From: Ruminococcus sp.
GTDB lineage: Bacteria > Bacillota > Clostridia > Lachnospirales > Lachnospiraceae
Direction: 5' to 3'
DNA length: 61,494 bases
NCBI GenBank assembly: GCA_023663085.1
Contig: JAMPIB010000014.1
Coordinates: forward strand, 1 to 61,494
Below, piece after piece: positions 1 through 61,494 of this stretch. Position 1 is the stretch's first letter, and every line of letters starts with the position of its first letter. Both the position numbers and the translations under genes were made by a program. The notes beneath the pieces are model-generated. The model was not told the DNA's origin, did not search any database, and saw nothing but the letters and a program-made list of their open reading frames with translations.

Positions 1-52
1 GAGCGCTACTTTAGGGAAGTAGAGGTCGCAAGTTCAAGTCTTGTCATTCCGA
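1..52 (+). tRNA. tRNA-Pro (anticodon AGG), 3' part
   Basis: The window opens inside a tRNA. The anticodon arm is CTACT-TTAGGGA-AGTAG (6-22), so the loop gives U33 followed by AGG and then G37, as usual for tRNA-Pro. A short variable loop follows, then a T arm with loop TTCAAGT (33-39) and the 3' acceptor strand CATTCCG (45-51) with discriminator A52. CCA is not encoded. The D arm is mostly cut off by the window edge. The anticodon is read directly from the loop; the 5' half cannot be checked. Confidence 0.88.
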
Positions 53-61
53 TTCGCACTG

Positions 62-94
62 AAAAAGCAACCGACATATGTGGTTGCTTTTTTA
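62..94 (+). terminator. Rho-independent terminator after tRNA-Pro, probably bidirectional
   Basis: Hairpin GCAACC (67-72) with GGTTGC (82-87), followed by a T run on the plus strand. The A run at 62-66 gives a T run on the minus strand, so it can also end the minus-strand EAL gene that stops at 136. Confidence 0.85.
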
Positions 95-135
95 TTATCT
101 GAAAACCTGTGAGCGTATCGTTTATGTCTGCCGCT

Positions 136-1461
136 CTAATCCGCGATCAACATCTCCTGCTCATAAAAATTCTCATCCATGAACGCCTCAAACTCCTCCT
201 GCGGAATCGGTCTGGAAAAATAATATCCCTGCTGGATCTCACAGCCGATCTCGGAAAGATAATCGCTCTGCTCCGGCGTCTCCACACCTTCGCATAAAGA
301 AGTGATCTGCAATCTCTTGGCCATATCAATGACGCAGGAAATAATGATCTTGTCATTCTCCCGCAGTTTATTGTCAATATCATCATCCTTTAAAAAGACC
401 TTATCAAGTTTGATGATATCAATAGGCAGTCTGCTGAGCAGGTTCAAAGACGAATAGCCGGAACCGAAATCATCCATCGACACCTTCGTTCCCATTGCAT
501 GAAGTCCCTCTACCAACTCTAAAGCTCTGGTCGTATTTTCAATATAGATACTCTCTGTCAGTTCAAACTCAATCAAATGCGGCGGGATCCGATATTCATC
601 AAACAGCTCCTGCACATAAGATAAGATTCCCATCTTATTCAGATGCGCTCTCGATACATTCACGGAAATCGGTACAATGGGTTTTCCTTCTGTCAGACGT
701 CTGGCAATGAATCGAAAAACCTCGCGATATACGAAATAATCCAGTTCCACGATCTGACCGCTCCTTTCGATGAGCGGGATAAAATCATCCGGATAAATAA
801 AGGTTCCATCCGGCTTTTTCCAGCGTATCAAGGCTTCTGCGCCGATCAGTTTCAGATTACCGGTCGCTACTTTCGGCTGATAGTATACGATGAACTCGCC
901 TTTCCCGATCGCCGAAGTAAGAGAGGATGTGATCTCTATCTCCCGCTTGATGCCTTCTATCATCTTACGGTCGAATAAAACAACCTCTGTATCTTCCATT
1001 TCCTTGGCCACTTTTCTGGCAAGATTGGCGTTCGATACGGCTGTGGCCGGGTCTAAACGCCTGTCGTCGCTGGAAATGATGCTGATGCCGGTACAGAATT
1101 TCAGTCTCGCCGACATATATTTTTCCCGGAATTCCTCTTCCATCTGCAGATTCAGCTGCTGGATAAAATTGCGGACATCCTCGTTAGATACGCCCTCGTC
1201 TATCCGCGTCGCCAGTACAATATTATCAGAATATACTCTGGCCGCGCATAACGTATGCGTGTTATCCGCCATGATCCGGTTTACAAACTCTCTCAACAGA
1301 TCATCTCCGGCCTGATATCCGTAAGTATCATTGATATATTTAAAATGCTTGATATCCGTATAAATAATTGCTATGCGGTAACCGCCCATTCGTGCGATCT
1401 CAGTTTCCAGCTTCTCCAGAAACTCTTCGTACCTGTCCAGTCCGGTCAATACATCCTTCAT
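136..1461 (-). CDS. EAL-domain cyclic-di-GMP phosphodiesterase with degenerate GGDEF domain
   Basis: Predicted cytosolic enzyme that hydrolyses c-di-GMP. The N-terminal half (about residues 1-165) has the GGDEF fold, but the signature position reads YSDNI (residues 77-81), so diguanylate cyclase activity is probably lost and the domain may only bind a nucleotide. The C-terminal EAL domain (about 175-430) is complete: EALIRW (E near 209), ISVNVS, ELTES, DDFGSGYSS (DD near 330), IKLDK, CEGVET and QGYYFSRP. These are the metal and catalytic residues of active EAL enzymes. There is no membrane segment or sensor domain. The chosen ATG at 1461 has a G-rich site (GGGGG) 7 bases upstream; a longer frame to 1503 lacks one. 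It stands alone, next to the tRNA terminator. Confidence 0.9.
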   Translation of the reverse strand: MKDVLTGLDRYEEFLEKLETEIARMGGYRIAIIYTDIKHFKYINDTYGYQAGDDLLREFVNRIMADNTHTLCAARVYSDNIVLATRIDEGVSNEDVRNFIQQLNLQMEEEFREKYMSARLKFCTGISIISSDDRRLDPATAVSNANLARKVAKEMEDTEVVLFDRKMIEGIKREIEITSSLTSAIGKGEFIVYYQPKVATGNLKLIGAEALIRWKKPDGTFIYPDDFIPLIERSGQIVELDYFVYREVFRFIARRLTEGKPIVPISVNVSRAHLNKMGILSYVQELFDEYRIPPHLIEFELTESIYIENTTRALELVEGLHAMGTKVSMDDFGSGYSSLNLLSRLPIDIIKLDKVFLKDDDIDNKLRENDKIIISCVIDMAKRLQITSLCEGVETPEQSDYLSEIGCEIQQGYYFSRPIPQEEFEAFMDENFYEQEMLIAD

Positions 1462-1635
1462 ACTACAACCCCCATACCCGCCCCAAGGGTACACATAATA
1501 CACAAAAAATTGCTTCAGGGATTTTTCCCATAGCTATAGTGTACAATTTTAAATAAAATGTGTCAATAAATACCATCATTTTTCCCAAAAAAACATAGCG
1601 CTTTTTTTCGGAAAATTTTTTCTGAAACTCTATCG

Positions 1636-3087
1636 TTAATCCTTCTGCTTCAGAACTTCCAGCAGATATTCCCATACATTTTTTACGGAAGAAATACAAA
1701 GCGCCTCTTTGGGCGTATGCACATCCTTCATATCCGGCCCGAAAGAAATGCAGTCCAGTTCCGGCAGTTTCCCGGAAAAAATACCGCACTCCAGTCCCGC
1801 ATGGATTGCCTCTATCCTCGGTTTTTGTCCATACATACGCTCGTAGACCCGGATCATCCTCTCCCGAAGCGGCGACTCCTGCCGATATGCCCAGCCGGGA
1901 TAATCTCCGTGAAAAGTAATCCCGGCTCCCGCCAGTTCCGACACCGCACAAAGTCTTCTGCATACGGCCTCCTTGGCGCTTTCCAGAGAACTTCTGACGG
2001 CAAAAGAAAGTTCCAGAGCCTCTTTATTCAGTTTCATGACGCCGAGATTCAGCGATGTTTCCACAAGCCCCTCTACATCAGCGCTCATCGCCTGTATGCC
2101 GTTTGGCGCCGCCAGCAAAAGGGCTGCCGCTTTTCTCATGCTCTCTTTTGAAAGGCATACGCAGGCGCCTGCCTGTTTTTCTACAGAAACGTTTATCCGC
2201 ACACCGGCGTCTTTTACGGCTAACTCTTTACGGAACTTTTCTTCCATATCACGGATGATAGCGCAGGCCCTCTCCACATCTTTTTGCGCCACGCATAGAA
2301 GCGCCTGCGCCTGTGCGGGTATTGCATTATCGGCCATACCGCCATCCAGAGACGCAGCATTTACATCCATTTGTTGTAAAACTGCATCCAGTACCCGTCC
2401 CATGAGATGATTGGCGTTTCCGCCCCCGCGTATGATCTCCGCGCCGGAATGGCCGCCCGCTAATCCTCTCACCTGTACGGAAAGCAGCGCGCCGTTTTTT
2501 TCTTCATAGGATACTGGCAGTCTGATATCCGCCCGGACGCCGCCCGCGCAGCTTGTGAGCAGGATGCCTTCTTCCTCATTGTCCAGATTTAACATCCTTT
2601 TTCCTTTTAAAACCGAAAGATCGAGCGCCCTCGCGCCGTCCATACCGACTTCTTCCCCTACCGTGATCACGCACTCCAGACGCGGATGTTCTATGGTTTT
2701 ATCATCCAGAACTGCCAGTATATAAGCTACGGCAATGCCATCGTCTCCGCCCAGGCTCGTTCCCGCCGCAAAAATATGATCGCCCTCTCTTTGCAGGCGC
2801 AGGCCCTCCGTGCGCAGATCAAGATCGCAGTCCGCGTCTTTTACGGCAACCATGTCCATATGCCCCTGTAAGATCATCGTCTCTTCCGCCTCATAGCCGG
2901 GCGCCGCTTCTTTTATGATAATGATATTGCCGGCTTCATCCTGTATACACTCTAACCCTCTTTGTCCGGCAAACTGCTTCAGATGATCGCTCAAACGCTT
3001 CTCATTCCCGGAACCATGCGGAATCCCGCAGATCTCTTCAAAAAAATGAAAGACCGCCGCCGGTTCCAATCCTTCCAATACACCCAT
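1636..3087 (-). CDS. pepD: Cytosolic dipeptidase PepD (Xaa-His dipeptidase, M20 family)
   Basis: Metal-dependent aminopeptidase-type dipeptidase of 483 residues, the usual length for PepD, that would cleave dipeptides in the cytosol. Visible M20 features are the metal ligand HMDMV (about 75-79), the bridging aspartate in SLGGDDGIA and the catalytic/metal pair in TVGEEVGMDGA. A long C-terminal half includes the lid domain and HAGLECG near the end, another ligand region. There is no signal peptide. The ATG at 3087 is preceded by AAAGGGA. It follows the rplT terminator, so it probably has its own promoter in 3088-3160. The family assignment is firm; the exact dipeptide preference is inferred. 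Confidence 0.92.
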   Translation of the reverse strand: MGVLEGLEPAAVFHFFEEICGIPHGSGNEKRLSDHLKQFAGQRGLECIQDEAGNIIIIKEAAPGYEAEETMILQGHMDMVAVKDADCDLDLRTEGLRLQREGDHIFAAGTSLGGDDGIAVAYILAVLDDKTIEHPRLECVITVGEEVGMDGARALDLSVLKGKRMLNLDNEEEGILLTSCAGGVRADIRLPVSYEEKNGALLSVQVRGLAGGHSGAEIIRGGGNANHLMGRVLDAVLQQMDVNAASLDGGMADNAIPAQAQALLCVAQKDVERACAIIRDMEEKFRKELAVKDAGVRINVSVEKQAGACVCLSKESMRKAAALLLAAPNGIQAMSADVEGLVETSLNLGVMKLNKEALELSFAVRSSLESAKEAVCRRLCAVSELAGAGITFHGDYPGWAYRQESPLRERMIRVYERMYGQKPRIEAIHAGLECGIFSGKLPELDCISFGPDMKDVHTPKEALCISSVKNVWEYLLEVLKQKD

Positions 3088-3160
3088 ATTTTATCTGTCC
3101 CTTTCATTTTATTACACTATTTTCGATGATTATTTCTGATCCTGATATTATATAATGTTC

Positions 3161-3191
3161 AAAAAAGGAGAACAGCATTCCGCCATTCTCC
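3161..3191 (-). terminator. Terminator of the infC-rpmI-rplT operon
   Basis: On the minus strand GGAGAA (3191-3186) pairs with TTCTCC (3172-3167), followed by six T residues. It lies 27 bases after the rplT stop. Confidence 0.88.
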
Positions 3192-3217
3192 ATTTTTCCT
3201 ATTACCGCCTGACATTT

Positions 3218-3574
3218 TTATTTCAGATTTGCTTTCGCCAGTTCTGCGAGCGTTTTAAATCCGTCCGCATCATTGACTGCCATTTCGGCTAACATCTTTC
3301 TGTTCATATCTACGCCGGCATTCTTTAAACCGTACATAAATCTGCTGTAGGATAAACCGTTCATTCTTGCCGCCGCATTGATACGAGCGATCCATAACTG
3401 TCTGAACTGACGTTTTCTTTCTTTTCTACCCACATAGGAAGATGCGAGCGCTCTCATGACAGACTGTTTTGCTACTCTGTACTGTTTTGATCTTGCGCCT
3501 CTATAACCTTTTGCGAGTTTTAAAACTCTGTTATGTTTTTTCTTAGCGTTTAAACCGCCCTTGATTCTTGCCAT
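3218..3574 (-). CDS. rplT: 50S ribosomal protein L20
   Basis: Full-length L20 of 118 residues: start MARIKGG, strongly basic N-terminal arm, and the conserved stretches [18 protein letters not shown] and NGLSYSRF. L20 binds 23S rRNA early in large-subunit assembly. In Firmicutes it also represses its own operon by binding the infC leader. It is the last gene of infC-rpmI-rplT, 38 bases after rpmI, and is followed by a clear terminator. Confidence 0.98.
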
Positions 3575-3612
3575 GTCTTATTTTCCTCCTTCAAAACATA
3601 TCTGCATGATAA

Positions 3613-3810
3613 TTACAAATATGGTAAAATTTTCTTCATATTCTTAACGTTAGTTGCATCAGTCATTGCTGCTTTTCTGAGATTTCTCTTCGTCTTCGGA
3701 GACTTCTTGGTCAAGATATGGCGTTTATAAGCTTTGTTTCTTTTTAATTTACCGCTTCCGGTCACTTTAAAACGTTTTGCTGCTGATCTGCTTGTCTTCA
3801 TTTTTGGCAT
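3613..3810 (-). CDS. rpmI: 50S ribosomal protein L35
   Basis: Full-length L35 of 65 residues: start [20 protein letters not shown], and the basic stretch [14 protein letters not shown]. It is a small, highly basic component of the large ribosomal subunit. It is the middle gene of the operon, 72 bases after infC, with a good ribosome binding site (GGAGG). Confidence 0.98.
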
Positions 3811-3882
3811 TTCAAACTTCCTCCTGATTTATAAATTATAAGATACCATATACGGATATCGCTTATTTTAAACTGAACAAGC

Positions 3883-4389
3883 TTATCGCTTCTCAGCTAA
3901 AAACATGGTCATGCTCCTGCCTTCCACTTTGGGCGCTTTCTCTATGACTGCTATTTCCGCCAGCGCCTCGGCAAAATCATCCAGAATATGCTTGCTGTTA
4001 TTCATATGCGTCATCTCACGGCCGCGGAAACGGAGTGTTACCTTCACCCTGTCGCCCTTGGTGATGAACTTTCTGGCCGCATTGATCTTCGTATTCAGAT
4101 CGTTCGTATCAATATTGGGAGACAGACGTATCTCCTTGATCTCGATGGTCTTCTGCTTTTTTCTGGCCTCTTTTTCTTTTCTGGTCTGTTCATATTTGAA
4201 CTTCCCGTAATCCACAATTTTACATACCGGCGGCTTCGCTGTCGGTGCGATCTTCACCAGATCAACGCCAGCCTCCTCTGCGAGTTTCAATGCCTCTTTG
4301 GCGGACATAATGCCGAGCTGTTCCCCATCCTCTCCGATGACTCTGACTTCTTTGTCCCTAATCTGTTCGTTAATGAATAATTCGCTAAT
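3883..4389 (-). CDS. infC: Translation initiation factor IF-3 (ATT start codon)
   Basis: IF-3 binds the 30S subunit and checks start-codon selection. The first in-frame ATG (4308) would drop the conserved N-terminal stretch. Reading upstream gives ISELFINEQIRDKEVRVIG, the normal IF-3 beginning, and an AGGAGG (4403-4398) placed 8 bases before an ATT codon at 4389. The gene therefore very probably starts at ATT, giving 168 residues. An AUU start is a known feature of infC that lets IF-3 limit its own translation. The N-domain (KIAPTAKPPVCKIVDYGK), lysine-rich linker (RKEKEARKKQKT) and C-domain (NTKINAARKF, RFRGREM) are all visible. It leads the operon with rpmI and rplT. Confidence 0.96.
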   Translation of the reverse strand: MSELFINEQIRDKEVRVIGEDGEQLGIMSAKEALKLAEEAGVDLVKIAPTAKPPVCKIVDYGKFKYEQTRKEKEARKKQKTIEIKEIRLSPNIDTNDLNTKINAARKFITKGDRVKVTLRFRGREMTHMNNSKHILDDFAEALAEIAVIEKAPKVEGRSMTMFLAEKR

Positions 4390-4600
4390 AACCTTACCCT
4401 CCTAAAAAAACAAGAAATTTCCTAATATAATATATAAATAAAAAAGTGGATAGCATATCTATCCACTATTGTACACAACGCCATAACAACAGATGCCGCC
4501 TTAGCGGACTCCCTTCTGTCGGCCTATGAACACCTGCGAACCCATTCGTTGCAGGGTGAGAGTGGATACTCTGCTTTGTTGTCACATGTTCTTCACATGC
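4390..4600 (-). promoter_or_regulatory. infC leader with terminator/antiterminator switch (L20-leader type)
   Basis: This untranslated leader of about 210 bases lies between a strong promoter and the infC ATT. It contains an intrinsic terminator (4467-4441). Upstream, at 4568-4561, the RNA reads UAUCCACU, an exact 8-base complement of the terminator's 5' strand AGUGGAUA (4467-4460). The two pairings exclude each other, so the leader can switch between terminating and reading through. Control by L20 is the known mechanism for infC-rpmI-rplT leaders in Firmicutes. The alternative pairing is seen here; the ligand is inferred. Confidence 0.75.
4441..4467 (-). terminator. Attenuator hairpin in the infC leader
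   Basis: Nine-base-pair stem AGTGGATAG/CTATCCACT with a 5-base loop, followed by TTTTTATTT on the minus strand, ending about 50 bases before the infC start. It is a premature terminator rather than an operon end, because it sits between the promoter and infC. Confidence 0.85.
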
Positions 4601-4606
4601 TTTGCT

Positions 4607-4635
4607 ATTGTAACACACCCTTATGGGTATGTCAA
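4607..4635 (-). promoter_or_regulatory. Sigma-70/SigA promoter of infC-rpmI-rplT
   Basis: On the minus strand a perfect -35 TTGACA (4635-4630) and -10 TACAAT (4612-4607) are separated by exactly 17 bases. Transcription would start near 4600, just before the attenuator leader. Confidence 0.85.
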
Positions 4636-4699
4636 TCATTAAATTTCACTTATTACAGAATTTTTATCTGGATTTTTTGTCAGCAATTTGGGCCGGAAT

Positions 4700-5425
4700 T
4701 TACTTATCCACTACCTGGATCGTCGCCGCGCTGGCCTCAAATTCTTCCATCCTGTCGTATTCATCTGTCTGCGAATAGGTAATAACATAGCTTTTGTCGG
4801 CATTGATCACATAGGCAAGCTGGGTGATCTTTACTTCCTCAAATATGTAACTGCACAGGATACGAAAGGCTGGATACCCGCTTATCTGTGTTTTCTCATA
4901 ACTGATAAGATCGACTTCGATATCCGTATCATAAAGCTGGATAAAATCATTGTGCATCTGCGCCAGAAAAGACTCTTCCGTCATAAGCTGTAAGGAAATA
5001 TCTTTTTCCACTTCCATATAAGAGATCAGCGAGGCGTCGATCGGATAGCGCTTCGTCATATACATGCCCGGCACATCCTCCGATTCCGTAAACCCTTCCG
5101 GCAAAGTAAAGGTACATCCGCCGGTCGCTTCTTCGCTTTCGATAATGGACATATCCAATTCGCCCTCCTGCAGCATCTGCGCTGTCAGCTCCGCTCTGGT
5201 CGCCTCATCAATCTCCAGTTCCTCTTCCCCCGCCTGCGCCGCGCTCTCTATCGTACCGTCATCGGAAATCTCCCATTCCGTCTGTGTACGATCGACCGAA
5301 ACAGCGACCGCATCCGCCTGCGTTGTTACTTCTTCCGCTTTGTCCTCGCCACAGCCGCAGACGATAGCCGTCAGCAGTCCTGTCAGTATGACAAAACGCA
5401 ATTTTTTAATTATATGACACACCAT
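4700..5425 (-). CDS. Predicted lipoprotein of unknown function
   Basis: A 241-residue protein with a lipoprotein-type signal: basic start (MVCHIIKKLR), hydrophobic stretch FVILTGLLTAIV and a cysteine at the end of VCGCG, after which comes an acidic, Thr/Glu-rich linker (about 30-85). The remaining domain contains GGCTFTLPEGFTES and repeated Ile/Tyr-rich strands, suggesting a compact extracellular beta-rich fold. I do not recognise a named family. The lipobox is slightly non-standard (Cys-Gly before the modified Cys). It is a single gene between the infC promoter and the DUF1540 gene, and would be anchored to the outer face of the membrane. Confidence 0.75.
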   Translation of the reverse strand: MVCHIIKKLRFVILTGLLTAIVCGCGEDKAEEVTTQADAVAVSVDRTQTEWEISDDGTIESAAQAGEEELEIDEATRAELTAQMLQEGELDMSIIESEEATGGCTFTLPEGFTESEDVPGMYMTKRYPIDASLISYMEVEKDISLQLMTEESFLAQMHNDFIQLYDTDIEVDLISYEKTQISGYPAFRILCSYIFEEVKITQLAYVINADKSYVITYSQTDEYDRMEEFEASAATIQVVDK

Positions 5426-5485
5426 CCGTTTCTTTTTCTCCTTTATCTTCCGCCATTTCCCGAAACTCAGCCTCCCCTAAAAAGA

Positions 5486-5800
5486 CTAAGCCTCTTTGAA
5501 AGTCGCGCACTCTGTTCCTTCACAGTCAGCCGCGCCGCAGCCTCTGATATCCACATGATCTGCATGGCATTTATAGTTACTATTATACACACATTTTTCC
5601 GCTTCGCAATCAATACTGATGGTTCTGCTCGGATGGAAGAGGGAGCTCGTATACGAATCATCCCGCTTCTGCGCAAAACTCTCACAGCAGGTTCCCCTGC
5701 TTTCATCGGCGTGTTGTCCGCCTACCATGATATCGCCCTTACAGCAATAACATTCCTGATTATAACAACAATTCTCCACACCGCATTTTAACTCCGCCAT
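5486..5800 (-). CDS. Two-domain DUF1540 cysteine-rich protein
   Basis: A 104-residue protein made of two copies of the small cysteine-rich DUF1540 domain. The first runs from LKCGVENCCYNQ to GTCCESF, the second from IDCEAEKCVYNSNYKC to GTECATF. The Cys spacing (CxxxxCxYNxxxxC, then a late C) suggests metal binding. Function is not established for this family, which is common in Clostridia. It has no signal peptide. ATG at 5800 follows GAGGTTATT. It lies downstream of the thrS-glycosyltransferase pair. Confidence 0.88.
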   Translation of the reverse strand: MAELKCGVENCCYNQECYCCKGDIMVGGQHADESRGTCCESFAQKRDDSYTSSLFHPSRTISIDCEAEKCVYNSNYKCHADHVDIRGCGAADCEGTECATFKEA

Positions 5801-5901
5801 AATAACCTCTAACCTCCATTTTTCTTAATTTAATTAGGAAATTCCTCGATGCAGCGCCGTATAAAGCGCTGTTAAGGTTATTATTGCCTGCCGGGAGAAC
5901 T

Positions 5902-7524
5902 TTATTCGGTCAAAAGAGAAAGTTCATAAATATTGAACCAATAACGTTCCAGCATATAACTTCCACGCTCTTTAGAGGCGATCCCTGCCGCCTCCCACTC
6001 TTTCCGGATGTCCTCTCTGCTGTTAAAACTGCCAAAAAAGCATACTTTTCTGCCCTCGCTAAGCCATTTCCTTATCTGCTCCATGTCATCAACACTTCCC
6101 TTTTCCCCGAATATCTCGACGACCAGTGATTCCGCGCTGCCATTATATAAGTAACTTTTCTGTGTAGTATAATAATCTGTCACAGCCTGCAGCTGGTCGA
6201 AATTATAGAGGATGATCGTTTCTTCCTCAATCTGTGATAGAGCCTGCTTCGTCTCTTTCATCAAAACCGCCTTATACTCTTCCTCGCCCATGAACGCCCG
6301 GTAGTCACGAAGCCCCACAACGATGAACAGAAGTAACGCCAACACGCTGACTATCTGCAAAGGGCGGCCAGTCCCCTCTTCCCCGGACAGTCCCAGACAG
6401 ATGGCAAAACACAGCCAGAAACATCCCATCGCAGGCAGCATATAGCGATAGACAAAGATCGGCCGGATCGCCAGGGATGCGATAAAACCAAATCCCACCA
6501 GCCCGCATAGTACCAGACAGCCCGCGGCAGCATAGAAAACTTTGTCCGCTTTATCCGGTTCCTGCGTTTTGCCCATTGTTTTGCCCGTTTTTCTTTCCTG
6601 TAAAATGCGGCAGATGAGGCAGGCCGGCATTGTGACATAAATTAAAAACATGACGACTGCCAGCACCGTATTTATCGTCTCATTGGCAAATGCCGGTTTC
6701 ATGAGAAATTTCACACAACCGCCCAGACTCCGCCACGTAAGCGGCAGGATCCAGTAATTATCCCGTACCGCGCTTATCTGCGAGAGCAGCACGAAAAACC
6801 AGGGCAGATACCCGGCTATTGATACCAGAACGCATAACAGGAGCCTGCGTAATGCTTTTCCGGCTTCTTTATCCTTTCGTCCCCATAACCCGATACCAGA
6901 CCATACAAACAGATACACATAAACCATGATAACGGCCACACAGGCAAAATACTGCGTATAGGCCGCCGCCAGTCCGTAGAGTGTGAGCGCCGTATAATGC
7001 AGTCTGAGATTCCCGCGATCTCCGCCGCCGCTTACGATGCCATACGCATGAAAAAAGGCCGCCGTCACAAAGAACAGGGCAAAACCATACATACGCATTT
7101 CCACGGTATATGCGCTCATCTGCGGCATGGACATGATGCCGAAAAAGAAAACACCTGCCGTAAGGATACCAAATTTTTTTCGCACCAAAGTCAGCGCATA
7201 GAGAAGCAAGAGAAAATATGGTATGACAGATATTAATTTAATGACAATGACTGTGTCTATAGCAGGTATGACAAGTTTACATAAGTCCAATACCATTTTT
7301 ACAATACAATAGTATAGCGGCGGATGCACGTCTTTGGCCGTAAAACGAATAAATTCACCGTAGGAATGCTCGGCCATTCCCACAGTGAACAATTCATCAT
7401 ACCAGATATCTTCACTAAAACACAGCCTGATACTGTTGCAAAGCATGATAAAGCCAATGGCGATAAGGCCCCATCCGATTACTGCTTTGCAGGATATTTG
7501 TATTTTTCTGGATTCATTATTCAT
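5902..7524 (-). CDS. GT39-like membrane glycosyltransferase (GT-C fold)
   Basis: A polytopic protein of 540 residues with about ten hydrophobic helices (from VIGWGLIAIGFIMLC on) and a C-terminal soluble tail. The first loop holds WYDELFTVGMAEHSYGE followed by DVHPPLYY, the pattern of dolichyl-phosphate-mannose-type and ArnT-like GT-C transferases, with the catalytic acidic residue in the DE pair. These enzymes move a sugar from a polyprenyl-phosphate donor onto a lipid, glycan or protein at the outer membrane face; the substrate here is unknown. A TTG further upstream is too close to the ribosome binding site, so ATG at 7524 is chosen. It overlaps the thrS stop by 8 bases, suggesting coupled translation. 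Confidence 0.82.
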   Translation of the reverse strand: MNNESRKIQISCKAVIGWGLIAIGFIMLCNSIRLCFSEDIWYDELFTVGMAEHSYGEFIRFTAKDVHPPLYYCIVKMVLDLCKLVIPAIDTVIVIKLISVIPYFLLLLYALTLVRKKFGILTAGVFFFGIMSMPQMSAYTVEMRMYGFALFFVTAAFFHAYGIVSGGGDRGNLRLHYTALTLYGLAAAYTQYFACVAVIMVYVYLFVWSGIGLWGRKDKEAGKALRRLLLCVLVSIAGYLPWFFVLLSQISAVRDNYWILPLTWRSLGGCVKFLMKPAFANETINTVLAVVMFLIYVTMPACLICRILQERKTGKTMGKTQEPDKADKVFYAAAGCLVLCGLVGFGFIASLAIRPIFVYRYMLPAMGCFWLCFAICLGLSGEEGTGRPLQIVSVLALLLFIVVGLRDYRAFMGEEEYKAVLMKETKQALSQIEEETIILYNFDQLQAVTDYYTTQKSYLYNGSAESLVVEIFGEKGSVDDMEQIRKWLSEGRKVCFFGSFNSREDIRKEWEAAGIASKERGSYMLERYWFNIYELSLLTE

Positions 7525-9478
7525 TTTCCGAAACAACTTCCCTGCGGATTTCTTTTGTTCTTATTTCCTTACAGATCTGCTCGATAAAATCATCCAGAGA
7601 CTTCGCCCCCTCGTCTCCCGCGAAACGGCTTCTGACAGAAACTGTATTATCTTCCGCCTCTTTCTGCCCGACAACAAGCATATAAGGCAGTTTGGCCAGT
7701 CTCGCCTCGCGGATCTTAAAGCCTATCTTTTCAGAACGGTTATCCACTGTAACGTCTATATCGTTAGCCGCCAGTTTCTTTCTGACCTGCTCCGCATACT
7801 CTTCATATTTCTCGGAGATCGGCAGTACGCGCACCTGTTCAGGGCAAAGCCAGGTCGGGAATTTTCCCGCATACTTTTCAATCAGCCAGGCCAGCGTTCT
7901 TTCATAACAGCCAAGGGAAGTTCTGTGGATGATATAGGGCCGTATCTTCTCGCCGTTCTGGTCGATATAATACATATCAAAATTTTCCGCGATCGCACAG
8001 TCAAGCTGAATCGTGATCATCGTATCTTCTTTGCCGTATACATTCTTAGCCTGAATGTCAATCTTCGGGCCGTAGAACGCCGCTTCGCCATCCGCCTCTG
8101 TAAAGGGCACGCCTTTTTCTACCAGAACCTCTCTGATCTTACTCTGCGTAGACTCCCAATATTCATCATCACCCAGATATTTCTCTTTATTATCGGGATC
8201 CCATTTAGAAAGTCTGTAAGTTACTTCATCCTGCAATCCCAGTGTGGAAAGACAGTAATGCGCCAGATCCAGACAACTCTTCAATTCTTCCTGCGCCTGA
8301 TCGGGACGGATGACCAGATGACCCTCCGATATCGTAAACTGACGCACTCTTGTCAGTCCGTGCATCTCCCCGGAATCCTCGTTTCTAAACAAAGTCGAAG
8401 TCTCCCCGTAACGAATTGGCAGATCGCGGTAGGAATGCTGGCTGTTCTTATAACAATAATACTGGAACGGACAGGTCATCGGACGGAGTGCGAACACTTC
8501 CTTATCCTTCTCTTCATCCCCCAGCACGAACATGCCTTCTTTATAATGATCCCAGTGGCCGGATATCTTATACAGGTCGCTCTTGGCCATAAAAGGCGTC
8601 TTCGTGCGGACATAGCCCCACTCTTTATCCTCCAGGTCTTCTATCCAGCGCTGCAGTTTCATCACCATTTTCGTTCCCTTGGGAAGTAACAGCGGAAGTC
8701 CCTGCCCGATCACATCAACTGTCGTAAATAACTCCATTTCACGGCCCAGCTTGTTATGATCGCGCTTCTTGATATCCTCAAGATGCTCCAGATAAGCCGC
8801 CAGTTCCTCTTTTTTCTGGAACGCCGTACCGTAAATACGCTGTAACTGCGCTTTATTGGAATCGCCGCGCCAATAAGCCATGGAAGAAGATATCAATTTG
8901 AAGGCTTTAATGGGCTTCGTGCTCATCAGATGCGGGCCTGCGCACAGATCTACGAAACCGCCCTGATCGTAGAAAGAAATCTCTGCATCCTCCGGCAGAT
9001 CTTTTATCAGTTCTACCTTGTACGGCTCGCCTTTTTCTTCCATGAAGCGGATTGCTTCTTCTCTGGGCAGCGTGAATCGCTCCAGTTTATTCCCCTCTTT
9101 AATGATCTTCTTCATTTCCGCCTCGATATTATCCAGATCTTCTCTGGAAAAAGGAGCCGCGTCAAAATCATAATAAAAACCTTCGTCAATAGCCGGGCCG
9201 ATCGTCACCTTCGCCTCCGGGAACAGTCTCTTGACCGCCTCCGCCATAACATGGGACGTCGTATGTCTGATAACACGCAGTCCTTCCGGCGTTCCTGACG
9301 TCACAATATTCAGTTCGCAGTCTTCATCCAGCACTGTCCGCAGGTCTTCTATCTTACCATTCACTTCGCCCGCGCACGCCGCTCTGGCGAGTCCCTCCGA
9401 AATATCGGCCGCGATCTCATATATGCTCATCGGCTGCGCATATTCTTTCACGGAACCGTCTTTTAACGTTATTTTCAT
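7517..9478 (-). CDS. thrS: Threonyl-tRNA synthetase
   Basis: Class II aminoacyl-tRNA synthetase that charges tRNA-Thr and edits mischarged serine. Domain order is complete: N-terminal TGS domain (KITLKDGSVKEY), editing domain with HTTSHVMAEAVK and the late SAD motif (FVDLCAGPHL), catalytic core with motif 2 (ALRPMTCPFQYYCYKNS) and RYGETSTLFRNEDSGEM, motif 3 (GCYERTLAWLIEKY), and the anticodon-binding domain (VRVLPISEKYEEYA). The ATG at 9478 has AAAGG ten bases upstream; the in-frame ATG at 9487 touches that site and is less likely. There is no T-box leader: only 81 bases separate it from the preceding gene, and these contain tandem repeats. Confidence 0.98.
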   Translation of the reverse strand: MKITLKDGSVKEYAQPMSIYEIAADISEGLARAACAGEVNGKIEDLRTVLDEDCELNIVTSGTPEGLRVIRHTTSHVMAEAVKRLFPEAKVTIGPAIDEGFYYDFDAAPFSREDLDNIEAEMKKIIKEGNKLERFTLPREEAIRFMEEKGEPYKVELIKDLPEDAEISFYDQGGFVDLCAGPHLMSTKPIKAFKLISSSMAYWRGDSNKAQLQRIYGTAFQKKEELAAYLEHLEDIKKRDHNKLGREMELFTTVDVIGQGLPLLLPKGTKMVMKLQRWIEDLEDKEWGYVRTKTPFMAKSDLYKISGHWDHYKEGMFVLGDEEKDKEVFALRPMTCPFQYYCYKNSQHSYRDLPIRYGETSTLFRNEDSGEMHGLTRVRQFTISEGHLVIRPDQAQEELKSCLDLAHYCLSTLGLQDEVTYRLSKWDPDNKEKYLGDDEYWESTQSKIREVLVEKGVPFTEADGEAAFYGPKIDIQAKNVYGKEDTMITIQLDCAIAENFDMYYIDQNGEKIRPYIIHRTSLGCYERTLAWLIEKYAGKFPTWLCPEQVRVLPISEKYEEYAEQVRKKLAANDIDVTVDNRSEKIGFKIREARLAKLPYMLVVGQKEAEDNTVSVRSRFAGDEGAKSLDDFIEQICKEIRTKEIRREVVSENE

Positions 9479-9502
9479 GCTGACCATACCTTTCTTAAAT
9501 TT

Positions 9503-9569
9503 TATCTTCTTAATTTTATCTTCTTGAATCTTATCTTCTTGATCTTATCTTCTTAAATCTTATCTTCTT
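9503..9569 (-). repeat. Five-unit tandem repeat between 9560 gene and thrS
   Basis: The plus strand shows TATCTTCTT at 9503, 9517, 9532, 9546 and 9561, spaced 14 or 15 bases, with AT-rich linkers. The last unit overlaps the C-terminal Lys/Arg codons of the upstream gene. On the transcribed strand the unit reads AAGAAGATA, purine-rich and resembling a weak ribosome binding site. Confidence 0.85.
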
Positions 9570-9925
9570 ATTTTTTTCTTTTTATTTTCTAACTTCTTTC
9601 TAACTTTCCGTGAATTTTTTTCTTTCTCCGTACCGGATATGTCTGATTTACATAACTTTTCTGTTTCTTCATCCGCATCACCGGTCCATCCGCCGTTGCC
9701 GTTATTACAGCCGCTGCCATTACCGTTATTACTTGCAATGCTGATATTGATGCCGTGCGTAAGCGGGGCGTTGATCAGTCCGATGGCAATCCCTGTCAAT
9801 AACAGGACTGCTCCGATCAGCCAGCCGACTTTTTTCTCCAATGTAATTTCTCCCTGAAACATCTTCACAGCGTTTTCCTTTATTTCTGCCATGACCCTTT
9901 TTACAACCGCTATCGTCGCTATCAT
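9560..9925 (-). CDS. Small single-span membrane protein with basic tail, unknown
   Basis: About 121 residues. An amphipathic N-terminus (MIATIAVVKRVMAEIKENAV) and a hydrophobic helix (VGWLIGAVLLLTGIAIGLI) are followed by a Gly/Asn-rich, cysteine-containing stretch and a very basic Lys/Arg tail. No family is recognised. ATG at 9925 is chosen because GGATGGGGTGG lies just upstream; the frame extends to 9973 without a good site. The basic end is written by low-complexity A/G-rich DNA that runs into the tandem repeat before thrS, so the tail length may vary between strains. Confidence 0.6.
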   Translation of the reverse strand: MIATIAVVKRVMAEIKENAVKMFQGEITLEKKVGWLIGAVLLLTGIAIGLINAPLTHGINISIASNNGNGSGCNNGNGGWTGDADEETEKLCKSDISGTEKEKNSRKVRKKLENKKKKIRR

Positions 9926-9959
9926 AATACCACCCCATCCTTTCGTTTGTGTCCTGTTT

Positions 9960-10445
9960 TTAAAAAAGGACATCTTCTATAATTTCCGCTGCACAGGCTA
10001 TGATCCTGCCGCAGGGCCTGCTTGCATAAAACTCCGGCGTCCTCACGGAAGGTCTGGCGCTTTCCTCCATACCTTCGATACCGAGCAGTTCCCTGCATAT
10101 AATTGTATTCTGCTTTTCTTTAAAACGGGCGCTCATATGGCGCACCAATGCGTAAATATGCTCTTTGGCCTCTTCGTTATCCGGATCGTCATTTCCTTCT
10201 TTTAATCCCGCTAAAAGCGCCATCGCAGAGACTGTTCCGCATATCTCTCTCATACGGCCCACACCGCCGCCCATAGCGCCGGACATTTTAAGCGCCGTAC
10301 TAAAGTCCATGCCGAACAGATCGGCATAAGCCGCAAAAACCGACTGCGCACAGTTATATCCGCTCTCAAATAACGAAACCGCATAAGCCACACGGGACTC
10401 TCCCGGCGGCGGTACCGGTATCGGCTTTTTTTCCATGATATCCAT
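9960..10445 (-). CDS. C-GCAxxG-C-C family protein
   Basis: A 161-residue protein of the family named for its cysteine pattern. Visible are SGYNCAQSVFAAY (first Cys), GAMGGGVGRMREICGTVSAMALLAG (Gly-rich motif and second Cys), a C in NTIICRELLG and SRPCGRIIACAAE near the end. The conserved cysteines suggest a redox or metal-cluster role, but the family has no established reaction. It has no signal peptide. AGGAGG precedes the ATG at 10445. Its stop lies 34 bases before the start of the small membrane protein gene. Confidence 0.87.
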   Translation of the reverse strand: MDIMEKKPIPVPPPGESRVAYAVSLFESGYNCAQSVFAAYADLFGMDFSTALKMSGAMGGGVGRMREICGTVSAMALLAGLKEGNDDPDNEEAKEHIYALVRHMSARFKEKQNTIICRELLGIEGMEESARPSVRTPEFYASRPCGRIIACAAEIIEDVLF

Positions 10446-10493
10446 CGCGGCAGACCTCCTGTCCGATCAACGCGTCTGTAACAGACAGCGTTC

Positions 10494-11219
10494 TTAATAT
10501 CCGAACTCCTGTACCCAATACCACTTTCCGTCCACTTCATAGACTGCGATCCCTATCGTAGTAAAGCCGGAATAAAGAATATTGTCCTTATGCTCCGTAG
10601 AATCCAGCCATGCTTTCATAACACTGTCCGCACTCTGATATCCTCTCGCCAGATTCTCTCCGTATACGATATCCTCATTGACACTCCACCATTCGCTGCC
10701 ATCGGGTCTTGTATGGGAAAATGTCGTATAAATCTCCTCTGCTCTGATACCCGCAGCATCCGCCAGTTCCTCGTTCCAGACAAGCTCGCCAAGCCCGATC
10801 TCTTTTCTGGCCTGATTGACCTGCTCCCAGGCTTTGTTCAGTTCAGCCGCCAGTTCTATTTCCAGTGCGCTTATCGTATTGCCGGATACCGTCTTTTTCT
10901 CCTGTAATACTTCACTGGATGCGGATGTATTCTCTGATGCTGTCCCACTTCCTGTCTGATCTGTCGAAGCCTGCTCCGTCTGTCCCTGCGTGGTTTCATT
11001 TTGTCGGAACGCCGACAAAACGGCCTGTCCGTTTTCTTCCGCTAAAAAGAGATCAGACACGGGCATCTGCAAAGCCGCCATCTGTGTCTGCTCTGTACAT
11101 GCCTCTCCCGCTCCGATCCCGGCAAACATGCAGGAAAATCCAAGAAGCAGCACCGGGAACGCTCTATTCAGTTTTCTTTTTGTTTCTTTTATTACTTTTA
11201 CTTGTTTTTTCCGCAGCAT
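10494..11219 (-). CDS. Secreted CAP-domain (SCP/PR1-like) protein
   Basis: A 241-residue exported protein. A basic start is followed by a hydrophobic segment ([21 protein letters not shown]), then a Gln/Thr/Ser-rich linker (about 55-110), then a C-terminal CAP domain from [18 protein letters not shown] to the end. CAP hallmarks are [33 protein letters not shown] and [19 protein letters not shown]; the His residues and Glu form the usual CAP cavity. Bacterial members are extracellular with uncertain function, and some are linked to spore or biofilm surfaces. It overlaps the upstream SEC-C gene by 22 bases. Confidence 0.88.
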
Positions 11220-11704
11220 TTTTTATACTTCTTACCACTTCCACACGGACACGGATCATTCGGGTATACCTTCGGTTCCTTGTGGATCGTAGTAGACTCC
11301 TTCTGTTCCTTGTAAAGACTCTTCCTGGTCTCCTCGTCAAAGATATCGTTCCACTCTTCCAACTCGTACAGCCAGTCAGCGCCTGCCGCTACCATATTTT
11401 TATAAAGAAGCGCGTTTTCAAAACCAAGATTTACTCGGGTGTCTTCTTCCATCTCTTCAATGGGATTCGCTTCTTTTAAACTGTCGTTGATCCCGTCCAG
11501 AAATCCTGTCATCGTCATAATATCAACATTATATTTTTCAGCCAGTTCCTTAACGGTTCCCTCGACTACTTCATCCGGCTTTTTCAAAAGCTCTCTGTAG
11601 ATTTCCTTTTCTTTCAGAAAATAGGCTGACCACAGTCTCTGCAAGTCTCCTTTGTTCGCTGTTTCGGAATACGCCATGTCGCGCCACTGTTTTAATAATG
11701 CCAT
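11198..11704 (-). CDS. SEC-C zinc-binding motif protein
   Basis: A cytosolic protein of 168 residues, mostly acidic and helical, ending in the SEC-C motif [19 protein letters not shown], which binds zinc in SecA and many stand-alone proteins. The first 145 residues ([20 protein letters not shown] and so on) match no named enzyme domain I can identify. A role in chaperoning or ribosome/SecA contact is only a guess from the motif. It has its own upstream region with a possible -10 TATACT (11771-11766) and is followed by the overlapping CAP gene. Confidence 0.82.
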
Positions 11705-12065
11705 CTTATTAGACCACCTTTATCCAGTATTCATAACTCAAGATATCCGATAGATATCGTTGTTAGTATACAACATTTTGCGGAAAAAGTAAATTTTTAT
11801 TTTTATGAATATTCTTTTGTATATCTTTGTATATCTTTTGGAAAAAATTTTTCAAAAATATGTATAAAGTCCGTAAGACAGGCAATAATGATATTAGTCA
11901 AAAGATAAGGAAATACTTATCCTCCCCTAAAAGAAGGCCCCCGAAACTGCAACGATGTAGTTTCGGGGGTTTTCGCTGTGTTAAACTCTTATGCCGCCGC
12001 CTGTCCCTTTTGATCATAGCCACAAATCGCTCTGCATCAACAATGCCTGATCTTTCGACCAAACA
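11705..12065. other. Intergenic region of 361 bases
   Basis: This holds a possible promoter for the SEC-C gene (minus strand TTTACT, 17 bases, TATACT near 11766-11794) and the terminator hairpin at 11938-11969. The rest is AT-rich and shows no convincing gene; a plus-strand frame at 11827-12069 runs straight through the terminator and has no family resemblance. Confidence 0.5.
11938..11969 (-). terminator. Strong hairpin terminator
   Basis: Perfect 11-base-pair stem CCCCCGAAACT/AGTTTCGGGGG with a 10-base loop. The only gene ending toward it is the minus-strand membrane protein gene at 12066. The minus-strand tail is CCTTCTTTT, while the plus-strand tail is TTTT, so it may act both ways. Confidence 0.7.
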
Positions 12066-13091
12066 TTAGCTATGCGGAAATCTGTCATCAAAAGAAACCG
12101 CCAGATCATGCAGGACATCTCCTATATCAGAAGCGCGTTTACAATCCCATTCATCAAATTCCTGCGGCAGCGTTTCGACCCTCTTATATGCCACGCTCAT
12201 AATTTCCAATACTTCTTTCGCATTTTTTGACATGCCATATTTAATAGATTCTTCCAATCCTTCCCACGCAATATCTATGGCTTCAATATAATAATCAGCC
12301 GCTTCACTCTGTTTTCCCAACCTCGCACATAGATCTCCCAACTCTATATATTTATCCGCTTCTTCTTTCAGAAGTTCCGGATTAGGATATTCATTATTCA
12401 GTTTCTTTATTTCTCCAATACATAATTTAAAAGAATCAACTGCCAAATCTTTTATAAATTTTGAATCCATCGCGGCAAGACAGTAAATATTATATATCTC
12501 GTCTATCCGATTTCTCCCGTTTATATATCCATCTCCAAATTCTCCCAACGACAGAATGTCCCATTTTTTCATCCACTCGGTAATTTCATTTACAAACACC
12601 GCCGTAATTTTATCAGGATCACTTCCCTGCACATGTGTATACTCTGGCAATGATTTTAAAAATTGATCATTCTCCAATACCAGACTCTTTAAATTTTTTT
12701 CCAGCACTTCAACTTCCTCACTATCACTATTTTCTGCCAATGCGCCTGTACTTAACACAGTAATTTCTTTTCTTTGTCTCATTATTCCCAGACTCCATAC
12801 GATATCTATAATAAATAGTCCTGCGACCATCACAATATATATAATTCTTTTCCAGCGCAGTTTTTTTGTTTTATTAACTGCAATGCCTAAAATTATAGTA
12901 ATAGTAACACTTAAAATAGCAATACCAATCTGAATACTGCCTATATAATCTTTTTCCATAAAAAGCAAAACAATTACCCATAAAATTTCCAAAACAGGCA
13001 AGGCAATCAAAAGAATCTGCTTCGCTATTTTCAACATCATTTTTCTATAACCGTTCTTCAAACTGCCCCACCTCACTTTCTGTAAAAACAT
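12066..13091 (-). CDS. Membrane protein with helical C-terminal domain, unknown
   Basis: Up to 341 residues. Three hydrophobic segments in the first 110 residues (ILLIALPVLEILWVIVLLF, IGIAILSVTITIILGIAV, IIYIVMVAGLFIIDIVWSL) are followed by a soluble helical domain in which YIELGDLCARLGKQSEAADYYIEAI resembles a single TPR-like repeat. No family is recognised. The ATG at 13091 has no clear ribosome binding site; a TTG at 13061 preceded by GAGGTGGGG is an equally good start. Base composition is clearly more AT-rich than the flanking metabolic genes, suggesting acquisition by transfer. Confidence 0.65.
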   Translation of the reverse strand: MFLQKVRWGSLKNGYRKMMLKIAKQILLIALPVLEILWVIVLLFMEKDYIGSIQIGIAILSVTITIILGIAVNKTKKLRWKRIIYIVMVAGLFIIDIVWSLGIMRQRKEITVLSTGALAENSDSEEVEVLEKNLKSLVLENDQFLKSLPEYTHVQGSDPDKITAVFVNEITEWMKKWDILSLGEFGDGYINGRNRIDEIYNIYCLAAMDSKFIKDLAVDSFKLCIGEIKKLNNEYPNPELLKEEADKYIELGDLCARLGKQSEAADYYIEAIDIAWEGLEESIKYGMSKNAKEVLEIMSVAYKRVETLPQEFDEWDCKRASDIGDVLHDLAVSFDDRFPHS

Positions 13092-13114
13092 TCTTTATTT
13101 AGTCACTTTTTCCC

Positions 13115-13141
13115 AAAAAAAGGTGCCTTTCCAGGCACCTT
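13115..13141 (-). terminator. Terminator of the 13192 winged-helix gene
   Basis: Minus strand AAGGTGCCT/AGGCACCTT stem with a 4-base loop followed by seven T residues. It separates the winged-helix gene from the membrane protein gene. Confidence 0.88.
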
Positions 13142-13191
13142 CACATATATAATAACTATATAGGGTCATTCTGGTACTGGCTCAATATTCT

Positions 13192-14208
13192 CTATTCCAT
13201 GTCATTATTCTTCTCCTGTTTTCTAATCTTCTCAAAAAAATGTTCTGAAAGAGTTCTAAACTTCTCGGCTAAATACACCGCTAAATGTATATCCAGCTTT
13301 TCTTCCACCCAAACTTCTATCAGCTTATCTTTAGGCCATTGATGAAGCATTGCATGCAAAACATCAGCCTTTATTTTATCCGTAACATTTTCAAATTCTG
13401 ATTCCATATTTTGAAATTGATAGGATGATTTTTTCATACTGTATTTTTCTTCAGAAATACTCATAAACAAATCATCTAACATATGGCTCACACCAATGTA
13501 ATCCTGCTGTGACCATTGATTCAACGTCAGCCATGATGTTGCATTATGATTAACATATCTTTCACAAATACCGGAGATCAGTTTCTGCTGTATATCCTTA
13601 TTCACAACACCCAGTTCGAGTAATTTCACCGCTTTGGTCATATCACGCTGATAAAACTGACCAAAAGCTTTCAACAGTTCATATCCCAGTGCATTACCCG
13701 TATCTTCATCATTTTCTGGTTCTGCATATTCTTTCTCTGACAATTCCACCAGCTTATCTGGCCAGACTTCAGGATTTTTATCTTTAAATAAGGACAGAAG
13801 ATGAAGCATATTATGAACCTCTTCGGTATCTTGTCCACTTACAATCAGAGAAGGAAGAATTATGGTTTCCACATATTCTGTCCCCTCTTTCGTGAGTGTA
13901 TAAAATTTGAACTTGCCTGCTTTGATTTCCCGAATTGTTTTAACAGGGCCTTCGTTCATTTTTTTTATAACTGCATTTAATCCACTGGCAGACACCGAAA
14001 GACGATTCGCTAATTCTGCATGAAGAATCCTGTCGCTTTCATAAATTTCCAAAAGCACCGAATCACGATACTTCTGTTTAATCTGCATAACAAAAGCAAC
14101 TGCTTTACTTTCATATGCTTCATCCGCCTTATCCCACTCATTCATAGGGGGAAGAATAAATTCGGATACTTTATTATCCTGGTCATAATTTAGTCTGCGT
14201 TCTTCCAT
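13192..14208 (-). CDS. Winged-helix DNA-binding protein, unknown role
   Basis: A 338-residue cytosolic protein. Residues about 45-115 look like a MarR/winged-helix domain: SVLLEIYESDRILHAELANRLSVSASGLNAVIKKM (helix-turn-helix), then a wing, KAGKFKFYTLTKEG. The remaining 220 residues are helical and acidic, with no recognised domain; they may form a sensor or oligomerisation part. A good ribosome binding site (GAAGGTGACACA) precedes the ATG. The AT-rich upstream region contains five GTTCAT/ATGAAC half sites, consistent with autoregulation. It may be regulator of the neighbouring membrane protein, but that is inference. Confidence 0.6.
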   Translation of the reverse strand: MEERRLNYDQDNKVSEFILPPMNEWDKADEAYESKAVAFVMQIKQKYRDSVLLEIYESDRILHAELANRLSVSASGLNAVIKKMNEGPVKTIREIKAGKFKFYTLTKEGTEYVETIILPSLIVSGQDTEEVHNMLHLLSLFKDKNPEVWPDKLVELSEKEYAEPENDEDTGNALGYELLKAFGQFYQRDMTKAVKLLELGVVNKDIQQKLISGICERYVNHNATSWLTLNQWSQQDYIGVSHMLDDLFMSISEEKYSMKKSSYQFQNMESEFENVTDKIKADVLHAMLHQWPKDKLIEVWVEEKLDIHLAVYLAEKFRTLSEHFFEKIRKQEKNNDME

Positions 14209-14453
14209 TGTGTCACCTTCTCATTTTCCAGTATATCGCTATTAGTTCATTTTTTCAACACTTATGAACAATATATTTTATTTTTTTTATAGACTTTATT
14301 ATTTTCGGCAAAAAATGCGTATTTTATGGCAAAATTTGCACTTTATAGATAGCGATACATATTATGAACTGTATCACCATATCATGCTTCTGTTTTCTTC
14401 CTTTTTCTATATTGACAGTTCATTTTAAATTCAAATTACAGACAAAAACAAAA
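14209..14453. promoter_or_regulatory. AT-rich intergenic region with repeated GTTCAT half sites
   Basis: GTTCAT or its complement occurs at 14245-14250, 14264-14269, 14364-14369, 14418-14423 and 14501-14506. The first pair forms an inverted repeat separated by 13 bases directly upstream of the winged-helix gene. I see no gene here. Operator function is a guess from spacing and position. Confidence 0.35.
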
Positions 14454-14492
14454 AGAAACCTTTGATACAGCAAAAGCTTCTCAAAGGTTTCT
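14454..14492 (-). terminator. Terminator of the MATE transporter gene
   Basis: Stem AGAAACCTTTGA/TCAAAGGTTTCT of 12 base pairs; on the minus strand it is followed by TTTTTGTTTTT. It lies 37 bases beyond the MATE stop. Confidence 0.88.
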
Positions 14493-14528
14493 ATTGCAAA
14501 ATGAACTATCTTTTCTTTCCTCTCTCTT

Positions 14529-15908
14529 CTACACCGCCTTATCCTTCCACGATCCCTTCTTGTAAAAGATAAAGGTGATAAGCGCCCCGATCAGCCATGA
14601 AGCCAGCAGGGAAATAAAGATACACTCCTGTCTTCCGTTCGGCAGTTCGGGCGTTCGTGTAAGAAACGAAATGCCATACGCGATCGGCACACGGATAAAT
14701 ATCGTCGTAGCGATGGAAATCCACATCGGCGTCATCGTATCGCCCGCGCCGCGCATCACGCCGGATAAACTCTGCGTCACCGCCATCGCGATATAGCCTA
14801 CCGCCAGTATCCCCATCATATCCCGGCTCAGTTCCACCAGCTCCGGCGTTCCGGTGAAGATTCCCATAAGCGCCTTGCCAAAGATCAGTATCAACGCCGT
14901 GATCACGGTCGAAGTCACAACTGCGATAAGCGTTCCCTGTTTAGCGCCCTTATCTACTCTGTCAAGGCGCCTGGCGCCGACATTCTGGCCCGCATAGGTC
15001 GTCATGGCCGTTCCGAAGGAAAAGTTCGGCATCATGGCAAATCCATCCACACGCATGACAATAACATTGGCCGCGATAAACATTTCTCCGAAGCTGTTCG
15101 TCAGCGACTGCACCACGATCATGGCCATGGAAAAAATAGCCTGCGTGATACCGGAGGGCAGTCCCAGACGGATAACTTTCGGATATACATCCCTTTCCAG
15201 TTTCATATAACCCACATTCAGATCGAACAGGTCTTTCATTTTTAACAGCCGCAGAAAACATAGCAGCGCTGATACCGCCTGTGCGATCACCGTCGCCAGC
15301 GCCACGCCGTTTACACCCATCCCCAGCCTGGCTACGAAAAGCAGATCCAGCACGATATTGATCGCTGTAGAGACCAGCAGATAAACGAGCGCTGATACCG
15401 AATCGCCGAGTCCGCGCAATATTCCGCCCAGAATATTATAATATGCCAGCCCTACTGAACCGATGAACAGGATCAGCAGATACGAATGGCACCAGTCTAT
15501 GATAGATTCCGGCGTATCCAGAAGTTCTAACAGCGGCCTTGCCACGAGCGAGGCCACCACCATGACAAAAAGTGTGGCGATCGCCGTCAGCGTGATACAG
15601 TTCCCGATAGTCACCGATAATTTTTCCCGCTCTTTGGCGCCGAAATACTGCGATACCATGATACCGGCGCCCACACTGATCCCCACGAACAGGACGATCA
15701 GCAGATTTAAGATAGGCCCCGCACTCCCGACCGCGGCTAACGCGTTATCGCCTACATAATTTCCGACCACCACGCTGTCTACGGTGTTATAAAGCTGCTG
15801 CGCGATATTTCCCACCAGCATCGGCACCGCGAATAATACAATTTTCCTCCAGGGCGAGCCTTCGGTCATATCCACCGGCTCGACAAATTTTTTTAACCAT
15901 TCTCTCAT
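14529..15908 (-). CDS. MATE family multidrug/metabolite efflux transporter
   Basis: A 12-helix cation-coupled antiporter of 459 residues, the normal MATE length. It begins MREWLKKFVEPVDMTEGSPW and continues with VPMLVGNIAQQLYNTVDSVVVG, the typical first helix. A second matching half starts near LGLPSGITQAIF, and SGVMRGAGDTMTPMW and a late GQNVGARR are typical MATE sequence. The substrate is unknown. The chosen ATG at 15908 has AGGGAGG upstream; the frame extends to 16097 but that part has no membrane-protein character. A nearby ATG two codons earlier is out of frame. It is monocistronic, with terminators on both sides. Confidence 0.93.
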   Translation of the reverse strand: MREWLKKFVEPVDMTEGSPWRKIVLFAVPMLVGNIAQQLYNTVDSVVVGNYVGDNALAAVGSAGPILNLLIVLFVGISVGAGIMVSQYFGAKEREKLSVTIGNCITLTAIATLFVMVVASLVARPLLELLDTPESIIDWCHSYLLILFIGSVGLAYYNILGGILRGLGDSVSALVYLLVSTAINIVLDLLFVARLGMGVNGVALATVIAQAVSALLCFLRLLKMKDLFDLNVGYMKLERDVYPKVIRLGLPSGITQAIFSMAMIVVQSLTNSFGEMFIAANVIVMRVDGFAMMPNFSFGTAMTTYAGQNVGARRLDRVDKGAKQGTLIAVVTSTVITALILIFGKALMGIFTGTPELVELSRDMMGILAVGYIAMAVTQSLSGVMRGAGDTMTPMWISIATTIFIRVPIAYGISFLTRTPELPNGRQECIFISLLASWLIGALITFIFYKKGSWKDKAV

Positions 15909-15985
15909 GACATTATGCCTCCCTAGGATATATATTATATAGAGCATCAGACAAAAGCAAGCGGAATCTTTATGAACGACAAAAT

Positions 15986-16030
15986 AAAGAGCAGCCGGCA
16001 GGGCGCCAACGCCCGAACCTGCTGCTCTTT
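15986..16030 (-). terminator. Terminator after fucO
   Basis: GC-rich hairpin AAAGAGCAGC/GCTGCTCTTT with an internal stem, ending in TTTATTTTG on the minus strand. It lies between the fucO stop and the MATE start. The plus-strand side also carries a T run. Confidence 0.8.
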
Positions 16031-16105
16031 TTCTTATGCCACATAAATCCTCTATGCCAGAACAGTTTCCTGTGGCGGCATACGATGAAAAATACACACA
16101 GACAA

Positions 16106-17254
16106 TCAGATCAAGGATTCATATAATTTTGTAATGTCTTCCACGCTTGTCTCTTTCGGATTGCCCGGTCTGCAGGCGTCATCATAAGCAGACTGCGCGA
16201 GGAACGGAATGTCTTCTTTCTTTACAATTTCTTTTAAGTCAGCCGGAATACCAACGTCTTTGGAAAGCTGTTTTACAGCGTCTACCGCTGCTTTCCGGTA
16301 CTCTTCCTGCGACATGTCATCAACACCCGAAACACCCATAGCGCGTGCGATCTCACGATATTTTTCTCCGGTAGCCTCCGCGTTATATTCCATAACGGTC
16401 GGCAGGATGATCGCATTGGCCACACCATGCGGCGTATCATAGAGCGCGCCGAGCGGATGCGCCATAGAATGCACGATACCGAGTCCTACATTGGAAAAGC
16501 CCATGCCCGCTACATACTGACCGAGCGCCATATCCGTTCTGCCTTCCGGTGTGTTGTCAACCGCACCCCGCAGCGAACGGGAAATGATCTCGATTGCTTT
16601 CAAATGGAACATATCGGACAGTTCCCATGCGCCCGCCGTGATATATCCTTCAATGGCATGTGTCAGAGCATCCATACCGGTTGCCGCCGTCAGTCCCTTA
16701 GGCATCGAAGCCATCATATCGGGATCGACAAAAGCCACGACCGGAATATCTTTCGGATCGACGCAGACCATCTTACGGCTCTTCGCCGCATCAGTGATTA
16801 CATAATTAATGGTTACTTCCGCCGCTGTTCCCGCAGTCGTCGGTACTGCAAAGATCGGCACGGATTTATTTTTTGTCGGCGCAACGCCCTCTAAACTTAC
16901 CACATCCGCAAAGTCGGGATTCTTAATGATGATACCGATCGCTTTTGCGGTATCCATGGAAGAACCGCCGCCGATCGCGATCAGGTAATCGGCTCCGGAT
17001 TTCTTGAATGCCTCTACACCCGTCTGTACGTTCTCGATCGTCGGATTGGGTTTGATATTGGAATATACCTCATAAGCCAGTCCCGCCTTATCCAGAACCT
17101 CCAGAACCTTCGCTGTCACACCGAATTTGATAAGATCGGGGTCAGAACATACAAAGGCTTTCTTAAATCCTCTTCCCTCCGCCTCGGTCGCAATCTCCTG
17201 AATCGCTCCCGCTCCGTGGTAAGATGTTTCGTTTAACACAAATCTGTTCGCCAT
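16106..17254 (-). CDS. fucO: Lactaldehyde reductase / iron-containing alcohol dehydrogenase
   Basis: Group III iron-dependent alcohol dehydrogenase of 382 residues, very close in sequence to E. coli FucO (MANRFVLNET start; SGADYLIAIGGGSSMDTAKAIG; VPTTAGTAAEVTINYVITD). It would reduce L-lactaldehyde to 1,2-propanediol with NADH, the end step of anaerobic fucose or rhamnose use. The dinucleotide loop is GGGS. The metal ligands lie in GMDALTHAIEGY (Asp and His) and HSMAHPLGALYDTPHG (two His). No fucose or rhamnose catabolic genes are adjacent, so the physiological aldehyde is inferred. It has its own promoter and terminator. Confidence 0.9.
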   Translation of the reverse strand: MANRFVLNETSYHGAGAIQEIATEAEGRGFKKAFVCSDPDLIKFGVTAKVLEVLDKAGLAYEVYSNIKPNPTIENVQTGVEAFKKSGADYLIAIGGGSSMDTAKAIGIIIKNPDFADVVSLEGVAPTKNKSVPIFAVPTTAGTAAEVTINYVITDAAKSRKMVCVDPKDIPVVAFVDPDMMASMPKGLTAATGMDALTHAIEGYITAGAWELSDMFHLKAIEIISRSLRGAVDNTPEGRTDMALGQYVAGMGFSNVGLGIVHSMAHPLGALYDTPHGVANAIILPTVMEYNAEATGEKYREIARAMGVSGVDDMSQEEYRKAAVDAVKQLSKDVGIPADLKEIVKKEDIPFLAQSAYDDACRPGNPKETSVEDITKLYESLI

Positions 17255-17293
17255 GCTGCATCTCTCCTTTACTTTTTATTTTATTCTGTAATT

Positions 17294-17322
17294 ATTATAC
17301 ATGGAATTATTTGTCTGGTAAA
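17294..17322 (-). promoter_or_regulatory. Likely promoter of fucO
   Basis: Minus strand TTTACC (17322-17317), 17 bases, then a perfect TATAAT (17299-17294), followed by AAAGGAGAGATGCAGC before the ATG. The -35 is a weak match. Confidence 0.5.
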
Positions 17323-17381
17323 GGTAGAGAATCGCGCAAAATTGTAATTAAATTAATAAAACGACAAATATCGTCAAATTT

Positions 17382-18341
17382 TCAGGCCCGCAGTCCCGAT
17401 TCGATCTCCTCCGCAGACGGCATCACCCGCAGCGCGCCTTTTTTCGTTGTTACCAGCGACGCTGCGCAGTTTGCAAAAAGAAGCATTTCTTTTAAGTCGT
17501 CTTCTTTTAGTTCTTCCAGCCCATGCTCCAACAGATAATGCAGGACGCAGCCGCAGAAAGTATCGCCGGCACCTGTCGTTTCCACCGTATCTTTTCTGAT
17601 AAAAGGCGCCGCCTCCACAATTTTTTCCCGATAATAAGCACGGCTCCCCTCTTTTCCCATAGATACCAGTATCAACGGTATATCGTATCTTTCCCGTAAC
17701 CAGTCCACGCCCTCCGTATAATCCTGCTTACCGGACAGCCACTGTATCTCGTTATCCGATATTTTTAATACCTTGCAATAATCAAGCCCGTAAAGGACCT
17801 GCTCTCTTGCTTCTTTTTCACTCCTCCAGAGCGGAAACCGCAGATTCGGGTCAAAAGAGATCAGGCATCCCGCGTCTTTGGCGATATCCAGCGCTTTTCT
17901 GGTCGCCCTGCGGACGCCTTCGTGCGTCATCGACAACGTCCCGAAATGAAATATCCGGGAATGCCGGATCAGTTCCTCCGGAATCTCCTCCTCCGTCAGC
18001 ATCATATCCGCGCCGGGATTGCGGTAGAAAGAAAAATCTCTGTCGCCGTCCGCCAGCATGTGCACCATGGCCAGCGTCGTATGCACCTCTTCATCCATCC
18101 GCAGGTATTCAGCACAGATACCGACTTCCTCGATCGCCGCCTTTAATTGCGTGCCAAAAAAATCTTTACCCACTTTGCCGATAAAGGCCGTCTTATGTCC
18201 GAGTTTCGTCAGCATGGCCAGAACATTGCAGGGCGCGCCGCCGGGATTGGCTTCAAACAAAGGATTCCCCTGCCCGCTCATGCCGTTCTGTGTAAAATCT
18301 ATCAAAAGTTCGCCCAGCGCTGTCACATCAACCTTTTGCAT
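17382..18341 (-). CDS. scrK: Fructokinase (PfkB/ribokinase family)
   Basis: Phosphorylates fructose released by the neighbouring GH32 enzyme. It is a PfkB kinase of 319 residues: N-terminal VTALGELLIDFTQNG, NPGGAPCNVLAMLTKLG (sugar contact), the first PfkB signature GKVGKDFFG, and the second signature ETTGAGDTFCGCVLHYLL, with GAGD as anion hole and catalytic Asp. ATG at 18341 is chosen because GGAG lies 7 bases upstream; the frame extends to 18398 through repeat DNA. It is the last gene of the fructan operon, 108 bases after GH32. The symbol is assigned by context and family; other hexokinase-type specificities are possible. Confidence 0.87.
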   Translation of the reverse strand: MQKVDVTALGELLIDFTQNGMSGQGNPLFEANPGGAPCNVLAMLTKLGHKTAFIGKVGKDFFGTQLKAAIEEVGICAEYLRMDEEVHTTLAMVHMLADGDRDFSFYRNPGADMMLTEEEIPEELIRHSRIFHFGTLSMTHEGVRRATRKALDIAKDAGCLISFDPNLRFPLWRSEKEAREQVLYGLDYCKVLKISDNEIQWLSGKQDYTEGVDWLRERYDIPLILVSMGKEGSRAYYREKIVEAAPFIRKDTVETTGAGDTFCGCVLHYLLEHGLEELKEDDLKEMLLFANCAASLVTTKKGALRVMPSAEEIESGLRA

Positions 18342-18366
18342 ATCCGCTCTCCTTCTCTCACTCCTG

Positions 18367-18441
18367 ATTCCTGTATATCCTAATTCCCGTATATCCATAT
18401 TCCAATTCCCGTATATCCATATTCTAATTCCTGTATATCCA
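18367..18441 (-). repeat. Four-unit tandem repeat between GH32 and fructokinase genes
   Basis: Units beginning ATTCCYGTATATCC start at 18367, 18383, 18405 and 18427 (spacing 16, 22, 22). They fill most of the spacer between the GH32 stop and the fructokinase start. No hairpin with a T run is evident. Confidence 0.85.
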
Positions 18442-18449
18442 GACTCCCT

Positions 18450-19937
18450 CTAAATACGCAGTTCATATTTCACAACATCCATGGTTACCGTCCCATCGGC
18501 AAAAAAGGATATCCCCTCGGCCGAAAGGTCGGTATACATCGTCGCCGAAAGCACATACTCACCATCGTTGACAAATACTTCGGCGCTGAAATGATCTAAA
18601 ATAACTCTGAGTTTTATCCTGCCCTCCTGATTCGGCACGAGACAGCGGCGCTGATGGATAATGGCGCGTCTGGAACCCGAAAACTTTCTGTCCACCTTTA
18701 AGATGGATTCGTAGGGCCGGAAACTTATGGACGTCTGATAGGTATCATCCTGCGCGAAACGCAGGGCAAACTTCCGATAGATTTCTTTTTCATCCCCCGG
18801 ACGCAGCGTCAGTTCCATATCCACCTTCCTGCCGCGGATGCCTTCCAGTCTGATGATATCCGAAAAAGTAACGTTCTCATATCTTACCTCTTCCCCGCGC
18901 AGGCTGTCCAGTTCTCTGATCGGCCGCTGGATGAGCCTGCCATCTTTTATGGAAAGTTCTCTCGGCAGGCTCATCTGCCCGAACCATGCCTGCTCCGTGG
19001 CATGCAGGTTACAGGTATCCCAGTTCTGCATCCAGCCGATCATGATCCTTCTGCCGTCGGGTGTTTCCAGCGTCTGCGGCGCATAGAAATCTATCCCGTA
19101 ATCGATGGACTGGTCGTACTCTTCCGTAAACGTATCCGTCGCCTCATCATAAATCCCCGTCAGAGCAAGCGTCCCGTTTCCGTTATGATATTCAAATCCC
19201 CGCGGGAGCATATCCTGCGGACTGGTGATCAGCACCCCTTTTCCGTCCAGGGTAAAGAAATCCGGGCATTCCCACATTTTCCCGAAACGCCCCATATTGG
19301 CTTTTAAAATTTTCTCATAATTCCAATGGAGTCCATCCACAGAAGCATATAGCAGGATGCGTCCGTCTCCTTCTTCGGTGCAGTTTCCTACCACCAGCCG
19401 GTATGTACCATCCGCTTTTTTCCATATTTTCGGGTCGCGGAAATCATATTTACTGCCATTTTCCGGCAGGTCTTCTTTTTTGATCACCGGATTGCCCGCA
19501 TACTTCTCATAATCGCTGCCATCTCCTATGGCGATGCACTGTGTCTGGATATCGCGCAGGCTCCCATCCGGCTGCGTCTCTTTGGAAACGCCCGTATACA
19601 CCAGCAGATGCCTGCCATCCGGCAGCGTCAGCGCGCTCCCGGAAAAACAGCCGTCTCTGTCATAATCCGTATCCGGCGCCAAAGCCGCCGGACGATATTC
19701 CCAGTGCAGGAGGTCTTTGCTTACAGCATGCCCCCAATGCATCGGTCCCCAATGGGAATCATAAGGATGATACTGATAAAAAAGATGATATTCGCCGTGA
19801 TAAAACGAAAAACCGTTGGGATCATTCATCCAGCCGACACGGGAAGATAAATGAAACCCCGGTCTCTGTTCCGCCTCGATCTTTTTTTCCATTGTTTCTT
19901 CATATTTTCTCGCATCCCGCAATGTCTGACTTGTCAT
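18450..19937 (-). CDS. GH32 beta-fructosidase (sucrose or sucrose-6-phosphate hydrolase)
   Basis: Hydrolyses beta-fructosyl bonds in sucrose or short fructans. The 495-residue protein has no signal peptide, so it acts inside the cell. The GH32 five-blade propeller carries all three acidic residues: WMNDPNG (nucleophile D39), FRDPK (D168, transition-state stabiliser) and WECPDFF (acid/base E223). A C-terminal beta-sandwich follows from about residue 350. AGGAGG precedes the ATG at 19937. As the transporter here is ABC type and not a PTS, the substrate probably enters unphosphorylated, so sucrose or a fructo-oligosaccharide is favoured over sucrose-6-phosphate. Confidence 0.93.
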   Translation of the reverse strand: MTSQTLRDARKYEETMEKKIEAEQRPGFHLSSRVGWMNDPNGFSFYHGEYHLFYQYHPYDSHWGPMHWGHAVSKDLLHWEYRPAALAPDTDYDRDGCFSGSALTLPDGRHLLVYTGVSKETQPDGSLRDIQTQCIAIGDGSDYEKYAGNPVIKKEDLPENGSKYDFRDPKIWKKADGTYRLVVGNCTEEGDGRILLYASVDGLHWNYEKILKANMGRFGKMWECPDFFTLDGKGVLITSPQDMLPRGFEYHNGNGTLALTGIYDEATDTFTEEYDQSIDYGIDFYAPQTLETPDGRRIMIGWMQNWDTCNLHATEQAWFGQMSLPRELSIKDGRLIQRPIRELDSLRGEEVRYENVTFSDIIRLEGIRGRKVDMELTLRPGDEKEIYRKFALRFAQDDTYQTSISFRPYESILKVDRKFSGSRRAIIHQRRCLVPNQEGRIKLRVILDHFSAEVFVNDGEYVLSATMYTDLSAEGISFFADGTVTMDVVKYELRI

Positions 19938-20001
19938 AGCAGCCTCCTGTCCCGATAACCTTCTTTATGATTTTTTCTTCGTACAGCACATTCCTGTCAT
20001 G

Positions 20002-21672
20002 CTATTCGGCGCTTTCGGCACCGGAATAGCGGTCGTATGCCGCCTGATAGACTTCCAGTAATTTATCCATACCGCATTTTTTCTCTAATGTCTCGATATA
20101 GGCCGCCCATTCTGCATCTGTCGGGCCTCCTTCTTTGAGCCACAGACCTTCATTTTCCGATACGGTACTCTCAAAATTCGCCTTGTACCAGTCGATCGTA
20201 TCCAGCTCTCTTCCTGTATAAACACAGTCTACAGGATAGGTTGTCGTACTGTCAACATAAGGCATCCAATAGTCATATAAGTCCGTCAGCCTCTCGATCG
20301 CACGGTCTTCCATCTTGAATGTCGAACTGTAATAATCGCTGAGGATCAGCTTCGGCCCCCACACTTCCTGCTCGCCTTTTAATTCGCCGGAACTTTTACC
20401 GTATTTCTCCTGGCTTTCTTCATCCGTGATGCTGAGCCATACGCCGTTTTCATCCTTCTGCGTAAAATATACGTCGATCGGGCCGTATTGTAACTGCATA
20501 ACGATTTCCGGGTCATACCACATATCAAAGAATTTCAAAAGATTAGCCGGGCTCTTACACGATCTGGTGATACAAAGGCTGCCGCTGTTGATGCCGCCTC
20601 CGGTACGCACCGTGACATTATGTGTGCCATCAGGGCCATCCAGGATTGGCAGGAAGACATAATCGTCCGCATAATCCCCCATAACTTCCTCGATATACCA
20701 CCATGTCGTCACGCCCACATACCCCTGCGAGCATTTGGAAATCAGCTGCGTATCCGACTGGCTGAACATCTCGATATCCATCAAACCTTCCGCATACCAG
20801 TCATGGAAATAAGTAATGGCGTCACGATAGGCATCTGTTGTACAGATGAATTCGACCGTTCCATCATCGCGCAGCACCAGATCGTTGCAGACATCGTTGG
20901 GCCAGTTCGTAAAACCGAATCCCGCATAGAAAATGTTCTGTCCCCAGCACCACTGGTCAAATCCCGTACTCATGGGAATCGTGCTGCCCGGCGCGTTGCC
21001 GTAATACGTCGCGCTCATATCATTATCTTGAAAGGCTTTTAAGGCTGTATGCAGTTCATCCAGTGTCGTCGGCACTTCCAGTCCCAATTCATCAAGCCAC
21101 GCTTTATTGATCATGGAAAACTGCGGGATCGTATAGATACTGTAATCATCCTCTTTCCCGATACCGGCCGTTCCCATACGTTCTCCCGCCGGAAGGCCGT
21201 AGATATAACCGTCATCCATGGTAATCGCGCTGCGGATATCCGGATTTTCTTCCAGAATCTTACACAGATTGGGCATATACTCTTCCGTCAGATAAGGCGT
21301 CAGGTCAATAAACGTGCCATCGTCCCCATAACGCGAGATATCATAATTGTTAAAACCAACGCCCAGAAAAGCATCCGGCAGTTCCCCGCCTGCGATACGG
21401 ATATTGACCTGCTCTCCCAGCGAATCGCTCATGCAGGTCCAGTTAATCTTGATCTGTGCATCTTCCTGAAGCTGATTCAAAACGACATTACTGTCATATC
21501 CTTTACTTAATGCGCTCATGCCGCCCATAATGGAAAATTCTGTCTGTGATCTGTCCGTGTTGGCAGTCCCTTTTACCTCATATGACTCCCCGTTCCCGCA
21601 GCCGGATACAGACAGGGCCAGACCCGCTCCGAGCATACAGAATATTACTTTTTTATATAAACTGTTTTTCAT
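20002..21672 (-). CDS. Sugar ABC transporter substrate-binding lipoprotein (LplA/YtcQ type)
   Basis: A 556-residue family 1 extracellular binding protein. The signal peptide is MKNSLYKKVIFCMLGAGLALSVSGC with lipobox VSGC, giving a lipid-anchored cysteine. The mature part shows the long binding-protein fold with EFSIMGGMSALSKGY near the start and repeated aromatic-rich stretches suited to oligosaccharide binding (MSTGFDQWCWGQN, FTNWPNDVC). It sits directly after the two permease genes (20-base gap) and before GH32. It would deliver fructo-oligosaccharides to the permeases. Confidence 0.92.
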   Translation of the reverse strand: MKNSLYKKVIFCMLGAGLALSVSGCGNGESYEVKGTANTDRSQTEFSIMGGMSALSKGYDSNVVLNQLQEDAQIKINWTCMSDSLGEQVNIRIAGGELPDAFLGVGFNNYDISRYGDDGTFIDLTPYLTEEYMPNLCKILEENPDIRSAITMDDGYIYGLPAGERMGTAGIGKEDDYSIYTIPQFSMINKAWLDELGLEVPTTLDELHTALKAFQDNDMSATYYGNAPGSTIPMSTGFDQWCWGQNIFYAGFGFTNWPNDVCNDLVLRDDGTVEFICTTDAYRDAITYFHDWYAEGLMDIEMFSQSDTQLISKCSQGYVGVTTWWYIEEVMGDYADDYVFLPILDGPDGTHNVTVRTGGGINSGSLCITRSCKSPANLLKFFDMWYDPEIVMQLQYGPIDVYFTQKDENGVWLSITDEESQEKYGKSSGELKGEQEVWGPKLILSDYYSSTFKMEDRAIERLTDLYDYWMPYVDSTTTYPVDCVYTGRELDTIDWYKANFESTVSENEGLWLKEGGPTDAEWAAYIETLEKKCGMDKLLEVYQAAYDRYSGAESAE

Positions 21673-21692
21673 CGTCCTACTCCTTCCTGTTT

Positions 21693-22601
21693 TTATCCTT
21701 TCACCGCGCCTGCCATAAATCCTTTTTCAAAATATTTCTGAACAAACGGATAGATAATTAACATCGGCGCCGCCGCAACAATGATGGAAGAAAACTTGAT
21801 CATTTCCGTCAGTTTGTTCAGTTCCGCATAACCGCCGGATATGGTGCTTGCCTGACTGGCACTGGCGGAACTCTTGATGAGGATATTACGCAGTACGAGC
21901 GAAAGCGGAGCTCTCTCTGTTCCCGGCAGATAGATCATGGCTGTAAACCAGTCATTCCAGTAGGCTACCATACTGAATACTACCATGACCGCCATAATGG
22001 AACGGCTGAGTGGTACTACAATTTTTAAGAATGTCGTCCACTGAGAAGCGCCATCTATTTCGGCCGCCTCGATCATTTCCTTCGGGATACTGTTTTCAAA
22101 AAAGTTTCTTACGATTATCATATTGCCGACTGCCACGCCGCCCGGAAGGAAAAGGGCCCACATGTTATTGATCAGTCCCGTCTGTTTTACAACCAGATAG
22201 GTAGGAACCAGGCCGCCGCCAAAATACATGGTAATGATAAAAAAGATACTGAATGCTTTTCTTCCCGGCAGACCTTTTACACTGAGCGGATACGCCGTCA
22301 GATAAAGTACCACGACTGAAAAGATGGTACCGATCACCGTATATTTGATACTGTTCCAATACCCGGTCAGGATGCTGGGATCGGCAAAGACCGCTTTATA
22401 ACCTTCCAGCGTGAACCCGCTCGGCAAAAGAAACGTCTTCCCCGCATATACATCATAAGGATCAGACACGGAGGCGATCAGTACATAATATAAAGGATAA
22501 GCCACTATAAAAAGAACAAGGGCACAAATTATGATCAAAACGATATCACTTGATTTTTCGGAAAAACCTGTCGTCTTTCCTGTTTTTGCATTCGCACTCA
22601 T
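21693..22601 (-). CDS. Carbohydrate ABC transporter permease (MalG/LplC type)
   Basis: CUT1-type inner-membrane permease of 302 residues with six predicted helices. The cytosolic EAA loop that meets the ATPase reads EAAEIDGASQWTTFLKIVVPLS. It ends PFVQKYFEKGFMAGAVKG, the typical MalG-family end. It is the second permease of a heterodimer with the 22612 gene, and lies 10 bases after it. No ATPase gene is present in the operon, which is common for this subfamily; a shared MsiK-like ATPase encoded elsewhere probably serves it. Confidence 0.94.
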   Translation of the reverse strand: MSANAKTGKTTGFSEKSSDIVLIIICALVLFIVAYPLYYVLIASVSDPYDVYAGKTFLLPSGFTLEGYKAVFADPSILTGYWNSIKYTVIGTIFSVVVLYLTAYPLSVKGLPGRKAFSIFFIITMYFGGGLVPTYLVVKQTGLINNMWALFLPGGVAVGNMIIVRNFFENSIPKEMIEAAEIDGASQWTTFLKIVVPLSRSIMAVMVVFSMVAYWNDWFTAMIYLPGTERAPLSLVLRNILIKSSASASQASTISGGYAELNKLTEMIKFSSIIVAAAPMLIIYPFVQKYFEKGFMAGAVKG

Positions 22602-22611
22602 ACCGCACCTC

Positions 22612-23559
22612 CTATATAAAGCTGGTTTCTTCAGACAGTTTGCCCGCTATCTTATTTACCACGATCAACAAGATGATATTGACTGCCGTGTTAAAGAGGC
22701 CGACTGCTGTAGAATAACTGTATTTGGCATTTTCAATACCCTGCTGGTATACATAAACGGCGATCACATCACTCGTCGCTTTATTTAAGTCTGTCTGCAA
22801 AAGCCATACTTTTTCAAACCCGACATTCATCAGACCGCCCGCGCTCATGATCAGGTTAAGTACCATAATGGAACGCAGCTCCGGAATGTCAATGTGGATG
22901 ATTCTCTGGAACAGGGAGGCACCGTCAACTTTGGCCGCCTCATAAAGCGAGGTGTCAATATTACTCAAAGTAGCCATATAAACGATAATACCCCAGCCTG
23001 CATCCTGCCAGATACCCGAAGCGATATAAATTGTCCGGAAAGCCGATGACTCTGTCAGAAAATCTATGGACGTTCCGGCGATCAGGTTGATCAATCCGCC
23101 CGAAGGACTCAAAAAAATACGGATCATACCGCAGATGACCATCGTGGAGATAAAGTGCGGCGCATACAGTATTGTCTGCGTAGTCCTTTTAAACCGCGGA
23201 AATCTTAACTGGTTGAGCATCAAAGCCAGAATGATCGGGATTGGAAATCCCCACAACAGGCTGTAAAAACTGAGCAGTATTGTGTTCTTGATCATCCGGG
23301 CGCAGGTCGGTGCGGTAAAAAATCTCTCAAACCACTCCAGACCAATCCATTCACTCCCAAACATACCGCGGCTCGCCTTATAATCCCTGAATGCGATCTG
23401 GATACCGTACATCGGTATGTATTTATAGATCACGGTCAATACCACAGGAACAAGAAGCATTGCATATAGCTGCCAGTTATCGCGTATGCGCTTTCCGAGT
23501 GTCTTTCCCCCTCCCGGCATGGCAAGCGGCCCGGCAGCTGCCGACATATTTCTTTTCAT
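22612..23559 (-). CDS. Carbohydrate ABC transporter permease (MalF/LplB type)
   Basis: CUT1-type permease of 315 residues with six helices; the EAA loop reads YEAAKVDGASLFQRIIHIDIP. The start region contains the IPMYGIQIAFRDYKASRG motif common to LplB-type permeases. It is the first gene of the fructan operon and is transcribed divergently from the lacI gene, with the shared 514-base control region upstream. The ATG is preceded by AAAGGAGAGG. Confidence 0.94.
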   Translation of the reverse strand: MKRNMSAAAGPLAMPGGGKTLGKRIRDNWQLYAMLLVPVVLTVIYKYIPMYGIQIAFRDYKASRGMFGSEWIGLEWFERFFTAPTCARMIKNTILLSFYSLLWGFPIPIILALMLNQLRFPRFKRTTQTILYAPHFISTMVICGMIRIFLSPSGGLINLIAGTSIDFLTESSAFRTIYIASGIWQDAGWGIIVYMATLSNIDTSLYEAAKVDGASLFQRIIHIDIPELRSIMVLNLIMSAGGLMNVGFEKVWLLQTDLNKATSDVIAVYVYQQGIENAKYSYSTAVGLFNTAVNIILLIVVNKIAGKLSEETSFI

Positions 23560-24073
23560 ATCCTCTCTCCTTTCTTGTTGTCAGATAGTCGGTTTACATA
23601 ACTCACATCTTATTCATGAAATTTCACGGCACTTCTTTTTTTGTTTCTTTTAACCTTTCACATCGCGCGCTTTATTTTGTGAAACGTTATATATTTATTT
23701 CTATTACAAGATAACACTTTCTGTGTATAGAGTCAACATTTTGCCTACTATTTTCTTTTTACTTTGCGAAGTTTCGGCTATATTACACAATTTTCATTCT
23801 TTATTTTTGTCTATTTTTTTGTTCTAATTTCATGTAACGTTTCATATAATTATTTTCTATCACTACTTTACAAAGGAATATAATTCGCTTATAATATCTT
23901 TAAAAGCTGCATTTTATCTCTCAGCAACAAAAATCCTTTGTATTATATAACTTATATTTCATGAAATAACCACATTTATACATGAAACGTTCTCTAATAT
24001 AAAAGTTCCGCCAACTATACAATTTTCGTTAATTTCCTAAAATATATGATGAGAAAGGAGCATTTATTTCCCT
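23560..24073. promoter_or_regulatory. Divergent control region with three LacI-type operators
   Basis: This 514-base AT-rich region between the fructan operon and lacI has no gene. It contains three sites with the core AACGTT: TGAAACGTTATA (23680-23691), TGTAACGTTTCA (23833-23844) and TGAAACGTTCTC (23983-23994). A central CpG inside an A/T-flanked inverted repeat is the usual LacI-family operator form. Additional TTTCATGAAA palindromes lie at 23956-23967 and, partly, 23613-23626. Binding by the adjacent LacI protein is inferred. Confidence 0.7.
23822..23850 (+). promoter_or_regulatory. Likely lacI promoter with operator in the spacer
   Basis: Plus strand TTCTAA (23822-23827), 17 bases, TATAAT (23845-23850). 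The second AACGTT operator (23833-23844) fills the spacer, so bound repressor would block RNA polymerase. The -35 match is weak. Confidence 0.5.
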
Positions 24074-25132
24074 ATGAAAAAAGAAAATCCTGTCCCCACC
24101 ATGAAAGACGTCGCCAGAGAAGCTAACGTTGCCTTAGGCACCGTATCCAAAGTCGTAAACGGCCTGCACGTAGGCGAGGCTTACCGGATACGCGTGGAAG
24201 AGGCCATAAAGAAACTGAATTATCAGGTCAACAGCTATGCGCAGGGGCTGAAAGCCAATAAGACCTATACCGTTGCCCTGCTCATCCCCAATACGAAAGA
24301 GCCTTTTTATGCAACTCTTACTTATTATATCAATCTGGCTCTTTTAAAACGGAAATACCGCATGCTGCTCTGCTCTACCGATTTTGATATGGGACTGGAG
24401 CAGGAATATCTGACTATGGTACAACAGAATAAAGTAGACGGCATCATCGGCCTGACCTATAATCCCAACCTTATCCTCGAAGAGAACATTCCCTTTGTGG
24501 CCATAGACCGCACGATTGCCTCCGGGATCCCCTGCGTGGCCTGCGATAATTTTGCCGGCGGTCAGCTCGCCGCCGAGAAACTCTCCGACCTTGGCTGTAA
24601 GAACGTCGCTTTCCTGCGGATCGGTTCTTCTTTATCCAACGAACCGAATAAACGCAAAGCCGGATTTGAAAACGGCTGTCTTTCCCGCGGCCTTACCTAT
24701 GAAATGAAGATACTGAATGACGGCGCCCCATATGAAGAGTTTGAAAACTTCCTGGCGGAGCATATCAGCAAGGGAAAACTGTCTTTTGACGGCATTTTCT
24801 GTGTCACGGATAAACTTGCCTATTCGATTGTCGGCACTTTGCGCAAACTTGGACAGAAAGTGCCGGAAGACGTGCAGGTGATAGGTTTTGACGGCGTAAG
24901 ACAGTTTGGAGAAAAAGACTATGTCTGTTCCACGATCGTACAGCCCCTCCCGGATATCGCCGAAATGTGCGTCAATCTTCTTTTGCAGGAAAATACGTCG
25001 CTCAAACCGCCCCTTATCTGCCTTCCTGTTTCCTATGCATACGGCGGCACCACACGGGAATCCGCAGACGGGCCAAAGACCCCGCCGCAGCAGTCGCAGA
25101 TTCTGCCGCGGGAACAAGGAGACTTGTCATGA
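24074..25132 (+). CDS. LacI family transcriptional regulator of the fructan locus
   Basis: A 352-residue repressor. The N-terminal helix-turn-helix and hinge are clear: TMKDVAREANVALGTVSKVVNG, then AIKKLNYQVNSYAQGLK. A periplasmic-binding-protein-like sensor domain follows (YTVALLIPNTKEPFYATL; VDGIIGLTYN; DDVQ-like VPEDVQVIGFDG). It probably represses the divergent transporter-GH32-fructokinase operon and itself through the AACGTT operators until a fructose-containing sugar binds. Its stop overlaps the next start (ATGA), so it is co-translated with the anchored protein gene downstream. Confidence 0.92.
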   Translation: MKKENPVPTMKDVAREANVALGTVSKVVNGLHVGEAYRIRVEEAIKKLNYQVNSYAQGLKANKTYTVALLIPNTKEPFYATLTYYINLALLKRKYRMLLCSTDFDMGLEQEYLTMVQQNKVDGIIGLTYNPNLILEENIPFVAIDRTIASGIPCVACDNFAGGQLAAEKLSDLGCKNVAFLRIGSSLSNEPNKRKAGFENGCLSRGLTYEMKILNDGAPYEEFENFLAEHISKGKLSFDGIFCVTDKLAYSIVGTLRKLGQKVPEDVQVIGFDGVRQFGEKDYVCSTIVQPLPDIAEMCVNLLLQENTSLKPPLICLPVSYAYGGTTRESADGPKTPPQQSQILPREQGDLS

Positions 25133-25776
25133 AAAACTGGTGGTATTATTACAAATGGTACGTTATCTGCGGTATTATCATCCTCTGTATCGCCGTAAGA
25201 CTGATCGGAGGCGCTCTGGGACTGTGGGAGAAGAAACCTGATCTTCAGATTGCATATGTCGGGAGCAGCGCACTTCCGCAGGATACCGTATCCGCTCTGG
25301 AAAATGCTTTCGCCTCCCTGGCCGGAGATTTTAACGGCGACGGAGAAGTTATCGTCAAGGTCAATCTGTATACGGACGACCTTCCCTACGCCGATGCAGA
25401 ATCCTTTTATTACGAGTACGCTTCTGAAGTGGCTCTGATCGGTGATATCTCCGACTGTGAAAGCTATTTTTTCCTCATGGATAATCCCGAACATTTCCAA
25501 CGGGAATTTCAACTCCTTGCCTCAGCGGATGGAGGCTGCCCGGAAGAAACAGATTTCTCCGTTGTGGATAAAGTCATTGCCTGGAGCGACTGCTCTCTTC
25601 TATCCACTATGGAACTCGGTTCCTACAACAGCATGATACTTGGCGAAACCCAGACCGGAACCAATCAGGAACTGCTCTCCGGACTCTATCTGGGCAGACG
25701 CTGTTTTTATGAGGAAAATACAACCGACAATTTAGAAGACTGTAATGCTCTGTGGAATATGCTTACAGCAGATTAG
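25129..25776 (+). CDS. Membrane-anchored protein of unknown function
   Basis: A 215-residue protein with an N-terminal hydrophobic segment (WYVICGIIILCIAVRLIGGAL, about residues 10-30) and a mostly acidic extracytoplasmic domain. The start MKNWWYYYKWY is typical of small Lachnospiraceae anchored proteins. No family is recognised. The ATG lies in the ATGA overlap with the lacI stop and has AAGGAG upstream, so it is translationally coupled. Its link to sugar sensing is only positional. Confidence 0.72.
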   Translation: MKNWWYYYKWYVICGIIILCIAVRLIGGALGLWEKKPDLQIAYVGSSALPQDTVSALENAFASLAGDFNGDGEVIVKVNLYTDDLPYADAESFYYEYASEVALIGDISDCESYFFLMDNPEHFQREFQLLASADGGCPEETDFSVVDKVIAWSDCSLLSTMELGSYNSMILGETQTGTNQELLSGLYLGRRCFYEENTTDNLEDCNALWNMLTAD

Positions 25777-25793
25777 AAAAAAGGAGGATGCTT

Positions 25794-26444
25794 ATGAGCG
25801 TAAAAAGAATTGCGAAATCTATATCTTTTTTCTTCTTTCTGTGCCTGATGACCGTATCATTAGGCGGCTGCGGCCTTATGCCCTTCTCTTCGCAGGAAGA
25901 TTCGTTGACAGCAGAAAATGACGTCCTGGCGGGACAAAGTGCAGATACAGAATCATCGGGACGCGTCACAGTGGGCAGCTATTTAAGTATCGAGGATATC
26001 GACAACCGTCTGCAACTTTTGGATAACAAGGATGCTCTTTCCGCGGATGGACTCTACTATGCAGCCTGGACGATCGGCGATTCCATTCCTTATGAAAACA
26101 GTGAAGGCGACACCGTCGATCTGTATGACGCGCAGCTCTATCTTTTAGCGGGTGAATTTAAAGATGCGCAGACCGCGCAGAATAATATGGATCTATGGCT
26201 TGCTGCAGGAAAAGAAAACTATGATGTAACAGAAGAAAAGACCATAACCTGCAACGGATGCTCTTATACGCTCATTAACTATAACTGCGTAAACGAAGAG
26301 AATCCTTACGCCCGCGGCACGTCAGCTTTCGGCGTCTATAAGGACAGTGCCGTATGTATCGAACTGACATGCCGGGAGCAGTTTATAGATGATCTGGAAG
26401 CCATTTTAACGGACTTTCTGGAACATTGTGTTTATGCGGAGTGA
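25794..26444 (+). CDS. Predicted lipoprotein, unknown function
   Basis: A 216-residue exported protein. The signal is RIAKSISFFFFLCLMTVSLGGC, with lipobox LGGC. The mature protein is acidic, with YYAAWTIGDSIPYENSEGD and a pair of cysteines (ITCNGCSYTLINYNC) that may form a disulfide. I do not recognise the family. The ATG at 25794 lies 7 bases after AGGAGG; an ATG six bases earlier is too close. It is the third gene of a plus-strand run after lacI and ends before a strong terminator. Confidence 0.75.
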   Translation: MSVKRIAKSISFFFFLCLMTVSLGGCGLMPFSSQEDSLTAENDVLAGQSADTESSGRVTVGSYLSIEDIDNRLQLLDNKDALSADGLYYAAWTIGDSIPYENSEGDTVDLYDAQLYLLAGEFKDAQTAQNNMDLWLAAGKENYDVTEEKTITCNGCSYTLINYNCVNEENPYARGTSAFGVYKDSAVCIELTCREQFIDDLEAILTDFLEHCVYAE

Positions 26445-26473
26445 TTTTTTGCACGCCAGACATAACATAGTTT

Positions 26474-26514
26474 CAAAAAAGGAGAACACTTTTGAACCAG
26501 TGCTCTCCTTTTTG
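26474..26514 (+). terminator. Bidirectional terminator between convergent genes
   Basis: AAAAAGGAGA pairs with TCTCCTTTTT around a central CAC/GTG extension. T runs flank both sides, and it lies between the plus-strand lipoprotein gene and the minus-strand gene ending at 26517. Confidence 0.85.
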
Positions 26515-26516
26515 CT

Positions 26517-27146
26517 TTAAAGCAAATTCATAAATGCTTCTATTATTTCCTGATTATTATTCGTTAATATACAGCCAAGAACAAATGTAAAGATAGAAAA
26601 GGCTACTGAAGCTATAAGCTTAAGTCTTCTTTTTCTCCTCATTAACAAAACATCCCGTCTGTTTTTTACAATAAAATCATGTAAGTCCAGATAAGCGTTG
26701 TAGGCATTCTGAAAATTCTGATAAGTTTCCTCATCTGAAACTAAATGTTCTTTTTTCTTCGCTTCTTCGACCAAATCCGTAGCATTATCTGATAATCTGC
26801 CATATTCAGCCATTCTCGCATAATCTTCTGTTGATCTTGGTTCAATGGAACAAATACTTCTGTCAAACTTTTCAGCTTCGTTTTTATAATACAGATCCAT
26901 ATATTTATAACAGTCTCTTGTTATGCGGTTTATATGATTATATGCCTTTTGTATCTGCTCGGCTGCTTTTTCATCTCCCGATGCTGTAACCGCCCGCGCA
27001 ACATGATCATTCATTGCCCGAATCTCATTATAAAGCGCTAACGGAAATTTTTCATATGCTGCTTCTATTTTTGCCAAAAGCGGTTTAACAGGGTCAATGT
27101 ATTGTTGATACAGTTTTTCTAACGAATGCAGATTTTCTTCCGTCAT
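26517..27146 (-). CDS. Helical protein with C-terminal membrane anchor, unknown
   Basis: A 209-residue protein, largely helical and charged, with a single hydrophobic segment near the end (IASVAFSIFTFVLGCIL, about 180-197) preceded by the very basic KNRRDVLLMRRKRRLKLI, so the bulk should face the cytosol. No family is recognised. AAAGGA lies ten bases before the ATG. It overlaps the preceding small gene by 53 bases in another frame, an unusually long overlap for this genome. AT-rich composition relative to the fructan genes suggests the pair was acquired together. Confidence 0.65.
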   Translation of the reverse strand: MTEENLHSLEKLYQQYIDPVKPLLAKIEAAYEKFPLALYNEIRAMNDHVARAVTASGDEKAAEQIQKAYNHINRITRDCYKYMDLYYKNEAEKFDRSICSIEPRSTEDYARMAEYGRLSDNATDLVEEAKKKEHLVSDEETYQNFQNAYNAYLDLHDFIVKNRRDVLLMRRKRRLKLIASVAFSIFTFVLGCILTNNNQEIIEAFMNLL

Positions 27147-27378
27147 GCTTTTTTAATCCTTTGTCCACTTCATCCATATAGAGAAATCTTTCTGTCTCAG
27201 AATATACCTGACCCCGGCTGACAACACTTTCATCTATGATATATTTTTTAATCTTATGTCCTATTTTCTCACCGATACGAGCATCAATATCCTCAAAATC
27301 CATATCGATGATCTGCTCCACCGTCATGCCAGTTGTTTTGAATATATTCTCTCGGCTTTTTGCATCTAAAGTAAACAT
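27094..27378 (-). CDS. Small acidic protein of unknown function
   Basis: A 94-residue soluble protein (MFTLDAKSRENIFKTTGMTVEQIIDMDFEDIDARIG...). The spacing of acidic and hydrophobic residues suggests a short helical bundle. ATG at 27378 has an excellent AGGAGG site; the frame extends 11 codons upstream without need. Its end overlaps the start of the anchored protein gene by 53 bases, suggesting that they are made together. The small size, coupling and AT-rich base use are reminiscent of two-gene modules such as toxin-antitoxin pairs, but no known motif supports that. Confidence 0.6.
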   Translation of the reverse strand: MFTLDAKSRENIFKTTGMTVEQIIDMDFEDIDARIGEKIGHKIKKYIIDESVVSRGQVYSETERFLYMDEVDKGLKKHDGRKSAFVRKTVSTIH

Positions 27379-27491
27379 TGTCCTCCTCCTCCAATCATCG
27401 ACTGGAGTCACTACGATATAATACGCTTTCTCCTATAGATTAATTACCACTTCTTCACTGTCTAATTGTTTTTTATTATAAGCAGTTACTC

Positions 27492-28388
27492 TCATTTTGT
27501 CAACAAATCGACAGCACCGGTTTCGGCGCCCGCCTTTTCGCTGTCCTTTCCCGCCTCTGCTTCTTTCACATTCTTCAACTCGCCCATAAGCGGTTCCGGC
27601 CCGGAAAGCGCTATACTCGTGACCGTTTTCATGCCGCCAACCTGCATGGTGATAAAAAGGACTCTGGAACCGTCCGGTCTGGTAATGATCTCCGTGTCGC
27701 TCGTCGATTCCTGCTTATCCCCTTTAACCGGGTTTTGTTCCTGATGATTTAGCGCACCCGCTGATTTTTCCACCGGACCGCTCTTTCCTTTATTCGCCAT
27801 GAAGTCCGCATAGGCCTGCATACTGTATCTGTAATAATCGGCCAGTCTTTTCTGTCCAAGTCTGCTCATATCCCGTATGGACTGCCCGAACAGGTCCATG
27901 AAATCCGCCTTGTCATACAATCCCATATTACCCAGACCTTTCGGCAAAGAAGAAAGGCCATCTTCTTTCTCTACTCCCAGATAAGCCTCCAACGCATGCA
28001 TCTGCACCAGTGTTGCCGAACGCGGATTGATATCGTTAATGTGAATCGTCTGCTCAAACTCATTGCCATTTTCATCAACACCTTTGGCTACAACCGTCGG
28101 GTCTTCTTCCGTCGAAGTTTCCGCATATTTAATGTAAAAAGACAATCCCGAACCATAGCCTCCTGAAAAGAGCATATCCTCCGTTTTCATGTAAACTTTA
28201 TGCCCTTTCTTCGCCGCACCTGTCATATTTTCCATCCGGCTGGCAAAACTTTCAGCGGTACTGTTTTTGAGTGCGGTGGATGCAGCATTTTTCTGCGCCT
28301 GCCCTGCATAAAAATCTGTCTGATAACTGTTTCCTTCTATTCCATATATCCCGTTTCCATATACTCCATTGATTCCGTTAAGTCCCAT
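27492..28388 (-). CDS. Lachnospiraceae-type cluster protein A, unknown
   Basis: A 298-residue protein without a signal peptide. The N-terminus (MGLNGINGVYGNGIYGIEG) is Gly/Asn/Tyr-rich and low in complexity. A central part (FYIKYAETST ... KGVDENGNEFEQTIHINDI, about residues 78-125) matches in pattern the neighbouring 28378 gene product (RGVDDEGNVYEKEFDPYEI), so the two are related. The C-terminal third is Lys/Glu-rich and has IITRPDGSRVLFITM. No named domain is recognised with confidence. Its ATG (28388) lies inside the upstream gene, overlapping its end by 11 bases. It is the last of five clustered genes. Confidence 0.68.
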   Translation of the reverse strand: MGLNGINGVYGNGIYGIEGNSYQTDFYAGQAQKNAASTALKNSTAESFASRMENMTGAAKKGHKVYMKTEDMLFSGGYGSGLSFYIKYAETSTEEDPTVVAKGVDENGNEFEQTIHINDINPRSATLVQMHALEAYLGVEKEDGLSSLPKGLGNMGLYDKADFMDLFGQSIRDMSRLGQKRLADYYRYSMQAYADFMANKGKSGPVEKSAGALNHQEQNPVKGDKQESTSDTEIITRPDGSRVLFITMQVGGMKTVTSIALSGPEPLMGELKNVKEAEAGKDSEKAGAETGAVDLLTK

Positions 28389-29019
28389 TGTCAATACACA
28401 CTCCTTTTGTGATCGTGACATCCACAAATCCCTGTCCCGCCCCCAAAGTCGCCTGTTTGCTTTCCCAGTAATCATGAATCGCCTTGCGCAGTTTCATTGT
28501 ACTCTCCAGCAATTCGTTATGATTACTCTCGGTCTGCAGATCGTTCCATTTTCCGAGAATACTGACGCGTTCCGCCTTTTCCGGCATATTCTCTACGCTG
28601 TCCGTCTCGCTCATAATATAATCCGCGTACTTCTCCGTGCGCTGGATATAGAGACAGATTGCTGTAAATTCCGTATACTCTTCGTTTTCGGGGTCTATTT
28701 CATAGGGATCAAATTCTTTTTCATATACATTACCCTCGTCATCAACGCCTCTTATCAGATAGTGCCGTTTCCCGCCTTTCACACGTATAAACGTTTCTAA
28801 CTGTCTGACAGAAGCCTGATACGAATAATTGACTTCTTTGTTTTCGGACAGATTGGTCTGATACCCTTCCGTCCTGATATGGGCGGTAATGCGGCGGGCA
28901 TAGGAAAGCTGTTCATCCATTGTTTCCGATACCTGTCTGTCATAATGCTCATCCTGTATCTCTCGTCCCTGCTTTATCAAATCCGGTGCCGCATTCGCCA
29001 GCCAATGCAAAACTGACAT
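28378..29019 (-). CDS. Cluster protein B, related to protein A, unknown
   Basis: A 213-residue soluble protein. Its middle (SVRQLETFIRVKGGKRHYLI, then RGVDDEGNVYEKEFDPYEI) resembles the central part of the next gene's product, suggesting paralogues derived by duplication. The remainder is helical and charged. There is no signal peptide or membrane segment. It is translationally linked to the next gene by an 11-base overlap, and separated from the upstream three genes by a 215-base spacer that contains a dispersed 101-bp repeat. Confidence 0.68.
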   Translation of the reverse strand: MSVLHWLANAAPDLIKQGREIQDEHYDRQVSETMDEQLSYARRITAHIRTEGYQTNLSENKEVNYSYQASVRQLETFIRVKGGKRHYLIRGVDDEGNVYEKEFDPYEIDPENEEYTEFTAICLYIQRTEKYADYIMSETDSVENMPEKAERVSILGKWNDLQTESNHNELLESTMKLRKAIHDYWESKQATLGAGQGFVDVTITKGVCIDNGT

Positions 29020-29069
29020 AACTGTTTCCTCCGTATTTTCCTGCCGTTTTTAGAGCCTTGTTTTATATT

Positions 29070-29170
29070 CTATTATATCCACAGAAGCAGCTGTGTAAAT
29101 CATTTCAATAAGAATTACGCAGTAATTCTTAGAACGCAAGCTGCCGAGCCTGCGTTTATTCTATCATAAA
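29070..29170. repeat. Dispersed 101-bp three-hairpin repeat, copy 1
   Basis: Nearly identical to 52968-53068 (roughly ten differences). Three hairpins follow each other: CACAG/CTGTG, AAGAATTA/TAATTCTT and AACGCA(A/G)GC/GCCTGCGTT. In this copy the last stem has one A-C mismatch. The ends carry short direct repeats of the form TTCTATYATA. It lies between two minus-strand genes and codes for nothing. Confidence 0.88.
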
Positions 29171-29234
29171 AAAGGCTTGCGGCAAAGAACTTTTCGGTCG
29201 GATTTTATTCGATTTCATTCGAACTTGTAACAGT

Positions 29235-29771
29235 TCAGGCACAGAGTTCCTGCAGTCTGCCCAAAAACTCCTGATAAAAAAGTTTTTCTCTTTCCCTGGC
29301 TCTGGCCACTTCCGGCGTCTCATTCTGACGCGGCACCAGAGGATGTTCTAACGCATACAGAGCCTCTCCTGTCACCCGCATGGCCGACTGCACGGAACTG
29401 CCGAGCAGATCATGCGCATTTTCTCCCTGCAGATTTTTCTGGATACGCCTTACCATAAGCTGCGAGATATGACTCAGCATGCCGTTTCTTCCTATTCCCA
29501 TACCGTCTGTACCCACCGCGGCCGCAGCCTCCATCCATGCCTGCTTCACACTTGCCGGAGCATTCGCGCCTACCTGGGCAAATTCGCGCTCCCAATAATC
29601 GGCTGCCTTTTTTTCCTGTGTAACCTCCTGCTGTTTCTCTATATCTTCCGCTGAAAGATAATCCAAAAAAGCGCTCTGCGCCGTACTTTTCTCTGTTTTC
29701 TTTATTCCGTATCCCGTCACGGGATATCCTGCCCCAAAGAGTTCTGCCTGACCAGTTCCATAAATGTTCAT
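29235..29771 (-). CDS. Cluster protein C, unknown
   Basis: A 178-residue soluble protein. The N-terminus (MNIYGTGQAELFGAGYPVTGYG) is Gly/Tyr-rich, like that of cluster protein A. The rest is helical: FLDYLSAEDIEKQQE, a Trp-containing KQAWMEAAAAVGTDGMGIGRNGMLSHISQLM and a basic/acidic C-terminus. No family is recognised. The start overlaps the previous stop as ATGA, so it is coupled to the 29768 gene. The absence of a signal peptide with a glycine-rich unstructured N-terminus could fit a non-Sec export substrate, but this is speculation. Confidence 0.68.
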   Translation of the reverse strand: MNIYGTGQAELFGAGYPVTGYGIKKTEKSTAQSAFLDYLSAEDIEKQQEVTQEKKAADYWEREFAQVGANAPASVKQAWMEAAAAVGTDGMGIGRNGMLSHISQLMVRRIQKNLQGENAHDLLGSSVQSAMRVTGEALYALEHPLVPRQNETPEVARAREREKLFYQEFLGRLQELCA

Positions 29772-30604
29772 CTTAAAAATCCGCCTTCTTCCTGTCTTAT
29801 ATTTCTTTTAAAAAGCCACTTCCACCCAGCCAGCGTTTCCATTTCCGGTGTACTGCCATTTTGCCTGATCCACGCCAGAACCTCCCGGTAAGTACTTCCC
29901 GGGAATAAAATGCTCCAATTCTTCCCGCCATCCGCATTGTCCGCATAAGATACACCCTCCGCGTTCACGGATAAGATACCGTGTTCCGTATGCTGTGCCA
30001 GTCCACGTATCTCGAAATCCGCCCAGATATATGCGGCCCGGTCGTCCTTTATCAGATTGGGATATCTGTCTGCATAAGTCTTTGCCAGTGCCTCATATTT
30101 TCTGACGTCTTCGTCACTTTGCAATAAAACCTTGCCGCCGCGTCCTTCTTCACCATCTTTTAGCAGATACTGGATTCCGGTAGCCGCATGTGTTTTCAGA
30201 CGGAATCCCTGCAACGTCTCTGTCTCCAGTGAATCAACTCCCATAATACCGCATATGGCATCCTTCATTTCTTCATCCAATACGATTGCATCATAAGACA
30301 TGGTTCCGTGTTCGGAGATCAGAAGATCTTTTCCCGTCGTAGTGTCATGTTTTATTTTCATGTCACTATAGTCAAAAACGCCCAGATGCTCGCCCAGTTT
30401 ATTATAAATATCAAAACATAAGGCGGGTGCGCTGTTATCCGCCACGATCTTATAATTTTCCGATTCGTAGGTATCGCAGGTCAGCGTTTCGTATGCAGTC
30501 TTCCCTTTTATGGATGCACTGAAAGATACAGATGCAAACGCCGCATTCCGGTTCCTGTTCGCAGTCACATATGCCTGTCTGTAATTTGTTGTGATAGCAT
30601 TCAT
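29768..30604 (-). CDS. Cluster protein D, unknown
   Basis: A 278-residue soluble protein. The N-terminus (MNAITTNYRQAYVTANRNRNA) is Asn/Tyr/Arg-rich. The middle is beta-rich with Asp-containing turns (FDIYNKLGEHLGVFDYSDMKI; GKDLLISEHGTMSYDAIVLD) and the C-terminus has two tryptophans in AWIRQNGSTPEMETLAGWKWL. No known domain is recognised. It lies 13 bases after cluster protein E and overlaps protein C by four bases, so the three form one operon. Confidence 0.68.
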   Translation of the reverse strand: MNAITTNYRQAYVTANRNRNAAFASVSFSASIKGKTAYETLTCDTYESENYKIVADNSAPALCFDIYNKLGEHLGVFDYSDMKIKHDTTTGKDLLISEHGTMSYDAIVLDEEMKDAICGIMGVDSLETETLQGFRLKTHAATGIQYLLKDGEEGRGGKVLLQSDEDVRKYEALAKTYADRYPNLIKDDRAAYIWADFEIRGLAQHTEHGILSVNAEGVSYADNADGGKNWSILFPGSTYREVLAWIRQNGSTPEMETLAGWKWLFKRNIRQEEGGFLR

Positions 30605-30617
30605 GATTTCTCCCCTT

Positions 30618-31043
30618 CTATCCCTTTTTTCCCTGAAATGATTCTAATAAAATATTGGCTTTAAATGACGAAAAGATCTGCATGGCCAGCGCATCGCAGT
30701 TTGGCATTTCCTTAACGGAGCCTTCCCCTCCTTCTGGCGCTATAGCTGAAAGTTCCGCAAAATACTGTGATCTTGCCATCCGCCTGGAAACGGCTTTCTT
30801 TTCTTCCAGTTCTTCCAATAATTCCAGCCACTCCTGTCTGCGTTTTTTTCTGCGCTCCCAGAAGCTGTCTTTATCCTTCTCATTAAAGATTCTCTGTTCA
30901 TTCCCCTTTGCGGTATCCCCGGCACTTTTTTCCAACAGTTTATCATAGAAACCGGCGCCGCCCATGGCTTGAGGCGTTTGATAACCTTTGACCAGATTAT
31001 GACAAAGCCTTGTCATATAGCTGAAATTCATCATATTATCCAT
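30618..31043 (-). CDS. Cluster protein E, unknown
   Basis: A 141-residue helical protein. The N-terminus MDNMMNFSYMTRLCHNLV is followed by a very charged helix (KDSFWERRKKRRQEWLELLEELEEKK, about 68-93; likely coiled coil), and an amphipathic tail. No family is recognised. It is first in the cluster transcript, so the promoter should lie in 31044-31150. A second start at MMNFS (31034) is possible. Confidence 0.62.
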   Translation of the reverse strand: MDNMMNFSYMTRLCHNLVKGYQTPQAMGGAGFYDKLLEKSAGDTAKGNEQRIFNEKDKDSFWERRKKRRQEWLELLEELEEKKAVSRRMARSQYFAELSAIAPEGGEGSVKEMPNCDALAMQIFSSFKANILLESFQGKKG

Positions 31044-31192
31044 AGCCGCTCTCTCCTTTACTCACGATCATTTCCATTCTGTAAATAATACGAATGAGAG
31101 GGCGTATAGGTTTCAAATAAGGGGATAAATGTTGCAGAATGCAGAATTTTTGTAACCGGCGGAACTGAAAATGATGGCTCCGTTATAAGATG

Positions 31193-32267
31193 CTATAAGA
31201 TTTTTCTGAAAAACGGCAGTCTGCGCGCAGCTGTTATCAGAATATTTCCCAGCAAAAATACTAAAAGAATCCAGATAAAACATGCCGGCAGCGTATTGAT
31301 ATAAGGCGCCAGTTTTTCCCATATTATGACCGTTGCATTACGCAGATAATCTTCAATCAGATAAAGGCCGAACACGTTACTGCCACACCACAATATAAAC
31401 CGGCAAAACGTTGTATTACTGCTGCCTGTCTTTTCACCCAGACAGCGGATCAGATAATAGAAAGACAGCGTCAGAAGCATGCTCAGACTGCCATCCGCCG
31501 CAAAGACCATTGCCTCCATGCCGCCCTGTCCACGCACCCATAGATAAACGCCGCCTGTGATCAGCAAAACTTGCACTATGCAAAACCACAATCCTTTCCT
31601 ATTGCTTTTTTTCAACGGCCGACAGTTCTCCAATAAATATCCCAGAATAAAATAAGCCACGGAATCCTTGAAAAGAAAATCAAGCGCAAACCCGGTTCCT
31701 ATCCATATTTTGGAAATATCATTTAAAATATTCCAGCCTATTATTAGAACAAATAATATGCCTTCTTCCTGTTCCGTCAGATTTTGCACCAGCTTCCTGA
31801 GAAAGGGAAGAATGAACAGTATACCCAAATATTCATACAAAAACCAATAAGGAACAAATATCTCCTGCGCGCAAAACTGCCTGAAAAAGCCGCTTACCCC
31901 CCCCCAAAAAAAAATTTTCTGTTGCACAAACATAAATATATCTGATAACAGAAAACAGCAGCAGGGCTATAGCCATACGCGGCATTCTTTTCCCATATAC
32001 TTTTTGCCACGATTCTTTCTTAGGCAGCAAAAGTGCACCCGATATCATCCAGAACAACGGCATTCCGGCACAACCAATGACCACTCCGGTCAATGAACAC
32101 AGATATACCCACCTGCTGCTCGTATACATCCAGGCATCCGCTCCCCGTCCACCGGTATGTCGATACAGGACACAGAAAATTGCAAAAATGCGGCAGATCT
32201 CAAAATATATAGTTTTTTCTTTGTGCTGTTCTATCTTATTTTCGCACATTTCTTCTTTATTCATCAT
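31193..32267 (-). pseudogene. Acyltransferase 3 family membrane protein split by frameshift at a G9/T9 tract
   Basis: The N-terminal part (from 32267) is a typical acyltransferase 3 start: EICRIFAIFCVLYRHTGGRG with the catalytic-type His, then IGCAGMPLFWMISGALLL. After IRYIYVCATENFF the frame is lost, and the rest (FVPYWFLYEYLGILFILPF and six more helices, ending KKNLIAS-like) continues in a different frame. The break falls in a run of nine A and nine C (31897-31914; T9G9 on the coding strand). Joining the frames there gives about 355 residues, the normal length. Slippage could switch the gene on and off, or the run could be a sequencing error. It overlaps the transglutaminase-like gene by 11 bases. 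Confidence 0.85.
31897..31914 (-). repeat. C9A9 homopolymer pair inside acyltransferase gene
   Basis: Nine C (31897-31905) directly followed by nine A (31906-31914). This is the only homopolymer pair of this length in a coding region that I noticed, and the reading frame changes exactly here. Confidence 0.95.
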
Positions 32268-32889
32268 ATGCCAGACCTTTATACTCCATTTCTGTCGGCA
32301 GATCTATCCAGAGTTCACTCCGGCTCGTATGAGCCTGCAATTTTTCCAATACCTTTTTATCCGGTTCCGGGTACACTACGAAAATATCCTGTTCGCCAGC
32401 CTGTGGCCGCACCGGAAAAGCCAACTGCTCGGATTCTATGGAAAAGCATGCGTTTACTCCGGCTTTATTGCCCCTCGCATCAAGCCGTATCCATTTATCA
32501 TGTTCTTCGATATATACGCCGTTTAGTCCATGACAGATCAGTATAGGCGCAGTCTCGTCATCCAGAATCAATTTCTGATAGCAGAATCCCGCCGGAATCC
32601 CCTTGACGCGCAGTAACGCCGCCAGCAAATGCGATTTGGCAAAACAGATGCCGTGTCCCGCCAGCAGTACTTCCGAAGCGGAACAGGTTATCACTTCATG
32701 ACCGATATCGGCCGAATGTGAAATACGATCTCGGACATACTCATAGGCCGCTCTGATATAATCGGTCTTATTTTCCGCCTGCCCGGCAAGTTCCTCAGCC
32801 AACTGCACAATTCGTTCGTGGCGGAAATCGACTATACTGTCAGCCTCCAGATATTTTGCCATATCATTTGTATAAAGCGTCAGTTCCAT
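32257..32889 (-). CDS. Transglutaminase-like cysteine protease-fold protein
   Basis: A 210-residue protein with the transglutaminase-like fold. The catalytic triad can be placed: Cys in GHGICFAKSHLLAALLR, His in LICHGLNGVYI and Asp in WIRLDARGNK. Upstream, YIRAAYEYVRDRISHSADIG is typical of the domain. Such proteins hydrolyse or cross-link amide bonds; the target here is unknown. There is no signal peptide. ATG at 32889 is chosen over the frame start at 32928 since the first 13 residues precede the AAAGGAG. The end overlaps the acyltransferase start, so both are probably made together. Confidence 0.83.
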   Translation of the reverse strand: MELTLYTNDMAKYLEADSIVDFRHERIVQLAEELAGQAENKTDYIRAAYEYVRDRISHSADIGHEVITCSASEVLLAGHGICFAKSHLLAALLRVKGIPAGFCYQKLILDDETAPILICHGLNGVYIEEHDKWIRLDARGNKAGVNACFSIESEQLAFPVRPQAGEQDIFVVYPEPDKKVLEKLQAHTSRSELWIDLPTEMEYKGLAYDE

Positions 32890-33000
32890 GTTTATGTCCA
32901 GACTCCTTTCCCAGACTGCCTTCGGCATTTATCATAACATTTTTGAAAAAAATGCACAATACCATATCTTTGCCGCTCTTTCGACAGCCTGCATCGCGGC

Positions 33001-33471
33001 CAGAATTACAATAATATGCCAACCGTTATACATATCGGCTTTCTGGATTATACACTTTTTGAAAAATATCCGGAATTTTATAGTACATATAAACTTATGA
33101 ATGTAAAAAATCATAAAATTTATAATGACAACTTTACCTTGTGTGTGATAGACTTATCACAGATAGAATTAGCGGCAAAAAACGAATATTTACAGGAAGC
33201 ATCTAAAACAATGTTTGAGCTCAGTGCGGACGAACAAATACGCAAACAGTGTCTTGACAGGGAAGAATACTACCAGGACTTGCGCAACTATGAGAAAGCT
33301 ATTATAGAAAGGGATGCTGCTATCGCAGAAAGAGATGCTGCTATCGCAGAAAAAGATGCCTTGCTCCGAAAAACCATTGCGCAGCGGGATGACCTCCTCC
33401 AAAAGGCATCTGTCGAAACAGAACGCCTCCGTGCCTTATTAAAAAAGCACGGAATTGACGATTCTGAATAA
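33001..33471 (+). pseudogene. Decayed Rpn family nuclease gene (C-terminal fragment)
   Basis: From PTVIHIGFLDYTLFEKYPEF onward this matches residues about 155-end of the intact protein at 44903-45859 (PAVIHIGFLDYTLFKECPEF). The PD-(D/E)XK catalytic half is missing, and an internal stretch of about 30 residues (EDRNYGIDYWAKLFRAATW to IMIAAGD) is deleted in frame. The coiled-coil end remains, with 7-residue repeats ERDAAIA rather than the 10-residue repeats of the intact copy. It is the only remaining open frame from MPT (33016). It lies on the opposite strand to the intact copy. Confidence 0.88.
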
Positions 33472-33476
33472 GTGTG

Positions 33477-34580
33477 CTATTTCTTCTTCATTCCAAGCAC
33501 GCACCATCTGATGACCGGTATCCTGGAAATGATCTCATATAAGAGAAATCCACCGCCAAACGCCGCTGCTGCCACAAGTAGATAACAGAAAAAGGCAGGC
33601 ATATCCGGCGCATATACATGCAGATAGTATGCTGCCACTGCCAGAGCCAGATAGTGAAATACATAGAGTCCCCAGCTCTTTTGGCTCATCCATATGCTGA
33701 AACGATTGCTTTTATCACCATATGCTCTCATGAGCGCCAGAACAGCCAGTACTGCACACCATCCGTAAGCTACGGAAAAGATACTGTTTATCACCGGCTC
33801 CGCCGCATAATTTTCTCCAAAATAGACGATAACATAAGCAATGGCCAGACAGACTGCCGCCGCCGCAAGTAATATACGGTATCTGCTCAGCTTCTCCATG
33901 ACCTTTTCATGCGACAATACAAAATAACCGATCAGAAAGCTGATCCCGTAGATTCCGAAACGGTAAACCACGATCACCGGTGTATTTAAGATCTGTGCCG
34001 CACCGTATACGGGAATCACAAGTAATATCAGTACCAGTATATTTACTTTTTCACACAGATGATATAGCCTGTCCTTTTCTATCTTGCGGATCAGCACAAG
34101 CACCAGAGACAATACCCACAATACCTGGATATACCACAAGACGCCTGTGCCGGACAAAACCATACTGATATATTGTATTGTTTTTTTCGTACCGGCAGGC
34201 ATATCGGCAGGCATGGCCGCTGACATGGTCTCAAAGGCGTTACTGATCGACATGCTGTAATACCCCAGTATCCACTGAAATACAACAAGTCCTATCGTAG
34301 AGGGCACCAGAAGTTTTCTTGTTCTGCTCCTGACAAACTCCTTATCGGTGTGGCTTACCAGATAATAACGGGAACTGATCCCTGAAACAACAAATAACAG
34401 TACCATAAACCACGGATAGAGGATATACAGCACGCCATCCTGATACTGCACCTCTTTAAACGCTCCGATACCTCCCGGTATCTGCGGCATTACGGCATTG
34501 TACATATAGATCACATGATAAATGACTACCAGTACCACCGTGATCCATCTGATATTATCAATATATTTTTTTCTTTCCAT
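33477..34580 (-). CDS. Acyltransferase 3 family membrane protein
   Basis: A 367-residue polytopic protein of the acyltransferase 3 (OafA/WecH) family: MERKKYIDNIRWITVVLVVIYHVIY with the conserved His near residue 22, followed by ten hydrophobic helices and the LVVSGISSRYYLVSHTDKEFVRSRTRKLLVPST loop. These enzymes O-acylate surface sugars or secreted metabolites; the substrate is unknown. ATG at 34580 has AAAGGA nine bases upstream. The stop lies 5 bases from the end of the decayed Rpn gene, so the two ends converge. It follows the XRE-AbrB regulator gene by 22 bases, suggesting a regulator-acyltransferase operon. Confidence 0.88.
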   Translation of the reverse strand: MERKKYIDNIRWITVVLVVIYHVIYMYNAVMPQIPGGIGAFKEVQYQDGVLYILYPWFMVLLFVVSGISSRYYLVSHTDKEFVRSRTRKLLVPSTIGLVVFQWILGYYSMSISNAFETMSAAMPADMPAGTKKTIQYISMVLSGTGVLWYIQVLWVLSLVLVLIRKIEKDRLYHLCEKVNILVLILLVIPVYGAAQILNTPVIVVYRFGIYGISFLIGYFVLSHEKVMEKLSRYRILLAAAAVCLAIAYVIVYFGENYAAEPVINSIFSVAYGWCAVLAVLALMRAYGDKSNRFSIWMSQKSWGLYVFHYLALAVAAYYLHVYAPDMPAFFCYLLVAAAAFGGGFLLYEIISRIPVIRWCVLGMKKK

Positions 34581-34602
34581 GATAAAAGTCCTTTCTTTCG
34601 AC

Positions 34603-35055
34603 TTATTCTGTCTGTAACTTACTGCCAAGTGCAAGTGAATCCCTGATCCTGCGCTCAAACACTTCCGCCTTCACCAGTGCTATCCCTTCATTCTCATCAC
34701 CGAGCACGATCAGCCGGTCTCCGCCGTGTATCTGAAACAGATCCCTGGCGCCTTTGGGAATAACGATCTGTCCTCTGTCATTTACAATGACCGTCCCCCA
34801 GATATGCTTTCCCTTCGGAGCAGGTGCCAACGGAATACCGTCAACTTTATTTTCATCAGTCTGCACCAGCGCGTCCAGCGTCGTTCCGTAATAATCCGCC
34901 AGTTTTGCGCATTTATCAATGTCGGGAATGGTTTCTCCTTTTTCCCATTTGGCGTAAGCCTGTCTGGAAATGCCGACCGCTTCGGCAATTTCCTCCTGCG
35001 AAAGCCCCCGTATGTTACGCAGCATGATCAGATTATCCTTTAACATCAGTCGCAT
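34603..35055 (-). CDS. XRE-type regulator fused to a SpoVT/AbrB-like domain
   Basis: A 150-residue regulator with two DNA-binding modules. Residues about 5-60 form a Cro/C1-type helix-turn-helix (NIRGLSQEEIAEAVGISRQAYAKWEKG). Residues about 85-130 (WGTVIVNDRGQIVIPKGARDLFQIHGGDRLIVLGDE) are a SpoVT/AbrB swapped-hairpin domain, as in toxin-antitoxin antitoxins and transition-state regulators. AGGAGG lies 4 bases before the ATG. It leads the acyltransferase gene downstream and may control it. The upstream region contains AATATTGTAATATT, a possible binding site. Confidence 0.88.
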   Translation of the reverse strand: MRLMLKDNLIMLRNIRGLSQEEIAEAVGISRQAYAKWEKGETIPDIDKCAKLADYYGTTLDALVQTDENKVDGIPLAPAPKGKHIWGTVIVNDRGQIVIPKGARDLFQIHGGDRLIVLGDENEGIALVKAEVFERRIRDSLALGSKLQTE

Positions 35056-35163
35056 TTTTCCTCCTTTTTTGATTTATACGAATATTGTAATATTAAGTTA
35101 CCTGTTTTTCCAGCATATATAATTGGCAAAAAAGTGTAGTTTTTGTTAATTTCCATTACGTAC

Positions 35164-35194
35164 AAAAAACGGAACCCCTTATATCCGGATTCCG
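35164..35194 (-). terminator. Terminator of the beta-mannosidase gene
   Basis: Minus strand CGGAA/TTCCG stem extended by CC/GG, followed by TTTTTTG. It lies 55 bases after the gene's stop. Confidence 0.75.
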
Positions 35195-35248
35195 CTTTTA
35201 ACAAAATTTTATGTCCTGGTTTCCATATTTCATCTGCCGTGGTCATTC

Positions 35249-37789
35249 TCAACCCGCAATGTCGTAAACTGACCGTACCGTAAATGTATCCGCATCTCCT
35301 TCTACGATCTCTACGCGTTTCTCTCCTGCATTCATATCAAAAAAGTTATCCGATAATCTCACATCGCCGTCTACACCCTGTATCTCCACACTCTTTGCAT
35401 AAGCGGCGGCGGCTATGACCAGGCTGTTTCCTTCTCTGCGCCAGGAAAGCTGCGGATCCAGAAAGGCAAAATGCTTTGGCGCCGTAAATAAGCAGGTATT
35501 TTCCGATACTACTCGGTCATTTACCAGAAAAGCGCAGCTTACATAAACCTGCAGTTCATCATATTCCGAAAAATCCAGCTTATCCAGCCAGATACCATCC
35601 AAAGGCGCCGCCTCGACATCCTCTTTTCCGGATAACAGGATACTACTGTCCGGCGCACGCAGTTCCCACGTCACGATACCCTTTACTTTATTCATCGTCT
35701 CATTTGCCACATGGATCCTTACAGATTTCTCAATAGGCGCCGGCTGTGAAATACAATGCGGCCGCTCGCTCAGTTCCCCGACTTCCTCACAGGAGATCAT
35801 AAGCGGCGCAAAGGCTCTTTTTTCCGCATAATGCAGCGCCTTCCATCTTCCAAAATAATCAATGCTCGCCCAGGACGCCACCGGCCAGATATCATTTAAC
35901 TGCCATACGACGGTTCCCATACAGCGTCCTCTGTTCCTTCTGAAATGCTCGATCCCGTAACGGACCGCATCGGCCTGCAAAAGCTGGGACGCATATAAAA
36001 GTCTGTCAAAATCAGCCGGATACAGGAAAGTTGCCGACAGATAATCGAGTATTTTCCCGTTCGCCGCCCTGTTCCTCTGGTGCATCTCCATGACTCTGGA
36101 AAAAATATTCCGATCTTCCGGTTCCGTAAAAGTCTCCACCGTTTTCAGACAGGGGAAGGACTGGAAACCGAATTCCGAAAGATAACGGAAATAAAACTTG
36201 CGGTATTCCGTAAACGGTTTGTTTCCGTGCCAGACATCCCAATAATGCGCATCGCCCCTGTTTTCATCCCACGGATTATCAAAATTACCACCCGATGAAG
36301 GGGATGACGGCCAGTAGAAGGCTGCCGGATCTTCTTCTTTTAATATTTTGGGGATAATATATTCATACAATTTGATATAATCATATTTCTGCTTAATGGA
36401 AGTCTCCCAGATACCATCCAGTGTCTGCGTTTCCATCTCATTGTTTCCACACCACAAGGCAAGGCAGGCATGATGACGGATTCTCCTGACGTTATCGACG
36501 ATCTCTGCACTGACATTTTCCTCAAACGCCTCATCCAGTTCATAAGAAGCGCAGGCAAACATGAAATCCTGCCATACGATCAGGCCCAGCTCGTCACAGG
36601 CATCATAAAACCAGTCATCCGGATAATAACCGCCGCCCCATACTCTGATACAGTTATGGTGCGCCGCAACCGCATCTTCCAGCAGTTTCTCCGTCCGCTC
36701 CCTGGTTACTCTGGAAAGGATATTGTCTTCCGGAATATAGTCCGCACCCATGGCAAAAATTTTTACGCCATTTACTTCATGGGCAAAGCATTCGCCCCAC
36801 GCATCCTTATCGGTATTCACGGTTATCGTCCGCAGACCTATCCTTCTGACAAAAGTATCTAAAACATGCCCCTCTTTATCTTCCAGAATCACCTCCGCCG
36901 TATAAAGCGGCTGGCTGCCATATCCGTTTGGCCACCATTTCTCAGGATTTTTAACTGTGATCCGCTCCCACTCTTCTTCAGCGGATTTCACCGCGATCAG
37001 TTTACCTGCCGGATCATACAATGCAGTCCTGATCTTAAAGTCATCTTCTTCACAATCCGTAAAATCCTCTATCGTCACGTCAAAGCAGACCGTTACCTGT
37101 TCTTCGCCATCGGCCCGCGGTTCCATGCTGACTCCTGCTTTCATACCTTTGCCTGTGCAGGCTGTCCCATTCTCCATCCAGTTCTGTGTTATGTAAACCT
37201 GTTCAAGTCGTGCCTTATCGCCGCTTAGGATCAGAACTTCCCGGAAAATACCGGCATCAGGGATCCTCGGCCCCCAATCCCAGCCAAACATACAGTGCGC
37301 CTTTCTGATATGCGGAAATCCTTTCATAGCCTCCCAGGAACCGCCCGTATAGACTTTTTTATTTTCTTCTTCAATATATTTTGTAGGAGAATACAGCCGG
37401 ATTTCCAAGCGGTTCTCTCCCTCTTTAGCCGTCTCAGCAATATCAAATTCCCATATGCGGTGCATATTGTCGCAATGTCCGATATATGTGTCATTAAAAT
37501 AAATATCTGACAATGTATCAATTCCTTCAAACCGCAACAGAAGATAATCCGCCTCAAGCTGTTCTTTTGCCAATACAAACGTTGTCCGAAAACCAAAATC
37601 CTGCTCCATGAGTTTTAGAGCATCCAGTTCATTCATCCGGTAATACGGATCCGGCATCAGACCCTTTTTTAATAAATTCCCATAAACAGAACCGGGCACT
37701 TCCGCCTCCATCCAGTCATTCGTAATGCCATATACATTTTCACCGAAAATCTTCATCTGCCAGTTCTGGCTCAATTTCATTTTTTCCAT
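35249..37789 (-). CDS. GH2 beta-mannosidase
   Basis: Cytosolic exo-beta-mannosidase of 846 residues, full-length for GH2 beta-mannosidases. The sugar-binding domain has FEGIDTLSDIYFNDTYIG and HCMFGWDWGPRIPDAGI, diagnostic of the mannosidase branch of GH2. The TIM barrel includes GADYIPEDNI, RVWGGGYYPDDWFYDACDELGLIVWQD, the acid/base WCGNNEMETQ (E451) and the nucleophile YLSEFGFQSFP (E539). There is no signal peptide, so imported manno-oligosaccharides or N-glycan core pieces are the likely substrates. No transporter is adjacent, and it is monocistronic. The start has AAAGG 13 bases upstream, within the shared leader GAAAGGCATGGT. Confidence 0.93.
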   Translation of the reverse strand: MEKMKLSQNWQMKIFGENVYGITNDWMEAEVPGSVYGNLLKKGLMPDPYYRMNELDALKLMEQDFGFRTTFVLAKEQLEADYLLLRFEGIDTLSDIYFNDTYIGHCDNMHRIWEFDIAETAKEGENRLEIRLYSPTKYIEEENKKVYTGGSWEAMKGFPHIRKAHCMFGWDWGPRIPDAGIFREVLILSGDKARLEQVYITQNWMENGTACTGKGMKAGVSMEPRADGEEQVTVCFDVTIEDFTDCEEDDFKIRTALYDPAGKLIAVKSAEEEWERITVKNPEKWWPNGYGSQPLYTAEVILEDKEGHVLDTFVRRIGLRTITVNTDKDAWGECFAHEVNGVKIFAMGADYIPEDNILSRVTRERTEKLLEDAVAAHHNCIRVWGGGYYPDDWFYDACDELGLIVWQDFMFACASYELDEAFEENVSAEIVDNVRRIRHHACLALWCGNNEMETQTLDGIWETSIKQKYDYIKLYEYIIPKILKEEDPAAFYWPSSPSSGGNFDNPWDENRGDAHYWDVWHGNKPFTEYRKFYFRYLSEFGFQSFPCLKTVETFTEPEDRNIFSRVMEMHQRNRAANGKILDYLSATFLYPADFDRLLYASQLLQADAVRYGIEHFRRNRGRCMGTVVWQLNDIWPVASWASIDYFGRWKALHYAEKRAFAPLMISCEEVGELSERPHCISQPAPIEKSVRIHVANETMNKVKGIVTWELRAPDSSILLSGKEDVEAAPLDGIWLDKLDFSEYDELQVYVSCAFLVNDRVVSENTCLFTAPKHFAFLDPQLSWRREGNSLVIAAAAYAKSVEIQGVDGDVRLSDNFFDMNAGEKRVEIVEGDADTFTVRSVYDIAG

Positions 37790-37938
37790 TCCGATACCAT
37801 GCCTTTCTTTCTGTCTGCAACTTTTTGCATCTAAAAATAGAATAGCACAAATTTATATAAAAGCATCATATTTTTAATATTTTTTTCTTTCTTTTTCAGG
37901 CAATAAGTGATATATTGAGCAATAAAGGAGTGTAACAT

Positions 37939-38268
37939 ATGGAAACGAATCACAAACAGGATCAGAAAAAAAGAACGCCAAAACAGATTGCCGCTCTTTT
38001 TTGTGTCATATTATTAATTTGCTTATATCTCATCACTTTTATCGTCGCCTGTCTGGACTTTCCGGGCGCTGACAGGCTGTTTCCAGTCTGCCTTACGGCC
38101 ACCATCGGACTGCCGATCCTGCTCTGGATCTATATCCGGCTCTACGGCATGATGAAAGAAAAACAGGCGGCGGGCTCCGACTCTGCGCAGCCTCTTGTCA
38201 CCTTAAGAAAGTCCGCACCTTCTATAAGCAAAAAGAAACAGGCCGAGCGCGATAACGATGTTCAATAG
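37939..38268 (+). CDS. Small two-span membrane protein, unknown
   Basis: A 109-residue protein with two hydrophobic helices (IAALFCVILLICLYLITFIVACLDF and CLTATIGLPILLWIYIRLYGMM) and a basic, polar C-terminal tail. It resembles small membrane proteins common in Lachnospiraceae, with no known role. AAAGGAG precedes the ATG. The last 66 bases overlap the end of the convergent ABC permease gene in the opposite direction, so the tail shares sequence with that gene. Confidence 0.72.
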   Translation: METNHKQDQKKRTPKQIAALFCVILLICLYLITFIVACLDFPGADRLFPVCLTATIGLPILLWIYIRLYGMMKEKQAAGSDSAQPLVTLRKSAPSISKKKQAERDNDVQ

Positions 38269-38889
38269 GATGACGGTCATATTTTCTGCACTCACCACCC
38301 CTATATTATTTATCATAATGTCTATCTGTTCCGAATAGGCAAATCTGGCCGCCTTTTTTATCGTCTCATTGAACATGGAGAGCATGGGCAGAAAAGCAAA
38401 CACTATCATGACAGGCATACCGAGCGAAATCGCCGCCATCTGATTTTTGCTCCAAGTTCCGACTGCCGCTCCTATTAAGAGTGATGCCATGATCCCGACT
38501 GCCATAATGAGCAGAAACCATGCAAATTCTCTACCTTTATATTCTCCGGTGAAGGCAAGTACACAGGCACCGGCCATGCAGGCCGCCCACACATAACTTC
38601 CCGTTCCCAGCAGATACTCCGCCGGTTTCACATCAGACATCAGCAGTACCTTTAACGTGCATGTCTCTTTTTCCTCGGCAAGTATTGACGACATACTGCA
38701 GATTGGCGCCATTCCAATATACATACTGGCAAACAGTTTGACGAAAAAATGCTCCGGCATTCCCTCTACAACCACAAAGTGCTCCATTAAGACCGCCATA
38801 AGCGGAAACATGACGAACTGTATCAAAATAGTCTTATTTTTTAAAGTATCTTTTAACTGTTTCCAAAATACCGCTTTTATATTTTTCAT
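38203..38889 (-). CDS. ABC-2 type transporter permease
   Basis: A 228-residue integral membrane protein with six hydrophobic helices, starting MKNIKAVFWKQLKDTLKNKTIL, the usual beginning of small ABC-2 permeases. It pairs with the ATPase gene 3 bases upstream to form an exporter. The substrate is unknown. The LytTR and DUF3021 genes upstream suggest that the exporter responds to a peptide or envelope signal. Confidence 0.88.
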   Translation of the reverse strand: MKNIKAVFWKQLKDTLKNKTILIQFVMFPLMAVLMEHFVVVEGMPEHFFVKLFASMYIGMAPICSMSSILAEEKETCTLKVLLMSDVKPAEYLLGTGSYVWAACMAGACVLAFTGEYKGREFAWFLLIMAVGIMASLLIGAAVGTWSKNQMAAISLGMPVMIVFAFLPMLSMFNETIKKAARFAYSEQIDIMINNIGVVSAENMTVILLNIVIALGLFLFAYRRCGLS

Positions 38890-38892
38890 TAT

Positions 38893-39741
38893 CTATTCCA
38901 ACCCTTTCCCTGTCAGTTCCATAAAGACCGTTTCCAGATTCGGCTCTGTGGAATGAATTGTCTCGATACTTCCTGCCGCCAGATAATCCCTCACAGTTTC
39001 AGCCGCCTTACTGTCATTCCCGATTTCCATGCAGGTTCCGTCATAAAGGCGTATCTGCAGCTTGTTTTGATGATTATATTTCCGGCATATTTCTTTCGGT
39101 TCTCCGTATTCCACAATCGTTCCTTCATGCAAAAGCGCCACATGTCCGCAAAGTTTCTCCGCCTCTGCCATATTGTGCGTTGTCAGAAATATGGTTGCCC
39201 CACGCTTCTGCTCTTCCAGGATCAGCTCATGAATGCGTCTGGTCGTGGAAGGATCAAGCCCGCTCGTCGGCTCATCCAGAAATAAAATCTCCGGCTTATT
39301 TATGATCGCTCTGGCCAGCACCAGCCTGCCGCGCATCCCTTTCGATAATTTCTCTGCCGGCGTCTTTCCTTCCTCCGCCAATCCCACTTTGGCAAGTACT
39401 TCGTTGATCCGGCCAAGCGGAATATCATATATCCGGGTAAACAGTTTCAGATTATCATAACAGGAAAGCCGCCCGTACAACCCGTAATTATCCAGCATCA
39501 TCCCCATCTTTTTATACATTGTGCCGCTTATCTTCGCCGCCTCTTTTCCATCTGTCATGGCACTCCCGCCAGTCGGCTTCAACTGCCCCGTAATAATTTT
39601 GATGATCGTTGTTTTCCCGGCCCCCGACGGCCCCAGCAGACCGAAGATCTCCCCTGCCCCGATCGTAAAAGAAACCCCCTTCAACACCTCCTTTTCTCCA
39701 AACCGCTGCCTGACATCCTTTAAAACTATCTTCTCACTCAT
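38893..39741 (-). CDS. ABC transporter ATP-binding protein
   Basis: A 282-residue ATPase with Walker A GPSGAGKTT, signature LSKGMRGR, Walker B ILFLDEPTSGLD and a His switch in LTTHNMAEAEKLCG. The C-terminal extension of about 75 residues is typical of drug-export (DrrA-like) ATPases. ATG at 39741 is chosen (MSEKIVLKDVRQRF); the frame also permits 39762. It is separated from the DUF3021 gene by a long palindromic element and followed at once by its permease. Confidence 0.92.
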   Translation of the reverse strand: MSEKIVLKDVRQRFGEKEVLKGVSFTIGAGEIFGLLGPSGAGKTTIIKIITGQLKPTGGSAMTDGKEAAKISGTMYKKMGMMLDNYGLYGRLSCYDNLKLFTRIYDIPLGRINEVLAKVGLAEEGKTPAEKLSKGMRGRLVLARAIINKPEILFLDEPTSGLDPSTTRRIHELILEEQKRGATIFLTTHNMAEAEKLCGHVALLHEGTIVEYGEPKEICRKYNHQNKLQIRLYDGTCMEIGNDSKAAETVRDYLAAGSIETIHSTEPNLETVFMELTGKGLE

Positions 39742-39776
39742 TTTAGCTAAAACCCCTTCCATCTATACTATGGCGA

Positions 39777-39966
39777 TCATGAAACGCCGGGACATGCAGG
39801 CGGCGAAAAAAGGCTTCTGCTGACAGGCCCTTGAAAAACGCCGGCACTTAGTGAGTGGGATGCCTTGCATCTCACGAACTTAGTACCGCTGCGCTTTTTC
39901 ACGGAGCGAAAGCGTGCCTGAAAGCAGAAACTTTTTTCGCCACCCGCATGTCCCGGCGTTTCATGA
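39777..39966. other. Palindromic structured element 1 (candidate ncRNA or hairpin element)
   Basis: This 190-base non-coding element folds almost end to end. Outer arms 39777-39797 and 39946-39966 are perfect 21-base complements; a further 11-base stem (GGCGAAAAAAG/CTTTTTTCGCC), a 7-base stem and a 5-base stem follow inward. The core has CGGCACTTAG (39842-39851) and CTTAGTACCGCTGCGC (39879-39894) around a variable hairpin. The same core and its mismatches occur in element 2 (46021-46192), while the outer arms are unrelated. It lies 12 bases after the DUF3021 stop. Confidence 0.8.
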
Positions 39967-39978
39967 CCACCACATTCC

Positions 39979-40470
39979 TCATTCCTGCCCTGTGCTGTCT
40001 TTCTCCCTCTTTTTCACCCGTTCCAGCGCCTCCTGCATCTTCCGATTCTCCATACGTTCGTTTAATGCCGCGCAGGCCGCCGAGATCACGAAACAGACCG
40101 CAAACGATAAAAAGAACATACCCCACGGTTTCCACTCATCCACAGGAAACCACCCGCATAGAAAAATAAATACCGACACCACCAGAACCTCCGCTGCCAC
40201 CATACCGACTGTTCTGGCAATAAGTGTCATGTTTTTAATTATTGTATCCGTAAAAAACAGAAACCGCAGCGCCACCGTACAGACTGCCACCAACAGAAAT
40301 TCAAACATTGTCAAACAGCTTAGTCCCTCGCCGCCAAGTGAAAACATGGTCGAATATCCCTGGCATTCCTCTCCAACCACAATACAGAATACATTTAAAA
40401 TGAATACCGTGATGCCGAATATCATAAATACATTTCCTATATAATGAAACACCGTCTTTCTGTCTTCCAT
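39979..40470 (-). CDS. DUF3021 family membrane protein
   Basis: A 163-residue protein with four hydrophobic helices (YIGNVFMIFGITVFILNVFCIVV and three more) and a charged C-terminal tail (RMENRKMQEALERVKKREK). Gene order LytTR then DUF3021 then ABC exporter is a recurrent module in Firmicutes, where the DUF3021 protein is thought to sense or restrain the LytTR regulator. It lies 18 bases after the LytTR gene. The assignment rests on length, topology and neighbours. Confidence 0.8.
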   Translation of the reverse strand: MEDRKTVFHYIGNVFMIFGITVFILNVFCIVVGEECQGYSTMFSLGGEGLSCLTMFEFLLVAVCTVALRFLFFTDTIIKNMTLIARTVGMVAAEVLVVSVFIFLCGWFPVDEWKPWGMFFLSFAVCFVISAACAALNERMENRKMQEALERVKKREKDSTGQE

Positions 40471-40488
40471 ACTTTTACCCCTTTCTTT

Positions 40489-40929
40489 TCACACTATCCC
40501 TAAGCGCTTTTTCAACTCTTCCGCATACTGCCTCGAAACAATGATCTGTTCTCCGTTCGCCAATGTCACCCGGATGCGCCTGTTGATATCCGCCTTTAGC
40601 GATTTCACATACTGTAACTGTATCAGACAGGATTTGCTTGCCCGGAAAAACCCGCAGCTTTCCAACTGCTGCTCCAGTTCGTACAAACGAAAATCCGCTT
40701 CGTACACCTCATCTTCCGTATAGATAAACGTCTTTCTGTCCACGGACTCTATATAAACGACCTTGGAAACATCCAGAAAACTGATCTCCCCATTTTTACT
40801 TACTGTCAGCTTTTTTTCCAGAATACGCAGCATCGCCAGCAGTTTCTCCATCTCCGGCGTAAGCTGCCTGCAGGAGACGACGATCTGCGTATCTTCTATA
40901 TTTTCATCCACATGAATCTCTATTTTCAC
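40489..40929 (-). CDS. LytTR family DNA-binding regulator
   Basis: A 146-residue stand-alone LytTR protein without a receiver domain. The LytTR domain spans about residues 45-144: ISFLDVSKVVYIESVDRKTFIYTEDEVYEADFRLYELEQQL, then FFRASKSCLIQLQYVKSL and the basic NRRIRVTLANGEQIIVSRQYAEELKKRLG. It starts at a GTG at 40929 with AAAGGA upstream. It is likely to control its own operon, including DUF3021 and the ABC exporter. Confidence 0.9.
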   Translation of the reverse strand: MKIEIHVDENIEDTQIVVSCRQLTPEMEKLLAMLRILEKKLTVSKNGEISFLDVSKVVYIESVDRKTFIYTEDEVYEADFRLYELEQQLESCGFFRASKSCLIQLQYVKSLKADINRRIRVTLANGEQIIVSRQYAEELKKRLGIV

Positions 40930-40936
40930 CAGACAG

Positions 40937-41194
40937 TCATTCCTTTCTTTCCCGCTTCTTCACAAACCATAGCATACGCGATCCTAAATAACAATATCCT
41001 CTGACGCAAGCTGCCACATTCGAGGCATGAACTGCCAGAGAAATGCACTTATCATAATTGGAAAAAACGCCGATATTGGCGCAGAAAGGCGTAGAGAAGA
41101 AATTCCCCGCAACAAGCGGCAGGGAAAACCGCAGCAGTAATGCCGATGGTTTTCCCCTGGTCATATCGAGTGTCAGTTTATTAATATCTTTCAT
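40937..41194 (-). pseudogene. Truncated MATE transporter gene with foreign tail
   Basis: The first 33 residues (MKDINKLTLDMTRGKPSALL, then LRFSLPLVAGNFF) are a clear MATE start. The expected QQLYN-type helix is missing, and the frame continues into unrelated sequence (STPFCANIGVFSNYDKCISL and so on) ending at residue 85 with a basic tail. A small hairpin followed by six T residues lies at the junction (41062-41081). The start overlaps the beta-galactosidase stop as ATGA, so a MATE gene was probably once co-translated with it. It is non-functional as a transporter. Confidence 0.82.
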
Positions 41195-44100
41195 CCCATG
41201 CTCTCTCCCGGATAAAAGCGGAAGGACTCAAAATCAAAGCAGCTCCCCGGTAAAAATACAAAGTCCACTTCCCATTTCCCGGCTACCGGCTCTAAAATAA
41301 AATCCTGTACTGTATAATCTTCGCCTGCTGGAAACTCTACCATTTGTTTGATTTCCTCCATACCGTTGAAGAAACGGATATGGATCGCATTATTGCCCGC
41401 TTTGGCCCGTCCCTTTATGGAAATTCCACCAACCTTCTTTTCTCCGAAATCCATCTCTGTAAAGATTAAAGAAACATTATTGCCGATTCCTTCCACCGCC
41501 TGTTCCGTTTTCGCAAAGCTGTCTCCATAGATCTTATCCGCACTTCCGGCAGACAGCGTCATCCATGCTTTTTCATAAGCCGTAAAAGTAAAGCCTTTTA
41601 TCAATATCTTCTGACGGAAACAGAAACTGAGCGTAACAATTCCCTTTAATACCCGTTTCAATTTATAAGTCTCGTCCTGATACAGATTCCACACATAAGG
41701 TTTCTGATAAATGACATCCGCCAGCAGTTCGCTGCCTTCTTCTCTGGGAATGCCCAGCCATACCTGGATCGGATATTCATCATCATTCAAAGCATATCCC
41801 CAGATTGTGAACTCGTCACTTCCCGCATTTCCAAAATCAAGATTGTGATATGTGACGACAGTTTCACCCTTCTCGTCCCCTTCTGTCGCAATTCCATGGT
41901 CGTTTCCGTTGCCGATCTCTCCCTTTGCCTCATCATACAGGGCCGCGGAAATAAACGCATAAGGATTTTTATACGCCGCTCCAAGTCCCTCGGCCTTAAA
42001 TTCAAGCTGGGACATGATACGCACCTGATCCGTTCCGCTTTTGGACATGGCGCAGAGTCTGAACTCTCCGTCTCCTTTGGCCCGCAGACGCACCTGATGA
42101 CCTTTCTGCTCCATATCCACGAACATGACCGGAACGCCGGTATCGTTCGCCGCCCGGAAAAAGATTTCCTTATCGTCCGCCTCCGCCGGCTCTATCCATG
42201 CTTCTACCGTAATGGCATCCTGCTCTTTACTGAAAGTCTGTCCTTCAAGCGCATACAGCACAATCTTACGCACCGGAATTTCCTCTTTCCGCCCGGTGAT
42301 AACGGGAACATCCCTGTTTTCTGCCAGAGTGCTCAACCCCTGCGTGGTCAAAAACCTGTCCGTCCTGTTCTCTTCTATAGATACATTACAAGACTTTTCC
42401 TTCTGTGCGCCTTCATCTGTCACACAGTTCACAGCCTCACAGACCAGCCTGGCCTCCTGTACGCCTTTTCCCGTAACTTCTATATAAATTTCTCCCGGAG
42501 TCGTATCGGCCTCTATGATCGCCAGTAACTTTCCGTTAAAAAGCCTCCTGCTCGTTCCTTTATAACTGTCATAATCCGTACTGTCACCGTTATCGAGCCC
42601 GACTAATCTTCCGGCTCCCGTCACCCTGACTTCTACCCTGTCGCAGGCATTTTCAACAAGAATCCCCTTGTCATCTTTCGTCTCAATAGTGATAAAAAGA
42701 AGATCTCTCCCGTCTGCCCTGACCTTTGTGCTTTCCGCCGTCAGTACAATCCGCTGTGAATTGCCGAAAGAATGTTTTTCCTCTCTGGCCACTTCCAGAC
42801 CGTTCTCATCATAAGCCGCCGCCATGAGCACGCCTTTTTCATAGGACAGGTTATAATCCGCCAGGATATGCGCCCCGCTGCCCGCTTCATGCGTCAGATG
42901 CTGCCTGCCCAGGCTTTTCCCGTTCATAAATAATTCCACATACGGAGCGTTCGAGCAGACCCGTACATCAATAAGCTGTCCCTCATTAAAATCCCAGTAC
43001 GGCAGTATATGTATCATCGGTTTCTTTTTATGATCTGTCCAGACAGACTGCCATATATAATAAGAATCCTTGGGAAATCCCGCGGTATCGACCTGTCCGA
43101 AATAAGAGTTCTTCGTCTGATAAGGCGTCGGCTCTCCGATATAATCAAACCCTGTCCACAGAAACTGTCCCATGGAAAAAGACGTATCCCTGTCAACTGT
43201 AATACAATACTCCAACGATTTCGCGCCCCAGCTTGTCGGCGAATTTCCAAGTGATGAACATTGCCTGTCATCCTCTGTTAAAATACCCGCCTTTAGGGGA
43301 AAATGATAGACACCCCTGCTCTGTACGATAGAAGAAGTCTCACTTCCGTATATGATCCAGTCCGGATATTTCTTATGATGCTCCTCATAATATCTCTCCG
43401 CATAATTATAGCCCGCTACTTTCAGAATATCCGAGCATTTCTGGGCATTTTCCCACGGTATGAAATTAGAACCGATCGTTACGACGGCATTCTTTCTGTC
43501 ATCATGTTTTTCTACCTCTTCTTTCAGATAGCGCGTAATCTCCTGCCCGTGTGCATCCACATGAGTGTCATATATTTCATTCCCGACACTCCACATAATG
43601 ACACTCGGATGATTACGGTCACGCTTTACCCAGCTTTCCACATCCCTTGCCGACCATTCCACAAAAAACCTTGCATAATCATAAGTTGTCTTGGGCAGTT
43701 CCCACATATCAAAAGCCTCCGATATGACCAGCAGGCCCATTTCATCCGCCAGTTCGATAAAACCCGGCGCTGCCATATTGTGCGTACTTCTGACCGCATT
43801 GACCCCCATTTCCTTTAAAATACGGAACTTCCGCCGCATGGCTGCCTTATTAAATGCCGCCCCCAACGCCCCCAGATCATGATGCTCGCAGACGCCGTTC
43901 AGTTTCAGATGCCTTCCGTTTAGGAAAAAACCTTTATCCGGGTTAAACTCCGTAAAACGGAAACCAAATCGCACCTCCGCTTTCTGGAGGACTTTGCCAT
44001 CAAGTACTAACTCTGCCATTAACAAGTAAAGAGTTGGAGACTCCACGTCCCACAACCGGACATTTTGCACCAGAAACTCCTGTGTGACCTTTTTGCTATG

Positions 44101-44793
44101 CGCGCCGGATACGTCTGTCTTATCCGCCGCCTCTGATACTGTACTTGCATGTCTGCTATCCGCTCCCATTGGCTCAAGATTTACATCCACCCCTTCATGA
44201 TCGAAAAGCCTGAACCGCACGGACGCCTCCTCACACCGCGTGCCCGCTATCTCCGTTTCCAGATGCAATACAAAATCTTCCGCATCCGTACCGGCTTTTT
44301 TTCCTGCCGTCTGTCTATTCGTACTGATATACACCGCATTCTCCGGCAGATAAGTCTTTTCCGTCACATGGAACCATACATCCCTGTAAATACCTGCTCC
44401 CGAATACCAGCGGCTGTTAGGATTTTGAAACCTGACACTTACCAGAATCTCATTTTCTCCCTTTTTCACATACTCCGTGACATCCAGTGTAAAAGTAGAA
44501 TACCCATACTTCCATTCTCCCGCCTTTTCCCCATTTAAATAGATCGTGCTGTCCATATAGACCCCTTCAAAAGTGATAAAGACCTTTTTCTCCCCATCCT
44601 CGTCATAACGAAACAACTTCCGATACCAGCCGATCCCATCCGCATACAGGTTCTGCGTATCATAGATCTGCCAGTCATGCGGAATCTCCACCGGTTCAAA
44701 CTCTGCGTACCTTGCCGCCGCTTCTTTATAAGAAGTATCCAAGTCTGTCTTTAAGAAAGACCAATCATCATCCCATAAAATTTTTTTACCCAT
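41191..44793 (-). CDS. GH2 beta-galactosidase-like enzyme, multidomain
   Basis: A 1200-residue cytosolic GH2 enzyme. The order is: jelly-roll sugar-binding domain (about 1-170; PNSRWYSGAGIYRDVW), immunoglobulin-like domain, TIM barrel (about 290-590), then two beta domains of the type common in Bacteroidetes/Firmicutes beta-galactosidases (about 640-800, incl. RLVGLDNGDSTDYDSYKG), and a C-terminal carbohydrate-binding-like domain. Acid/base is the Glu in SVGNEIYDTH (about 406), nucleophile the Glu in IYGSETSSIV (about 484). There is no signal peptide. ATG at 44793 is preferred; one at 44805 touches the ribosome binding site. The specificity may include other beta-galactosides or glucuronides. 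Confidence 0.9.
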   Translation of the reverse strand: MGKKILWDDDWSFLKTDLDTSYKEAAARYAEFEPVEIPHDWQIYDTQNLYADGIGWYRKLFRYDEDGEKKVFITFEGVYMDSTIYLNGEKAGEWKYGYSTFTLDVTEYVKKGENEILVSVRFQNPNSRWYSGAGIYRDVWFHVTEKTYLPENAVYISTNRQTAGKKAGTDAEDFVLHLETEIAGTRCEEASVRFRLFDHEGVDVNLEPMGADSRHASTVSEAADKTDVSGAHSKKVTQEFLVQNVRLWDVESPTLYLLMAELVLDGKVLQKAEVRFGFRFTEFNPDKGFFLNGRHLKLNGVCEHHDLGALGAAFNKAAMRRKFRILKEMGVNAVRSTHNMAAPGFIELADEMGLLVISEAFDMWELPKTTYDYARFFVEWSARDVESWVKRDRNHPSVIMWSVGNEIYDTHVDAHGQEITRYLKEEVEKHDDRKNAVVTIGSNFIPWENAQKCSDILKVAGYNYAERYYEEHHKKYPDWIIYGSETSSIVQSRGVYHFPLKAGILTEDDRQCSSLGNSPTSWGAKSLEYCITVDRDTSFSMGQFLWTGFDYIGEPTPYQTKNSYFGQVDTAGFPKDSYYIWQSVWTDHKKKPMIHILPYWDFNEGQLIDVRVCSNAPYVELFMNGKSLGRQHLTHEAGSGAHILADYNLSYEKGVLMAAAYDENGLEVAREEKHSFGNSQRIVLTAESTKVRADGRDLLFITIETKDDKGILVENACDRVEVRVTGAGRLVGLDNGDSTDYDSYKGTSRRLFNGKLLAIIEADTTPGEIYIEVTGKGVQEARLVCEAVNCVTDEGAQKEKSCNVSIEENRTDRFLTTQGLSTLAENRDVPVITGRKEEIPVRKIVLYALEGQTFSKEQDAITVEAWIEPAEADDKEIFFRAANDTGVPVMFVDMEQKGHQVRLRAKGDGEFRLCAMSKSGTDQVRIMSQLEFKAEGLGAAYKNPYAFISAALYDEAKGEIGNGNDHGIATEGDEKGETVVTYHNLDFGNAGSDEFTIWGYALNDDEYPIQVWLGIPREEGSELLADVIYQKPYVWNLYQDETYKLKRVLKGIVTLSFCFRQKILIKGFTFTAYEKAWMTLSAGSADKIYGDSFAKTEQAVEGIGNNVSLIFTEMDFGEKKVGGISIKGRAKAGNNAIHIRFFNGMEEIKQMVEFPAGEDYTVQDFILEPVAGKWEVDFVFLPGSCFDFESFRFYPGESMG

Positions 44794-44821
44794 AAAAATA
44801 ACCATGCCTTTCTCTCAGCCT

Positions 44822-44866
44822 GCGATATTTGAGCCGACGCTGATAGCGTCTTGGCACAATATTCGC
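44822..44866 (-). other. Imperfect hairpin between Rpn and beta-galactosidase genes
   Basis: GACGC/GCGTC, GCC/GGC and GCGATAT/ATATTCGC nest in one hairpin with short internal loops. There is no T run, so a simple terminator is unlikely. It follows the Rpn stop by 37 bases and precedes the beta-galactosidase start. Confidence 0.5.
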
Positions 44867-44902
44867 AAGACAAATTTCCGACTTTTTTCCTGCCAGAAGA
44901 GA

Positions 44903-45859
44903 TTATTCCGAATCATGAATTCCATGTTTCCTTAACAGGGCGCGAAGACGTTCTGTCTCTGTTTCTGCCTTTTGAAGCATAGCATCTTTCTCCGTGATAG
45001 TCTCTTGAAGTATCGCATCTTTCTCCATGATAGTCTCTTGGAGTATTGCATCTTTCTCCGTGATAGTTTTCAAAAGCAACGCATCCTTTTCTACGATAAT
45101 AGCGTCCTTTTCTGCAATAGCCCTTTCATAATTACGCAGATCCTGATAGTACTCCTCCCTGTCCCGGCACTGTTTTCGTATCTGCTCATCTGCACTGAGT
45201 TCAAATATTGTGTTTGCAGCCTCCTGTAAATATTCATCTCCGGCAGCTATCATAATGAGTTCCTCCCACGTAGCGGCTCGAAAAAGCTTCGCCCAATAAT
45301 CAATACCATAATTTCTATCTTCTTCCGTTGCCAATTCTATCTGTGATAAGTCTACCACACACAAGGTAAAGTTGTCATTATAAATCTGATGGTTATTTAC
45401 ATTCATGAGTTTATACGTGCTGTAAAATTCCGGACATTCCTTGAAAAGTGTATAATCCAGAAACCCGATATGTATGACCGCCGGACTCTCCCCATAATCC
45501 TGTCCATGATATAAACCGTCAAACGAACGGCAAAGATAATGCAGGGAACGATTATTCCAGTTCAATTGATTGGCAATCTGCATTTCCAGATTGATAAACG
45601 TATGGTTATTTAACACAACATTAATATCCAGGCGAAATTCTTTCTTTTCAATAGAATCTCCCAGAATAATGGGATTGGTGATCTTAACAGAAATGATTTC
45701 GCTTTCCTCCAGATGTAAAAGCGAACGGATAAGACCCCGCAAAACTTTATTGCTGGTCTGCAAAACGGCCCGAAACATATAATCATTCGTCATACTATAC
45801 GGAATCGCGCCATGCGCACTTTGCAATGAGAGGGTTATAACAGATTTGTTCTGATCCAT
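44903..45859 (-). CDS. Rpn family recombination-promoting nuclease / PD-(D/E)XK transposase-like protein
   Basis: A 318-residue protein. The N-terminal PD-(D/E)XK nuclease part includes TNDYMFRAVLQ, LDINVVLNNHTFINLEMQIANQ (Asp and ExQ active-site residues) and NRSLHYLCRSFDGLYHGQDY. Rpn relatives promote RecA-independent recombination. The C-terminus is a long coiled coil built of ten-residue repeats (EKDAILQETI) ending ETERLRALLRKHGI. ATG at 45859 follows AAAGGAG; the frame extends upstream into non-coding sequence. A decayed relative lies at 33001-33471. Confidence 0.9.
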   Translation of the reverse strand: MDQNKSVITLSLQSAHGAIPYSMTNDYMFRAVLQTSNKVLRGLIRSLLHLEESEIISVKITNPIILGDSIEKKEFRLDINVVLNNHTFINLEMQIANQLNWNNRSLHYLCRSFDGLYHGQDYGESPAVIHIGFLDYTLFKECPEFYSTYKLMNVNNHQIYNDNFTLCVVDLSQIELATEEDRNYGIDYWAKLFRAATWEELIMIAAGDEYLQEAANTIFELSADEQIRKQCRDREEYYQDLRNYERAIAEKDAIIVEKDALLLKTITEKDAILQETIMEKDAILQETITEKDAMLQKAETETERLRALLRKHGIHDSE

Positions 45860-46020
45860 AGATATGTCTCCTTTGTCCAATAGAATAAAACAGAATATAA
45901 AATACATAATATAAGATAGGATGATAAGTCTAAACCACTCATCCACTCAAGATATGTTCTTTATAGCACAAATATTAACAAAATGCAAGCACTTTTCTAT
46001 TTTCCCTCAAGTGGTCTCGG

Positions 46021-46192
46021 AAACGGAGCAGGCGGGAGACCAGGCGGGGAATATGGTACAATGCGAGGCCCTGTGAGGGCGTCGGCACTTAGGCTGTGTA
46101 CTTTACAGCCTTAGTACCGCTACGCCCAAACCGGCGTGCAAGCATGCCGAGCATGTACCATATCCCTGCCTGGTCTCCCGCCTGCTCCGTTT
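46021..46192. other. Palindromic structured element 2 (candidate ncRNA or hairpin element)
   Basis: A 172-base non-coding element with perfect 25-base outer arms (46021-46045 and 46168-46192), then an inner stem ATATGGTAC/GTACCATAT. The core CGGCACTTAG (46083-46092), hairpin GGCTGT/ACAGCC and CTTAGTACCGCTACGC (46110-46125) match element 1 at 39777-39966. A side hairpin CGGC/GCCG lies at 46132-46149. The outer arms share no sequence with those of element 1. It lies 46 bases after the ABC permease stop. Confidence 0.8.
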
Positions 46193-46237
46193 TCAAAACG
46201 CCTCCGCCATCACCATTCCATCGCCCATCTCTTCCTT

Positions 46238-47509
46238 CTATCTCCCCCTCACCTGATACCTCTTATACACCTCGTACCCGATCCAGCCAAATCCCGCCGC
46301 CAACGCCAGATACACCACCGGCGCCGTCTGCAATAGATGAAAATACTTTCCGGCCACATGTACCATCCTGTTATCTATAAACCCCCATTCATGGAGCAAC
46401 TTAGTTGGTAACAGCGCATACAGGCGCGAAAGGACACCAGATTCCGGCGGCACATTTACAAATAACGATAAAAACGTGACTCCGCTCACCAGAGAAAGTA
46501 CCGCTGTCGCATTGCGCAGTATTTCCGACAGTATCATGGTAAGTACGCTGCACGCAAGCACCCCGCATAAAGATACCAGAAACAGGATACATACCGCTTC
46601 TCCGATGCTGATATCCCACGAACTCATATAGACATACAACTGCAAGGCCGCATGAAATCCATCCGTTCCGTATATCCCCAGCGCCAGAAGCGCACCCGTA
46701 ACGTAAAACAATATTGTCCCGCCAAGCGCAAAGCTTATACCTGCTGCCATCTTGGCAAAATATACCGGTTCCTTCCCGTAACGGCTGCACAAAATGACCT
46801 GATCCGTCCTGCGCAGATGCTCGTCCGCAAAAAATCCCGACAGACAGATGGCACACAATAAGATCCATAAATAGTCCAGCGTATTGATCTGCCCAAACAA
46901 CATGACAAAGCCCATGCCATATTCATATATAAACGGTTTTTCGATTCTTTCCTCCCGTTCTATCCACAGTTTCTCTTCCATTTCTGACAAAGAATACCCC
47001 TTGACCCATTCCTCTATGATACCCTCCTGTCTGATCTGATACAGCGTTTGGGCATCTACCGTCAGCACTTTGTCATAATCGCAGATACTGGCGGCAAAAG
47101 AATAAATACCATCATATTTTCTGTGATCCTCGGCTATCTGCTCCTCACTCCTGCCATCTTCCACCTGTATCTCTACTTCTCTCACACCGCCGTCAGAGAG
47201 TCCTCCCCCTGTTTCTCCTGCCAGTTCTTCGTAAAATACGATCTGACTGTCCCCGTATGCCTTCTGCATCTCCCCAAGCAGCATATCATCTATCGGGCGC
47301 CCCGAAAGTGCAAGCGCATATTCTCGTCTTTTCACGATATCTTCATACGCGCTGATCTCTATTTCTTCATCCGTAAGGCTCGTAATCAGCATCTGACTCA
47401 GATTTCCCGTAATGATCACCGCCAGCATGATAAGAAGCGTCACCCATGTCATCCTTTTTCCCCACAACTTTTTCAGTTCAAATTTATATAAACTCCCGAA
47501 ATTTTTCAT
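46238..47509 (-). CDS. ABC-2 type transporter permease, second of a pair
   Basis: A 423-residue membrane protein: MKNFGSLYKFELKKLWGKRMTW, one helix, then an extracellular domain of about 200 residues and five further helices. The domain plan matches the upstream 47506 product, so the two are paralogues forming a heterodimer. The ATG overlaps the upstream stop as ATGA; the frame start at 47587 lies inside that gene. It is the last gene of the sigma factor-ABC operon. Confidence 0.86.
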   Translation of the reverse strand: MKNFGSLYKFELKKLWGKRMTWVTLLIMLAVIITGNLSQMLITSLTDEEIEISAYEDIVKRREYALALSGRPIDDMLLGEMQKAYGDSQIVFYEELAGETGGGLSDGGVREVEIQVEDGRSEEQIAEDHRKYDGIYSFAASICDYDKVLTVDAQTLYQIRQEGIIEEWVKGYSLSEMEEKLWIEREERIEKPFIYEYGMGFVMLFGQINTLDYLWILLCAICLSGFFADEHLRRTDQVILCSRYGKEPVYFAKMAAGISFALGGTILFYVTGALLALGIYGTDGFHAALQLYVYMSSWDISIGEAVCILFLVSLCGVLACSVLTMILSEILRNATAVLSLVSGVTFLSLFVNVPPESGVLSRLYALLPTKLLHEWGFIDNRMVHVAGKYFHLLQTAPVVYLALAAGFGWIGYEVYKRYQVRGR

Positions 47510-48459
47510 ATTATTGTATACCTCCGCATCCCGATCACAACAAACGCGCCGCCTGTATGAAGCACATTGCCCGGCAGACAGGACCATATAATTGATAAAA
47601 TCTTAAATCTCGACGGTACATTGATAAAAACCGAAGCAAACAGCAGTCCGCAGATCAGCGCTAACGCCGCATTTTCACTTTTTAAAAGTTCCGAGAGCAT
47701 CACCACGATAAATGTCATGATAAGCGTAGAGACCGCGATAAAACTCAATCCGGCTGCTGTCTTGGCAAAATACAGCGTCTTTTTCCCGAATCTGCTGCTA
47801 AGGAGCAGCTGGTCTGTCCTATAGATATGTTCTCTCATAAAAATACCGGAAAGACATACAGCCGTAAAAAGCAGCATACTCAGACACAAGATATACGCAG
47901 AAGCGATCAGTTTTCCATATCCATCCGTATAATAAAATACGAACGGCGTTTCCAGCTGCACTTCTTTTTCCTGCCAGAAATAACTCTCATTTTCTGTCAG
48001 ATTGGCATATTTTCTCTCGTTTTCTAGCGTTTTGGCATATTCTGCATACAGCATCTTTCCATCCGGATCCCCCGTCAGCATCTCCTCCAGATTATCATAT
48101 CGCATGATACGCCTCACGAGCCCGAAAATAGCGCTGTACGGACGGGCATATGTCTGATATTCCTCCGTCATGGAATAACGAGGTACATCTGTCGGTACAT
48201 GGCGGTACGCCTCCAGCATCTGCCAAAGCAGTTCATCATCCAAGGCCCGCGCATTTAAGGCTCTTGCATAGGCCCTGTCCATCGTCATCATATGATAATG
48301 CGTACCATAGACTTTACCATCCACATAATATTTTCCTGTTACATCCGCACTTATCACTACAACCGAAACAATCAGCATGATAAGGCAGGCGGCCCAGACA
48401 ATCTTACGCATAAGTATCTTTTTTATCTCATAGCGGTATAAAATCCCAAAATTACGCAT
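47506..48459 (-). CDS. ABC-2 type transporter permease, first of a pair
   Basis: A 317-residue membrane protein. It starts MRNFGILYRYEIKKILMRKIVW with one helix, an extracellular domain of about 150 residues (beginning DVTGKYYVDGKVYGTHYH) and four helices. It is about 100 residues shorter than its partner at 46238, missing part of the C-terminal helices. ATG at 48459 overlaps the ATPase stop by 8 bases. Confidence 0.86.
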   Translation of the reverse strand: MRNFGILYRYEIKKILMRKIVWAACLIMLIVSVVVISADVTGKYYVDGKVYGTHYHMMTMDRAYARALNARALDDELLWQMLEAYRHVPTDVPRYSMTEEYQTYARPYSAIFGLVRRIMRYDNLEEMLTGDPDGKMLYAEYAKTLENERKYANLTENESYFWQEKEVQLETPFVFYYTDGYGKLIASAYILCLSMLLFTAVCLSGIFMREHIYRTDQLLLSSRFGKKTLYFAKTAAGLSFIAVSTLIMTFIVVMLSELLKSENAALALICGLLFASVFINVPSRFKILSIIWSCLPGNVLHTGGAFVVIGMRRYTII

Positions 48460-49195
48460 CCTCGCCGCTCCTTCCTGTATCCTCACTGTTCCTTCCCGTA
48501 TCTTCGCCGAACTGTTCCAGATAAAAAGCTTCTAAATCTTCTCTGCTGCCATCCCACCTGCCATCAAAGATAAGCCTGCCGTCTTTCATCATCAAAACGC
48601 CGCTGCCTTCTATATGCTCGATATCCGAAACGATATGCGTAGATAAAAGAACGATAGCATCCTGCCCCAGTTCCTCGATCAGATTACGGAAACGCACCCT
48701 CTCTTTGGGGTCTAAGCCTGCCGTCGGCTCGTCCAGTATGAGCAGGTCAGGCTCGTTTAATAAAGCCTGCGCGATGCCCAGCCGCTGTTTCATCCCGCCG
48801 GAATAGGTTTTAATTTTCTTTTTACAGACGTCCTGCAAAGCGACCAGTTCCAAAAGTTCCGCCGCCTTTTCTCTGGCCCCTGCTTTGGAAAGCCCTTTTA
48901 ACGCCCCCATATACAACAGAAAGTCCATTCCCGTAAAATCCGGGTAATATCCGAAATCCTGCGGCAGATAACCGAGTCTGGCACGATATTCTTCCGTCGA
49001 TACATCCAGACCATCCAGAAGAATCGTCCCGCTTGTCGGCCGTAAGATACCGCATATCATCCGCATCAGCGTCGTTTTTCCCGCACCGTTTGCCCCCAGC
49101 AGGCCGTGTACGCCTTTTTCCAGTTGCAGACTGATACGGTCTACCGCTATTTTATTTTTATACTGTTTCGAGACTCTGTCTATTGTAAGTTCCAT
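48452..49195 (-). CDS. ABC transporter ATP-binding protein
   Basis: A 247-residue ATPase: Walker A GANGAGKTT, Q loop LPQDFG, signature YSGGMKQR, Walker B LLILDEPTAGLD and His switch LLSTHIVSDIE. The C-terminus is an acidic tail (EDTGRNSEDTGRSGEDA) with a repeated EDTGR motif. It overlaps the preceding membrane protein by 16 bases and the following permease by 8 bases. Confidence 0.93.
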   Translation of the reverse strand: MELTIDRVSKQYKNKIAVDRISLQLEKGVHGLLGANGAGKTTLMRMICGILRPTSGTILLDGLDVSTEEYRARLGYLPQDFGYYPDFTGMDFLLYMGALKGLSKAGAREKAAELLELVALQDVCKKKIKTYSGGMKQRLGIAQALLNEPDLLILDEPTAGLDPKERVRFRNLIEELGQDAIVLLSTHIVSDIEHIEGSGVLMMKDGRLIFDGRWDGSREDLEAFYLEQFGEDTGRNSEDTGRSGEDA

Positions 49196-49956
49196 ACCGG
49201 TTCCTCCATTCGCCTGATTGTTTTATGACATTCCGCCATCAGCATGACAAACAGCACGATAAATGCCGCCGCCCACCAGGAAAACAATGCCTCCTGATAC
49301 AAAATCCGTATTTTGCCGGATAGTATGATATGCAGCATACTGACAAGTACCGCTGTTCCCAGGCAGGCATACAGCGACTCTTTCCCATGTATCCGTCTGA
49401 CGAGGGCCAGACCGAGCGTTGTCGTCAGCAGATAGGGCACGGTCAGATAGATACCCATACGGATAAAAGGATAATCGCTGCCCCGTCCGGCAAAAAGCAC
49501 GATAAGGCATAACAGTATCATATGGAAAAAACCCAGGATCCCCATTCTGGCAAGCATCACGCTCCTTAGAGAAAAGCGCGCAGCCATTTCCATCTCTTCC
49601 ATTTCATATACTGCCGACTTGGCGTTTTCTGTCGTGAATGTCAGCGCGGCAAACGGCATCATGGCCGAAAGGAACCAGAGCCTGTCTTTATCAACCGCCG
49701 AAGCGCAGCACAGCGCCGCCGCAAAAATGACCGCTGAAACAAACCACGTCCCTTTTTTGATATAACCGATCTGTGAGAGCAGGAACCTCGCATACCCGAT
49801 CTGCGCTCCTGGAACCGTTCGTAAAAAAGCCTCTTTGTGCAAGGGAACAGGCGCCGCAAAAGCCTCATACAACGCTTTTTCTACATCTACATTTTTAGCT
49901 GCATTCTTATCTGCATTCTTACCTTCGCTCTTATCTTTATTCTTATCCGGCCTCAT
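49180..49956 (-). CDS. Polytopic membrane protein of the sigma-ABC operon, unknown
   Basis: A 258-residue protein. It begins with a Lys/Asp/Asn-rich, unstructured segment (MRPDKNKDKSEGKNADKNAAKNVDVEK), then YEAFAAPVPLHKEAFLR and six hydrophobic helices. Position directly after an ECF sigma factor gene (1-base gap) suggests an anti-sigma or sensing role, but it lacks the usual zinc-finger anti-sigma motif (HxxxCxxC). It may instead be an ABC permease subunit. No named family is recognised. Confidence 0.7.
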   Translation of the reverse strand: MRPDKNKDKSEGKNADKNAAKNVDVEKALYEAFAAPVPLHKEAFLRTVPGAQIGYARFLLSQIGYIKKGTWFVSAVIFAAALCCASAVDKDRLWFLSAMMPFAALTFTTENAKSAVYEMEEMEMAARFSLRSVMLARMGILGFFHMILLCLIVLFAGRGSDYPFIRMGIYLTVPYLLTTTLGLALVRRIHGKESLYACLGTAVLVSMLHIILSGKIRILYQEALFSWWAAAFIVLFVMLMAECHKTIRRMEEPVWNLQ

Positions 49957-49957
49957 C

Positions 49958-50446
49958 TCAATATCCCACCTCTTCCTTTAACTTTATCAGCGCTTTGGTC
50001 GTCTTCCGGTACACCGCATAACGCGAAAGTCCGAACATCTTACAGATCACGGCGACCGGCACTTCGTTCACATAGCGCAGAAGGATCATCTCGCGTTCCT
50101 CTTCCGTCAGTGCGGCTAAGGCTATCTTTACCAAAACCGCATCAAACATCCTCTCTTCCGCCGCCATATCCTGTAACTGCTCTTCCGCATCCAGCGGAAG
50201 GAGTTTCTTTCGCCGGTATTCGTCGATGCACAGATGCCTGGCAATCGTATATAAATAAGGTAATTGTTTGTCAATATTACGATATTTTTTGTGATTCAGA
50301 AAGTGGAGAAACGTCTCCTGTGTGATATCTTCCGCAATCTCCCTCTGCCTCAGCTTAAAAAAGCAATAACGGTATATTTTATCATAATGTTCTTCCAGCG
50401 CAGAATCGTTTGTCCGCTTTTTCCCGGAAATATCGTGCATGGCCAT
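49958..50446 (-). CDS. ECF-type RNA polymerase sigma factor
   Basis: A 162-residue sigma factor. Region 2 spans about 20-85 (YDKIYRYCFFKLRQREIAEDITQETFLHFL; YTIARHLCIDEYRR) and region 4 about 105-160 (LAALTEEEREMILLRYVNEVPVAVICKMFGLSRYAVYRKTTKALIKLKE). It probably directs transcription of its own operon with the exporter genes. The start could be MAMHDISG or, less likely, the second Met. The HAD terminator lies 55 bases upstream, leaving a short promoter region with no visible consensus. Confidence 0.92.
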   Translation of the reverse strand: MAMHDISGKKRTNDSALEEHYDKIYRYCFFKLRQREIAEDITQETFLHFLNHKKYRNIDKQLPYLYTIARHLCIDEYRRKKLLPLDAEEQLQDMAAEERMFDAVLVKIALAALTEEEREMILLRYVNEVPVAVICKMFGLSRYAVYRKTTKALIKLKEEVGY

Positions 50447-50500
50447 GCTCTTTTATCCCCCTTCATAATGTATAACGGAGTATGCCCCTTATATGTGCGC

Positions 50501-50527
50501 AAAAAAAATCAGGCTAAAGCGCCTGAC
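50501..50527 (-). terminator. Terminator of the HAD hydrolase gene
   Basis: TCAGGC (50509-50514) pairs with GCCTGA (50521-50526), followed by eight T residues on the minus strand. It begins 3 bases after the stop codon. Confidence 0.88.
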
Positions 50528-50529
50528 TT

Positions 50530-51132
50530 TTATTTCACTCCAAGTTCTCTTAACTCTTCTTTTGCCTGCTCCAGATTCTTAAACAGTATGGTATGGATAC
50601 CAAAGGCTTCGGCGGGAGGAAGGTTCTTTTCGGTGTCGTCTAAAAAGACGCACTCCGCCGGGGTCAGATCATAGCGGTCGATAAGCAGTTTATAGATTTC
50701 CGGCATGGGTTTGACGATTTTTTCCTCGTAAGAAAGGATTCCGCCGTCCATAAGCGGGCGAAAATCCAGCTTATCCGCATATACAGTCTCCGCCAGATCA
50801 GAGAAATTCGACAGATACAACACCCGGTATCCCTTCTGCTTTAACTCCTGTATCCACGGTATCGCATAGTCATTCCGCCTTATCATCCCCCGTACATCCG
50901 TAAAACACCTGTGGATATCCTCCGCAATTTCGGGATCAATCTTGATACATTCCCGCTCTAACTCTTCCGGCGTCAATACGCCCCTGTCAAACTCGCTCCA
51001 AAGCGGACTTTTCACGGTCGCCTTCGTGATTCGCTCCAAGATCTCTCCCGTATATCCCAGACTCCTGTAATGCTCTTCCCAGGTAAAATCCGCCAATACA
51101 TTGCCAATATCAAAAATAATCGTTGTAATCAT
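50530..51132 (-). CDS. HAD-IA family phosphatase (YihX-like)
   Basis: A 200-residue HAD hydrolase. Motif I is FDIGNVLADF (nucleophile Asp, with the GNV arrangement of YihX-type sugar phosphatases), motif II YLSNFS, motif III lysine in EKIVKPMPEIY and motif IV FLDDTEKNLPPAEAFG. YihX acts on alpha-D-glucose-1-phosphate in E. coli; activity here is inferred. It is monocistronic with its own terminator. Confidence 0.88.
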   Translation of the reverse strand: MITTIIFDIGNVLADFTWEEHYRSLGYTGEILERITKATVKSPLWSEFDRGVLTPEELERECIKIDPEIAEDIHRCFTDVRGMIRRNDYAIPWIQELKQKGYRVLYLSNFSDLAETVYADKLDFRPLMDGGILSYEEKIVKPMPEIYKLLIDRYDLTPAECVFLDDTEKNLPPAEAFGIHTILFKNLEQAKEELRELGVK

Positions 51133-51167
51133 TTTATCAACCCCTTCTATATTGTTAAAACGTCTAC

Positions 51168-52064
51168 TTATCCTTCCTGCTCCTCATGCACCAGTTTCAG
51201 CATATTCCTCGCCGCCGCCGACAAGGGATTCTTATCGTCCGTCACCACACAGAAATGCCGCCTCGGTATGATCTGGTTAAAACGCAGTTCAAACAAAAGC
51301 CCCGCCTCCAGATATTCCTGCGCAAAATCCCTGACAACACAGCCGACTCCCAGATTTCGCAGGGCGAACTGCACGATCATATCGCTGGTGGCCAGTTCAA
51401 ACTCCGGCTTGACTTCCACATGATTTTCTGACAGAAACTCATCCATATTATTTCTCGTGCTGGTAGCACCTTCCAGAAAAATGATCGGCATGTGCTCCAG
51501 TTCCTGCAAGTCTAACATCCTGTTCTTATAAGAAATGAACTTCCTGCCCGCCACGAAAATATCCTCTATCTCCCGCACGATAGTCGTATGCAGCGAGGAC
51601 TGCTCTTCAAACGGCGTGCTGATCACACCAAAATCAATCTTGCCCTCTTTCAGATTCCGCAGCGTTTCCGGTGTCGGCGCGTTGGTCACGATCACCTTGA
51701 TATCCGGATACTTTTCATGAAAACGCTCTAAATACGGCAGCAGATAAAACTGCAATGTCATATCGCTGGCCCCGATATGGATTTCGCCCAGATCCAGATT
51801 CAACATCTGTTTCAGCTTCTTTTCTCCAAGCACGATCTGCTCATAGCCTTTCTGCACATAACCAAAAAGCAGTTCTCCCTCCTGCGTCAGGCGCACGCCC
51901 TTAGAAGCTCTGGTAAACAGCTTTGTCCCTAACGCCGTCTCAAGCTGTCTGATGGACTGGCTGACCGCCGGCTGGGAAATTGCAAGTTCATCGGCCGCAG
52001 CAGTCAGGCTCTTATTCCGGGCCACGTAATAAAAGACTTTATAATATTCCAGATTATTTACCAT
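51168..52064 (-). CDS. LysR family transcriptional regulator
   Basis: A 298-residue LysR protein: N-terminal winged helix-turn-helix (NLEYYKVFYYVARNKSLTAAADELAISQPAVSQSIRQLETALGTKLFTR), then a linker and the inducer-binding domain (EIHIGASDMTLQFYLLPYLERF). The ligand and target genes are not evident; it is not divergent from any enzyme gene. Its neighbours are two HAD phosphatase genes on the same strand. Confidence 0.93.
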   Translation of the reverse strand: MVNNLEYYKVFYYVARNKSLTAAADELAISQPAVSQSIRQLETALGTKLFTRASKGVRLTQEGELLFGYVQKGYEQIVLGEKKLKQMLNLDLGEIHIGASDMTLQFYLLPYLERFHEKYPDIKVIVTNAPTPETLRNLKEGKIDFGVISTPFEEQSSLHTTIVREIEDIFVAGRKFISYKNRMLDLQELEHMPIIFLEGATSTRNNMDEFLSENHVEVKPEFELATSDMIVQFALRNLGVGCVVRDFAQEYLEAGLLFELRFNQIIPRRHFCVVTDDKNPLSAAARNMLKLVHEEQEG

Positions 52065-52102
52065 GAGCCTGTGATCATCCTTTCATCTGATATAATGAGC
52101 GT

Positions 52103-52933
52103 TCAACAAATCTGTAAGATCTCCCGCATCCCATACGCCACTCCATCTTCATCAAAGCGTTTCGTAATATAATCAGCCGCCGCCTTGCAGTTATCCGAGG
52201 CGTTTGCCACCGCGATACCACAGCCTGCAAAACGCAGCATATCCATATCATTATCGGCGTCCCCGAAAGCCGCGGTCTCTTCTCTTTTTATCCCTAATAA
52301 ATCTATGATAAAAGCAAGACCCGATCCTTTGCCGGCATCATGATGAGAAATTTCGATCAAAGGCGCGATAGATGATGTTATGTAAACCTCTTCAGCAGCC
52401 TGTGCGATCCGCTCCCATAACTCCCGCTTCTTATCCTCACCATTAACGATAATATCCATACTGTCCAGATGCTCTTTATGTTCGTGGATAAAAGCAACAA
52501 TATCATCCTGCATATGCCTCGTCTCCCGCACATACCTGACCGCCTGCGGCGACGCGCCAAAACGCATGGGGTCTTCTATATATGCCCTGCCCGCATAGGC
52601 AATGCCGTCTATAAAGGCTTCGTACATGACATTCTCGCCCGCGCTCACCCGCATGACCGTTTCCACCGCTTCTTTGGAAAGCTGATACTTCTTCAGGCAT
52701 TTTCCGCTCGGCACATGATACATTGCCGCACCGTTACAGGTGATTGCATATTCAATCCCCTCCACGGCCAGCACCTCTTTTGGCAGCGTATCAAAAGCCC
52801 TTCCGCTGGCGATCACTACATGGATACCTGCCGCTATTGCCGTTTCTAACGCATTTCTATTCGCCGCCGACAGTCTTCCCTGTGCATTTAATGTCGTCCT
52901 GTCCAGATCGAGCGCGATACATCTTATGTTCAT
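52103..52933 (-). CDS. HAD-IIB (Cof-type) hydrolase
   Basis: A 276-residue HAD phosphatase. Motif I is IALDLDRTTLN: both Asp are present, but the usual Gly is replaced by Arg. Motif II VVIASGR, cap domain about 80-180, then KGSGLAFIIDLLG and motif IV AFGDADNDMDMLRFAG. Substrates of such enzymes are sugar phosphates or cofactor precursors. The chosen ATG (52933) begins MNIRC; the upstream frame extends to 52945. Confidence 0.91.
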   Translation of the reverse strand: MNIRCIALDLDRTTLNAQGRLSAANRNALETAIAAGIHVVIASGRAFDTLPKEVLAVEGIEYAITCNGAAMYHVPSGKCLKKYQLSKEAVETVMRVSAGENVMYEAFIDGIAYAGRAYIEDPMRFGASPQAVRYVRETRHMQDDIVAFIHEHKEHLDSMDIIVNGEDKKRELWERIAQAAEEVYITSSIAPLIEISHHDAGKGSGLAFIIDLLGIKREETAAFGDADNDMDMLRFAGCGIAVANASDNCKAAADYITKRFDEDGVAYGMREILQIC

Positions 52934-52967
52934 TGGTTGCCACATCCTTTTCTCAATGGCTCTACTC

Positions 52968-53068
52968 TACCATATTCACAGAAGCAGCTGTGTAAATCAC
53001 TTCCATAAGAATTATGTAGTAATTCTTAGAACGCAGGCTGCCGAGCCTGCGTTTATTCTACCACAAAC
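52968..53068. repeat. Dispersed 101-bp three-hairpin repeat, copy 2
   Basis: Matches 29070-29170. The first hairpin is unchanged, the second stem AAGAATTA/TAATTCTT is kept while loop bases differ, and the third (AACGCAGGC/GCCTGCGTT) is fully paired here. It is in the same orientation and again between two minus-strand genes. Confidence 0.88.
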
Positions 53069-53091
53069 ACAGTACTTCTTCCAATACTAAG

Positions 53092-54060
53092 TTACTTTTT
53101 ACACACCCTCTCCACGATCTCGCACACCGCCGCCCGGTAATCGCGTATATTATCAAGCATCATCACATGCCCGGCATCCTTGATCAGATACAGCTTTTTA
53201 TCCGGCGCGGTGATTTCTTCAAAATAAGCAGTCCCCAGTTCGACCGGTGTCTGCTGGTCATTTTCCCCCAGCACATAATATACCGGCACCCGATAATCAC
53301 TTCCTTTTTTTCGCAGATCGAACGCCATAAGTTCTCCCATGACCTGCATATTGACGATCATCCCTGTGATAAAAGGTAAAATATCCGTGATTCCCATGAC
53401 CGGAGAGCGCATAAAAATTTTTATCATATTTTTATCCATATCCACGGCCAGATGATATTTTCCCTGCAGACTGCGTACCTGCCCCATTTGCCGGAAGGCT
53501 TTCCTATCAAACCCGCCTGTACCGGGATACTCCCCGATCTTTTTAAGCCTCCTCATATGGCTTTTATTTCCTGACGCTGTAACGGCGGCTTTCAATCTGG
53601 CAAAACCTGTCCGTTCATTTTCCATGAGATTTACGACCTGTCCACACCCGATATAACAAAGCGTATGCTCCGGATGTTCCAGCGCAAACATGCTCCCCAG
53701 CACGCTGCCCCAGGAATGACCGAGAATTCCTATCTTTTCTTTCTGATATATTTTTTTCAGATATAATACGACTTCCAATAAATCCTTTTTTAACAGTTCC
53801 GTATCCGGCCTTGCTTTTTTATTCCGCAGATAAGTCTTGCCTGCACCCCGCTGGTCATAGTAGACGATATTATAATTGCGGTCTTCATATTCTTCCACAA
53901 GGTATGGCAGCATGGCCTCCGACTGCCCCGGCCCTCCATGCAGGAAAAGCAAAAGCGGTGCGTCCATTTGTACATTATAATGTAAAAAATAATGTTCTAT
54001 CCCGTTGATCTGTACATATTCTTCTTCATAATTTTTACTTTTCTGCTTCATTTTCATCAT
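53092..54060 (-). CDS. Alpha/beta hydrolase, proline iminopeptidase-like (S33)
   Basis: A 322-residue hydrolase. The oxyanion region LFLHGGPGQSEAM and the nucleophile elbow GHSWGSVLG (Ser) are clear, with an acidic residue in LGENDQQTP and the His in IKDAGHVMML. The cap region between residues about 140 and 240 is helical. It resembles prolyl aminopeptidases; esters are also possible. It overlaps the TetR gene upstream by 26 bases, so it is probably its target. Confidence 0.87.
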   Translation of the reverse strand: MMKMKQKSKNYEEEYVQINGIEHYFLHYNVQMDAPLLLFLHGGPGQSEAMLPYLVEEYEDRNYNIVYYDQRGAGKTYLRNKKARPDTELLKKDLLEVVLYLKKIYQKEKIGILGHSWGSVLGSMFALEHPEHTLCYIGCGQVVNLMENERTGFARLKAAVTASGNKSHMRRLKKIGEYPGTGGFDRKAFRQMGQVRSLQGKYHLAVDMDKNMIKIFMRSPVMGITDILPFITGMIVNMQVMGELMAFDLRKKGSDYRVPVYYVLGENDQQTPVELGTAYFEEITAPDKKLYLIKDAGHVMMLDNIRDYRAAVCEIVERVCKK

Positions 54061-54727
54061 TCTCCTCTCCGATCAGATAATTTACTGTTCTGGCAAGCGT
54101 CTTAAGCTGGATCTCCGGCTGAAAAAAGGGCGCCAGTGGATTCTGCTCATGCTTATAACAATTATTCACGATACATTCGGTCTGGATTCCCGAATACGCC
54201 GCCGCAATATAGGATAACAGTTCTTCCACACTCACCCGCGGACGAATCCTGCCCATCGCGGCCTGCCTCGTAAAGTACTGCATGGTGCGCATGGTCAGGT
54301 ACTCCATATTGCCTTCGCCGGGAATATTCTGTAGAATTTTATCTACCCGCTCCGGCTCGTTCATGGCCAGTACGGATAATTCAAAGTCTATCTTTTCTAT
54401 GCCCATCAGTTCTCTTTTCATAAACTCCGCCAGCATGTCAAAAATGCGGTCGGTAATTTCTTTCGGCGGCAGTTCGTTCTCCTGTGCCAAAATTTCGTCC
54501 GTTTTTTCTTTGATGCTCTCTTTTTTTCGCAGGTACAGAAGCATATCACTGAAAATCGCGTCGATGTCTTTATAAAAACGATAAATTCCGCCCTGACTAA
54601 AGCCCGTTTCGTTGATGATATCCTGCATGGTCACCGTACTCACCGTCTTTTGCAGACACAGGGCATAGGCCGCTTCGATTATTTTGTTTTTTTTGTTCTG
54701 AATGTATTCTTCGCTTACTTTGGGCAT
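54035..54727 (-). CDS. TetR/AcrR family regulator
   Basis: A 230-residue repressor. The helix-turn-helix spans about residues 10-55 (NKIIEAAYALCLQKTVSTVTMQDIINETGFSQGGIYRFYKD), followed by a helical ligand-binding domain. ATG at 54727 (MPKVSEEYIQNKK) is chosen over the frame start at 54799 because the upstream part lies in the operator region and has GGAGAT just before it. It overlaps the hydrolase gene and has a 73-base palindrome upstream, consistent with autoregulation. Confidence 0.9.
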   Translation of the reverse strand: MPKVSEEYIQNKKNKIIEAAYALCLQKTVSTVTMQDIINETGFSQGGIYRFYKDIDAIFSDMLLYLRKKESIKEKTDEILAQENELPPKEITDRIFDMLAEFMKRELMGIEKIDFELSVLAMNEPERVDKILQNIPGEGNMEYLTMRTMQYFTRQAAMGRIRPRVSVEELLSYIAAAYSGIQTECIVNNCYKHEQNPLAPFFQPEIQLKTLARTVNYLIGEENDENEAEK

Positions 54728-54752
54728 TGAAGGGTATCTCCTTTCTAATACA

Positions 54753-54825
54753 AAAAATGAATCTGGTTTCATTTTATATGATAGGATGTGGTAAGTCAAT
54801 ATAAAATGAAAATGGATTCATTTTT
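54753..54825. promoter_or_regulatory. Large inverted repeat, likely TetR operator
   Basis: AAAAAATGAATC and TTTCATTTTATAT (54752-54779) are mirrored by ATATAAAATGAAA and GATTCATTTTT (54800-54825) around a 20-base centre. The palindrome lies 26 bases upstream of the TetR start and could hold two dimers. Confidence 0.75.
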
Positions 54826-54889
54826 ATTCTTTAGACAAATTTAAGATGATTATATATGCGGGATATGGTAAGATTAAAAAAATAAACAT

Positions 54890-55138
54890 TTGTGCCAGAT
54901 TGCAACAAACAAAACAACATATCCTGACTTTAATGAAAAACATGGTACAAAAGCAAAATACGGTTGGAATAGATATGATACATATTTTGGCATACCTGTT
55001 TATAACGAACAGGGAATCGTAGAACGACATAATATTTTCTCAACGAGAATACTTGTCAGATGCGACAATGATGGCAAAATGTACCTATACGATCTTGTAA
55101 GAACAAAAAAAGAAACGAGCAGGCCGCATGAGCAATAG
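54890..55138 (+). pseudogene. Remnant of mobile-element-type protein (C-terminal fragment)
   Basis: An 82-residue frame whose end (VERHNIFSTRILVRCDNDGK, then MYLYDLVRTKKETS) resembles the last part of long phage or conjugative-element proteins carrying nuclease-like ends. There is no ribosome binding site and no domain before it, so it is probably the debris of a larger gene. The low similarity makes this tentative. Confidence 0.5.
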
Positions 55139-55262
55139 CTGTACGGTAGTAAACTTCGTCTCTTCTTTTAATTAAGAATAACCTGTTAATATTACATTGT
55201 CAAGAACTAAATTTTATTTTTCCCACAACCACCAATACCACCAGAAAGGAAGGAACACACAC

Positions 55263-56492
55263 ATGGGATTCAACAAAGAAAAACTAAAACAGATCAGCGG
55301 GCTCATGCTTCTGGCCGCCGCACTCATCCTCGGCATCATCTACAGCAAGGAACTGTTTAACGGGATCAGCTTTCTTTTTAACATCGCCAGACCGTTTTTA
55401 TACGGCGGCGTGATTGCCTTCATCCTCAACCTGCCCATGAAAGCCTTTGAAAACAAAGTATTCAGAAAATGGAAGGGGAAAGCGGCCGCTAAGTGCAAAC
55501 GCCCGCTGTCCATGATCTTATCTATCGTGGCCGTACTCCTTGTCATCACGCTCGTTATCGGTACAGTCGTTCCGCAGGTGACCGCTACCGCGGCGGAAGT
55601 CGGCCGCAAGATACCCGCTTTCTGGGAAGACGTGATCGCACAATTGGACTCTCTGGCCGTGCAGTACCCGGAGATCGCCGATAACGTAACGAAAGTGGAA
55701 TCCGTGAACATAAACTGGGATTCCCTGGTGGATACAGTCATCGACTTTCTGCGGAACGGTGCGGGCGATGTATTGACTTCAACAGTCAATGTAGCCAGCA
55801 GCATCATCGGCGGCATTGTCAATATCGTCATTGCTTTTATCTTCGCCCTGTATATTCTGGCGCAGAAAGAAAAGCTGGGCAACCAGTGCGTCCGCATTAT
55901 TTCCGCCTATCTGCCGGAAAAAGCGGGAAACAGCATTCTGGAAGTCTGCTCTCTGTTACATAAAAATTTCAGCAATTTCATCACCGGACAATGTCTGGAG
56001 GCCGTCATCTTAGGCACACTGTTTGTCATTGCCATGACCATTTTCCGTATGCCGTATGCGCTGATGATCGGCGTGCTGATTGCTTTTACGGCGCTCATCC
56101 CTATCGTCGGCGCTTTTATAGGCTGCGTTGTCGGCGCCTTTCTGATCCTGATTGACAACCCGATTCTGGCTATGTGGTTCGTGATCATGTTCTTAGTCAT
56201 CCAGCAGCTCGAAGGCAACCTGATCTATCCGAAAGTCGTAGGCAGTTCGGTAGGTCTTCCTTCTATCTGGGTCTTAATGGCTGTAAGTCTCGGCGGCAGC
56301 TTATTCGGCGTGGCCGGTATGCTGTTCTTTATCCCGCTTTTATCGACAGTGTACGCCCTGCTTCGTAACAGCGTCAACAGACGAAACGCCGCCAAAGGAA
56401 AATATTTTCCCTTAAAAACACCGGACGCAGCCGCGCCGCAGCCACCTATTCAACCACAAGTTGAGGCAAAAGCAGATGACATCAACCAATGA
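55263..56492 (+). CDS. AI-2E family transporter (PerM/YtvI-like)
   Basis: A 409-residue membrane protein with eight or so hydrophobic helices: LMLLAAALILGIIYSKELF, then FLYGGVIAFILNLPMKAFENKVF and a conserved QQLEGNLIYPKVVGSSVGLPSIWVL near the end, diagnostic of the family. Members export small molecules or ions (some transport Na+ or Li+). The Pro/Gln-rich C-terminal tail is cytosolic. ATG at 55263 follows GAAAGGAAGGAAC. It is the first plus-strand gene after the TetR locus. Confidence 0.9.
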   Translation: MGFNKEKLKQISGLMLLAAALILGIIYSKELFNGISFLFNIARPFLYGGVIAFILNLPMKAFENKVFRKWKGKAAAKCKRPLSMILSIVAVLLVITLVIGTVVPQVTATAAEVGRKIPAFWEDVIAQLDSLAVQYPEIADNVTKVESVNINWDSLVDTVIDFLRNGAGDVLTSTVNVASSIIGGIVNIVIAFIFALYILAQKEKLGNQCVRIISAYLPEKAGNSILEVCSLLHKNFSNFITGQCLEAVILGTLFVIAMTIFRMPYALMIGVLIAFTALIPIVGAFIGCVVGAFLILIDNPILAMWFVIMFLVIQQLEGNLIYPKVVGSSVGLPSIWVLMAVSLGGSLFGVAGMLFFIPLLSTVYALLRNSVNRRNAAKGKYFPLKTPDAAAPQPPIQPQVEAKADDINQ

Positions 56493-56563
56493 TTTCTTCA
56501 CAAATCCGCTAAAATGCAATAAGGTTGAATCAGAAGTAAAACATTGCAAAGAGAGGAAAACAT

Positions 56564-57406
56564 ATGAACGAAGTAAAAATCGGAGAAATCATCAAAGAAC
56601 GCAGAGCAGTTAAGGGCATCAGTCAGGAAACGCTGGCCTCGGTGTGCGGCGTCAGTATGCAGGCTGTCAGCAAATGGGAAAACGGCCAGTCCTGTCCCGA
56701 CATCACTTTTTTGCCGCTGCTCGCCGAATATTTTCAGATATCTATTGATTACCTTCTGACCGGAAAAAAAAGCCGCCCGGAATCCGGAGCAACACCGGAA
56801 TCCGAACCAAACCGGATACCGGAATCCGACAACGCCCTTGAAGGCTTAAAAGGCATGACCGAAAAAGACACCCTTTATATCATACAATACCGGAACGGCC
56901 GTATCCTTGACCATAAAGTCTGGGAACAAAACGGCCCTCACAAAGACGAAGCTATTCCCATCGTATTTGAAGAAGATTTCTGTTCCTTAAAAAACGGCCT
57001 GCATATGGAAATATGGGGCAATGCCAGTATAGAAGCTGAAAATATCAGTATGAACCTGTATGCCGGCGGCAATGTGGCATGCGGCTCTGTGGATGGCAAC
57101 GTTGCCTCCGAAGGTAGCGTGGCATGCGGTTCCGTGGATGGCAGCGTTACTTCCGAAGGTAGTGTGGCATGTGGCTCTGTGGATGGCAGCGTTACTTCCG
57201 GCGGCAATGTAAAATGCGGCTCTGTGGACGGCTATGTTTCCGCCGACGGCAATGTGGAATGCGGCTCTGTAGACGGCAATGTCTCCGCCGGGGGAAACGT
57301 GACCTGCGACGATATCGGCGGCGACGTCCAGGCCGGAAGCACCATCACCTGCCATGATATAAGCGGCAGCGCCAAAGCGGAAACCATCCAGTATATAAAC
57401 GACTGA
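56564..57406 (+). CDS. XRE regulator with C-terminal 15-residue beta-helix repeats
   Basis: A 280-residue protein. Residues about 5-65 form a Cro/C1-type helix-turn-helix (IIKERRAVKGISQETLASVCGVSMQAVSKWENG). A Ser/Pro/Glu-rich linker follows, then a strand segment (LYIIQYRNGRILDHKVW). Residues 168-272 are seven repeats of 15 residues (GNVACGSVDGNVASE pattern) with a stacked Cys in every unit and alternating Val residues, as expected for a right-handed beta-helix like that in bactofilins. It is 35 bases upstream of the ABC pair and is likely its regulator. The repeats may sense metal, redox or polymer state. Confidence 0.87.
   Translation: MNEVKIGEIIKERRAVKGISQETLASVCGVSMQAVSKWENGQSCPDITFLPLLAEYFQISIDYLLTGKKSRPESGATPESEPNRIPESDNALEGLKGMTEKDTLYIIQYRNGRILDHKVWEQNGPHKDEAIPIVFEEDFCSLKNGLHMEIWGNASIEAENISMNLYAGGNVACGSVDGNVASEGSVACGSVDGSVTSEGSVACGSVDGSVTSGGNVKCGSVDGYVSADGNVECGSVDGNVSAGGNVTCDDIGGDVQAGSTITCHDISGSAKAETIQYIND
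57065..57379 (+). repeat. Seven-unit 45-bp coding repeat
   Basis: Encodes residues 168-272 of the XRE protein. The first five units are close in sequence; the last two are diverged. The DNA is GGC/TCC-rich, so copy number may vary between strains. Confidence 0.9.
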
Positions 57407-57441
57407 ACAGCCAGACATTCTGACCGGAAAGGAGTCTCCCC

Positions 57442-59328
57442 ATGCGCTCTCCATCATGCAAAAGAAAAAAGGACAGGCCGGCAAAAAACGACAATTCGTT
57501 TCATATCGAATACGGTATGATCCGCAATTCTTTTTATATCATTCAAAAAATAAGGCAATATCGTCCACACGTACTGCTCCTGATCGGCTTGAGCGCGGTG
57601 ACGGGTTCACTCATACAGTATCTTTGGAGTTTTATCGGCAAATTCGTCATTGATATCGTACAGGCGCAGGCTCTCACTCCCGATAAGCGCATCCTGCCGC
57701 TTATCCGCATCCTTGGCATTACCGCGCTCATAGAACTCCTGTGCAGGCTTGTCAATGCGGTTGTCAATAACCGTGTCTGGTATCAATTTGTGGCGATCCG
57801 TATGCATATGATTTCGGAACGTGTGGTCAAAGCGCTGGACATGGATTATGAAATGCTGGAAAAACCTGATATTCTGGACATGCACGAAAAAGCGCTCAAA
57901 GCTACCAACAGCAATAACAACGGTGTAGAGGGCATGATGCACACTCTTCATGATTTCGGGATTCAATTCATGCTGCTCCTTGTTACCGTAGCGACCGTAT
58001 CCACACTGGATATTCGTCTGATATTGATACTTGCCGCAATCGGCGTTTTTCAATACTTATTCTTCCGCTATACCGTCAAAAAAGACAGGCGGGAAGTATG
58101 GCAGAAACTGGCCCCGACCTGGCGCAAGATTGATTATGTAAATAGCACTACCCAGGATTTTGGCTATTCCAAGGATATCCGTCTTTTCGACATGAAAGAC
58201 TGGCTCTCCGGCAAGCAGCACGAAGTCCTGATGGAAAAACAGGACAAAATGCTCTACAGCCGCGATCTCTGGATCTATAACTCCACTTTTGCGCATAGCA
58301 TGTCCATGCTCTCTACAGCACTCGTCTACGGCATTCTGATCCTTAACGTCGTGGACAGAGACATGTCCATCGGTAATTTCACGCTCTACCTCGGACTGTG
58401 CACGACATTTTCTTCCGGTCTGACGCAGTTTCTGAATTCTCTTGGCACCTTCAAGGAGCGTTCTATGGAAACCGACGATTTCCGTTCCTTCATGGCCCTG
58501 CAGACACAGGAAAGCGGCGATTTTCTTCCGATTCCGCACCCGCAGGACGGACGCTATACGATTACCTTTCAGGACGTCTCTTACCGCTACGAAGGCGCTG
58601 ACGATTACGCGCTAAAGCACTTGAATCTTACCTTAGAAGCCGGCGCGAAACTGGCCGTAGTCGGCCTAAACGGCGCAGGTAAAACGACTTTTATCAAACT
58701 GCTCCTGCGCCTCTATGACCCAACCGAAGGCAGAATTTTGCTAAATGGCACTGACATCCGCAGATTCAGGCGGACGGAATATTATCAACTGTTCGCTCCC
58801 GTCTTCCAAAATGTGGAAGTCTTTGCTTTTCCTATCGCGGAAAATGTTTCTATGAAAAAACCGGAAGATACAGACATCTGCTTATCCGAACACTGTCTGG
58901 CGCAGGCAGGCTTACAGGAAAAGATTGACTCCCTTCCGAACGGCGCACGCACACAGCTCCTTAAGATTATCGAAGACGATGGCGTAGATCTCTCCGGCGG
59001 TGAGAAGCAGAAACTCGCTCTGGCACGAGCACTTTATAAAAATGCTCCCATACTTGTTTTAGATGAACCCACAGCAGCCTTGGACGCACTGGCTGAATAC
59101 AATCTCTATAAACGCTTTGATGAGATCATCGGCTCTAAGTCAGCGGTCTATATCTCCCACAGACTCTCGTCCACGCGCTTTTGCGACGCTATCGCCATGT
59201 TCACGGCAGGTGAATTAGTCGAATATGGCACACATGAGGAATTGCTCGCACGAGGCGGCGCTTATGCTGAAATGTTTGCCATTCAGGCACAATACTACCA
59301 GGACGAGGAGGCATCTGTCAATGTCTGA
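57442..59328 (+). CDS. ABC exporter half-transporter (permease-ATPase), subunit 1
   Basis: A 628-residue protein. The membrane domain (about 40-350) has six helices (HVLLLIGLSAVTGSLIQYLW and so on). The ATPase domain follows: Walker A VGLNGAGKTT, signature LSGGEKQKLALARAL, Walker B ILVLDEPTAALD and His switch YISHRLSS. It pairs with the next product, probably as a heterodimer. AAAGGAG lies 9 bases before the ATG. The substrate is unknown; peptides or drugs are usual. Confidence 0.92.
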   Translation: MRSPSCKRKKDRPAKNDNSFHIEYGMIRNSFYIIQKIRQYRPHVLLLIGLSAVTGSLIQYLWSFIGKFVIDIVQAQALTPDKRILPLIRILGITALIELLCRLVNAVVNNRVWYQFVAIRMHMISERVVKALDMDYEMLEKPDILDMHEKALKATNSNNNGVEGMMHTLHDFGIQFMLLLVTVATVSTLDIRLILILAAIGVFQYLFFRYTVKKDRREVWQKLAPTWRKIDYVNSTTQDFGYSKDIRLFDMKDWLSGKQHEVLMEKQDKMLYSRDLWIYNSTFAHSMSMLSTALVYGILILNVVDRDMSIGNFTLYLGLCTTFSSGLTQFLNSLGTFKERSMETDDFRSFMALQTQESGDFLPIPHPQDGRYTITFQDVSYRYEGADDYALKHLNLTLEAGAKLAVVGLNGAGKTTFIKLLLRLYDPTEGRILLNGTDIRRFRRTEYYQLFAPVFQNVEVFAFPIAENVSMKKPEDTDICLSEHCLAQAGLQEKIDSLPNGARTQLLKIIEDDGVDLSGGEKQKLALARALYKNAPILVLDEPTAALDALAEYNLYKRFDEIIGSKSAVYISHRLSSTRFCDAIAMFTAGELVEYGTHEELLARGGAYAEMFAIQAQYYQDEEASVNV

Positions 59329-61099
59329 CCATAAAAACACCGTCATAAAAACGCTCCGCTACTTTTATCCCCTTGCCTTGAAACGCTTTAAAGGCTTCTT
59401 TGTGTACGGAGCCGCTCATATTCTCATTACCGCACTTCATCCCTTTATCTCTATCATGATGACGCCGCTTATCATCGACGAGCTTCTGGGCGCAAGAGAT
59501 ATGCGCAGACTGATCTTCTACGCCGCCATTATCGTCATAGGAGGCTCCCTCGTCTCCCTGCTCGGCTCTTATGTAAGCGTGGTGCTGGAAAAATATAACG
59601 AAAAAATGGAAAACTTTTTCGCCGAAGAAATGAGCCGCCGCGTCATGGGACTGGACTTCCAGCTGACCGAAGATAAAAAAGCCTTAGACCAGATAGAAGC
59701 CGCCCGGACCGGCATGTCATGGTACTCCGGCGGCGTATACGGCATCTCCACGCAGTTATTTCAGATCATCTCCCATGCTCTGCGCATTGGCGGCGTTATT
59801 ATCCTGCTGCTCCTCCATGCACCGTTTTTATTTGTTGTCACAGCCGTTTTACTGATCATTAACACCATCATGAACAGTAAACAGAACGAACTGGAGATTC
59901 TGGCTTTTAAAAAGCTGTCCAGACTGAACCGTATCTTTTCCTATTTAGGCTACCGAATCACCAGCATCGACTATGCCAAAGATATCCGCCTCTATGACGC
60001 CAGAGACATGTTTGTGGAAAAATGGGATAACTACACATTGGAATCTATCGCAAACTGGAAATGGCAGGCGGATAAGACGATGCCTTTAAATATTGTCACC
60101 GCCATTGCCGAGACTGTCAGAAACTGTATTTCCTATCTGTATCTCGGTATCCTTACCATCGGCGGCAAGATTACGATAGGCATCTTTTCGCAGATGCTCT
60201 CCGCCGGAAACACTTTTCACACTTCCATGGAGGGGCTGATCTTCAGCGTACAGGAGATTATCAAACGCTGCAATTACGCCTACGATTACGTACTTTTCAT
60301 GCACTATCCGCCCGCCATTGAAAAAGGAGACCGCCATGTGGAAGACGGCGCCCATACCATTACTTTCAACCATGTTTCTTTCACCTATCCCGGCTCCGAT
60401 GGGAAAGTATTAGAAGACGTATCGCTGACGCTCCAGCAGGGGGAACACCTCTCAATCGTCGGCCTCAACGGCGCTGGCAAGACTACTTTTGTCAAACTGC
60501 TGTGTCGGCTTTATGACCCGACAGAAGGTGAGATTCTCTTAGACGGCATCAACATCAAGAAATATGACTATCACGAATATATGGCCTTATTCGCTCCCGT
60601 TTTTCAGGATTTTCGTCTCTTTGCCTTTTCTATCAGAGACAACCTGACGCTTGATACAACCTGCGAAGACGCCGAACTCAACGCCCTCTTAGCACAGGTC
60701 GGCCTCGCCGATAAGATAGCTTCTCTGCCGGGCGGCGTCGATACGATGCTCTTTAAAAGTTTTGACAAGGACGGTATCGAACCCTCCGGCGGCGAACAGC
60801 AAAAACTCGCCATTGCCCGCGCTCTCTATAAAAAAGCGCCTATCGTCATCTTAGACGAACCTACCGCGGCGCTTGACCCGCTTGCAGAATATGATATCTA
60901 CAGACAGTTCAATACCCTGGTTGGCGGCAAGACGGCCATTTATATCTCCCATAGACTCTCAAGCTGTAAGTTCTGCGACCGGATCGCAGTATTTTCCGAA
61001 GGGAAGATCAAAGAATACGGCACACATGACGAACTGGCCGGAAAGACCGATGGCCTTTATGCGGAAATGTTTGCGGCGCAGGCGCGGTATTATAAGTAG
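59321..61099 (+). CDS. ABC exporter half-transporter (permease-ATPase), subunit 2
   Basis: A 592-residue paralogue of the preceding protein. Six helices (KGFFVYGAAHILITALHPFISIMMTPL and others), then Walker A VGLNGAGKTT, signature PSGGEQQKLAIARAL, Walker B IVILDEPTAALD and His switch YISHRLSS. ATG at 59321 follows AGGAGG and overlaps the upstream stop by 8 bases; the frame start at 59225 is inside the other gene. Both ATPase sites look intact. Confidence 0.92.
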   Translation: MSDHKNTVIKTLRYFYPLALKRFKGFFVYGAAHILITALHPFISIMMTPLIIDELLGARDMRRLIFYAAIIVIGGSLVSLLGSYVSVVLEKYNEKMENFFAEEMSRRVMGLDFQLTEDKKALDQIEAARTGMSWYSGGVYGISTQLFQIISHALRIGGVIILLLLHAPFLFVVTAVLLIINTIMNSKQNELEILAFKKLSRLNRIFSYLGYRITSIDYAKDIRLYDARDMFVEKWDNYTLESIANWKWQADKTMPLNIVTAIAETVRNCISYLYLGILTIGGKITIGIFSQMLSAGNTFHTSMEGLIFSVQEIIKRCNYAYDYVLFMHYPPAIEKGDRHVEDGAHTITFNHVSFTYPGSDGKVLEDVSLTLQQGEHLSIVGLNGAGKTTFVKLLCRLYDPTEGEILLDGINIKKYDYHEYMALFAPVFQDFRLFAFSIRDNLTLDTTCEDAELNALLAQVGLADKIASLPGGVDTMLFKSFDKDGIEPSGGEQQKLAIARALYKKAPIVILDEPTAALDPLAEYDIYRQFNTLVGGKTAIYISHRLSSCKFCDRIAVFSEGKIKEYGTHDELAGKTDGLYAEMFAAQARYYK

Positions 61100-61195
61100 A
61101 TATAGATGAACTGCTGTTAAACGGCACCGAATGGCATGAAACAACTACTTTTCAGGAATGAAAAGCACAAATCTACCAATTGCGCTCTTGGCATA

Positions 61196-61494
61196 TCAGA
61201 GCAGCCTTAAAAGCTGTACCAGTTCATGCGGTTCATCTGCATCTGATATGGTCTGTCTGGTGTCAAACTGCGAGAAACGATTTGCTTTATAGAAAGCCAG
61301 AAGTTTTCCCTCATTCTCTGCTTCCAAGAATGTCACCATGCCGCCGCCCAGATACTGCATCTCTTTGATTTTATTCCATGCCAATTCAAGTAATTCCTCA
61401 CCGGTAATCTTTTCCTCTGCACCGCCAGTAAAATTTTTGCCAATCTGGGCAATAAGATATGCCGACATGGTATATGTATCTGTATTTTTATCCA
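61196..61494 (-). CDS. GNAT family acetyltransferase, C-terminal part (cut by window end)
   Basis: The frame stays open to the window edge, reading DKNTDTYTMSAYLIAQIGKNF upstream of the only in-window Met (61468). It continues KITGEELLELAWNKIKEMQYLGGGMVTFLEAENEGKLLAFYKANRFSQFDTR and ends HELVQLLRLL. This is the C-terminal pattern of GNAT acetyltransferases that resemble tRNA-acetylating toxins, with the late GFxxFDTR-like motif. The acetyl-CoA loop and start are outside the window, so a toxin role (and a partner antitoxin) cannot be checked here. Confidence 0.78.
   Translation of the reverse strand, partial: DKNTDTYTMSAYLIAQIGKNFTGGAEEKITGEELLELAWNKIKEMQYLGGGMVTFLEAENEGKLLAFYKANRFSQFDTRQTISDADEPHELVQLLRLL

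Follow-up and report, generated by a model that had tools for sequence, protein, structure and literature searches.

Long palindromes with a conserved folded core in a Ruminococcus genome are probably old copies of a gene-less mobile element

Introduction

A non-coding stretch of 190 bases that pairs with itself nearly from end to end lies within a LytTR/ABC operon of a Ruminococcus sp. genome, and its central part recurs in a second element of the same contig. Both lie in the window, that is, the whole 61,494-nt stretch of DNA that was analysed. The question raised by this locus is whether the palindrome is a structured RNA, perhaps regulating the operon, as the original prediction had proposed together with a covariance-model search and a covariation check, or a transposable element, for which fixed ends and target duplications across copies had been named as the telling signs. 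The analysis described here favours, with a probability of about 0.65, the reading that both elements descend from old insertions of short gene-less mobile palindromes with a core of conserved fold.

Fold and extent of the two palindromes

Element 1 occupies positions 39771–39972 (no strand assigned; inverted repeat I1), in the gap separating an ABC ATPase gene from a gene that the original prediction had labelled DUF3021. Pfam bore out the assignments of LytTR, ABC ATPase and ABC-2 membrane proteins, but the protein labelled DUF3021 had no Pfam match at E 0.001. Pairing along nearly the whole length was borne out on both strands, with folding energies of −141.2 and −124.1 kcal/mol and z scores of −13.65 and −14.06, far beyond the shuffles (0/200 as good). 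The palindrome itself was correctly recognized, with its right end, at 39972, falling slightly past the end first assigned. The outer arms (39771–39812 and 39931–39972, + strand) are 42 nt long and 90% complementary, and the sequence of the left arm is largely private to this copy. The conserved core was placed at 39803–39928 by covariance model R1 (124.8 bits, E 1.9e-37; the copy is in the training set), where the + strand given is that of the model and no proof of a working strand. Within the core, the 5' side of the helix carries the conserved motif ACGCCGGCACTTAG (39838–39851, +), the 3' side carries the conserved motif CTTAGTACCGCTGCG with a CT bulge and the partner of a T-T mismatch (39879–39893, +), and a side hairpin, GC-GAAA-GC, presents a GNRA loop on the + strand (39906–39913).

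Element 2 is a diverged copy with other arms at 46014–46199 (no strand assigned; inverted repeat I2). Its core was recovered by R1 at 46044–46158 (+; 72.1 bits, E 5e-20; in the training set), in line with the proposed recurrence of the central part, and its side loop reads GCAA by eye (46138–46141). The minus-strand motifs described as common to both copies are present. Rfam gave no match to the element in the window at gathering scores, and at E ≤ 1 the sole match from six loci was to a lncRNA, scoring well under its gathering cutoff, which agrees with the earlier statement that no named family fits. Blastn against phages and plasmids gave no match to the element, and nothing describing this element family was found in the accessible parts of the open-access literature.

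Conservation of the core

Model R1 was built from 50 copies and comprises 125 positions and 26 pairs. Across these diverse copies 24 of the 26 pairs had changed on both sides, compared with 11.7 after shuffling; none of 500 shuffles reached 24 pairs, in a test that is inflated by the kinship of the copies, and slid structures gave 6–12, a control that is partly circular since these sequences also served to predict the structure. Paired cells amounted to 93.8%, versus 81.0% in shuffles and 30–53% in slid structures. The core fold, with its covarying helices and without an Rfam match, is therefore conserved as had been proposed. Core folding is kept while much of the core sequence changes, and cores measure about 110–165 nt within elements of about 120–310 bp that contain no genes.

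A wider set of 109 copies (the 121 rows of A3 less 10 on the opposite strand and two weak ones) showed near-invariant core motifs. Of the core mismatches reported as kept, the T-T position was retained (106/109 copies, columns 60/122) and the C-A position varied. The side hairpin followed the form GC-GNRA-GC on the + strand in 218/220 copies of the first set (GAAA 94, GAGA 91, GCAA 16, GGGA 8, GGAA 8, GCGA 1; exceptions GAAG 1, ACAA 1) and in 105/109 of the wider set (exceptions AGGA 2, GATA 1, AGAA 1), and its closing pairs also covary. Among close copies, with less than 10% stem divergence, 319 of 363 differing positions were one-sided, so compensation appears to be slow and instant correction of one arm by the other is unsupported.

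The near-invariant motifs and the GNRA rule are points in favour of a family-wide structured RNA with a function in the host, domesticated or dual-use, that was spread by transposition. Evidence as to which strand would act as such an RNA is divided. In counts drawn from non-independent copies, the model pairs favour the + strand (G.U 78 versus A.C 36), whereas columns 55/127, a pair omitted from the model, hold C.A 45, T-A 45, C-G 18 and T.G 0 with one gap; read on the − strand, every one of these is a canonical or wobble pair. Model-free counts favoured the − strand for both the inner arms (62:36) and the outer arms (389:294), and transversion mismatches in the outer arms (692) were as common as transitions. 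The strand signals thus conflict, with the GNRA rule and model pairs speaking for + and the 55/127 pair and the arms for −; the GNRA rule accordingly does not fix the + strand. This disagreement counts against an RNA with a host function, and hairpins formed in DNA would display both signals.

Copies in the genome and among related bacteria

At E ≤ 10, a blastn search of the window's own genome with element 1 gave 36 rows. Many were noise; they included 12 other core copies at E 3.2e-20 or better (74–90% identity across the matched part) and one fragment. R1 located 14 places in the same genome, element 2 included, with five further rows that duplicate these places on the other strand. Core matches were found in 44 of 98 relatives (own genome counted), all in one genus, and in 0/38 genomes of other families. 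A search of the same family with R1 at E 1e-4, along the lines of the proposed covariance-model search, gave matches in 122 of 299 genomes, almost every one of them from a different genus; the remaining 177 gave no match under strict filters, which lose weak matches. A class-wide draw under such filters gave matches in 9 of 341 genomes, all nine within the same family. Sampled carriers, which include Butyrivibrio sp. AE2015 and Butyrivibrio proteoclasticus P18 (79 loci, exact pattern only), are confined to this one bacterial family, very probably the Lachnospiraceae.

Confinement to one family would suit the host-function RNA. The many family genomes without a match and the uneven copy number of carriers (15 to 50 element matches across six genomes) argue the other way, as does the absence of orientation bias relative to neighbouring genes described below, and we regard that explanation as unlikely.

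In the window's genome each copy has outer arms of largely its own sequence, yet mostly complementary within the copy. Over 108 copies, outer arms agreed with their own partner at 91% of the positions aligned, compared with 74–75% for the arm of another copy, in short aligned stretches with a median of 14–17 nt. Perfect complementarity of the arms in every copy would be too strong a statement given the figure of about 91%.

Target duplications and shared ends

Fixed ends and target duplications across copies were found in the relatives. Target duplications of 9 bp, allowing one mismatch at most, flanked 29 of 186 copies, compared with 0.75 expected when flanks were exchanged between copies. 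At 65 further loci (62 from other genera, three from the window's genus) five duplications were seen versus 0.35 expected, with two of the five being simple A/T runs. In genome G023 eight nearly identical copies all end in one 18-bp repeat (one mismatch in one copy) and are flanked by duplications of 9–10 bp such as GTTCCTGAAG and GTTCACAGGT. At up to two mismatches this terminal repeat had 125 + 136 = 261 matches, versus 0 + 1 for the reversed pattern. Copies in genomes G040 and G017 carry another terminal repeat, some with 9-bp duplications. Terminal inverted repeats are thus seen as 42-nt arms in the window copy, and the ends are constant among the copies of G023 and among those of G040/G017.

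G023 also contains an autonomous element, about 1.7 kb long, that shares the ends of the copies there (one mismatch at the right end) and carries a transposase matching the NCBIfam IS4 model NF033592 (E 5.8e-37). No clear duplication was seen at L207 itself. This link to IS4 covers a single terminal repeat in a single relative, and relatives of the G023 transposase were found in 3 of the 12 genomes tested. From the fixed ends and target duplications it follows that the structure travels on a transposable element, and the element is a non-autonomous one.

In the window's genome, the 13 blastn copies and element 2 had no 9-bp duplication at up to one mismatch (the best had 2–5 mismatches), so these copies are taken to be old insertions. 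A search of this genome at E 1e-10 for proteins related to the G023 transposase found none, and mobility here is accordingly deduced from the related genomes. An end motif of the genome's own had 27 matches versus 6 for the control at up to three mismatches, with no long insertion sequence recognized among the matches listed. The motif AACAGTTCAGC, seen in L343, L098, L082 and L062 as an outer arm end or an insertion target, is perhaps a further terminal repeat. In two genera, IS4-family insertion sequences lie inside the conserved core itself (L342:1180–3080 and L343:1200–3120; genomes G043 and G365), with TTACGGAGCG and GCACTTACG repeated at the insertion ends. The core thus seems to be target as well as cargo.

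The site in the operon

The gene order LytTR, the gene labelled DUF3021, ABC ATPase recurs in relatives. The operon matched in 34 genomes (own included), of which the best 20, the own genome and 19 relatives, were examined; the ATPase gene was located downstream in 17 of the 19, with an operon gap of about −37 to 153 bp in these 17 versus 217 bp in the window. A profile search found no core in the operon gap of any of the 19 relatives examined, and a core fragment lies beyond the ATPase gene at L224. Since the genome holds 14 copies in all and the profile search detected no core in the gap of the 19 relatives, the regulatory role in the LytTR/ABC operon that had been allowed for is unlikely.

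The site in the relatives may not be simply empty. In L233, L234, L236 and L238 the sequence of the gap is similar to an arm of copy L007, with 1, 1, 2 and 7 of 300 shuffles, respectively, being as good, and a leftover arm is a possible explanation in these four related genomes. These possible remnants slightly lower the confidence in the reading as old mobile palindromes. The idea that the outer arm of the window copy is local flanking DNA received no clear support, as 17 to 204 of 300 shuffles matched equally well in the six gaps of at least 40 bp. The core of element 2 has, at a distance of about 100 bp, a neighbouring gene with a PF12784 domain (PD-(D/E)XK nuclease family transposase; 44903–45946). 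This gene was discarded as a linked partner, its homologs at E 1e-8 occurring in 2 of 285 element loci, both of them the window's own place.

Neighbouring genes and the polarity of pairs

Cores lay within 60 bp of a gene 3' end in 56% and 46% of cases and of a 5' end in 24% and 27%, on simple ORF calls. This preference would fit a transcription terminator or a stabilizer of mRNA 3' ends. Spacers behind genes are short anyway, single copies have no orientation bias relative to genes, the window copy lies between genes of the same direction, and positions 39700–40050 contain neither a terminator-like nor a sigma-70-like promoter site. A terminator or stabilizer is thus improbable.

When neighbouring copies were compared, with divergent defined as GNRA strands pointing outwards, a strong polarity was seen at close range. 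Among 24 pairs less than 600 bp apart in the fetched loci, 20 were divergent, four had the same direction and none was convergent, with some of the paired loci probably being orthologous and not all independent events. The proportions changed with distance: six divergent and three same at 600–1500 bp; three divergent, two convergent and 10 same at 1500–3000 bp; and no divergent, five convergent and five same beyond 3 kb. In six whole genomes at least seven divergent pairs, one same and no convergent pair closer than 600 bp were counted by eye among the matches listed, two of them already within the 24, and the seven divergent pairs were confirmed. Pair members often carry different arms. In genome G387, eight of the 14 matches listed (16 found) form four divergent pairs (L323–L326), of which L323–L325 are enclosed in a further repeat around GTGCAATTTGGG that yields a larger composite palindrome. 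At L199:336–1910 two inverted copies about 1.2 kb apart surround an open frame that, from reading its translation, looks like a short-chain dehydrogenase.

Close pairs of one polarity, including the four in G387, recall REP/REPIN-like systems, in which inverted dimers are moved by a Y1 (RAYT) transposase. The distribution of that enzyme does not follow the element. Y1_Tnp (PF01797) had no match in 4 of the 12 element-bearing genomes tested, including G277 with 50 element matches and G193 with 43, but did match in 11 of 14 genomes for which no element was listed, and a Y1 transposase was therefore rejected as helper. The target duplications on single copies and the core length also speak against such a system, which we consider highly improbable.

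Proposed mechanism and relation to known systems

For the preferred reading, old gene-less mobile palindromes, the following mechanism is proposed. Several DDE transposases would move the copies in trans and would read the arm ends only, so that arms would come to differ between lineages. The folded core, as single-stranded DNA or as an RNA hairpin, would aid spread or tolerance beside gene ends. An extension, in which an ancient folded core, preserved throughout a bacterial family, adopts the ends of any able resident transposon and a dedicated protein reads its three-way junction, giving the head-to-head pairs of fixed polarity, is tentative and possible at somewhat long odds.

The element fits the kind of a MITE or extragenic palindrome, and differs by keeping its middle rather than its ends. 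ERIC/IRU and similar sequences are likewise long, intergenic, imperfect palindromes in many copies, in other hosts; to our knowledge, neither exchangeable arms nor a GNRA side hairpin common to the whole family belongs to their features. IS4-family MITEs are also short and gene-less with terminal inverted repeats and target duplications of 9–10 bp, and in G023 the ends are common to an autonomous IS4-family element. Unlike in those MITEs, a conserved, covarying core is common across genera under different ends, and variability is greatest in the outer arms. REP, BIME and REPIN sequences, the subject of PMC3116915 and PMC8266576, are dispersed extragenic imperfect hairpins that form inverted pairs of fixed polarity; by comparison, the core here is much longer, target duplications occur and no dependence on a Y1 transposase was seen.

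As a rule, short derivatives of transposons retain their termini and shed what lies between. In this family it is the middle that persists across genera while the ends change, a pattern suggesting a function for the core itself. The element family is abundant in a major family of gut bacteria, supplies a ready covariance model and offers tests of selection on folded RNA versus folded DNA.

Two further features were observed in the window. Positions 54753–54825 hold a separate A+T-rich inverted repeat of 27 nt with a 19-nt spacer, which by eye does not belong to the element family. The sole Rfam match in the window is a partial tRNA at positions 1–52, truncated where the contig starts.
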